A DNA stretch of 64,000 nucleotides from Salminus brasiliensis (lineage: Eukaryota > Chordata > Actinopteri > Characiformes > Bryconidae): the NCBI RefSeq assembly GCF_030463535.1, contig NC_132878.1:88408355-88472354 (forward strand), written 5' to 3'. Below are positions 1 to 64,000 of this stretch, piece after piece (position 1 is the stretch's first letter; each line of letters begins with the position of its first letter). The position numbers and the translations under genes were made by a program. Under the pieces are notes generated by a model. It was not told the DNA's origin, did no database searches, and was given only the letters and a program-made list of their open reading frames with translations.

Positions 1-91
1 CTCTCACACACACACACACAGACACAGATCATGTCCACCCAGTGGAAATTGCTGTGTATATTGATGCAAGCTGTACAAATTGAATCTGTGA

Positions 92-15138
<15,047 letters not shown>

Positions 15139-15361
15139 GCAGACTCACATACACACATGTACTCATACGCTTTATTGTACAGTGTATACGTCCACACATG
15201 CAGTTATTGTGGTTATTTACACCAAAAACATGGTATTGAAAGGAATACTCCAGTGTTTCTCAGCCTGGATCATGTGGTTGATTACCATGGACAAGCATTT
15301 CAACCCTTTCTCCTGTACTTGGAAAAGAACAGAAAATCCTCTAGTAGTAACATTATAATGC

Positions 15362-15815
15362 ACCAATCAGCCGTTACATTAAAACCACTGACAGATGATG
15401 CAAACAACATTTGATTATCTGGTTACAGTGGCACCTGTCAGGATTCTTGAAGGTGATGTGGTGGAAGCAGAAAAATGGGCAAGCTTAACAATAAGAATCA
15501 GAGACACTTTGACAAGAGCCAAACTAGATGAGGTCAGAACATCTCCAAAACATCAGGCAGGCAGCAGTGTCAATACCTACCAAAGGTGGTCCAGGGAGGG
15601 AATACTACTGAACTGGCCACAGGGTCATGGGCACCTAGATGCCCACCTCACAACTTACAGGACTTAAAGGATCTGCTGCTGCTAACGTCTTGGTGGCAGA
15701 TACCACAAGGACACCTTCAGGAGTATTGTGGAGTCCATGCCACAATGTGTCAGAGTTGTTTTGGTGGCACGAGGGGGGCCTACTCAATATTAGGTTATGG
15801 CTGATTGGTGTGTAA
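15362..15815 (+). mobile_element. Internally deleted Tc1-like element in the rundc3b 3' region
   Basis: The ends CACCAATCAGCCGTTACATT and TTATGGCTGATTGGTGTG are inverted copies. The 5' transposase part (GAAAAATGGGCAAGC, ATCAGAGACACTTTGACAAG) is joined to the 3' part (CTCACAACTTACAGGACTTA). It begins only 224 bp after the stop codon, so it probably lies in the 3' UTR. Confidence 0.8.
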
Positions 15816-18640
15816 CTCATATTAAAATACTATACCTGTTACATTCTAACAATACATGAATATTTACATTTCAGCAAATTCCCATGAGCCTCCAGTGTGT
15901 ATTTAGAGTCACCAGTGTTTAGTTCCTTACAGAGAAAATGTGTAAAATCACTGTGTAAACAGCTTTGATATGCCAAATGTGGCATATAGACATTAGGTTG
16001 AAAAATGCTGGAATTTTTCTTTTAACCTTTTTTTGAACCTCCATCCTGAAATCAGACCGAAATAGATCTAAAGTATGACTGCACTGTGCTCAGATCAAAG
16101 AAAACTACCTAAAACTTTACAGTGTTAACCTCATAGCTCGTAATAAGACTTTTTTCTGCATAAGATGCCTCTTCCTATAGTACCATTCAAAAGCTTGGAA
16201 TCACTGTTCAAATGATTGTAATCAACGTTTTCAATAAAAAAAACATTTGGTTGCAGGTAAACCTATAAAATAAGCTGTAATATGCTCTTTCTGTGCAGTT
16301 CCACAGATTTAAAGCAAATTACAATGTTAAAAAATGAATCAATAAACAAAATGCATCCATAATAATGAGAGACTGTAGATGATTCTAAATTCACTATGAA
16401 ATCTGTAGAACATCTAAAACAATGTCTGTTTGCTTCAAAGTGATGATTGCATTTGGAGGCAGATAACTTGACATATAGTAATTCTAATATGATAAGTGCA
16501 TCACGTGGTGCTCAATAGTAGTCTTAGGACATGGTAGTCATCATTACTTTGCTTTACAGTTATTTATCTTTTGAATGTATTCTGGAAATGCTTTTTCTTA
16601 TTCAAAAGCACATTATTCTCACTACATTTTGACCATCAGTTAATACTTTGGTTCCAGCTGAACGGTAGCAAACTATAAACTTTTAAGTAAGCCCTCGTCA
16701 CATACATACACTCACATTATGTTTAAACCTGAGATCATTCTGGAAGATATTACATTAGAGAAACTTGTTGAAAGATTGTGTGCCTACAGATACTTTTTTT
16801 TGACATGCTTTGAATCTGGCAGTTGTTCTTAAAAAATAGAAATGCCCTAATATGACTTTTGCATTGACTTCCATTAAAGGTTAAGGTATTCTCTTTTGGA
16901 AATGTTGCCTTTTTCAAGATGAAGAAGTAAAATCTGGGGCTAGACCACACAGTCATGCAAAAAAATATATAAATAAATAAATAAAAGCAAATCTTGATGA
17001 TGATTGATAAATTCACACACTCAGCCTAACTTTTTTTTATCTCTGTGCATCACAGCAAACATCGCTACTGTATTAAGATAAATATAACGAGTGATGATAT
17101 TAAATACTCACCTATAGGTTCCACTAAAGTTTAAGTACTTTTATTGAGTACTTTTAGTACATTATTGCCTGTTTTTAGCACATTTATGATGCATACCAAT
17201 GAAACATTTTAGCTTGGAAAGTGATAAATAAACAAGACATAAATTGTGTCCTAAGACTGCTTTTGAGCTTTATATCATTTATCATTTTAGAATTCCCAGT
17301 TATTTCTAACATACTGTAAATATTAAGTAAAATATTCTTAAAAATACCTTCTCTGTTTATCATTTTTAAAATCTACACTATAGAAGTTATTCATATGTAC
17401 AAAAACACAAAGCTAAATACTAGAATGAGTGATTCCAGACTTTTGAAAGGTAGTGTACACCTTTTGTATCACATTTCTGATTTACGATCTGTCCTTTGCT
17501 GTCATTTTTTGTGTGTTTTCAAACTGAAATATGTGAATGTTAAAACTGAACGCTCTTCAGCCTTCATTCAGGTCCGTACTAAACTGGATAAACTGCAGCG
17601 ATCGTAAACATATGGATTAGCTCAGGTCCTGTTTGTGAATTTGTCTTTTCAGTTGTTTTGACCATCTTTGTTTTGTGTGTAATTTATTATTTTTTATGAT
17701 GTCTTTATAATAGAAACTATTGCAGACATTTAAACCAGGATCATTTCAGCCACAGATACCACTAAGAAGAGCCAGTTTCTGCTCTGTTTGCTGCCTCATC
17801 AGTTGCCTTTTAATTCATAGCCATGCTGGGTTCATTTAGGAGGATTACTTCATGCAGTTGCTTGAATTTTCCCTTTCATTTTGAGGAGCCATATTTTAGA
17901 GTGAGGTGGAAATCCACTCACCGCTTGGGCATTCTGATTTAAAGTGCTTTTCTAATCACATTCATTGACCATATAATTTACATATCAGCCATACAAAATC
18001 CACCACTATGAAAAAATGGACATTTCAGTTTTCTGCACTGCCTTAAAAACAGCACTAACACATTTGAGTCTGTCAGGAAAGCCTTTTTGCGAGTTGCAAG
18101 GATGAGCTTAGAGGTGGGTTAGGTTAAAGGTATAGTATAGTTCAACCAGGCTAATTATACTAAAGTGGTTTACAGATATAGACAGTGAGTAGTTAAAACT
18201 TCAGCATGCTTCTTCAGAAAAGCTTTGATAAGCTGGTCTAGGCACATGTAAGGAGTAGTATGAACAGTTATATGGTATAAAAACATAACCTGAGCAGCTT
18301 AAACATGGATCTGTTCATAGTGAGACTCCGACTGTGTACACTGTGAAGGTCCAGCTAGCCCGGCCGCAGTGTTGCTTCTGTCTGTGCTTTTGTGCTTCAC
18401 TCTGTTTAAACTTGAAGTCTAGAAGGCTCACATTGTGTATTGTATAGGAACCATTTTTGCTTCATTAATCTTCCTTTGTCTGAACGGCCTATCAGAAAGA
18501 CTATGGTTCACTCTCCCCATGTAAAGGGTTCCATCTTTTAGAACATGTGTTCATGGTTCGCACTGTTTGGTTAAACTAGCTTTTTAAAGGCCACGGCACA
18601 ACAGCACAGTATTCCCCAGCAAACCTCAACATCCTACTGT
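15816..18640. other. AT-rich 3' UTR or intergenic sequence
   Basis: Possible rundc3b polyadenylation hexamers AATAAA occur at about 16232, 16340, 16970 and 17225, but none can be chosen. No further exon or clear transposon was recognised. Confidence 0.4.
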
Positions 18641-20200
18641 TCCACAATAAGAGCGTCCTAGAAATAGAATTGTGGAACATTCTAGAACTGACTGGAGAAA
18701 ATTCTACTGGGAGAACATTTTACTGGGAGAACATACTACGACAATGTGGAATTAATAGAACACTCTACAATATGGAGAATATTCTGCAATATAAGAACAT
18801 CCTGCAACAGTTCTCGATCTATCTAGCACAGTAGAAATGTGAGAACATTGTAGAACATTGCAAATGGGGGAACATTTCTAGAACAGTATGTTTGTAGACA
18901 GCATTGCACAACAGTGGGCTCTTTCTAGTGCAGTAGAAATGTGAGTACATTCTGTGTACTGGGTACTGGATCATTCTAAAACAGTGTTACTGGGAGATCA
19001 TTCTAGAACAGTGTTACTGGGAGATAATTCTAGAACAGTGTTACTGGGAGAGCATTCTAGAACAGTGTAAGTTGGAGAACATTCTAGAACATTGTTACTG
19101 GGAGAGCATTCTAGAACAGTGTAAGTGGGAGAGCATTCTAGAACATTGTTACTGGGAGAGCATTCTAGAACAGTGTAAGTTGGAGAACATTCTAGAACAT
19201 TGTTACTGGGAGAGCATTCTAGAACAGTGTAAGTGGGAGAGCATTCTAGAACATTGTTACTAGGAGATCATTCTAGAACAGTGTTACTTTGAGATCATTC
19301 TAGAACAGTGTAAGTGGGAGATCATTCTAGAACAGTGTTACTGGGAGATCATTCCAGAACAGTGTTACTAAGAGAGCGTTCCAGAACAGTGTTACTGGGA
19401 GATCATTCTAAAACAGTGTAAGTGGGAGATACTTCTAGAACAGTGTTACTGGGAGATACTTCTAAAACAGTGTAAGTGGGAGATCATTCTAGAACAGTGT
19501 TACTGGTAGATACTTCTAAAACAGTGTAAGTGGGAGAACATTCTAGAACAGTGTTACTGGGAGAACATTCTAGAACAGTGTTACTGGGAGATACTTCTAA
19601 AACAGTGTAAGTGGGAGAACATTCTAGAACAGTGTTACTGGGAGAGCATTCTAGAACAGTGTAAGTGGGAGAGCATTCTAGAACAGTGTAACTGGGAGAT
19701 CATTCTAGAACAGTGTTACTGGGAGAACATTCTAGACCAGTGTTACTGGGAGAGCATTCTAGACCAGTGTTACTGGGAGAGCATTCTAGAACAGTGTTAC
19801 TGGGAGAGCATTCTAGACCAGTGTTACTGGGAGAGCATTCTAGAACAGTGTTACTGGGAGAGCATTCTAGAACAGTGTAAGTTGGAGAACATTCTAGAAC
19901 AGTGTTACTTTGAGATCATTCTAGAACAGTGTAAGTGGGAGAGCATTCTAGAACAGTGTAAGTTGGAGAACATTCTAGAACAGTGTTACTTTGAGATCAT
20001 TCTAGAACAGTGTAAGTGGGAGATCATTCTAGAACAGTGTAAGTGGGAGATCATTCCAGAACAGTGTTACTGTGAGAGCATTCTAGAACAGTGTTAGTAG
20101 AAGGGCATTCTAGAACAGTACGTGGGAGAACATTGTAGAACAATGCAAATGGGGGAGCATTTCTAGAACAGTGTGAATGGGTGAAATATTCTAGTCCTGG
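18641..20200. repeat. 27-bp satellite rich in heat-shock-element cores
   Basis: From about 18960 the sequence is over 40 head-to-tail 27-bp units, built from ATTCTAGAACAGTGT plus TACTGGGAGAGC or AAGTGGGAGATC. Units at 18641-18960 and 20100-20200 are decayed. Most units keep TTCTAGAA. The word GAACATTCTAGAA (three alternating GAA/TTC sites) begins at 18675, 19077, 19185, 19536, 19563, 19617, 19887 and 19968. The period is divisible by three, so peptide-like frames (WESILEQCY repeats) arise without being genes. The array lies between the 3' ends of rundc3b and slc25a40. Confidence 0.95.
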
Positions 20201-22480
20201 TCTCTCAGCAGTCACGCAGGTATGGCTCATCATGCAGGTGTTCGGGGTTGTTGGTGTTTGCTGGGTTGATGAGTTCTGATTAGCTCTGAAGCTTTATCCA
20301 TCCCTAACATCCACTAACAGAAAGCTCCCTTTATGTTGCCTGGGTTTGTGATTAATAACCTGAAAGGTATTTTAGGAAGCAGGATTTTTCACTTAGTGGC
20401 ACATCACTGGCCTAAAGTCCAAAATATGAGAGCAAATTCCCACCAGGTAGAGGAGAATTTCTATTTATTTATTGTTTTTTTTGTTTGCACACAAGATATA
20501 CAACATATCTCTTAAATGTTGACTAATCTTACTCAATATCTCAAAATAATTACATAATATGTTAAAATAATTACTTGTTTTCCTGATGTTTTTTGTTCTT
20601 TTGTTTGTTATATGTTTTTGTATATATTTATAAAAATGTATATTGACATAATGTATCAAAATCTGGACTTCTTTTTTTCTTAGACTTTGACTTAGTATCT
20701 TAAAATAATGACTCAATTTGACACAATTTGACTTGCTATCTAAAATTACACAAAATAACAGCACACATAATAATTTACTTATCATTTTGAGATACTCGAT
20801 CAAATTTCAAAGTAGATCCAAATGTCAAAGAAACGGGTTTCCACACTAAACTACACTATCAGGAAAGGTATGAGATGCCTTCCTTCTCCTGCTTAGAGCC
20901 ACAACAGCCTTGTATTATTTAAATGATTTTTTAAAAATTGTTATTTAATTATTCTTAATTAATATTTGTATTTTTTTTTGCACCACAAACTAAATAGGCC
21001 TGCTGTATTTCATTACCATACCAGGACCAGCTGCCCAAAAGCATGTCAGTGGTTAGATCATGTTGAATGGTAGAGAGAGAGTGTTCAGTCCATTTTTAAG
21101 AATTTTGTTCATGCTATGCTGCTTTTGGGCAACCCAGCCCTGGTAGGTTAAAGCCACAATCAGGGAAGTATAAATCTGTGTTACTCCATGTCTTTTTTTC
21201 CCCATGTCTGTGCCAATACTTTGTTTACAATCAGGACACTGGCCTAGCTCTTTACACCCTCCTCTCAATGTTGTATGAGAAGCACGGCATGTGATAGCAG
21301 CATGTTGGATGTGTTCCAATGTCTTTTTTATTGTCTTCTTGTCTTTCTTGTACGTTTCTGTATGTCAGGACAATGTCTTGTTCACTCCCTCGTTTTTTAA
21401 AATGACTTTTCGAGTTCATCCAAACTCAGCATTGCCTCCAGCGCCCTGCTGATGCGTTCGTGTTCTCAGTGTTTCTGTCTGCCCCTGACTTCCTTTGTGT
21501 TTGAACTATGTATGACCTTCTCTCAAGCATGATGAGGAACAGCTGAGCTACCTGCGCCAACACTGAGCTTCTGATGTACCATAGCACAGGGCCGAGGGCT
21601 CTAAAAAGGGTGGGGCTCTTTGTGTTATTAAGCAACGGAAAGTGTCATTAATTTGTGGCAGGCCGAGCTTACAGAAATGTGATTAAGCAACGCAGCCGAG
21701 CATGTTGTTAAATGGTTTGGTCATCTCTCGTGTACCTCATGCTGCTTCTGTCTGAATTAGTTCTGCATTTCAAGGCACGAAAAGGCTGGGAAGGTCAGAA
21801 CTTGATGTACTTTGCTGTCTTACATTGAATGTATACTGGTTGCCTTGCCCACAAGAGGCATTAAAGGACACTTTCACATAAAATTCATATTTTACATATT
21901 TGCCTTGATCATATGTCATTGATATGCTAAAAGAAAGGCATTCAGAATTAGGAAATGTAACTCAAGTGATGCCTGATGATTATGATTGCCGTTCTTGCCG
22001 AGCGGTCCTGTTGGTCACTTGATTTCAAATAGGGGAGAGTGGGGCACAGGGTAAAACAACTTCGAGGGTTCTTTAGTAAAGGCTGTAGTTTTTGTATAGG
22101 ACCATGACAATTCAAAGATCCATTTGCTGTTCTTTGCCTGGTTAATGGGTATGTTGTATTAAAAAAAGTACTCTTTATATACTCAAAAAGGGTCAAATTA
22201 GAGACCCCTGTAATAACTAATGTCATCATAAGTGGCTTTTGAGTTGCGTGTTGTGAATTTTTCTAAGCTTTGACTTGTTGGCTGTAATAGAGCACAGTTC
22301 TGAATCATTTGAATAATAATAATAGTAATGTTAGAACACCCCAGGCTAGTACAGCCTACTCACAGTGGAGTTAGTTGTACACAGTGTTTCAACTAAGCCT
22401 TCCAGTGAAAACAAGAGGAGGGGTGAGGTGTCTGGGGAACAATCCCACCTCTTCACCAAATACAGCAGCAGTTCATGTCT
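20201..22480. other. Intergenic, AT-rich
   Basis: 20480-20800 is AT-rich with repeated TATCTTAAAATAAT-type words and a meaningless - strand open frame. No gene is supported in the stretch. Confidence 0.45.
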
Positions 22481-22489
22481 TGGCCAATC

Positions 22490-22990
22490 AACAGATATCA
22501 AATCATAATCAAATTTATTTGTAGAGAGATTTGTTGTTGCAAAGTAGCTTTACAAAAATATTCAGTAATGAAACAAAAGACAGGCAAAACTCCCTCAAAG
22601 CTGGAGGAAGGAACCCTGGGAGAAACCCATCCTCCTGTGGTCTGGTGTCAGGTTGTCATATTCTCAGACAAGTGTAAAGAGATGGATTAAGTTCTGACTG
22701 GATTTATGGAGTCATAGATAAATAGATAATGTGAACATTACAAGAGTGGGGCTGACGACTTCAGCAGATCTGACTGTCACAGCCTAAATAAAAGGAGAGA
22801 GCCAGAAGGTAACACAGACACAGGAGCACCCTGAAACACTGGCATCCATCCGCTCCACCAATCAAGAATCTGAGTGATTGATTGCGTGCAAACAGCAGGA
22901 AAGCTTCTCAGTTTACCACAATTCCATATTCCCATGAACCCCCAGATCTGCAGGGAACAATTCATTAAAAAAGCTAAACTAAAACGAGTT
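22490..22990. mobile_element. Interspersed DNA-element fragment common in fish
   Basis: The run CAAATTTATTTGTAGAG, AGTAGCTTTACAAAAATATT and GGAAGGAACCCTGGGAGAAA is a recurrent fish repeat. A second fragment starts at 54228. It has no coding frame. Confidence 0.55.
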
Positions 22991-24230
22991 TTCAGTGTAG
23001 AATTTAAAATTGAGACTTGAAGCTTGTTCCAGAGTTGGGGGCCTTTATAAGATGCTCTTGTATTGTCCTTCTACTGTATTTTTCAAGGACCAATCAGAAT
23101 TAAGATAACATTTAAAGCAAAAAAGTGTTGAAGTTTTCTTTTCTCATATTCAGAGTTCCTTCTTCATTAGCTTTCCAATGGTGGATGTAAGGCTGATGGA
23201 CTCTCAGAACTGGGCCTCTGCCATCGAACTACATTGCAAATGGCAATCATTGGGGTCCAAGCACCATGGCCTATTATGGAGCCAGCAGAGCACAAACGAT
23301 CGATTGTTTACCTTTATGACCTGCATTTGCATAGTTGTTAAACTAAGTAATTCAACAGTAATGTGCCCTGTATTTTAGTCTTAACATGCTCCAGAGTTCA
23401 CCTACATTTTCAGGATAGAATCGCAAGTTTTCTCATAGGAACAATGCTACCAGACTCCACTTCAGGTGTTTGGTTTCTGAAGTTATCACCTTGGAAATCT
23501 CATTTGGCTTCAATGACATAGGATTGTGTTGAATTGTGTTTGAATCAATACTTTTTAGCCAGTGTTACAACTAACCCCAGGATGCCCCGTTCTCCCTTAT
23601 TATTTATATCATACTTAAAGTATAACGTGGTTTAAAAGGCCTGTCTTTTGGCATATTTAATGAATTGATCTATTTAAATATGAAAATGTGATTTTTATGT
23701 GAAGCTTCACTTTTCACTATCATTTTTTTCCAGATTTGCTGGATTCAGATAACTTTTGTTTCCAAGAGCCACCAAACACAAACGTGGCACTTACTGAATG
23801 TATCAGAGAGCAGACTGAGAGAGTAAAGTTGTTTCCTCATTAGAATTCATCTCGTCTCTAGATGTTGCAGCAGAACGGCTTTTATCAATGTTCTGGGTTT
23901 TCACTGTCAAAGTCAACTCATTCTGCAAGGACTGTTCATCTGTTTTCAGCACAGCAGGGTGTTATTGCTGCTGGCATTGAGATGGTATTTTTGCACTTTA
24001 TTTCTATACATCCATTGGCCATGATTTCTTAAATAAATGAACTGTCTTGCAAACTAGGTTTTTGCATCAGTCTGTTTTTGGTGTCTGTTTATTGGCTGGA
24101 TGTTTGATAGGCTACGTATTCTGTTTCAACCAGCATCATACACTCACTGACCACTTTCTTGTAAACCTTATCTTATAGTCCCACTCTCTGGAGTTTACAG
24201 TTACTAATGGTAGCATCTGCTCATCGTCTA
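22991..24230. other. Intergenic, nothing recognised
   Basis: No exon, RNA gene or firm repeat was seen. Confidence 0.4.
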
Positions 24231-24500
24231 GCACAGGGACACCCAGGTGGTCCAGATTTTTGCTCCAACCCCACTCACAACACACCATATAGAGGAAAAC
24301 TGATAGGGAATTCAAGGTATGGTTCTTGCACAGAACTCTAAAGTGGACAAAGTATGTGTTTCTACTAAAGTGGCCAATACATAGAAATACAATAATAGAA
24401 TAATAATAGAAATTGTTTCTAATAAAGTGGCCACTGAGAAGCAATACAAGGTAGGTGTTCCTAATAAAGTGGCCAGTCAGATGAAATACAGGGTAGGAGT
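24231..24500. repeat. Short tandem block with AATAAAGTGGCCA units
   Basis: Three to four diverged units end in CTAATAAAGTGGCCA (at about 24365, 24422 and 24465). The - strand frame with repeated GHFIRNTY arises from this repeat. The left part (CACAGGGACACCCAGGTGG) resembles a hAT-type element edge. Confidence 0.6.
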
Positions 24501-24596
24501 TGCTTTGAATGTATTTGCTTGTGTCGTAATTAAAGTTATTTGATATTTTTGCTTTAGGACAAGACAAGATTTACACAAGCCGCAAGCCAAACTGTC

Positions 24597-24602
24597 TTTA
24601 TT
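24597..24602 (-). terminator. Candidate slc25a40 polyadenylation signal
   Basis: TTTATT on + reads AATAAA on the - strand, about 675 bp past the slc25a40 stop. Other hexamers nearby cannot be excluded. Confidence 0.35.
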
Positions 24603-25275
24603 GGCATTTTAAAACCCTTGGACTGACCAAATGAAATGCTTTTGCATCTCATTCAAACAAAACATTGCCTCACTTGGTGGGCTGAGGTGAACATAGACAG
24701 ACGTAATAAAAAAAAATGTTTTAAAAGCAGGAATAAAATAATTACAATAAAAATAGCACTATTGTAAGTCTTCTTTTACATGATTGAGATTCTGAATGAC
24801 TACACACCTGCTTCCGTTCTGTTTATATACACTTTCAGTTAAAACGCATTTGGCACCACACAGTAATTGTAATTCTCAGAGGTGTGCTTCATGTGGTTTT
24901 GTCATATATATTTTTAAGAGTGCGCATGAAAAACTGCAAATAAGCCTTTTCTTCACAGTAGTGCATCTGCATTATTTTTATGCTTTGTGGGATATAAATA
25001 GGGCTCCACAGAGCTGTGACTCAGCTTAATCCATCACAGACTGTGGAGAACTCACAAACACAAACCAGGAGAAAAACAGATACCATGGTTCAAAACAGGA
25101 GCAAATACAAGAGATCCATCATTCATGATTTTTCAGCATAACTAAACTGAGTATTTGGGAGGGTGGTCTGGGAGCCCAGCTGAAGGACCGGCTCAGTGGT
25201 ATGGGCACATAGGTGTGTGTGTGTTTCTAAATGAGACAGAGAGAGAGAGAGTGATTAAAGTGATCAAAAGGACTA

Positions 25276-25412
25276 TCAAGTGTTGCTGGTTTGAAGTGTC
25301 AGCACCCGCATATTCTCCTGGTTGCGTTTGCGGAAGAAGGTCTTTCCGAACTCGTAGGTGCTGATCATTATAGCACAGGCTGGAGCCACCTTTATAAGCC
25401 TGGGCATAAAGC
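25276..25412 (-). CDS. slc25a40: slc25a40 last coding exon
   Basis: It encodes residues 302-345: [20 protein letters not shown], then [10 protein letters not shown] and a short divergent tail. The acceptor (- strand) is TCTCGTTTAG. Confidence 0.92.
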
Positions 25413-28400
25413 CTAAACGAGAAAGAGATAGAAAGGGATGAGTATGACGTAGAGGTTATGGCTATGAGTCATGCTGGAATAGGGTTGTTTAATCTTATGA
25501 TGGCAAAGCATCAGCGCTGTATTGTCTCATAATACTCATTATACTGAATGTAGTTCTGTTCTGTTTGGGTGCAGTAGTGACATCTTGTGGTCAGTCCAGA
25601 AAATGACAGATTTGACGGATTATTTGAATATTGCCTTTCACATTGTTTATTTCATGAGTAATTATGGACCAATTGGAAAAAGTACTTGGAGTCTACATCT
25701 TAACATTAAACGTATTATTTTTATTTATTTATTTTATTCAGATTTTCGCAGGGTATCTCGTTTCTCACATCATGTGTGGCTTAGCTGAACAGTGGCATGG
25801 TGTGTCCAATGTGAGGCAGTGTTTAAGACATGGCTTTGTGTTGCTGCTGTGTGTTCAAACATTTACCTGCAAAGAGGCCTCTGAAGCCATTCTCTCCCAC
25901 TATTCGCTTCATCACATCGTAGGTTAATGAAGAGGCTTGTGGTGACACTATAGAAACAAAAGGGCTAAATCACTAAGCAGTCATATTTAGTGCATCATGA
26001 AATCTCAAATATGGGCACCCTGCACTTGGTAGCACCCTTGCTAGTATAAATCAAAGCTTGTAAACTGAGTCTTTCAGTTCTTGTTCAGAGGATTCTTCAC
26101 TGAAAAATCATCTAGCTCTGGGGGATTCTAGGGTCATGCCTGTGCCTCTGGCTGCAACACAAGCCCAAAACATGATCAATCCACCCCTGTGCTTAACAGT
26201 TGGAGAGGTGTTCTTTCCATGGCTTTCTACACCCTTTTTCTCCAAACATGTTTTTGCTGACTGTGATTTCCAAACATACATCAGGCTTCTGATGCACGTT
26301 GATGAATTCATGTCGCTCCAATGTCTCATAAAATCTTTCGTAGTCCTTCAGACCTCAACCTGACCTCCACCATTCCTGTAACTGTCATTACTTCATTACA
26401 TTACAAACTGAGGAAATATTACCATGGAACACATTGCTTTCTCCTCATAGCTTATAGCTACATATGCTTTGTGAGCATCAATAACTTTAATTTAAGAGTG
26501 ACTGTCCCAACAATCATCCTTTAAGCAGCTGCAGAGAGTATTTATAAGGGTGTAAAATTTGCATCATCTGAGAGATAAAGTTATCTGAGAGATAAAATCT
26601 GTTAGGATGGTCAAATATTCTTCTTTTTCATACTACAAAGTTGTACAAAATAAGCTATTAATAAATATTGCTTAAATGTTAAAAAGAAATAAAAAAATAA
26701 TAATTTTAACTTGAACATGCCTTTTGGAGTTCAGATCATCTTCTACTTACTTAACTATTTACACTTAATTTAATTTAATTTTGACCGGGTGCACAAAATT
26801 TTGCATGCCACTATATATCTGACTAACATTCCAAAACGATGTGCTGAACTGAGTTGAACTGGCACCTTCAAGAAGCTCTGGTGCCTTTTTATACTCCTAC
26901 TCAAGCTCAGGCTTATCTAGGAAAAGTAGCTGCCATGTATTCCTAAACCTATCAGAAAAGTCAGTCCTTTCACACACGCACTTATCCGGGCAATTATATG
27001 TGATTAACTGGAAAATTACAGGGACATTAACACAGTGACATCTAGATCAAAAGGTTGTGGGAGTGGATTTTGAACATGAGATGAAAGAGCTGCTGTTCAT
27101 TAATGCTGAGGATGTCACGCCTTGTTTAATGGGAATTTCATGGCAAGTATGAACAAGTGCATTCTGGTAAAAGTAAAAGTGCTGCATGTGTCAACAATGC
27201 AAAACCTGAATATTAGGGAAGAGTAACCCAATGATCTCATGAGTTTTACGTGTGGCAGGGGTTTTATTTTAGGAGTTTTTTTAAAACCTACGATTCTTAG
27301 CCTGCAGTTCTCCGAGTTCCACTTGTCTCCTGGTCTTAACCACATCGAATGGCAGTGTGACGACTGAAGCAATCTGAGTAGAAGATTGACACAACATTGT
27401 AACACACACACACACACACACACACACCAGTTTAATTCTTTGTTAATGTGCATGTTATTCAAAGATATTTAAACACTGTGATGTGAAAAACCTTAGAACT
27501 TTAGGTTGCTTGGCAACCATATCCTAATTACACAGATTAAGGGAATCATTTATTGTAATAATAAATAAAATAATACATATTTTTTAGCATTGATCTATTT
27601 TATCATTCTGCCTTTTGGGTCCATTTAATGAAAGCTTTCCATCTACCAAACAAATGGCACACAGTCATCCTCCAGTGACTGATATTAGAAAAGTATAAGT
27701 CACTTGAAGGTAAAACCAGGACAAGAGTTCTCAACTTTTTTGGGAAAATGTGGTGATGTGAGAAAAAGCAAAGCGGACTCACAGATCCAGACACTGCTCC
27801 TGCGATGAAGGTGATGGTGATGGTCGGGTCGCTGGACTTGTACTGACACAGCCAGGCTTTGCCTTTCTCATAGTTATACCAGTACAGTGCTGAAGACAAA
27901 GCCAGACTAGACAGGATGAGGAGGAGGAAACATGCTCCAAAAATACAATGATAAGGCAAGATATAACACAGGTACTGACATACTGTGCCAAACTGAAGCT
28001 TTCATTTTACTAAACATCCCATTCACTCACCAGTCCAATACAGAAACTGAGCGTGCTTTAAAACCATTGCTTTTACAATATTGTACAGTTGATGTGTTTT
28101 GTAAAAATGAATTATGACTGTTTTTAGTACATAAAACCACATAAATGCCATCAAATTAAAAAATATAAGAAAACTGCAGGATATGTGGTGTGTAAATCAT
28201 TGTGATGATCCACTGACTGTAACAGAAAGAAGAACATTGCTGCTGTTGATAATCCGAGCTCGGCACACTGTTAACTGCACAATGTAAGTTCAGTTAAGCA
28301 GGTAGGATAACATTTGAGAGCTGCGTGACTCTACATAATAAATCTAAGTCTTATTTGAGTACAAACCGGTAATATTCCTGTGCCACCTCAGTCCACATGC

Positions 28401-31400
28401 TTCTTACACTGTCAGTGACAGTTCAGACCACAGTTAAACACAGCCAGCGTGTGTTCTTTACCTGAGAATGGAACGTCCCGGAGCAGTGTGGGCCCCAGGC
28501 CCCTCCAGAGAGCAAGCCAGCCTTCAGTTTGCACAGCTGAGCGAATTACAGCACTCAGCTCTTGGTAAGACTGCCGTTCTGACTGCAGCTTAGTGCGAAT
28601 CAGCTCTAAAGGACTGATCAAAGTAGCAGAGCCAACTACAACACACACAAACATACAGAAAAACACAACTATAAAATATCAGTATAATATATACATACCT
28701 ATTACTAGAGCGCCTGATTTTTAATAAAAAGGGGTAGCATTTTTTCTTGATGGGGTCAAAATCACAGTAACTCATTAATTTTGACAAAAGAAAAAAAAAG
28801 GTCAAAACAGCCAATGAGCTGATTTGCTTTCCAAACAATTAAAATGCATCAGCAGTGATGGCAGTTTCTAACACAGAGAACTTGTAGTGAGGAGAAGTAC
28901 ACTTAGATAATGTGTTCCAGTTTTTTTTTAGACACTAGAGGGCGCTCCTGAGTGAATCTAGAAACAATGAGCGAGTTTAAAATCAAATGGGTCCATGTGT
29001 AGCCACTCAAAAGCCTGCCCATTTGTCCCCTTCTGTACCACAGACATTGGCATGCCGCAAATGCCATGCAGTCAGTGATTCTTCAGCAAATGTAGGCTTT
29101 CCCAGTCTTGTTAGTATTTGGTATTTTTTCCTAATAATACATTTATGAAGTACTGAAGATACAAGCTGCCGTCTCAGCAACAGTAGTAAGAGCTTGTGTG
29201 TATATTTTGTGGAGCAGTGGAACTGTGTTTTCTGGTATATACTTTTGAGATTGGGGATGAGATGGGATCGTGATTATCCAACATCCTGACCTCACTAATG
29301 CTCTTGTTGCTGAATGCAGTCAAATTCTCCCAGCAAAGAAACGAAGGCCAAAAAAGCTAAAAGCTAATACTAAAATGACTGGGTGGAGAATGGCCAAGTG
29401 AAGCAACCACAATGAATTATGTGGAATTAAGTGGATAGTAGCTATGCGTACGTTTTATTCTAAGGCAAAATAACAGGGTGGTAGATAGGTAGGCTTGCAA
29501 AACAGCATTTTTCACCCCTACCACACTCACATACTATTTATTCATGAAACAGCAAAATACTTTATATATGTATTCTATGAGAGAGTACCCACTCCAAAGC
29601 ATTAACTGACAAAGGAGTATCGCTTTAGCTTGTTTAAATGCAGATCCAAGGCTAAATGGGTGGAGTAATGGTCACCTCTAGCGATCGCTCCAGCCAGTAG
29701 AGGCGCCTTGTCAGCCTGGTCACCCATCCTGAGCATGAGAGCGGCACGAAGCTGGTCATAACAGGTGAAGTACATCACTGTGGCTGGCACTGCCATGACT
29801 CTGCCAAGAGAAGACACTGAGAGTGACACAAATGCACTTATACACTGTGATGCATCAGTCTGGACGGGACCATTCAAATGCACAGAGTTGGGGAATACTA
29901 GAATTGATTACAACTGACTAATAGTTAGTATTCACATTTAGTATAGTATACATTTGTGTATACAACTAATTCACTTGCCATCACAACAATGACAAACTTA
30001 CTTCTGGTTACACAACACTGACATGCCTTGAGTACACTGAGAATTCATGACCAATGTAAACAATCTTTTTAATCTTGTAATCTCAATTTAATTGTGTTGC
30101 TTTATATTGAAATATTGTGTTTCTAGTTAGAACAGGTTTTTGAACTAGACATTGATTCTAACCTAAGATAGCCGCTCAGAACGTGCCAGATAGCACGCTA
30201 GCTTGCTAGGTATCATTTAATGAAACTGGATAGTACCTGTGTTGTAGCATGCAATTAACAGTATTGATAAAGCTTTAATTTCTTTTTTTAATTTCTCTAC
30301 TTTTCCCCACTTTCCTATTTATGTCTACCCATTTTATATTCTATTATTTATTTATCCAGTAATTGTCTTTTGGGTGTAACTGGGACCTTGAGATCACAAT
30401 TTCGTTCCACCCCATGTACCACATGTGATGTGAATGACAATAAAGTCTCCTTTACCCATGTCCTAAACCTAAGTTCTGTTGGCATAAAGTTATGCCACAT
30501 GTGTGGCTAATAAGAGGTCAGAAGAAGTGTTGTACAGACTAGTGAGATGTGGACATTAGTTCAAAAATGAGCTGGAGAAAGACTGAAAACAAGGAAAAAT
30601 GACCCTGAATTGACCCAAAAGTAGCCCTTCTTTTGCAAACATACTTTTCTGATCTAATTGTTTACATTTTCTAAATCAGTATATTTAAATTAAAATAACT
30701 AAATTAAATAGTGGTTTGTGACATGCAAGGTGAAAGAACCTGAAAGAACCTTAGAATCTATAAAGCACAACATCATCCAGATTAAACGTTGCCAGCTTCA
30801 CTATTGGTCATGCTTCTCCTGTCTGTGTATGTAAGGGATGTAGAGGACTAACAGTGTTGGGGGTAGGCCACTCCACAGTGACTTGATCCCTTCCACGCGC
30901 ACAATCTTAATGAAGGCATCCTGTATCACAAAAGTAAGACAAAGTACTTCAACAGCTTGTTAATTAAGACCATGAAATCAGAGTTTTATAGCAGCTGTAA
31001 TTAGAGATGCACCAATTACAAAATTCAATTTGTTTTTGAAAAACATTTGACTGATCGATTCCAGTTTTTGCACATTTTGATTTTTGTTCGTTCTAAGAAT
31101 TAGAAATGACAGCATACAGCAACATTTTTGTTTAACTACATATATGCATTTGAACATTTAGCTATTCTACATTAAGCACATATACTTAAAGCTTGAAAAA
31201 GACTATCCCTTTTATTTTATTTGAAGCATGTCCAACCACTCCGTCCAGTTAAAAAATGTCCAGCTGAAAAACTCTGCCCATCATGTGTCATTTTTAATGA
31301 GTCAACCAATAAAAACAGAGCGAAGCGATCACAGGACTGACCTCATATTTGTGATTAAAAATGCTAAACCAGCCAGTGGTGCTAACGTTCACATGAACTG

Positions 31401-32061
31401 TGTAGGAGAAAATGAACCTGCCTGATGTTTTCCCCTGTGCTGGCCTGTCTGTCCATGCAGAGATGTGATGTGATGTTGAACATAAATGTTCTGCATTGCA
31501 AAACTTGTCACAGGTGGATTCTTCAGCACATCAGACTGATGTGCTCCACCGTCAGAATATAGATCAGCTTTATAAATGCATTATTTCCAAAGAGATGCGT
31601 GATACAGTCTGACCAGTGTTTTTTGGTGTGTGTGGCTGTGTGTTGTGCCACTGGCACCCTTGTGCGGTACATGAGTGTAAAGTGATCAGTACAGAATCAG
31701 TTATATGAGACTGATCAGCTGGCCGATTATAGCCGTTCGTGCTGAAAACCGGCCGATTCTGGTCACTGGCCAATGGATCGGTGCATCTCTAGTTGTGACT
31801 GCAAAAATATTCTCACATTGCTAGCAGTTCACTCTATGATAAGGAAAGACTTCTTTTCACTCACCATTGTGCCGTTGAAATGGCCCCGAGGTTTGTACCA
31901 TGCCTTGCTGTTCCCATTTTCACACACGCATATGTGATCCATCAGGCCATTGCAATACACAAAACATTTCCCTGTGTGGCAGATGTACAACGTGAGGAAA
32001 TTACACACACACACACATCTATCTATATCTATATATCTATATCTATCTATCTATCTATATA

Positions 32062-32095
<34 letters not shown>

Positions 32096-33094
32096 CATAT
32101 ACACATGTGTGTATATATACACATGTATATGTGTATGTGATTGGTGAAATGGTTTATCATGGAGAAAAATGTACAGATCTAATTTCTTCACAGTAATGGT
32201 GATAGGAACGAGGGGTCACAATGTCCACAATGCAAACACAGATATCTTTTAATTTACTACCCAAATCCACTAGTGAACCTACATGTGTCCTCTGACAGTG
32301 GTTGAATCAAAATAAAGCCAGAGAAGCATGTTTTCATTTTCTTTAGGTACTAGTTGCCTTTTCTGATGAATTCTCCTTTAAATGATGAAACCCTTCAGAC
32401 CAAAAAAGACATTTAAGCTAAAAATACAAACATATTTTTACCTTTAGGGAAAGGACTTATCTGCGCCTGGAGTCTGATTTTAATGACATCTAGAGGAGTT
32501 ACTGTAAAGAGAGAGAAAAGAGACATCATGCTCTCAGTGCATGTAGTACACATTTAAACAAGGATTGTGAATTTGAATAAACAGTGGCCAGCGGCAAGCG
32601 GCCTTCTCTCCACAATGTCTACGATTTATGCAGTCACATGGTCCTGTTTTATTTTACTTTAGACTGTAATGACACAACAGGGAACATTTATAGGAGCACT
32701 GGACAATGGATTTGATCTCTGGATATCAGTGAAAAACACCCACTCCCAAGACCTACAATGTCTTGTTATAGACTCCATTTACCACATATGTACAGAAAAA
32801 AAAATCACTGTTCTGCAGTCAAATCCTCAGGAACCCCCTAGCAGTTTAAATGTTCCACTATACCGGATCCCAGTACACCTGACTCAAGCACTCAACAACT
32901 AAATCCCTGGGAGTTCTGTGCTGGGAGCTGGAACACAGCAGAAATGTGTAGATTTATTCACTGTCTGATTTATTACAAATCACCCTTTGATACTTACCAA
33001 ATAATGATGTAAGTATAGCCCCAGAACAAGAGGAGATCATCTGCTGAAGCGGCGTTATACTGTCCGCAGCCGCCTGAGAACTTTGAGACGTCAT
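25276..33094 (-). CDS. slc25a40: Mitochondrial carrier SLC25A40 (glutathione transporter family), complete
   Basis: Ten coding exons, in transcript order: 33094-32998, 32501-32442, 31971-31865, 30920-30853, 29800-29676, 28635-28462, 27889-27783, 27373-27292, 25947-25867, 25412-25276 (TGA). They sum to 1038 bases, 345 residues, close to human length (338). SLC25A39/40 carry glutathione across the mitochondrial inner membrane. The three carrier signatures are present: PLDVIK (about 35-40), PLELIR (161-166) and PFDVVK (254-259). The loop at 54-69 holds four cysteines (55, 59, 67, 69) in [16 protein letters not shown]. This loop lies where SLC25A39 has its regulatory cysteines. Exon 2 of the gene starts at acceptor AAAAG before 33104; a noncoding first exon ends at 34544. 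The gene is head-to-head with dbf4 and convergent with rundc3b. SLC25A39 is the alternative, but the CFVY/GLMDH block and synteny favour SLC25A40. Confidence 0.93.
25867..25947 (-). CDS. slc25a40: slc25a40 exon 9 (coding)
   Basis: It encodes about residues 274-300, including [18 protein letters not shown]. The acceptor TTTCTATAG leaves two leading bases, which fixes the donor of the previous exon as GTAGGT rather than the GTTTTA four bases downstream. Confidence 0.88.
25990..26820 (-). mobile_element. Tc1/mariner transposase remnant in a slc25a40 intron
   Basis: A - strand frame at 26108-26329 contains [20 protein letters not shown], matching the Tc1 block VKHGGGSIMLWGCF. The end near 26790 (TGCACAAAATTTTGCATGCC) is a typical Tc1 terminal sequence. 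The reading frame is broken elsewhere. Confidence 0.75.
27292..27373 (-). CDS. slc25a40: slc25a40 exon 8 (third carrier signature)
   Basis: It encodes [20 protein letters not shown] then GELQAKN (247-273). The acceptor CTACTCAG follows a GT repeat (CA at 27404-27427 on +). Donor chosen by phase: AATC|GTAGGT. Confidence 0.9.
27404..27427. repeat. (CA)n microsatellite next to a splice acceptor
   Basis: Twelve CA repeats lie 31 bp upstream (in transcript sense a GU tract) of the exon 8 acceptor of slc25a40. Confidence 0.95.
27783..27889 (-). CDS. slc25a40: slc25a40 exon 7 (coding)
   Basis: It encodes residues 212-246: [16 protein letters not shown] through FIAGAVSGS. The acceptor is GTCTTCAG and the donor GTGAGT. 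Confidence 0.93.
28462..28635 (-). CDS. slc25a40: slc25a40 exon 6 (second carrier signature)
   Basis: It encodes residues 153-210, including [18 protein letters not shown] and [16 protein letters not shown]. The acceptor GTTGTAG follows a GT-rich tract. Confidence 0.94.
29190..29335 (-). mobile_element. MITE family A fragment, reverse orientation
   Basis: GGAGCAGTGGAACTGTGTTT, GGGGATGAGATGGG and CATCCTGACCTCACTAATGC are the complement of the family A interior seen at 9660-9800 and 45480-45640. Confidence 0.65.
29676..29800 (-). CDS. slc25a40: slc25a40 exon 5 (coding)
   Basis: It encodes residues 112-152: [20 protein letters not shown] to LLAGAIAR. The acceptor is TCTTGGCAG and the donor GTGACC. 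Confidence 0.94.
29900..30290. other. Intronic stretch, nothing recognised
   Basis: AT-rich intron sequence with no supported feature. Confidence 0.4.
30291..30470 (+). mobile_element. LINE 3'-end fragment
   Basis: CTTGAGATCACAATTTCGTT and GTGAATGACAATAAAGTCTC form the usual 3' end of a fish L2-like retrotransposon. No coding part remains. Confidence 0.55.
30853..30920 (-). CDS. slc25a40: slc25a40 exon 4 (coding)
   Basis: It encodes [20 protein letters not shown] then PT (89-110). The donor is the less common GTTAGT after ACACT; the split codon CT|A gives leucine 111. Confidence 0.92.
31002..31791. mobile_element. hAT-like nonautonomous element
   Basis: Perfect 12-bp terminal inverted repeats TAGAGATGCACC and GGTGCATCTCTA bound 790 bp. 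The flanking 8-mers GCTGTAAT and GTTGTGAC differ only by transitions, so they may be a decayed target duplication. No transposase frame is left. Confidence 0.75.
31865..31971 (-). CDS. slc25a40: slc25a40 exon 3 (cysteine loop)
   Basis: It encodes residues 54-88: [35 protein letters not shown]. The acceptor CCACACAG and donor GTGAGT are canonical. Confidence 0.94.
32003..32140. repeat. Compound (CA)/(TCTA)/(TA) microsatellite
   Basis: CA repeats run into TATC and TA repeats and then ACATGTGTGTATAT. It lies just upstream, in transcript sense, of slc25a40 exon 3. Confidence 0.95.
32442..32501 (-). CDS. slc25a40: slc25a40 exon 2 (first carrier signature)
   Basis: It encodes [20 protein letters not shown] (33-52) and the first base of glycine 53. 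Acceptor TCTTTACAG, donor GTAAAA. Confidence 0.94.
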
Positions 33095-33104
33095 TTTAAC
33101 AAAC
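32998..33104 (-). CDS. slc25a40: slc25a40 exon with start codon
   Basis: The ATG is at 33094-33092 and the first residues are [20 protein letters not shown] then [13 protein letters not shown] likely acceptor (TTTTAAAAG) puts the exon start at 33104, leaving ten 5' UTR bases. ITPLQQM...GAILTS matches the family N-terminus, so this ATG is preferred. Confidence 0.9.
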
Positions 33105-33439
33105 CTTTTAAAAAAAGAGAAAAAAATCAACAGCTATTTATATTTGGTTTTGGGTAGTTATTTGTATACATGTGTGATGGATTTGTGCATAGGCTATATT
33201 AAATAGTGATGCGTTTGCTTCTACTCAAGTACTGTACACTTATCTAGTCCTTCCTACGGTCTATTATGTATCTATTCATAGACTACAGTATATTTATATG
33301 TATATGTTAGCTTTGTACAATATCTACTACTTGTACTGTATTATTCTTTAGTAAACTAATAACAGTAAATGTCTAAATTCAGAAGATCTATTTTGGAATC
33401 CTGTGATCTACTTCCTTGACACTAGCTTGCTCAAAAGAG

Positions 33440-33530
33440 GCTCGGACCCGGGTCTGTGTAAAGCTGCTTTGTGTCAACATTTGTTGTAAAAAGCCTACAT
33501 AAATAAAACTTAATTGGATTGGATTGAATA
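33440..33530. mobile_element. Tail fragment of an interspersed element
   Basis: AAGCTGCTTTGTGTCAACAT and AAAACTTAATTGGATTGGAT form the end common to many fish DNA and SINE elements. Confidence 0.4.
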
Positions 33531-33789
33531 GAAATTCGTGCTGTGGTGCTCCAATCATGTCTTATAAGCTTCTGAAGTCAGCTAATAGTCTTTCTATTCT
33601 TGTTTGGTGGATTTTCCCAGTCCTCCTTGCAAACTGCATCTAGTTCTATGAGATCTTAGGGCTGTCTTGCTGCATTTCTATGATGAGGTCTATCCACAGC
33701 TTTTATTTTATCCTATTTATGCAGGTGTCATTTATTTTACAAATCCACTACTGTCCATTATGTATATATTAACAGATTACTGTCTAAAA

Positions 33790-33836
33790 AAATCATTTTG
33801 TGAATTTCCCCACTGCGGGACTAATAAAGGACTATA

Positions 33837-33867
<31 letters not shown>

Positions 33868-33899
33868 TATCTTATCTTATCTTATCTTATCTTATCTTG
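33790..33899 (+). mobile_element. LINE 3' terminus with (TCTTA)n tail
   Basis: GGGACTAATAAAGGACTATA leads into about twelve CTTAT/TCTTA pentamers. The same terminus lies in reverse at 9094-9135. Confidence 0.65.
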
Positions 33900-33926
33900 T
33901 TTTTTATGTATATGCCTTATACAATA

Positions 33927-34230
33927 GGCAGTGGTGGCTCAGCGGTTAGAGCGCCGGGATATTGATAACAGGGTTGTGGGTTCGATTCCCGGGCTCGGCA
34001 AACTGCCACTGTTGGGCCCTTGAGCAAGGCCCTTTACCCTCTCTGCTCCCCGGGCGCTGGAGTTGGCTGCCCGCCGCTCTGGGGGTGTGTGTGTGTACTC
34101 ACTGCCCCTAACACATGTGTGTGTGAGTGTGTGTTCACTACCAGATGGGTTAAATGTAGAGGACACATTTTGCTGTACAGTGTACAGTGACAAATACGAG
34201 CACCTTTACCTTTTTTTTTTTTTTACCTTT
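33927..34230 (+). mobile_element. tRNA-derived SINE, young copy
   Basis: It is near-identical to 5171-5481: A-box TGGCTCAGCGG, B-box GGTTCGATTCC, body GCTCGGCAAACTGCCACTG, tail ACCTTT and T-run. It inserted 27 bp after the LINE tail, in the first intron of slc25a40. Confidence 0.85.
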
Positions 34231-34397
34231 TAATCTATTACTTGTAGTATTCTGCTTTTACTAGAAAGTGCTTGTAGGAATCCTGTTGACCTGAACCTGA
34301 CCTGATTTTTCACTCCAACACATTTTGGTTTTAGGCAGATTTCTCTTCTGCTTAGGTTGATCCAGTGAACTAGGGCTCTGTCTAACTTTCACTACAG

Positions 34398-34417
34398 TAA
34401 AGGGGGGGGGGGGGGGG
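34398..34417. repeat. G homopolymer
   Basis: A run of about 17 G in slc25a40 intron 1. Confidence 0.9.
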
Positions 34418-34543
34418 CAGGAGTACAGTCAATGACAAGTCAATGGAAATCAATTAAAAGCCATGGGCTCTAGGAAAAGTCATCTCTAAAAGTTGCTTGG
34501 CACAAACAATAAAGGGGTCTGGAATAAACAGTAAGTCTCTTAC

Positions 34544-34640
34544 CTTGGTAGAGTCTATTTCTCTGGTAAAAGCCGCGTAAATGACTTTATTTCGTAACAT
34601 TAGCGAAGCTGCAGTCACACTTACAGCACTAATGCAGCTC
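34544..34640 (-). other. slc25a40: slc25a40 noncoding first exon (3' boundary firm, start unknown)
   Basis: On the - strand CTACCAAG|GTAAGAGAC is a strong donor at 34543. It would splice to 33104. The transcription start upstream is not visible from sequence. Confidence 0.55.
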
Positions 34641-35640
34641 TGAGTCGCTTTAAATCCACTTCAAAATGATGTCAGCAGAAAACACCACCAAGACAGACTC
34701 GGTTGGACTGGGAAAAGCAGACCGTCATACCACTGCAGTCGTTCTAATAAAAAATATCCTTCATTTTTGTCGTCCTGCAAGTTCACGTTGTTGAGGTATA
34801 AACCGCACATGACACTTGTGCGCAATTCCCTTATTTCCCCGTCAACAGATTCGTTGCATGTGTTGATGTGGGGGAGTTAAATGACGCAATGTGTGCGTAA
34901 TATATCGGAGGTTTTAGACAGATAAATAGATTGTTCACTTCATTAATCTACGGGGGGGGTTAATTGTCTTAAGCTGCTAAAAACCTTCAAATACAAAAGA
35001 CAACCACAACAACAACAAGTGCTGGACACAGCACCTTACACAAATCTAATATTTTAGAATCAACTTTAAAATTTAACCATGGGGTATCTATATTATCTCT
35101 CTATATAACAAATATGCATATTATCGTGCGCGCTTTATTAATTCATTGTTTAATAAACAGAATTGTGCTGTCGAAAGTCGACTCGTGAAAGCGAAGGGTG
35201 ACATTTGAATGTGGGGCGTCTGACGTCACGCTGGTGTGATCCTGGCGAGCGGGAAAATAGAAACCTGCGTGTTTGTGTCGCTTTTAAACAGCTAGAAAAT
35301 AAACACACCGCTGTCCGGAGCGGCTGGAAAATATGGGCAGAGTGTAGACGTGTAGGCGAGGGTGGAATAGGTCTGAGAAATTCGCGAGAAATGTGCACAG
35401 AGCCGTCGTTTGTTAGCTTAGCCCGGCTAGCTTTGTTGCGCCTGTTTGAATTTGCAGCCTAACGTCTGTCCGGTGCGTTTTAAACCCGGGGCGGAAATCG
35501 GCCTGGCGAGGAACCTCTCCGGCTGACAGCGTAACACTCACCTGAAGATCACTTTTAAAGACTTTCCTTGTAACCGAGACACTTATATGTACGAGGGGGA
35601 GAGTATACAGGAGTAAAGTGAGCTGTGTTTGTCGATGTCA
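34641..35640. promoter_or_regulatory. Divergent slc25a40/dbf4 promoter region
   Basis: The two genes are head-to-head with start codons 2.7 kb apart and first exons about 1 kb apart. A full palindromic CRE TGACGTCA is at 35221-35228. An exact E2F site GCGGGAAA is at 35249-35256. CpG is raised from 35150 to 35560. DBF4 is a G1/S gene, so the E2F site fits; binding itself is inferred. Confidence 0.6.
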
Positions 35641-35763
35641 GTAAGTTAGTTAGCTAGCTATGCTAACGTTAGCGGATGGTAGCTAGCTATTTAACTCTTC
35701 CCGTTGTGGGACTCTCCTCTCCTCTCCTCTCCTCTCCTCTCCTCTCCTCTCTGGCTCTGGAAG
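35641..35763 (+). other. Candidate 5' UTR mini-intron of dbf4
   Basis: TCA|GTAAGT is a near-ideal donor at 35641. A branch-like TTTAAC lies at about 35689-35694, followed by a (TCCTC)n pyrimidine tract at 35711-35751 and AG at 35762-35763. The ATG follows at 35784. This is a prediction without transcript support. Confidence 0.35.
35711..35751. repeat. (TCCTC)n pentanucleotide microsatellite
   Basis: About eight uninterrupted copies lie 33 bp upstream of the dbf4 start codon. Confidence 0.95.
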
Positions 35764-35783
35764 AAGGAGCTGACTAAACTGTA

Positions 35784-35829
35784 ATGAAACAACAGAGTTT
35801 TTCAAGGTCTACCAAATCAAAAATCCAAG
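35784..35829 (+). CDS. dbf4: dbf4 exon 1 (start codon)
   Basis: ATG at 35784; encodes MKQQSFSRSTKSKIQ. Donor GTAAGA. The N-terminus is short and basic compared with human. Confidence 0.85.
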
Positions 35830-38800
35830 GTAAGACTATCTATCTTCAAACGTTGCTGGTTTGTCTCTTGTATTTTTATTCTAGATGTTTTGAGTGGTGA
35901 ACAGCCACTACTGTGAATTAGCCTCATGTTTTTCATTGCCTACATCTGGAATATTGTGCAGTTAATCAATTACATTAGCTATAGCTATATTTACACAAAG
36001 GCAGTACCAGTTTAAATCATCAAGATGTGTCTTAATCCAGCCTGTAAAGAAAATGGATATCACTCATAACAGCAGTGGACATGTCAGTCCTCTTAGGGCC
36101 AGGTGTTAAAAGGTCTAGTTTACATTCATTCATTATTGCCTTAAAAATTAATCCTAGGGTTATTTTGTGGATGCTACAACAGACTGTAGTAGTTTTATTA
36201 TTATTATTTCTTAAATATCTAGTCTTAGCTTTTTGATGTAGTGTAAATCTGGCTCTGCTTCACATTGTATTAAAATGTCACGATTAGTGGACTAATAGAA
36301 ATGCCCCAAAAGTTTACATTGTTTTGTCTTTGGAAATGTATTTTTTTTTCTCTTGTAAAGTTGCTGTTTTGGAGATATTAGGTTTTTGCAGGACAGCACT
36401 GATTTGTATTATTTACATGTTGCTAATCCACTGGGAGACTTGAACTCTGTAATTGATGTTATAGCACAATCCATATTCTCTCACACATTTCTGATTGACT
36501 TGTAAAACTGTCCCACAAATTTCGCAAAGTGGAACAATCAAAGACTTATAAAAGAGTTATAGAGTTTATCTGCACCCTGATTTAAAACTTTAATTGTACA
36601 TGCAAATAAACGTAAACGCATCCTGATTTAATAACTAGCAGGATTGTTTTATTTAAAAGAAATGTTTGCTTGTAACAGTAATGTTGTCTAAACACTGTTG
36701 CTGACCTTTGGGTGGACTCTCCATGGGGTTCTTCCTGTTTGAAGAATGCTCCAACCTAATCAAAGATTGACATTTGTGAAGTCATGTGGTTTTGATCACT
36801 TCCAATCACAGCTTGTGCTCACCCATTGTTTTATTGACTTTCATTTATTTGAAGACTTACACCAAATAAAGCTTAGGTGTCCCACATTAGAGCAAATTTA
36901 CCCTATTACTTTACAGTGTTGAGTGGGTAGAATAAATTCATTCTGTTGACTAAAGATAGTGTTTTAAAGATAGTGTGAAGTGGTACCTGGTACAGTTTAT
37001 TATTTTAGTGTATTAAAAAAGTGAAGATTAATACAGACATGCTTAAGTTCCTAAGCAGATAGATGCTGCATGAAGTGAGTGGTTTTGTTTTGTTTTTTAA
37101 GAAATATCTAAGGGATTTGTTTTTCTTTTCCTTTAACAGACCCAAAACTGGACAACGACGGGCGTAAGAGACTATCATCTAAAAGTAAACAACCGCCATC
37201 ATGTGAAGCTTTTCATAGGAAGCCCTTGACTGGGCGAATATTTTATTTGGATCTGCCGTGTAATAAACGGAGCCAGTCTTTGGAAAGCGATATCAAGAGC
37301 CTTGGAGGAGTAAGTCACATTTTGCAGTTTGATCCACACACAATGTGTGTGATTTGTATTTTCTTGTTACATTTGTTTAATTTGTTTACTTTTTTCCCCA
37401 AACGGTTAGCTTCTGTCTCTCTGTACATTTTGAAATGCTGTACAGGCCAGATATTAAAGCAGCGCAGCACATTTAAAACAATGCATTAGGGCTGGTATTG
37501 GTATGTGTGAAATGACTCTGTTCATTCAGGAATCCTTATTTCATCAATACTTGCCCCTATTCTGTTATTTTAAAGGAGACTGATTGGCCTTTCTAAGTAT
37601 AGCTGATTGAATAGTGCTTAATGTGCAAGGACATTGTTTAGCTCCATTCAGATCTTTTAAACCTCTATGATAGTTGAGAATGGCAACAGGCATTTTTGCA
37701 GGTTAATAGAGTCTGTTTAAAACGGCAGTGCTTTCTTTTGTCCTTGGAATATATGTATATTCTTTTATTTAATCCATGCTTTTTATAATGTATTTCAATT
37801 GTTCCTTTTTAGACAGTAGAAAAGTTCTTCAGTAAAGAAATCCGGTATTTGGTGTCCAGTAAGCCTGAAGCTCGCCATGTGCAGCGGCTAATACAGGACT
37901 CCCCGGTGCCCAGCCCAGACTCTGGGCTCAGCTCCCCCCATCCGGCCAGCAGAAGGGACAGTCATGGACACAGAGGCAGCTCACAAGGACCTGCTGACAC
38001 TGTGAGAGCTCCTCTGTAATTTAATAATTCAAGTCTGAATAGAATAAAATATATGTACTATGTAATATTCATGTTTTTATCATGTGTACTTTTTAAAGGA
38101 ATTTAGTTTTGCATTAATCTCATGTTTAAAAGAACTTGCCTTAACTTCACCACTGCTGTTTGGTATTTCACAGGTGGTTGTGAGCAGAGGAAAGTCATTA
38201 GTGGAGAAGGTCGTTAAAGAACAAGTGAGTGATTTTGCGTTTTTGTAGCTAATGCAGATTGCCGTGTTGGAGACTGTATTGGTATTATCGTTTACTGTTT
38301 GGATGTGTTAATTAGTGTACTAGCTACTGGAGTAAATTTAATGGATTCTTTTTTTTTTTTGTCTTAGGAACGTTTTCAGATGAACAGAATCCTGGCCAAT
38401 GCACTTGAATGGGGTGTGAAAATCATCTACATTGATGGTATTCATGCTTTATCCTTGTCTTTGTTTTATTGCTATTGTTTTAAAATTGCAGAACATTAGA
38501 GAATAGATTAATTAAACCAAATCTTGTGGTCCATGTATATTATTAAGTTAAATTGTATTGATCATTTTCATGGTTGACTTGTGTTTCTTCTGTTTGAAAA
38601 CAGACATAATTTCATACATTGATAAGAAAAAAACACAGCTCCCCAAAGTCAGTACAGTGGCTCACACAGTGAAGGCAGCGGTAAGTTGTTGTTTTTTTTC
38701 CCTTTGCTTTCTGATTAGCTTCTGAAAAATTAAATAAAATAGTTAATGCTTGGGTATTGACTGTCATTTTTATGTATGCCTTTAGGCCCAACCAGATCCT

Positions 38801-41685
38801 ACAAAGAGGACTGCCTTTCAGAAATCCAGTGGTGAGTACAGTATGATGTTTCTAAAGAAAGTAGCATTAAAGTAACTTTTACATTCCAAGTCATGTTTTA
38901 ACTAATTATGTGACTATCCTGCTGTAAAAAATCTTTCTCTGCAACTTACTGCAACTGTTTTATTTTTAGCTGGAAGAATCAGTCGCCCCTTTGTTAAAGT
39001 AGAGGACTCCAGCAGGTACAACACATTTTGTTTGTTTATGGAAACAATGTCTTGTATTTCCCCATTGTATGTGAATTGTAATTTAATCTTCTAGTCTTTG
39101 TTAAATGTCTCATGAACTTGATCACTAATTGTTTTTTTCATGAATTCATTCACTCATTCCAGGCACTACCGCCCCATTTATCTACCAATGGCCAATATGC
39201 CTGTGTTTAACTTCAAATCAGCTGTGCCCTGCAGTCCATTCTTGGTGGAAGAAAATGATGATGCCAAAACTAAAAAACAAAATGTGCACGGGTATGTTTT
39301 TCTTGCATGATAATTCTGTGAACATTTTATGTGTAGTTCATCATGAATAGAGATGACCATTGATTTGTCAGGAAGATCAATAAAAAAATAAAAAAAAACG
39401 GAAAAAAAGACACAACCTCTTCTTTAATCTAATTTGTGAATATCCAGTAAAGTCTGCTCCACCTTGGTGGATTTCCATTATTCTAGAGAACACATTTTTT
39501 TGTTATTTCTCCCCAAACTAAACATTTATTTGCAGGGGGGGAAAAAATAAATAAAAATAAAAATTGGTTCAGCAGTTGGAGGTGTGCGTGTGTTCACTGC
39601 ACGGATAAATGCAGAACCCAAATTCCATCTGTGTCCATCACAAATGCTTAATGTTGATGCTTAATGTGATGTGTAGCTTCTGCAAATTTTTGCAACTACT
39701 ATGTGCTGTATACCACCAATTAGACTATTAGAAAGACCCTGTTTACATTGGTTTACTTCATGTGACTAGTATATGGATTGTATCCTGATAACATTTTAGC
39801 CACATGCATTTACACTGGTTAGTCAAATGAGTATACAGTTAGTTAGACCGCAATCTGATTGCTGTGTGGGACATAATATGCAGATTAGATTATTTTGCCT
39901 CACTTTTTACTGGCGTTTCGGTTGAACTGGGAGGGGTTATTGGTTGTCAAATGTGTGTTGCAGGGGCGGATGTGTTAAAATATTAGGCTCAAATGCGTCT
40001 CAGATCACTTCCTGAAGTGGTTTGAGTAATTAGATTTGTATCTGGTTTAAATGGGTATCGGTTGAATTCACACTTATGTTTTTATGTAGCTTGGTGTAAT
40101 TCTGATACTCAAGATGCATGAAGTGACCAGGTGTCAACAGGGTCTAAGTTTTTCCTTTTGTGCAAACTCATGGGTGTTCTTTATTCAGGTCTGGGGGAGA
40201 TCGAGGAGCAAAGGTCAGGAAAGACAGGCGAAGAGGCCATGAGGGAAAAGTTCGGAGGAAGGGAGGCTACTGTGAATGCTGCTTGGTCAAATACGACAGC
40301 CTTAAAGCCGTGAGTACCACAAACTCCTACATGTTTTTCCTCCATAATAACATTTAGTAATGGCATTGGTAACTGTAAACAGACTTTGACCAAACTCCTG
40401 ATGCTGATGACATTTAATCTACAGCACCTGCAAAGCGAGCGGCATCAGTCTTTCTCTAAGAGTGCGGAGTACTTGGTGGTGGATAAAGTTATCTCAGGAC
40501 TTACCTGTGAGCTCATCCACATCAGCACCCCTAAAAGGTAATGCTATTCATAAGTTATCAGCATTTGTCCAGTAGATGGCAGTGTAGCTCTGAGCCAGTG
40601 CATCAAACAATGTTGCTGTGTTCTCGGTTTCATTAGTCAGATTTGTTAATGAGATTTAGAGCCTGGATTATTATTTAAAATTCTATTTAGGCAGATACAT
40701 GTGTGTCTTTCAGTGTGATATAATTATATTGTTGTGACTTCTGTTTAGGGTGAAGTGCAGCGTGTCTTCCCCTGTCCTTGCCCCTGGTGCAGTCGTGAAA
40801 AAGGAAGGTGAAGAGGGAGTTCTGGAAGTTAAAAATGAGAAGACTACTGGATTTCCGCCCTGGAGCTCTCACAACACAGAATTTAGCAGTGGAACACCTC
40901 AGCCTGTCCGTAAGCGCTGCAGAGAGTACTGTCGGAGCCCTGGAGAAGATGCGGCAGAACAGTCGGAAGCTCTGGAGAAATCCCAGTCTAAGCGTGGGTC
41001 ATTTGAATGGGGCTCCAGTTCTCACACGGCTTTGCATACACCACTGTCCTGCACAAAGAACGGGTGTTTCTCCGATTCTCTGGAGAGGAACAGAAGATCA
41101 TTGCAAGTTAATTCAAAACAAAGGACTTCTTTGGGAGCACAACCAGCTCATCAGCATGTTAGAAGTTTACAATCCATGACTTCAGAGCACAAACCTGAAA
41201 ATATGGGTACACGGTCCACATGGAAAACTCAAGGGGCTAATGTGGCGTCTGAGCCATCTGGAATTAGCCGGCTGAACTTTCAGACTTCCCAAAAGTCACT
41301 TTTGGATACTACATGTATGCAGGTCTTCAAAGAAAAGCCTCAGCCCAACTCAAGTCACATGCCAGTCAAAACGGAACATCCTTCTGATGCAAACCATGAT
41401 TCGGTGACTGCTGAAAGGTCTCTCTCCAGCAGAGGAATAGAACCAGATAATAAAGACAGTCCTTCCAGAACCTTGCGAAGAAAAGTACGGAATTCTAGGC
41501 GTAGACGAAAAGTTTCGGCAGAGGCTTCGCAAGGTCTTTCTGGGAAAGATGTAAAAGTACTGATTTCACAAACCTGCAAAGTTTCCGAGTCACAGAGTAT
41601 CTCTGCTTCTGCCCTGGACTTGTGGCAGCTCTTTATGTCTACTGATGCTGACCTGGAGGATGACTTTAAGGGCTTTTATGAGTAG
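35784..41685 (+). CDS. dbf4: DBF4, activating subunit of CDC7 kinase, complete
   Basis: Twelve coding exons: 35784-35829, 37140-37309, 37813-38001, 38174-38224, 38368-38437, 38604-38680, 38786-38831, 38970-39015, 39163-39291, 40189-40309, 40425-40537, 40749-41685 (TAG). They sum to 1995 bases, 664 residues (human 674). DBF4 binds and activates CDC7, which phosphorylates MCM helicase to fire replication origins. Motif N (BRCT-like) spans about 47-100 with GRIFYLDLPCNKRSQSLESD. Motif M at about 218-250 reads GRISRPFVKVEDSSRHYRPI. Motif C is a CCHH zinc finger with C303, C306, H316 and H322 (GYCECCLVKYDSLKAHLQSE). The last exon is a long, poorly conserved serine-rich tail ending in an acidic LDLWQLFMSTDADLEDDF motif. 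DBF4B is the alternative; length and synteny favour DBF4. A CRE and an E2F site lie upstream. Confidence 0.95.
37140..37309 (+). CDS. dbf4: dbf4 exon 2 (motif N start)
   Basis: Acceptor CTTTAACAG, donor GTAAGT. Residues 16-72 include RIFYLDLPCNKRSQSLESDI and KSLGG. Confidence 0.95.
37813..38001 (+). CDS. dbf4: dbf4 exon 3 (motif N end, serine-rich)
   Basis: Residues 73-135 start TVEKFFSKEIRYLVSSKPEA, closing the BRCT-like motif, and end in a Ser/Pro-rich linker (SPVPSPDSGLSSPHPAS). Confidence 0.94.
38174..38224 (+). CDS. dbf4: dbf4 exon 4
   Basis: Residues 136-152, VVVSRGKSLVEKVVKEQ, match the human SRGKLLVEKAIK block. Both junctions are phase 0. Confidence 0.94.
38368..38437 (+). CDS. dbf4: dbf4 exon 5
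   Basis: Residues 153-175 include ILANALEWGVKIIYID, matching human ILSNALSWGVKILHID. Acceptor TTGTCTTAG after a T-run. Confidence 0.94.
38604..38680 (+). CDS. dbf4: dbf4 exon 6
   Basis: Residues 176-201, DIISYIDKKKTQLPKVSTVA then HTVKAA. Donor GTAAGT. Confidence 0.9.
38786..38831 (+). CDS. dbf4: dbf4 exon 7
   Basis: Residues 202-216, AQPDPTKRTAFQKSS, a variable linker. Donor GTGAGT. Confidence 0.88.
38970..39015 (+). CDS. dbf4: dbf4 exon 8 (motif M start)
   Basis: Encodes GRISRPFVKVEDSS, the CDC7-binding motif M start. Acceptor TATTTTTAG, donor GTACAA. Confidence 0.94.
39163..39291 (+). CDS. dbf4: dbf4 exon 9 (motif M end)
   Basis: Residues 232-274 begin RHYRPIYLPMANMPVFNFKS, matching human LYRPFYLQLTNMP. 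Donor GTATGT. Confidence 0.94.
39555..39665 (+). mobile_element. 3' fragment of the tRNA-SINE family
   Basis: GTGTGTTCACTGCACGGATA, AAATTCCATCTGTGTCC and CACAAATGCTTAATG match the tail of the older SINE at 5140-5550. Confidence 0.5.
39666..40188. other. dbf4 intron 9, remainder
   Basis: No feature recognised apart from a weak similarity of about 39720-40040 to 55670-55940 (TATCCTGATAACATTT and CACTTCCTGAAGTGG-like words), so it may be an old interspersed element. Confidence 0.35.
40189..40309 (+). CDS. dbf4: dbf4 exon 10 (basic stretch and zinc-finger cysteines)
   Basis: Residues 275-315: a run of R/K, then GGYCECCLVKYDSLKA with C303 and C306. Donor GTGAGT. Confidence 0.95.
40425..40537 (+). 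CDS. dbf4: dbf4 exon 11 (zinc-finger histidines)
   Basis: Starts HLQSERHQSFSKSAEYLVVD with H316 and H322, the second half of the CCHH finger. Acceptor TCTACAG, donor GTAATG. Confidence 0.95.
40749..41685 (+). CDS. dbf4: dbf4 exon 12 (C-terminal tail)
   Basis: Residues 354-664, rich in S, K, E and Q. A basic cluster NSRRRRKVSAEASQ lies at about residues 590-603, and a conserved-looking acidic end DLWQLFMSTDADLEDDFKGF precedes TAG. Acceptor TCTGTTTAG. Confidence 0.95.
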
Positions 41686-42050
41686 TGGAAAATGGACAGA
41701 AAAAAAATCTGAAAATGATGTCTGCGTCAAAAATCCAATAGAGGATTATTATAAAGAGATATGTCTGACATATGTTGAAACTTATTTATTTCTATGTATC
41801 TCTCTCTGAAGAAGATATTAAGATTCTCAAAAAGCTAACCTGTCAGGTACAGGAACAATGGTGATGTGAGCTTTAAACATGTACTGCAACACACACATGT
41901 ATGACACAAAAACCCAAACCCGTTAACAGATTTCTGAGTTTTTTTGAGAAGCATGTGGATGAATTCTTGTGAAAAGAAACTGACTATGTACAGTAATATT
42001 AAATTTATTTGAAAGGGGCAGATGCCCTACAGATGAATTTTGTCTCCAGT

Positions 42051-42056
42051 ATTAAA
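42051..42056 (+). terminator. Candidate dbf4 polyadenylation signal (ATTAAA)
   Basis: ATTAAA 366 bp past the stop, followed within 30 bp by T/GT-rich sequence. A second ATTAAA is at 41997. No AATAAA was seen nearer. Confidence 0.35.
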
Positions 42057-42099
42057 TTGTCTTCAGTCAGTATATTACCATGTCCTTTATTTTGTTACA

Positions 42100-43140
42100 A
42101 CAGCATGGCTGTTTGCTCTATTGGGGATGCATTTGACCTACTCACTGCCTTTTAGCCATGTGTAGATACTAGAAGTCACTCTGTTCAATATGCATGGATA
42201 TTTAACGACAAATGTATTAGACTGGAGCTAATCTTCTAATCTTCATGCTGAATGTATTGCATAAATGTAATTATATGAAACATAGGTTTCAAAAGGTCAA
42301 AAATATCAGCATATCAATTCTGAAAGCTTTAGTATACCAATAGTACAATTATACAAATATCAAACAGGTTGAGTATGTGGCTGTGTGGCAGCTAAAGAAA
42401 TTTAAAATTGGAAATCAGCACTTGCAGTAAACAGTTCCAATATCCTAGTCTCTGCTCTAATTATTACAAATGAAGATAGTAGGTGGCATTAGCATGTTTA
42501 AAACTGTGCGCCTGTATGTGGCTCTTATTGTAATCATAATATTAAAAGTACAAAAGAAAGCCAATTTATTTAACTTAAAATAACTTCAAAATAATTGTCA
42601 TGAGTGGTACTTTTGTAAAGGACTGAGTGACGCTATGTAACCTGAATCCTATTTGTACAAAATTCTGTTATATTACTCAGTCCGCATAACCCTTTCACTT
42701 CAGATACTGCCTCTTTATTTTACAGGTGGCTCAAAGTGTGATTTTAACTTAATGACTCTAGGGGGAGCACAGGAGCAAGGAATACCAATCCTTTGTTAAA
42801 GTCTGTTTGTTTGTGTGCTTAATCTCGAAGTGCATGAATAGTTTAGTTTGGTGTGCTCCATGACTGACTTTTATAGGGGGGTTTTGTGGTGTAATACTCA
42901 AAATAAGACTTCCGAAATGGCTCTTCCTATGAAACCAAAATTGGATATGCTTATCATACAAATATATAGGAGTTCTGGTCTTCACCCTTCCATTACTGGC
43001 AGCATTGTGTGATAAGGGAGTTCTACTGAGCTGCTGGGTGGGAATTGGAAATTAGATGTATTGAATTGGAGCATCATTGTGTTAAATTGAACAAAATTAT
43101 GAATTTTGTGAATCAAGAATGGAGGAGGTTATGAGGATTG
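42100..43140. other. Intergenic, nothing recognised
   Basis: AT-rich sequence downstream of dbf4 with no supported gene or repeat. Confidence 0.4.
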
Positions 43141-43144
43141 GGGG

Positions 43145-43332
43145 GCAGAGGTGCCCAATCCTGGTCCTGATGATCGACCATTCTGCAGAGTTGATCTCCA
43201 GTCCTAATCTAATACACCTGGTCCAGGTAAAGAAGGTCTTTAGTGAAATTACAGAGTTTTACGGCCAGGTGTGTTTGGTGTGAACTCTCCAGGATAAGAC
43301 TCCACCGGAACTAGAATTTGGGTGCCTCTAGG
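43145..43332. mobile_element. hAT-like MITE
   Basis: The left end CAGAGGTGCCCAATCCTGG and the right end (complement of AGAGGCACCCAAATTC) are inverted. The interior (TCTAATACACCTGGTCCAGG, GGCCAGGTGTGTTTGG) is the familiar fish hAT-type short element. Confidence 0.65.
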
Positions 43333-44389
43333 TGCCAGTGGAGAATGGGTTCCCCTTTTGAGTCATTAAGACATGCTTAATACAAAGTACGCTAAGTGTG
43401 GACTAGCATACAAATTTGATTCGCTAGTGTAAACTCTATGGGCTGTCCCATTCCCACACAAGTTGCACAAGGTTTCTTCCTCTCACTTGGGGATAGGACC
43501 CGGATCTCTGGCTTAACCTTGACCAACCTTAACTGTTTAAGTATATCCCCTGCTATTTTTGTTTTCTTTCCCCCCTCACACGTGCTTCAGTTTGATGTGC
43601 ACATGTGGTATAGCTGCTTAGCCACTGAACTCTGGTAGCCTCTGTCAATACACCCCTTAAACACACCACAAACTAGTCCTCAGGGGCTGTTGAAGTCTCT
43701 GTAGATCCAACAGTTTTCAGCTGTTTCCGTTGGATTTCACTGAAATTCAGTTCGCACATGGTGAGCGCAGTCTAAAAGGAAATGCCACTGATGTTTACAT
43801 CATTTTATTTACTGGAAGCTTGTAAATTTAAACATCTTGAGAAGCCTGTTTTAGATTGCTGGTGCCTGGTGTTTTATCTGCAAAGGCTATCCACTTGTTT
43901 AATTAGCTGGTGCTTGGTTGGAATAAAAAAAAAAACCTGGAGATGAAGTTGCTTTCTGTCACAGGACGTAGCCATTGCCACATTTTTTTACTTTTTGGAA
44001 GCTGTAAATTTCACAGGGCTGAAATGTTGATTCCAGACTTTTTACCAGTAACCTACAGACATTTACAATTCTGTCAAATGTTCTGCATAACTAAACCGTT
44101 AATGTGAACAGAGTCAACTGATCTGGCCTCAGGCAGTATGGCTTATGTGTTTGGTCCACCTGGGGCTGGAGAGGGTAAGGCAAACTATCATCTACCACTT
44201 GTTCTCTTGTTCAGTACTGCTGCCTATTGTTCAGTACTGAAGTTCAATGAAAGGCAGCTCTCCGGGGTCCTGAAGCAGGTTAAGGAGTTAAACTGATGAT
44301 GGCAGTGGGTCCAGGGGTACAAAAGGGGTTGATTCTGCTTTCCACTGCAAGTCCCCAGTATGGTTTTGACATTGGTAGATATCTCTCTA
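43333..44389. other. Intergenic, nothing recognised
   Basis: No supported feature in this dbf4-adam22 spacer segment. Confidence 0.4.
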
Positions 44390-44660
44390 GAGGTCCAGAG
44401 TGGTCTAGCAGAGTAAGGTGCAGTCACTATGACCCGAGGATCGCTGGTTCAAATATCGGTCATGCTGCTAGCCATCAGGAGCCGGGGCCCCAAGAGAGCA
44501 CGATTTTCCATGCTCTCTCCAGGGTTGCTTGACGACACTTTCTCCCCACATCACTCCAGTGCAGTGCTGGCTGGCACTGGCGCCTGCTAGCTGATGCATC
44601 AGAGCCGAGTATGGTATTGAGCTACAGAAGCACATTGAACATTTTGAGGTTCTGGCACTA
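44390..44660 (+). mobile_element. tRNA-derived SINE
   Basis: A tRNA-like head (A-box-like GTGGTCTAGCAGAG, B-box-like GGTTCAAATATC) is followed by GCCATCAGGAGCCGGGGCCC and CTTTCTCCCCACATCACTCC. It belongs with the diverged - strand copy at 2925-3240. Confidence 0.65.
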
Positions 44661-44934
44661 AAATGTGTGTAAAGGCAAAGGGAATTATTGACACACACTT
44701 CTGCTTCTTTAGACCTAAGTGGAACTGACCTTAAAAGAGTGAGAAGCTCTGAATATTGATCAAACTAAATATTTCTCTTTGTGTTTTCTTGACTCAGCAG
44801 TCACACGATGTCCTCGCTGCAGTACATGGAACAACGATGAATGAAGGCTTTCTGTATTTGGAACTGCAGACCTGAATTAGGTCAGTGCCAGTCTTTAACC
44901 CTCCCCAAAACTGCTTTCATGTCCCCTTTATTTT

Positions 44935-45214
44935 TACTCCATTTTTCTACCCAATTTGGAAGGCCAATTACCCAATCCCTGTTCATGTGACCTTCCTCTA
45001 TCACTAGCAATGCCCCCAACACTAGGAGGATGAAGACTAGCACAAGAGCCACCACCTCTTACAAGGTTACAGAGGTGGGCCACCAGTGGGGTGTTAGGAG
45101 TCTTGCCCAAGGACTCTTATTGGTGTAGCGCAGCATAGTCACCTAGACCAGAAATTGAACCCCAGTCTCCCACATGGTGTGGTGTGGTAGTGCTGTTATC
45201 TATACCACACCAAC
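44935..45214 (-). mobile_element. SINE fragments, reverse orientation
   Basis: 45055-45214 is the complement of the SINE at 48697-48925: TTGCCCAAGGACTCTTATTG, GAACCCCAGTCTCCCACATG and the head near 45205. 44935-45050 is a separate older fragment (CCCAATTTGGAAGGCCAATT). Confidence 0.65.
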
Positions 45215-45217
45215 CAC

Positions 45218-45322
45218 AACAAAAGCATTCTACAGTTGCTGCACACCCTGGGATTTGACCCTACAACCTTCAGATCACAACACCAGGGGCTTAACCCACT
45301 AGGCCACCCAGGAAATGCCATC
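45218..45322 (-). mobile_element. tRNA-like SINE head, reverse orientation
   Basis: On the - strand GGCCTAGTGGGTTAAGCCCC is A-box-like and GGTTGTAGGGTCAAATCCCA is B-box-like. It abuts the preceding SINE. Confidence 0.6.
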
Positions 45323-45419
45323 AACCCACCACTGAGAGCAAGGCCAGTTGTGCTCCCTCTCACTCCGGCTGCTGAAGGCAAGGTGTTGGGATAGCTGCGT
45401 ATAGCTGCGTTTCTTCTGA

Positions 45420-45830
45420 AGAGTTTATCCTGCTTTTGTTGACGTAACTGTCTCTACTGTCCAGAGAATGCTTCTACTAGATTCTGGAGCACTGCTGTGA
45501 GGATTTGATTGCATTCAGCAACAAAAATGTTAGTGAGATTAGGATGTTAGATGATCACCCCAACTCAATCCCAAACGTACTGTATGGGACACCATCATTC
45601 CAGAGTTCCAGTGCTCCACAGCTCAATGATTTGGGGCTTTATACGCCTCTAGCCCACGCCTGGCATTAGGCACGGTGCCAATAGGTTCATATCTATCTGC
45701 TCCAGAGTCCTGTTCTATTGGCAATGCTTGTGTCAGCAATGGGTGCAACTTCAAGCAGCTGAATGCATTAATTAGAAGGGGTGTCCACATAAAGCCAAAA
45801 CATTATGACCATATCAGTGTACATAACGTC
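45420..45830 (+). mobile_element. MITE family A, long copy
   Basis: It shows the interior in order (GAGTTTATCCTGCTTTTGTT, AACTGTCTCTACTGTCCAGA, GGCATTAGGCACGGTGCCAA, GAAGGGGTGTCCACA) and ends near ATATCAGTGTA. Confidence 0.7.
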
Positions 45831-46009
45831 TAGCTATTGCCCAGTACGGTGCGATCAACAGCGTAGCAGACCGGAAGCAACCGTTTAATGTTGACAGTAC
45901 TGCTCACGAGGTGCCGAGCAGGTAGATCCAGCGTGGACTACATTACCCAGCATGCCGTTCACCTCTAGCGCCTTTTGCAATCGTGTGGTATTTCTAAAGC
46001 TAGCTCCCT

Positions 46010-46547
46010 CTCTCTCTCACACACACACACTCATACACACTCTAAGTCTCTAGTGCAATCGCTTTGAAGTGCATATTTCACATGCGCGCTCTCTCTCTCT
46101 CTCTCCGTAGCTTCTCTCTCACTCTGCCTCCCTAGTACATCCCCCATGTCTCTCTATCCCCCCTGCTCTCTCTCCCTTATTCTTGCCTATCTCTGCCACT
46201 CTCATCCATACACTTTCTAAGGCTTTCTCTCGCCCCCCCTCCCCCGTCTCTCTCTCTCTCTCTCTCTCATACGCTCCCTATCTCTCTCTCTCCCCATACA
46301 TCCTCCACCTCTTCCTCTAGCCTCTGTCTCCAGCTCGCATCTCTCTCATTCTATCCCTGTACATTCTCTATCTCGCTCCACCCCCACTCTCTCTCTCTCT
46401 CTCTCTCTCCTCATACAATCTCCATCACTTTCTCTAGCCTCTCTCTCTCTCTCCTCCGCCCACCCCCCCCTCCGTTTCTCCCTCATACTCTCTCCATCTC
46501 CTCCTCTAGCATCTCTCTCTCTCTCTCTCTCTCCATCTCCTCCTCTA

Positions 46548-46586
<39 letters not shown>

Positions 46587-46608
46587 ACTCTCTCCATCTC
46601 CTCCTCTA

Positions 46609-46645
<37 letters not shown>

Positions 46646-46655
46646 TCCTCCTCTA

Positions 46656-46706
<51 letters not shown>

Positions 46707-46760
46707 ACTCTCTCCATCTCCTCCTCTAGCATCTCTCTCTCCCTCCACCCTCCACTCTCC
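46010..46760. repeat. CT-rich (pyrimidine) tract upstream of adam22
   Basis: About 750 bp of near-pure pyrimidine on +, made of (CT)n runs and five copies of a longer unit containing CTCCATCTCCTCCTCTAGCA between 46490 and 46740. It ends 183 bp before the adam22 ATG, so it abuts or overlaps the promoter and 5' UTR. Confidence 0.95.
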
Positions 46761-46942
46761 ACCCTCTCTAATGGTAGCCAGCCTGTCTGTCTATTGTCTG
46801 TCTGTCGTCGCTGAGGAGGAAGAGAAGATAAACAGAGAGAAGAGGGGGATTCTCGGTGGTCTCTGGTTGTTTGTTCTGACCGCGGTTCGGTTCGGTTCGG
46901 TTCTGCTGGAGTGGTCTGCCGGAGCGGGAGTGTCCGGACGCC

Positions 46943-47015
46943 ATGGCCCCGCGCTGGGCTGCGCTCTGCCTGCTGTGGCTCTGCGGAGCGGCCAGCTCCT
47001 CCACACCTCCACACG
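46943..47015 (+). CDS. adam22: adam22 exon 1 (signal peptide)
   Basis: ATG in context GACGCCATGG, a strong Kozak match. 24 codons plus one base; donor GTAACC. Confidence 0.85.
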
Positions 47016-48246
47016 GTAACCGGCCCCGCTTTTCTCCTCCTTTCTCTGGCAGTGGGCTCCGCTCCTCTGCGCTAGCCCGCGCCCAGGAGCCCGAAATGTG
47101 CCATCATGTGTTTCAGCAGCGGTGCGGCGGTGTTCACGCTGCTGGCCCGTTTTACTGGTACCAGCCATGGAGGATGTAAACAGACATGGATGCTGAACGC
47201 GAGCGAAAGCGTTCATGCTCCTGCGCTTGATGCTCCTCAGCGTTGCCTTTAGCCTGGCTGGTTTCTTCATGCACCCGCATGGGGATGTTATTTTTATCAC
47301 GAGTAGGGAGCGGGCAGCGCTGTGTTGTTCTCCTCGCTATCATTAGAGCAGTAAAGCAGGTGCATTATAGCACTACATTCCCATTCATAGCATGGATGCA
47401 GCACTATCTTGTATTCTTAACAGTGGCATGGATGCATGCATTTAACCTGATTTAATTAGCATTAGTAGCATTTCTGCATAAATGCATTGCAAATTAATTA
47501 ACGTTATTAGAATTAAAACAGTAGTGGAAGGTTTTATTGTTCTGATTAGCATGAGTGCATGCATGCAACTGAATGCAATTCTCAGTATTGGTATTAGTGC
47601 AACGTTTTATTGTTGTTAATAGCATAAATGCATGCACGCAATTGCATTTCAGTTGATAGCTTTTATGCAGCAATGCAATTTAATTCTCATTATTAGCATT
47701 AAAACAGTGGTGCAACGTTTTGTTTTTATTGTTAGCATGAGTGCAATGTCATCTTAATGTCATTTTATTGTTCGTTTTATTCATGCAATCATTATTAGCA
47801 ATAAGACCGTTATAGTGCAGCATTTTATTGTTATTGTTAGCATGGGTGCTTTCGTGTAACTGCACTTTTGTCCCGTTCAGATCATCCAGACACTCGTGCA
47901 AACGCATATTAATCATAAATGCATTAAATATGTTAAATAATTCTGTGTAGTTTAGCCTCATGCGATGCCACGAGCCTAGCAGGTCACTCAGCAGAGCATA
48001 GTCTCGAGCTCAAATGCAACACACACCCCAAACATTATGGGAAACCATTGTAAATATGTGTGTGTGTGTGTGTGTGTGTGTGTTTTGGTGGTAGGAGACG
48101 GCTCGGTGAGGGCGAGGACCCTCCGCGCTGACAGCAGGGAGATCACGGTGCCCGCGAGGCTTGTGTATCGCGCGGATCGTGGCGGCGGTCAGACGGCGCA
48201 CGACACCCTGGGCACGCGGGTGCACGCGATCTCCGGGGACCAGCAG
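46943..48246 (+). CDS. adam22: ADAM22, first two coding exons (rest beyond window)
   Basis: Exon 1, 46943-47015, encodes MAPRWAALCLLWLCGAASSS then TPPH, a classic signal peptide. Exon 2, 48095-48246, encodes the prodomain start, with the block REITVPARLVYRADRGGGQT and AHDTLGTRVHAISGDQQ. This aligns with human ADAM22 [28 protein letters not shown]. The split codon G|GA gives glycine. ADAM22 is a catalytically inactive neuronal ADAM that binds LGI1 at synapses; its metalloprotease-like, disintegrin and cytoplasmic parts lie off the right edge. ADAM11 and ADAM23 are related alternatives, but the position after dbf4 fixes ADAM22. The local sequence is CpG-rich around both exons. Confidence 0.88.
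47390..47900. repeat. Degenerate tandem repeat, unit about 100-120 bp
   Basis: Four to five diverged units share TTTTATTGTTATTGTTAGCA and GAGTGCATGCATGCAACT-type words, in adam22 intron 1. ATGCAT palindromes recur. Confidence 0.6.
48057..48084. repeat. (GT)n tract next to the adam22 exon 2 acceptor
   Basis: About twelve TG repeats end 11 bp before the acceptor GGTGGTAG. Confidence 0.95.
48095..48246 (+). CDS. adam22: adam22 exon 2 (prodomain start)
   Basis: Acceptor GGTGGTAG is weak in pyrimidines because of the GT tract. Fifty codons after the split glycine; donor GTGAGC. CpG-rich. Confidence 0.9.
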
Positions 48247-48269
48247 GTGAGCGAATCCCCCACATACCC

Positions 48270-48287
48270 CCCCCCCCCCCCCCCCTT
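48270..48287. repeat. C homopolymer
   Basis: A run of about 17 C just after adam22 exon 2. Confidence 0.9.
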
Positions 48288-48696
48288 ACTCCTCTCCTCT
48301 TCCCTCCTCTCCCAAACCCTGCCCCCACCTCCCCTCCAACCAGGACCCGTTGCTATTGGAAACCCGTTGGTTCAGCTGTTGTTTACATGTTTACGCTTCC
48401 AGCGCAGCGCTACGCACGAGGCTCTGACTAATCTAATACAAGGCTGGATCCAGGTGTTATAGGCCATCAGCTAATATGAGACACTGATGTTATGCAGATT
48501 TAATGGCTTTCTATTATGGAAGTACTCATGAAAGTATTCAGCTTCAGTTAGAATGGGAATTAACAACAGTTTCTTGAATTGCTTGATGGTCCAGAATGTG
48601 AACACACACATTCAGTGGGTTTACTTTTACAGTGTTCTTGAACAGACAACAGTATTTTCTTTGATATAGTTGAATAATGAGGGTTCAGTACATGGA

Positions 48697-48925
48697 GGTT
48701 GGTGTGGCACAACAGATAACACCACTACCTGCCACTGAGCTACCACACCATGTGGGAGACTGGGGTTCGATTCCCAGTCTGGGTGACTAGGTGCTGCGCT
48801 ACACCAATAAGAGTCCTTGGGCAAGACTCCTAACACTACATTGGCCCACATCTGTAATACGAGTAACCTTGTAAGTCGCTCTGGATAAGAGCGTCAGCTA
48901 AATGCCGTAAATGTAATGTAATGGA
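48697..48925 (+). mobile_element. tRNA-derived SINE with LINE-like tail
   Basis: Head with GGTGTGGCACAACAGATAAC and B-box GGTTCGATTCC. The tail GTCGCTCTGGATAAGAGCGT and AAATGCCGTAAATGTAATGT is the widespread fish SINE 3' end. A diverged reverse copy is at 45055-45214. Confidence 0.85.
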
Positions 48926-48958
48926 AATCGTGAGCCTTAAACACTGTTGTGTCCTCTT

Positions 48959-49267
48959 TAGGGCTGGGCGATATGGTAAAAATATTTATACACGATACAC
49001 AATATTTATCACGATACTGTAATCACAGACTCTTAAAACTACTGTTCAGATACTCTCCTGTACTGAGTACGGTGATTTCTATTCAACATCTGCTGAACTT
49101 CGTCTAATTAAACCAGCCTAATTACATTGTTGGTAATGAAACATGCAGCTGATCAGTGATTATTAAGAACGAACATTATCCTCCATATGCCTTAAAAAGC
49201 ATATTGTTTATCAGGATAACAAAATTGATCACAATACGATATAATATTGTGATATTGCCCAGCTCTA
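48959..49267. mobile_element. hAT-like MITE with 8-bp target duplication
   Basis: Ends TAGGGCTGGGCGATAT and the complement of TAGAGCTGGGCAATAT. Flanks GTCCTCTT (48951-48958) and GTCCTCCT (49268-49275) match 7 of 8. Length 309 bp. Confidence 0.85.
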
Positions 49268-49275
49268 GTCCTCCT

Positions 49276-52270
49276 TCAAAAGAAAATCCAGCATAACCAC
49301 AATAGATTGGAAGATCTAACAGTCTTGACACTTTACGATTTATGTACCCCCACATGTAATAAGGACAAATGCCCACTTTGGGAGAATATGGTGTTATTAA
49401 TGCTTGCAGTCAGGGGAAATGACCAAACCGGGTTTAAAAAAACAATTGTCTGCTCAAGTTAAAGGCAGTTGGACTCAGCAGCAATCCATCCAAATTACTA
49501 AAGAACTAATGGTCCATTGACACCAATGTGTAGCCAGGAACGTCCAGCTAACCGAGGCTCAAATAACATCTGTTTAAAAGATAACCCCTCATTTCTGAGC
49601 ACGCAGTCGAGCGAATGGTCTTAGGAGTTTTTTTTTTACTGTTTTCAGGCACATCTAGTAGACTGGGTTATCCAGGTTTGCTTGCTTTCCCTCTTACTTG
49701 AACTTAGCATGTCACTAAATTTTTAGTGCTTGTTTTTTCCCCCACCTGTTTTCAGAGCATCTTTTTTAGAGAATTTATCACTCAGTGAGTTCCCACATGT
49801 TTCAATACCTGGATTTCAGTTGTTTCTGCAGATTACAGCAATCTGTTAGTTTCTCTGGTCTTCTGTAAAAGGATTCTTGGCATTCCTGCTGAATCGGTTT
49901 GTACATTGCACAGCAGCTCTTTCTCGTTTTTGGGTTAGCGGCATTCACATAAAACGCTACCCGCTGACACTCAGAAGAGAGTGTCAAAACGCAGGGCACA
50001 ACAAAGTTAAAGTGAGTGGGTATCCCATAAGCTAATAGCTAACCTAACCACTAGATAGCTAGCTAACCACTAGATAGCAGAACTATTCTGTAAGACTCTT
50101 TACCATCTCTTACGCAAGCTGATCACACACTGCAGGGCAGGATATCAGCACTGTCCGGTAGGACTCTGCAGTATTTACAATATTCTTGTTACAGTGCTAA
50201 AACACAGCTATGATATGCTATGCAGTTGCTGTGAGTTGTTTTGGTGCTGTAAACCAGCCAATCAGAGCTCTTCATATTATTCACATGCCCACTATAAAAG
50301 GAAAATCAGCGTGTTTAATTCTGGAGCAAAAGAAGAGGCATTTTTGACCCCAACTAAGGTCACATAACTATTTTCCATCAAATAACTACAATTAAAATAC
50401 TCAGTTTACTATAAGCGAGAGGCTACATGTGTTTAGATGGTATATGTGGTATATCAGTTCTTATATGTGTGTTACATGATAATATAGAATACATTGAATA
50501 ATAAAGTGGTGCTTTTATTGCAGAAAGCTGAGCATGAGAGCGGTGTGAACAGGAATCTGTCCTGTTACTTGATGACCCTAAATACTTGTGTTCTGAGATA
50601 AGCCAGAAGAGGCTAATTGATTTACTGTGAGCAGTGAGAGGCTGCAGGGGCTGCAGGGGTGAACCAAGGTATCACGTATCTGCAGATATTAGGATCTATG
50701 TATCAGCGCAGACTGGTCAGAGTGCTGTATGGTAATGTGTAGGGATGCATGATTATCACAATCACATCAGAGCAAATGCTTAAAACATTCATTTGACAGA
50801 TATTATAAACTAATATGTGTGATATTTGATATTGTGATTTTTTTAATTGAACTACAGAACAGCAGAATTTTACTGTATTTGTAATGTGAGGTGTATTTAG
50901 TCCCAGTTTATATTAAGCTCAATTTTAATAGTGTTAGTGTATTGGCATTAGTTGATATGTACGATCCTGAGAGCTAGTCAGATTATATCATCCTTATTTT
51001 GTGAGTTGCTGCAGGGTTGTGCGAGGGCCCCTTGGTCACAAGATGCTGCAGTTTCTTATCCAATCAGTAGATGGACCTCACTCAGCTGCAGAATCCCATT
51101 AAAGCCAGTGTTGAAATCTGGTCTATGTGCTGATAGAAGCTGCATTCCAAAGCCTTGGCTGCAGCCGAGATAGCGCGGATCTTCAGTAGGACTGTCCTAT
51201 AAATACCCCTTCTTTGTAGCCCATTGGTCAGACAGATGGAACAGTCTAACCAGGCTGCGTGGTGATGTCACTGGAAAGGTCCTGCCTCATGCAGTTGTAT
51301 GTGCTTTTTCATTTTGTCACGGAAAATGATTATAATTATAAAAACTTAATAACTAAACTATATCTAAAATATATCTATTCTTAAACAAATTCTGCTCTGG
51401 AGGCTTTGTTTTTTCACCATTTCCATGGTGGATTTTCCCCCCACATTGTATGTGTGCAGAGAACTGTGATACATCAGCGTTTCTGGGCTGTATCTGAAAG
51501 GTCTTTCACTTTTAAGAAGCGTTCTGTGACGTAGCAGTTAAGAAATGCAGCCTACCACGACTGCAGCCTAAGCTTTGGAACACAGCTATTAAGTGTAAAA
51601 GTAACGTGCCTCACGGTGGAAGCAGAGTAAACACCACTAACAGGATAACACTCTCGAGAGTCCTTCACTCAGCCCAGTACCGTGGGGATCAGAACACAGC
51701 AGACCTAGCAAAGACAGCTAACAATGATCAGTTGTTTGTTAATAGTTATACTGTGCTACACAGCTACAGGTGAAGTGCTTTGATGAATCAAGGTGCTCAT
51801 GCAGTTCTACAAAAGTAAATTAGTTTGGTGAGAATAATGCCGGTCAGTCTTTTAAGCAGCATTATGTGAGAATTGGTATTTTTTGCTACTAGGCTCTCCC
51901 TACAGGTGTGAACATTCAGGTGAATACTTTGTCACAATCTATATTGTATAAGATATTGCATAGGGCTGTCAGATTTAAAGTGTGCTGTACGTGGTTATGT
52001 TAGAATCCGTGGTTGTAGCACTCATATTCTCATTCAGCTTCTAAATGGCTTTTAGCATCTTTTCGTAGGCCTCATAGTGGCCTTTCCTCCGGCTGAATGG
52101 GAATCTACTGGTTGAATAGTTTTTCTACTGGGCTGCCTGTTTCACACTGCACATAGTTAAATAGATCACTAGTGGATTCTGCACTTTCTGTGTGCTACCA
52201 TGCTTTTTATTGCAGTATAAGGTTGTACAAAGCTTTTGTTCTTGGTGGATGCACTATGTTTTTCCTCCTG
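49276..52270. other. adam22 intron 2, first part
   Basis: No exon or firm repeat recognised over about 3 kb. Short open frames are not supported by splice signals or family similarity. Confidence 0.4.
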
Positions 52271-52277
52271 AGTACAC

Positions 52278-52706
52278 CAATCACCCATTACATTAAAACC
52301 ACTAACCGGTGAAGTGAATAACTTTGATTATCTGGTTACAGTTGCTCCTGTCAAGGGCTGTGATATGTGATATGGTGGCAGCAAGTGAACAGTCAGTTCT
52401 TGAAGCAGGACAAATGGACAAGCATAAGAATCTGATACACTTTGACTGTGGTGTCTGGTGTTCCCGGTATGCAAAAGTGCTTCAAGGAAGAACGGTCAGT
52501 GATGTGGCGACAGAGTGATGGGCATATAAGCCTTATGGATGCGCATGGGGAGTGAAGGCTAGCCACAAAAGAGCTACTGTAGCACAAATTGCTGAAAACG
52601 TGAATGCTGGCTAGGTCTTGTGGAGTGCATACCTCACTAGATCAGAGCTGTTTTGGTGCGACACAATTTTAAAGAGGTGGTTATAATGTTATGGCTGATT
52701 GTTGTA
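52278..52706 (+). mobile_element. Internally deleted Tc1-like element
   Basis: Left end ACCAATCACCCATTACATTA, right end TAATGTTATGGCTGATTGTT. The 5' transposase scrap (GAACAGTCAGTTCTTGAAGC) is joined to a different interior subset (AGAGCTACTGTAGCACAAAT) than in the copy at 15362-15815, so the deletions are independent. Confidence 0.8.
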
Positions 52707-52849
52707 TGCATTTGGCCCATAATCCTGCAGCCTAAATGCAGAATGCCTAATAGGGACACACATTGACTACAGGCGACAGTAAAAATAAGAGTTTGGCAAA
52801 TATTCAATTTAACTGGTTGTGTAATACTGTTATGTGCTTTACATAATTT

Positions 52850-53330
52850 ACAGTCTAATCATAACACAGGCCCAGTCCTCGCCCTTTGTACCGCCCGGCT
52901 GGAAAGCTGGCGAGTAGCATTTGGATGCAGATCCCTTTTTTGGCGAGGCAGGCGAATTTAGGCCAGACGAACACAAAGGAGCCGAGCCAGTCAGTCACAG
53001 CTTTTATTAAAAATGTTAATGTAGCATTTAACCCACAAAACCCTCGACTGGAACGGCCGCAACATCTCTGAGTTCATTTCTGCGTTGACTCTGCTGTAGG
53101 CGACGGCAGGTAGAAAACCCCAAACCTTCCCCCCACCACTCTAGACCCCCTACACCCCTCCCCAGCCAGTCTGAGGCACGCTGGCCAATCATCAGTGCGT
53201 GACTGAACTGATAACAAAGGCAATGAAACGCAGCCACGAGAGGATTAGAGTTATTTTAATGAGCATGCTCTTTGCCGGGACGTCTGTGGCTGCAGACGTC
53301 GCAGTTCAAAGCCCCGGGCTGAATTTTTGC
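52850..53330. other. Complex unique intronic sequence
   Basis: GC-moderate, non-repetitive sequence with GTTATTTTAATGAGCATGCT and a TATTTATTTATT run. It is a possible conserved noncoding element, but only cross-species alignment could show that. Confidence 0.25.
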
Positions 53331-53739
53331 AGCTTTGATTATTTATTTATTTATTGCACTTGATTTGCGTGAGTGCGTGTGTGAGTGTGTATGTGTGTGT
53401 GAGTGCGTGTGTGCGTGCTGATGTCAGTATGGGAGTCCTGGTCAGCCTGCAGCAAACAAAGCTGATTCATCTTGTTAATGTGCTGTTTTGGTTGCAGTGC
53501 GGTTTCTGCTGGGGAGGATGTTATTGGTTATTTTCCAGCTCGACACTTCAGCTGTTTATTCACTGCCGCATGTTTGCTCGTATCCTGATTAATTAAACAC
53601 GGCTCCTGACAAAGAAAGATGCTCTCTGTGGTGGTTTTCATACTGTACTAGCGATAAGGCTAATGCTTAGCTTATGGTTGTTGCCTTTACTTGATATGGA
53701 GTAATCACGATCTAACAACGCTAAACATTCACAGATTTC

Positions 53740-53985
53740 TACACTGTATGGACACAAGTATTGGGACGGATGCCTGTTCATTCTTTCTTCTAAAATTAAG
53801 AGTATTAAAGACTTTTTTTGTACTGTTGTGGGGAGTAATTGTCTACTAGATTTTGGAGCATTGCTGTCAGGGTGTGATTGCATTAAGGTACAAGAACATT
53901 AGTTAATTAGATCATCACACCACCTCATCCCAACTCCCTAACTCCCTAAGCTCTTAACTAACCAAACTGCATTCCACGTGAGTGA
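53740..53985 (+). mobile_element. MITE family A copy
   Basis: Left terminus ACACTGTATGGACACAAGTA and interior ATTTTGGAGCATTGCTGTCA. The 3' end is truncated near CTAACTCCCTAAG. Confidence 0.65.
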
Positions 53986-54227
53986 GCTTGTGTGCTGAAC
54001 ACAGTGCATCCAACAAGAATCCCCATAAAAATCCTATGGCTCGTCAGTGTAGTTGTGTTAGTGGAGATTAGTTTGAGACTAACACTGCTAACAACACTAG
54101 AAGTCAATAGTCACCCAAAATGTTTTCCTTCATCCAGGGCTTCAATAAGGTTTGTACAGAAGTGTTGTGGTTTAGGATGCAATATTCAATATTCTGGCAA
54201 TATTTTAAGAATATTTAAGAGAAATGT

Positions 54228-54320
54228 CAAGTCAAATTTATTTGTATAGTGCTTTTTACAACTGTTGTCGTCACAAAGCAGCTTTACATAATTAATAATT
54301 AGTAAAAGACAAAAAAGAAG
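54228..54320. mobile_element. Interspersed element fragment
   Basis: GTCAAATTTATTTGTATAGT and AAAGCAGCTTTACATAATTA match the family at 22490. Confidence 0.5.
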
Positions 54321-57300
54321 TAACTTAAGACATTAAGGATCAAATGATGACAGTATCTATATTAAGCTTATTGTACTAAGGAGGTTGGAGTGGAGTAAAA
54401 TGTAAACCCTGTTAATACACTGTTTACTCCCCAGTCCTTAAACGGAAGCTGTGCTGTGAACACCACTCATTCTGAATGCACTGTTTCTCTGATGTCACGA
54501 GAACCAACCAGTTTATTTACTACATCCATCTATTCAGCTTCCGCACTTCAGCCCCGCCAATCCATACTGAAGTTCTCTGGGGTGTTTCAGCTCTGAGTGT
54601 CTGAAATGGATGTCTGTACAAAGAGTTTTTATTTTCTATAGTTCGCAGTAAATCATACTGTGTCCTAAACCACATCGGCAAGAATACGCAACTGTAAGCT
54701 CAAACCGAGCTGGATGAGGTTTAAGCGGATTGAGATAAGAGTGTGGGAACGTATTTACAGAAAAAAGATTTGGGGGACTACTGACATTGAGTGTTAGCAG
54801 GGTTGTGGCAGAAAGGAGGATTCTGTGATGTGGGACACAATATAAGGTCAGCATGCAAGAGGATGAGGCTGGAAGGAGCCATAAGACCAATGTTATAGTA
54901 CTGGACTTCACAACTAATGTTTGTCTAGAGGCTATCAAAAGGCATATGATAGTAGGCTTATTCACTGTGCCAGTATTACATTCATGCTCATTGCATGTTG
55001 TGGCACGTTTAGTCACAAAAATGTGCAGTGCAGTTTCTACTTTATTGACCCAGTGGAAACATCTGAAGAAAAGAAGATTGGAAGTGGTTGGTTTCTAGAA
55101 ACACGCATGCAGGTCCCTACTCCTGTGATCAATTCTAAAAAGAGTATATTATGTATTTCTGTTTCAGCCCCTTAAATTCCAGTCTTATTAATCAGTTCTT
55201 AATATTGAGACTTATTATTGATTAACTACTAAACTAAAGCCTATTTTAACTATTAGTTATTTTTTATGTGATTGCAGATGAGACTGTCCATATGTTTTAT
55301 AGTCTGATTGCAGAGTGAATGGCTTTCTGCAATTGCCTGAATCCAGAGCTTCATCAGTAATATTAGCCTTCTTCTAAAGTACCTCATGCTGATGAATAAC
55401 AATGCCTGTTAATAAACAAAGCCACGGGGGACTGAGGGTAGTCAGTGCCCACAGAATGAAAATTTGTGGAAAGCGTTAGGTTTTCTAATTAATTACTGGA
55501 CGTTTTTATGCTTCTCGCTTGCTTGCTAGTTTGCAGTAGGCTGATGGGGCGTTTGTGGTGGTTTCCCCTGCCAGGCTGGTCTACCTTGCATCACTTACAC
55601 TTGGTCACTTAATGCATCTTGAGTGTCAGGATGATATCTAGATAAGGCCAAGCCACATAAAAATGCAGGTGTGAACGCACCCATGCTGTATTTAAAACAG
55701 ATACAAATTCGATCTATAAAACCACTTCAGGAGGTGGGCTGAGACGCGCTGGAGCCACTTTAGCAATGTAAACATATCCGTATCCAAATCTCTCCAAGAT
55801 ACATTGGACAACCAAAACGCCTCCCAGTTCAACCAGTAATAATTGCTGCATAACAAGCAAATTTGCATATTTCATTGACTACTGAGTGTAAATACATGTG
55901 GCTAAAAGTCACATGAAATGACCAGGTGTAAACAGGATCATAGTTGTGTGCATGACAGCCCATAGCACAATATTCACCAAAATAGATGAGAAGGAATTTT
56001 GTTTTGAGAGCCAGCTAGCATTCCAGCTTGAGCAATATTAGCCTCCGCCCTGCGTCTTCCATAACTGTGGGAGTAATGCAGGGTCGGTTCGCACAGACAA
56101 AATGAAATGGGTTGTTTTTGAAATGCCTTTACTTCAACATCATTTAATCCGTTATTACAGTTCTTGCATCAAGACACTCCCAGATTTCCCCTCCCTGACA
56201 CCATCTTTAAGGGCTTCATGATGCTCACACTTTGTTGTTGCCTTTCAATAAAGATGCCAAATGATTTCAGTAAATCCTTGTCTTCTCCACCCATCGCTCA
56301 GTGTGATGCTAGCCTGTTGGCCGTTTGTTAATCTGGCACAATGACAGCAGAAAACATGGACAGTGCAACGTCTCTCAAAAGCCACCACAGGTCTAGCGTC
56401 TCTGCTACTTGGTTGCAGTATGATATGTGGCTCCGCCCTTCCCTGTAGGTTTCAAATGTGACAAAACAGCCCATTTTCAATCTCATTTTTCTCCTCTAAA
56501 CTGCCCAGTATTTAGCCCAATAGTTTGTTTCCCCTGTTCGTTTTTAAACCCTTACTCTGTAATATCATAAGAAGGCCTTCTGATTGACAGCCTTGGCCGG
56601 ATAAGACTGGGACAAACTGGGAATCCAGGGGGAAAATGCTCTGCTTCTGCGCTGTTAGAGCTCAATGAAGGCGGTCTGAGACGCACTTATTCTGGGAAAA
56701 GGGGGCAGGTCCATCAAATGAGTAGGTGTCTCTGGCTCTACCACTGGTCTCTACAGCACAGACTCTGGTTGCAAATTTGATGACATGGCAGGTAATTTTG
56801 GCTTCATTTCCATAGAAAGAAAGGAAATAGAACCCCAACATCCATGCTTTCTACGGTCAAAGATCTGACAAAACAGGAATGGACAGTTAGTGTTCCCCTC
56901 CAAGCATGTTGAGAGCAAGCATGTGCTAAGCTTCCCCCTCCCAGCTTGGTAGCTTTGTGTGCTGGTTGTTTGTGTTATGTATGTGTGATGAAAATGTTGG
57001 GGAGAATGGATTGCAAGTCAGTAAGAATTAGAAACAGAATTGGGGGCTTGATGTGGGGGAACCCTTAACACCATCCTTAGCACTCTAGGCTGTATGTTGC
57101 TATGAAAGAATCTGTGATTGTAGCCTTGTGTTCAAATGCATCTTTTTAATGGGTTTTTGAACATTAAGGTCAGCACATTTGGCAAGTTGTGCTGGACAGC
57201 ACTCGTGGGAGACCTATAGAGTGTGATCCCCCTTAAGGACCCCAACGTAACAAGTACCCACAAGCTGTATGAAAGAGAGTAAGAGGCAACAATCACAGTG

Positions 57301-57367
57301 AAGTAGATCCACTGACTGTGATTTTCATGTTAATGAAAATAATGTACTTTCTGAAAATGATACAAAA
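54321..57367. other. adam22 intron 2, nothing recognised
   Basis: About 3 kb without a supported gene, RNA or clear mobile element. Confidence 0.4.
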
Positions 57368-57411
57368 CAGTTTACACTGCTAATGTTTACTAGCCTACAC
57401 TGCTAATGTTT
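57368..57411 (+). repeat. Isolated pair of satellite monomers
   Basis: CAGTTTACACTGCTAATG, TTTACTAGCCTACACTG and CTAATGTTT make nearly two 23-bp monomers 1.06 kb before the main array, in the same orientation. Confidence 0.85.
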
Positions 57412-58154
57412 GTTTGTCCACCCAAGATAAAACAAATGCACTGCTTTTTACATGGAAAAATCCATCTTTAGAACACAAATGTAATTAATTGTGATTAATC
57501 ACAGTTCTGTTTTTCATTGTTTTATAGTCTTAATAACATTTAATCTGGATATATTACGGTGTGTATTAATATTTGCAATATGTTAAAACCTCTGGTAATG
57601 CTGAACTGCTGATCGCAGAACAATTAAAACATACTGTCTGTCTCAATCTTGGCCCTGTCCAAACAAGCCGTATCAGTGTCTCAGAAAGCCCTGATGAGGC
57701 CTAATGGCCCTGTGATTCAGCAGTTAGAGCAGCCTGCACCAGTAGTATTTGCTGAGACACTTAACATGCTTTTGCAGTGCATTCAGGCCCCATCTCGAAA
57801 ATGCCCTTAAATCATCTGCCGCGCTCTGCTATCGTCTAACCAGGTCTGTTTTTAGCCCTGTGCGCAGCTCAGCTGACGTCTCCTCAAAACAAGATCTGTC
57901 GGAAAAGCGAATGCGGAGGTTTATTTATAGTATTTGATCGATGCGAAAGGGTGGAGGAGGGGGAGAAACCGTTAGCTTACTATTTTTGGTGTTTCTTTAA
58001 TTGAGACAGATCATCAAAACTGGACTGCAGCAGGTTTACTGAGGACAGAAGCGAGTGCATGCTTAGAGAGACGACTGTGGCGATGAGCCTCGGGAACGAG
58101 TGCTGGGAAATCTTCTGTCCTCTTACACACTTACTCCCCCCCTCTGTGTACACT

Positions 58155-58240
58155 TTCGATCCCTCTAATGAGATTTTTGTGTGTGTACGTGTGTGTACGG
58201 TTGTTTACGTGTGTGTACGTGTGTGTGTGTGTGTGAGTGT
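58155..58240. repeat. GTGT(AC)-rich microsatellite
   Basis: Imperfect GTGTGTAC repeats about 230 bp before the main satellite. Confidence 0.85.
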
Positions 58241-58470
58241 CAGGATAATGCAGTCTGGTGCTTTTGCAGTTGATCTTTTTGTAGAACAGGTCTGAACTGT
58301 ATTTTTACAAAGATCTAAGCCTCGTTCTCGTCTGGTGGGCAAAGGGCTTATTATTGTTAATTGATGTTGTCTTTAATTGCCTACAATGTACTACTGTTAT
58401 CTCACACTGCATTGCGAATGTTTGGATCGGTCCAAATAAAACAGTGTCATTGAGCATAGCACCAATTTCA

Positions 58471-61400
58471 GCCTACACTGCTAATGTTTACTAGTCTACA
58501 CTGCTAATGTTTACTAGTCTACACTGCTAATGTTTACTAGTCTACACTGCTAATGTTTACTAGTCTACACTTCTAATGTTTACTAGTCTACACTGCTAAT
58601 GTTTACTAGTCTACACTTCTAATGTTTACTAGTCTACACTGCTAATGTTTACTAGTCTACACTGCTAATGTTTACTAGCCTACACTGCTAATGTTTACTA
58701 GTCTACACTGCTAAAGTTTACTAGACTAAACTGCTAATGTTTACTAGTCTACACTGCTAAAGTTTACTAGACTAAACTGCTAATTGTTACTAGACTGAAC
58801 TGCTAAAGTTTACTAGACTAAACTGTTAATGTTTACTAGTCTACACTGCTAAAGTTTACTAGACTAAACTGTTAATGTTTACTAGTCTACACTGCTAAAG
58901 TTTACTAGACTAAACTGTTCATGTTTACTAGTCTACACTGCTGTTTACTAGTCTACACTTCTAATGTTTACTAGTCTACACTGCTAATGTTTACTAGTCT
59001 ACACTGCTAATGTTTACTAGTCTACACTTCTAATGTTTACTAGTCTACACTGCTAATGTTTACTAGTCTACACTGCTAAAGTTTACTAGACTAAACTGCT
59101 AATGTTTACTAGTCTACACTGCTAAAGTTTACTAGACTAAACTGCTAATTGTTACTAGACTGAACTGCTAAAGTTTACTAGACTAAACTGTTAATGTTTA
59201 CTAGTCTACACTGCTAAAGTTTACTAGACTAAACTGTTAATATTTACTAGTCTACACTGCTAAAGTTTACTAGACTAAACTGTTAATGTTTACTAGTCTA
59301 CACTGCTAATGTTTACTAGTCTACACTTCTAATGTTTACTAGTCTACACTGCTAATGTTTACTAGTCTACACTGCTAATGTTTACTAGCCTACACTGCTA
59401 ATGTTTACTAGTCTACACTGCTAAAGTTTACTAGACTAAACTGCTAATGTTTACTAGTCTACACTTCTAATGTTTACTAGTCTACACTGCTAATGTTTAC
59501 TAGTCTACACTTCTAATGTTTACTAGTCTACACTGCTAATGTTTACTAGTCTACACTGCTAATGTTTACTAGCCTACACTGCTAATGTTTACTAGTCTAC
59601 ACTGCTAAAGTTTACTAGACTGAACTGCTAATGTTTACTAGCCTACACTGCTAATGTTTACTAGTCTACACTTCTAATGTTTACTAGACTACACTGCTAA
59701 TGTTTACTAGTCTACACTGCTAAAGTTTACTAGACTAAACTGCTAATTGTTACTAGACTGAACTGCTAATGTTTACTAGCCTACACTGCTAATGTTTACT
59801 AGCCTACACTGCTAATGTTTACTAGTCTTAACTGCTAATGTTTACTAGTCTACACTGCTAAAGTTTACTAGACTAAACTGCTAATGTTTACTAGTCTACA
59901 CTGCTAATGTTTACTAGCCTACACTGCTAATGTTTACTAGTCTACACTGCTAAAGTTTACTAGACTAAACTGCTAATGTTTACTAGTCTACACTGCTAAA
60001 GTTTACTAGACTAAACTGCTAATTGTTACTAGACTGAACTGCTAATGTTTACTAGCCTACACTGCTAATGTTTACTAGTCTACACTTCTAATGTTTACTA
60101 GACTACACTGCTAATGTTTACTAGTCTACACTGCTAAAGTTTACTAGACTAAACTGCTAATTGTTACTAGACTGAACTGCTAATGTTTACTAGCCTGCAC
60201 TGCTAATGTTTACTAGACTACACTTCTAATGTTTACTAGACTACACTTCTAATGTTTACTAGCCTACACTTCTAATGTTTACTAGACTACACTTCTAATG
60301 TTTACTAGACTACACTGCTAATGTTCACTAACCTACACTGCTAATGTTTACTAGCCTACACTTCTAATGTTTACTAGACTAAACTGCTAATGTTTACTAG
60401 ACTACACTGCTAATGTTCACTAACCTACACTGCTAATGTTTACTAGCCTACACTTCTAATGTTTACTAGACTAAACTGCTAATGTTTACTAGACTAAACT
60501 GCTAATGTTCACTAACCTACACTTCTAATGTTAACTAGACTACACTTCTAATGTTTACTAGACTACACTTCTAATGTTTACTAGACTACACTGCTAATGT
60601 TCACTAACCTACACTGCTAATGTTTACTAGCCTACACTTCTAATGTTTACTAGCCTACACTTCTAATATTTACTAGACTAAACTGCTAATGTTTACTAGA
60701 CTAAACTGCTAATGTTCACTAACCTACACTGCTAATGTTCACTAACCTACACTTCTAATGTTTACTAGTCTACACTGCTAATGTTTACTAGTCTTAACTG
60801 CTAATGTTTACTAGTCTACACTGCTAATGTTTACTAGTCTACACTGCTAATGTTTACTAGACTACACTTCTAATGTTTACTAGACTACACTTCTAATGTT
60901 TACTAGCCTACACTTCTAATGTTTACTAGACTACACTGCTAATGTTCACTAACCTACACTGCTAATGTTCACTAACCTACACTGCTAATGTTTACTAGCC
61001 TACACTTCTAATGTTTACTAGACTAAACTGCTAATGTTCACTAACCTACACTGCTAATGTTCACTAACCTACACTGCTAATGTTCACTAACCTACACTGC
61101 TAATATTTACTAGACTAAACTGCTAATGTTCACTAACCTACACTGCTAATGTTCACTAACCTGCACTGCTATTATTTACTAGACTAAACTGCTAATATTT
61201 ACTAGACTAAACTGCTAATGTTTACTAGTCTACACTGCTAATGTTTACTAGACTAAACTGCTAATGTTTACTAGTCTACACTGCTAAAGTTTACTAGACT
61301 AAACTGCTAATGTTTACTAGACTAAACTGCTAATGTTTACTAGACTAAACTGCTAATGTTCACTAACCTACACTGCTAATGTTCACTAACCTACACTGCT

Positions 61401-62483
61401 AATATTTACTAGACTAAACTGCTAATATTTACTAGACTAAACTGCTAATGTTTACTAGTCTACACTGCTAATGTTCACTAACCTACACTGCTATTATTTA
61501 CTAGACTAAACTGCTAATATTTACTAGACTACACTGCTAATGTTTACTAGTCTACACTGCTAATGTTTACTAGTCTACACTGCTAATGTTTACTAGACTA
61601 AACTGCTAATGTTTACTAGTCTACACTGCTAATGTTTACTAGCCTGCACTGCTAATGTTTACTAGTCTACACTGCTCATGTTTACTAGCCTGCACTGCTA
61701 AGGTTTACTAGTCTAAACTGCTAATGTTTACTAGTCTACACTGCTAATGTTTACTAGTCTACACTGCTAATGTTTACTAGTCTACACTGCTAATATTTAC
61801 TAGTCTACACTGCTAATGTTCACTAACCTACACTGCTAAAGTTCACTAACCTACACTGCTAATATTTACTAGTCTACACTGCTAATGTTTACTAGTCTAC
61901 ACTGCTAATGTTTACTAGTCTACACTGCTAAAGTTTACTAGACTAATCTGTTAATATTTACTAGTCTACACTGCTAAAGTTTACTAGACTAAACTGTTAA
62001 TGTTTACTAGTCTACACTGCTAAAGTTTACTAGACTAAACTGCTAATGTTTACTAGTCTACACTGCTAATATTTACTAGTCTACACTGCTAATGTTTACT
62101 AGTCTACACTGCTAAAGTTTACTAGACTAAACTGTTAATATTTACTAGTCTACACTGCTAAAGTTTACTAGACTAAACTGTTAATGTTTACTAGTCTACA
62201 CTGCTAATATTTACTAGTCTACACTGCTAAAGTTTACTAGACTAAACTGTTAATATTTACTAGTCTACACTGCTAAAGTTTACTAGACTAAACTGTTAAT
62301 ATTTACTAGTCTACACTGCTAAAGTTTACTAGACTAAACTGTTAATGTTTACTAGTCTACACTGCTAAAGTTTACTAGACTAAACTGTTAATATTTACTA
62401 GTCTACACTGCTAAAGTTTACTAGACTAAACTGTTAATGTTTACTAGTCTACACTGCTAAAGTTTACTAGCCTGCTCTGCTCA
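58471..62483 (+). repeat. 23-bp satellite array with forkhead-site core
   Basis: About 174 head-to-tail 23-bp monomers fill 4 kb of adam22 intron 2. The main monomer is ACTGCTAATGTTTACT plus AGTCTAC and contains TGTTTAC and the palindrome ACTAGT. A second monomer, CTAAAGTTTACTAGAC plus TAAACTG, contains the inverted repeat AGTTTA-6-TAAACT. From about 61930 the two alternate as a 46-bp unit. A third variant has TTCACTAACC and clusters at 60310-61500. Length 23 is not divisible by three and stops are frequent, so the array is noncoding. Confidence 0.97.
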
Positions 62484-62749
62484 TTGCTGTAGTGTGATGT
62501 GATGTGCTTGTGCAGGGAATCGAATCCCAGTCGGCCACAGGGAACACGGTATTGTTACCCACTATGCTTCACCAATTAACAGTTCATTTCAGTTAAGGTT
62601 AATACAACTATTTTTCCAATTTTGGCCCAACCGATGCCTCAGTTGGTTAATAATATCAGCTGGACGTTAATGACCTGTGGGTTTATTGGCATCAGCTAAA
62701 TACACTAGAATGGCTTCACAATTAGTCACATTTTCGGCCACAGCATTAC

Positions 62750-63000
62750 ATAGATCACATCAGTGAGTCTTGGGCACCCATGACCCTGACGCCAGTTCAT
62801 CAGTCGTCCTTCCTATGAGCACTTTGGAGATGTTCTGACCTAGTCCTCTAGCCATCAGAATTTGACCATTGTCAAAATGCCTCCGATTTTCATGCGTGTC
62901 CATTTTCCCAGCTTTGAACACATCACCTTTAAGAACGGACTGTTCAGTTGCTGCCTTATATGTAGATCTCATCTTTTGACAGAGGTTTATTTACGTTAAG
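62750..63000 (-). mobile_element. Tc1-like transposase N-terminal fragment
   Basis: A - strand frame includes ATEQSVLKGDVFKAGKMDTH and GLGQNISKVLIG, matching the N-terminus of the transposase whose deletion derivatives lie elsewhere in the window. It is truncated at both ends. Confidence 0.75.
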
Positions 63001-63470
63001 TTAATGTGACAATGGGGAACTGTCAATCATATTAGTCAGCACTGCTTATTTAAAGCTATTGTTAAAATGTAAAATTAAACACAGTTAATTGGTTAGCTGT
63101 TTTTTTTTATTTTTACTGGAATCGTATTAGATATAATAAATATATATAAATATAAATATATGTAGAGGTATGTGTTATTTCTAGGTGTTGTTTTTTATTA
63201 AAATTATATTTATTAACAATAAACAAATAATAATTAATCCCAGACCAAACCAATCATATGTTGTGGACACCAAATTGTGTGTGTGCTTGTGCTTGCAGGC
63301 CGCTATTGTAGCGGTAGTACTTACCACACACGCACACCCACACACATACACACTCGTCCCCGAGACAATAGACTGGATTTTGGGGTGTGCCTTCTGGGCA
63401 CGTGGGCAGAAATAAGCTGGGAGGGGGCAGGGTGTTCTCTTCATTCTTGGGTCATTCATGGGTGAAGTGT
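63001..63470. other. AT-rich intron then GT/CA tract
   Basis: No gene; short CA repeat around 63328-63355. Confidence 0.4.
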
Positions 63471-64000
63471 GGTGGATCCCCCCCCACCCCCCAACTCCCT
63501 CCTCCTCCTCTCGCTCCGTTGCTTGCCTGCCCCTCCTTCCGGCGTTTCTTTTTTTAACCCGCCGTCCTCATTTTTACTGAAGGCCACTGAGCTGGGTTTG
63601 GACGGGGTAGCCGTGGTGGCTCCTTTGGGAAATGTTAGATTAGGGTTGGGACTCCTCTCTGCCCCATACACTTCGACTGCCCCCCCCCTTCCCCCCCATG
63701 TGCATGCGCACACACACAGACTCGCACAGCAGAATGAGAACAATGTGATGTGAGCTGAACGCATCCCTTTCTTCCCTAAGGGGACTGTTATAATGCCCCT
63801 GCCATATGGGCCCAGGGCGCGTGCTGAATTAACCGGCAGTGCAGTCGCGCTGCCACCAGCCCTGCGCATCAGAGCGTGCTCGCAATGAATTCAAAGCAAT
63901 TAGGTCACCTGACCCCTTCCTGGAGAGCTAAGCATGGGCTCATGGATAGTTGAGACATTTTTAGCCGGGACTATTTGGTAAAGACATTGTTAATGTATCA
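63471..64000. other. Complex unique intronic sequence at right edge
   Basis: C-rich runs at 63478-63490 and 63680-63697, then a non-repetitive CpG-containing stretch from about 63780 (CAATTAGGTCACCTGACCCC, GCACGCTCTGATGCGCAGGG on -). No exon with matching phase was found. It may be regulatory. Confidence 0.25.

What the first reader, a model, noticed from the sequence alone, without database searches (positions are those of the whole stretch)
18641..20200. A satellite made of perfect and near-perfect heat-shock elements
Seen: over 40 units of 27 bp, most with TTCTAGAA, and eight copies of GAACATTCTAGAA (seven in the array, one in its decayed 5' flank). Known: HSF1 binds alternating nGAAn/nTTCn pentamers, and this word is three such units in perfect register; its complement TTCTAGAATGTTC is the textbook optimum. 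In humans, HSF1 binding to satellite III on stress drives noncoding transcription and nuclear stress bodies. Inference: this array could be a fish counterpart, a dense HSF1 platform between rundc3b and slc25a40 that is transcribed or sequesters HSF1 on heat shock. The GAA register shifts to GAG or GAT in other units, giving a graded series of site strengths.
Basis: partly seen in the sequence, partly recalled or inferred. Interest (0 to 1): 0.82.

Follow-up and report, generated by a model that had tools for sequence, protein, structure and literature searches.

The report
Transposon-borne minisatellite carrying heat-shock sites
The repeat block is real and carries binding words for the heat-shock master regulator, but it looks like one local copy of a minisatellite spread through this genome with old DNA transposons, and its heat-shock bases are no better preserved than the spacer bases between them.

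Summary
[quoted passage not shown] It is not a lone satellite. The genome (1.07 Gb) holds 1869 copies of this word against 30 for its reversed control, in dispersed arrays of one family, consensus GAGAACATTCTAGAACAGTGTGAATGGG. This word is 12% of all perfect three-site HSEs (1869 of 15060). At several loci the arrays lie inside a terminal-inverted-repeat element: its terminus occurs 144 times against 0 controls, repeatedly beside arrays or single units. The window's copy has decayed ends at 18586 and about 20281. I found no sign of selection for HSF1 binding: HSE columns are as conserved as their spacers (0.807 against 0.805), a neighbouring non-HSE word is nearly as abundant (1625), an HSE-less subfamily expanded, and here the third base of the first GAA is the unit's most variable column. 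HSF1 binding is plausible in vitro; heat-induced function is untested. Closest precedent: Caenorhabditis Helitrons (PMC6927752), not human satellite III.

The parts
18586..18634 (+). Left terminal inverted repeat of the host element (AAAGGCC...CCCAGCAAAC...), diverged
   Evidence: Homologous to L017's upstream flank (score 45, 0 of 300 shuffles). Member of the terminus alignment; located. Its inner part pairs with the right end (20 nt, 85%).
18650..18971 (+). Decayed 5' units of the array, including one perfect HSE word at 18675
   Evidence: Wraparound alignment to the family consensus covers 18650-20194; HSE word position.
18972..20181 (+). 27-bp minisatellite, 44.9 copies; of 42 in-register units 34 hold TTCnnGAA and 7 the perfect three-site HSE
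   Evidence: TRF; unit table; column counts.
18675..18687 (+). Perfect three-site HSE word (5' flank copy)
19077..19089 (+). Perfect three-site HSE word; further ones start at 19185, 19536, 19563, 19617, 19887 and 19968
20182..20245 (+). End of the last decayed unit (to 20194), then the spacer to the right end
20246..20281 (-). Right terminal inverted repeat, strongly decayed (inner 20 nt 85% complementary to the left; outer part resembles the family terminus)
   Evidence: resembles L022's right flank, 0 of 300 shuffles. Weak in the profile: E 0.2, not listed at E<=1. The outer limit is my reading.

Best explanation
The array is the expanded internal minisatellite of an old, non-autonomous TIR DNA transposon (MITE-like). 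The element carried a roughly 28-bp unit next to its ends whose consensus contains a perfect three-site HSE. Copies dispersed through the genome, and in many of them the unit expanded by unequal exchange or slippage into tandem arrays, each drifting into its own subfamily; this window's is a 27-bp one. The HSE is inherited with the unit and not maintained by selection. In vitro, HSF1 trimers should still bind the better units; in cells the array is probably mostly silent, with at most opportunistic heat-induced occupancy. Shown: array, dispersal, family consensus, terminus association at several loci, equal conservation of HSE and spacer columns. Inferred: transposition as the way it spread, the expansion mechanism, HSF1 affinity, and the chromatin state.
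For: Dispersal: 911+958 copies of GAACATTCTAGAA against 19+11 for the reversed control. Of 20 loci fetched by that word, 16 hold units of the same family, 14 of them 4 or more units; similarity between loci lies mostly in the arrays, besides scattered other repeats. Transposon: one locus's terminus (L031) finds 4 other places. All 4 were fetched: 3 have units directly inward (L046 and L047 arrays, L045 a remnant), L046 has both inverted ends, and L048 has both ends (the right one weak, E 0.21) but no array in the 2.2 kb fetched. The terminus with up to 3 mismatches occurs 76+68 times against 0+0 reversed, at least 15 of them in one tandem block on C27 and 5 in one cluster on C1. On C1 up to 81.1 Mb, 4 of 11 terminus sites point inward at an array word within 600 bp (binomial tail 1.5e-11); 3 of these 4 had helped define the terminus. 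Of the 12 one-mismatch terminus sites not seen before, 5 carry unit similarity above all 96 shuffles (maximum 30) within 480 bp, with single units at L057 and L058. No constraint: over 912 units of 22 arrays, mean identity is 0.807 for HSE columns and 0.805 for their spacers; 5705 of 20000 base-matched column sets reach the HSE value. The non-HSE word GAACAGTGTGAAT is nearly as common, 905+720 against 11+12. L042 expanded to about 40 units with consensus GAGAACGCTGTAAAACAGTGTGAATGGG.
Against: Recognisable ends flank only a minority of arrays: the terminus profile finds 6 clear ends at 5 of 24 array loci, all 6 being training members; a seventh row (L034 upstream, E 0.071) is weaker than the one control hit (L034, E 0.012, in 250,572 control bases). 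7 of the 12 blind terminus sites show no unit within 480 bp, and 7 of 11 C1 termini have no array word within 600 bp. The window's right end is weak, and its exact core CCCAGCAAAC is in none of the 20 loci. Target-site duplications were not established. In the HSE-picked sample the HSE columns exceed the unit's other columns (0.823 against 0.771), the direction its ascertainment pushes; the HSE-blind sample shows the reverse (0.773 against 0.810). HSF1 binding was not measured.
Confidence: 0.72

Rival explanations
1. Functional HSF1 platform: the arrays are kept because HSF1 binds them on heat shock and drives noncoding transcription, recruits regulation to neighbouring genes, or sequesters HSF1.
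For: The perfect word is about 60-fold over its reversed control and makes up 1869 of 15060 three-site HSEs. TTC is intact in 42 of 42 window units. Caenorhabditis Helitrons show that transposon-borne HSEs can be bound and lie near induced genes (PMC6927752, abstract and section 6).
Against: HSE columns are no better kept than their spacers; the third base of the first GAA is the most variable column here; an HSE-less subfamily expanded; a non-HSE word is nearly as abundant. The mitochondrial-carrier-like exons are on the - strand to the right, so the array would lie beyond that gene's 3' end, not at its promoter.
Confidence: 0.17
2. Free minisatellite: the arrays seeded new loci by themselves (for example as extrachromosomal circles), and the TIR association is secondary, such as insertion into or capture by a few elements.
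For: Most of the 24 array loci show no recognisable terminus; flanks are otherwise little shared; arrays in opposite orientation lie in one locus at L015, L019 and L020.
Against: Inward-pointing termini close to arrays at independently found loci, and single units beside termini, fit a unit native to the element.
Confidence: 0.15
3. The unit serves another DNA-binding factor. For example AGAACA, a steroid-receptor half-site (recalled), occurs twice per family consensus, spaced by 4 bp.
For: Read directly from the consensus.
Against: Not tested. The first AGAACA is altered in most window units (8 of 42 keep the GAA), and I know of no reason to prefer one factor.
Confidence: 0.04

Closest known systems
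HSE-carrying Helitrons of Caenorhabditis (Garrigues et al. 2019, PMC6927752)
   Same: A DNA transposon spreads clustered, tandem-like HSEs through a genome; there 61.4% (11,527 of 18,766) of C. elegans HSEs lie in Helitrons (section 6; abstract; one passage).
   Different: [quoted passage not shown] Here the element has terminal inverted repeats, the host is reported as a fish, the share is smaller (one word is 12% of perfect three-site HSEs; the two counts use different HSE definitions), and nothing functional has been shown.
Human satellite III and nuclear stress bodies (review PMC9032817, passages)
   Same: A tandem repeat with HSE-like sequence.
   Different: SatIII is megabase-scale pericentric DNA reported as a primary HSF1 target; this is about 1.2 kb, one of many dispersed arrays, with no evidence of transcription.
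TIR or foldback elements with internal tandem repeats, such as Tetris of Drosophila virilis (PMC4079207, title and start of abstract in the listing)
   Same: A TIR element linked to satellite-like DNA; Tetris is said in its title to have provided the building blocks for an emerging satellite.
   Different: A different element and host. The superfamily here is undetermined; a TWA preference beside the terminus (9 of 12; tallied by hand, tested) hints at PIF/Harbinger (recalled rule).

Membership tests
HSF1 heat-shock element | Three alternating pentamers, GAAnnTTCnnGAA (consensus used for fish Hsf1 sites in PMC6836667, passages) | tested here: met
   8 perfect words in the window; 7 of 42 in-register units perfect
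HSF1 heat-shock element | Bound by HSF1 in cells on heat shock | not testable with these tools
   Needs ChIP-seq or CUT&RUN
Satellite III-like stress satellite | Large pericentric satellite block | tested here: not met
   About 1.2 kb; relatives are dispersed along the listed part of C1. Centromere positions are unknown, so only size and dispersal were tested
Satellite III-like stress satellite | HSF1-dependent transcript on stress | not testable with these tools
   Needs stranded RNA-seq before and after heat
Non-autonomous TIR DNA transposon (MITE-like) | Inverted terminal repeats shared by dispersed copies | tested here: met
   Family level: terminus 144 against 0 in control; both ends at L046 and L048, L048's right end weak. 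The window's own right end is weak
Non-autonomous TIR DNA transposon (MITE-like) | Target-site duplication | tested here: inconclusive
   No matching duplication at L046, L048 or the window by inspection; TWA precedes the terminus at 9 of 12 sites
Helitron | No terminal inverted repeats; TC...CTRR ends with a 3' hairpin (recalled) | tested here: not met
   Terminal inverted repeats found; the Helitron ends themselves were not searched for
Functional HSF1 platform under selection | HSE bases conserved above spacers and other unit bases | tested here: not met
   22 arrays, 912 units: HSE 0.807, spacers 0.805; 5705 of 20000 base-matched column sets reach the HSE mean (same outcome)

The most novel reading that the evidence does not exclude
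A vertebrate DNA transposon family has rewired part of the heat-shock response: its expanding minisatellites supply about one in eight perfect three-site HSEs of the genome, and the accessible ones act on heat as HSF1-bound enhancers or as a dispersed HSF1 sink, as Helitron-borne HSEs do in nematodes.
Probability: 0.2. Interest if true: 0.8.

Novelty: new variant of a known kind. Interest (0 to 1): 0.5.

Why it matters
Transposons that carry HSEs are known to add genes to the heat-shock response in nematodes. Here a different kind of element, in what is reported to be a fish, supplies a large share of the genome's strong HSE words through local expansion of an internal repeat. Copy number in such arrays can change fast, so it gives a ready test of whether HSE dosage varies between individuals and matters in heat. 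It also warns against reading function from motif density: the arrays look neutral at the HSE bases.

Tried and rejected
Considered first: a MITE defined only by the 20-nt CCCAGCAAAC inverted repeat. Its alignment score is reached by 78 of 19802 random segment pairs, and the exact core is in none of 20 other loci, so I dropped it. It returned in corrected form when array flanks proved to share a longer, diverged terminus.

The first wraparound alignment used scores that were too lax and aligned whole loci; redone. The alignments still run through some non-array sequence between neighbouring arrays (L014 for one), so their unit totals (843; about 240 with L029) are too high and their identities diluted. 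One search repeats the conservation test on single units of at least 16 (or 18) of 28 matching bases; the outcome is the same. A blastn scan of 600-bp flanks gave scattered matches only.

Rows dropped before counts: L029 (GA-rich, spurious) from the HSE-blind sample; L022 and L026 (under 4 units); L012, L013, L023 and L024 hold no array. Columns 26-28 of the unit are hypervariable and were left out of the base-matched test.

No hit for CATTCTAGAACAGTGTTACTGG in viral contigs. No paper in the library holds any of four 15-base words of the unit. Searches touching HSE-bearing repeats in vertebrates or fish listed none that I recognised as such by title and start of abstract, but only 15 of 68 and 12 of 18 papers were listed, and the library lacks most subscription journals.

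Not done: rundc3b identity, the species, a scan with a published HSF1 matrix (a pentamer-match score was used instead), transcription, target-site duplications.

Full report
Observation. The array is real. TRF places a 27-bp repeat at 18972-20181 with 44.9 copies. In 42 in-register units the first triplet is GAT (18), GAG (16) or GAA (8), the middle TTC is intact in 42, and the second GAA in 34; 7 of 42 units are perfect. Against shuffled monomers the family consensus (9 of 9 bases) is matched by 26 of 50000, the window consensus (8 of 9) by 376 of 50000, and the array as a whole (7 perfect words) by 2 of 2000 column permutations. I used this pentamer score, not a published HSF1 matrix.

Genome-wide picture. 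The window lies in a 1,066,335,885-base assembly. GAACATTCTAGAA occurs 911+958 times, against 19+11 for the reversed control word. All perfect three-site HSEs (GAANNTTCNNGAA, both strands) number 7651+7409 = 15060, against 5766+5883 = 11649 for the reversed pattern. This one word is therefore 12.4% of them, and equals 55% of the excess of 3411 over control. From the first 100 places listed (all on C1) I fetched 20 of the 21 clusters outside the window: 16 of 20 hold units of the same family, 14 of them at least 4 units, with periods mostly of 26-30 bp and consensus GAGAACATTCTAGAACAGTGTGAATGGG, some with both orientations in one locus. Similarity between loci lies mostly in the arrays, besides scattered other repeats.

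Is the HSE maintained? I compared unit columns in two samples chosen in opposite ways: loci picked by the HSE word, and loci picked by the non-HSE word ACAGTGTGAATGG (304+310 against 27+10). 7 of 16 hold true arrays (L029 dropped as GA-rich). On single units with at least 16 of 28 matching bases, mean identity for HSE columns, their four spacer columns and the other conserved columns is 0.823, 0.820, 0.771 in the HSE-picked sample (15 arrays, 718 units), 0.773, 0.772, 0.810 in the HSE-blind sample (7, 194), and 0.807, 0.805, 0.783 pooled (22, 912). Base-matched random column sets reach the HSE value in 1533, 16190 and 5705 of 20000 draws. A stricter unit cut-off gives 1048, 15557 and 4517 of 20000; the looser first version gave 1756, 16844 and 6701. 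Each sample leans towards the word that picked it; the HSE bases never exceed their own spacers by more than 0.004. Perfect units are 129 of 718 and 21 of 194. A 13-base word from the rest of the unit, GAACAGTGTGAAT, is nearly as abundant as the HSE word (905+720 against 11+12). The L042 array grew to about 40 units with a consensus lacking TTC and the second GAA. In the window itself, the third base of the first GAA is the most variable column of the unit.

What carries it. An inverted repeat brackets the window array (18615-18634 and 20246-20265). Alone this is weak: 78 of 19802 random segment pairs score as high. But among the comparisons of the window's two flanks with both flanks, in both orientations, of the other 16 loci, the upstream flank matches that of L017 (0 of 300 shuffles, z 11.7) and the downstream flank that of L022 (0 of 300, z 7.6), and L021, L022 and L031 share the same inward-pointing terminus. 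With L031's terminus as query the genome gave four other places. All four were fetched: L046 and L047 have arrays directly inward, L045 a remnant, and L048 paired ends without an array in 2.2 kb, its right end weak (E 0.21); L046 also has both ends. The 25-base terminus with up to 3 mismatches occurs 76+68 times against 0+0 reversed; at least 15 of these are one tandem block on C27 and 5 one cluster on C1. On C1 up to 81.1 Mb, 4 of 11 terminus sites point inward at an array word within 600 bp, binomial tail 1.5e-11; three of these four had helped define the terminus, so only one is new. The cleaner test is the 12 one-mismatch sites not seen before: 5 of 12 hold unit similarity above the highest of 96 shuffles within 480 bp, two of them (L057, L058) as single units; 7 of 12 do not. 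Single units beside termini suggest that the unit is native to the element and that arrays are later expansions. Against this, only 5 of 24 array loci keep a clear terminus, all of them training members, the profile has one control hit (E 0.012) in 250,572 bases, and the window's right end is decayed. TWA precedes the terminus at 9 of 12 sites, which hints at a PIF/Harbinger-type target (recalled); no target-site duplication was established.

Setting. Two short - strand frames at 27284-27442 and 32416-32553 match Mito_carr weakly (E 0.0011 and 0.00027, just below Pfam's cut-off) and have the PxDxxKxRxQ motif, which fits slc25a40 or slc25a39 (recalled). If they are one gene on the - strand, the array lies beyond its 3' end.

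Mechanism. Best supported: an old TIR element spread a short unit containing an HSE, local expansion made arrays, and drift is eroding them. HSF1 can probably bind the perfect and one-off units in vitro, because the consensus used for fish Hsf1 sites is exactly this pattern (PMC6836667, passages); occupancy and transcription in cells are unknown. The closest precedent is the Helitrons of Caenorhabditis, which hold 61.4% of the C. elegans HSEs and show increased HSF-1 occupancy on heat shock (PMC6927752: abstract, one passage, section 6). Human satellite III differs in scale and setting (PMC9032817, passages). My literature searches listed no report that I recognised as a vertebrate transposon-borne HSE array; two of the lists were capped and the library is partial, so this is not proof of absence.

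Verdict. Observation confirmed; interpretation partly supported. A new variant of a known kind (transposon-dispersed HSEs), interesting because of its genome-wide share, with function undemonstrated and no signature of selection.

Noticed in passing
window 58473-62481: A second, larger tandem array: 23-bp unit, 174 copies, 88% matches, with strong GC skew (-0.345 at 60001-62000).
   Followed up: no
G000:C27:25386880-25388559: The transposon terminus itself appears at least 15 times in tandem with steps of about 30 bp or multiples, so an end sequence has become a minisatellite too.
   Followed up: no
G000:C1:1480420-1569847: Another perfect HSE word, GAACCTTCTGGAA, recurs mostly every 3-4.5 kb over some 90 kb, as in a tandem gene or segment array.
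   Followed up: no
window 19510-20097, + strand: Because 27 is a multiple of three, the array holds a 195-codon frame without stop; most likely a by-product.
   Followed up: no
window 24414-24501; L009 547-1029; L016 1-913: A similar 42-bp repeat (TGTTCCTAATAAAGTGGCCA... and variants) is tandem at several loci.
   Followed up: no
L042 3621-4781: About 40 units of the family without the HSE core (consensus GAGAACGCTGTAAAACAGTGTGAATGGG): a natural HSE-less control array.
   Followed up: partly
L015, L019, L020: Arrays of the family in opposite orientations within one locus, foldback-like.
   Followed up: no
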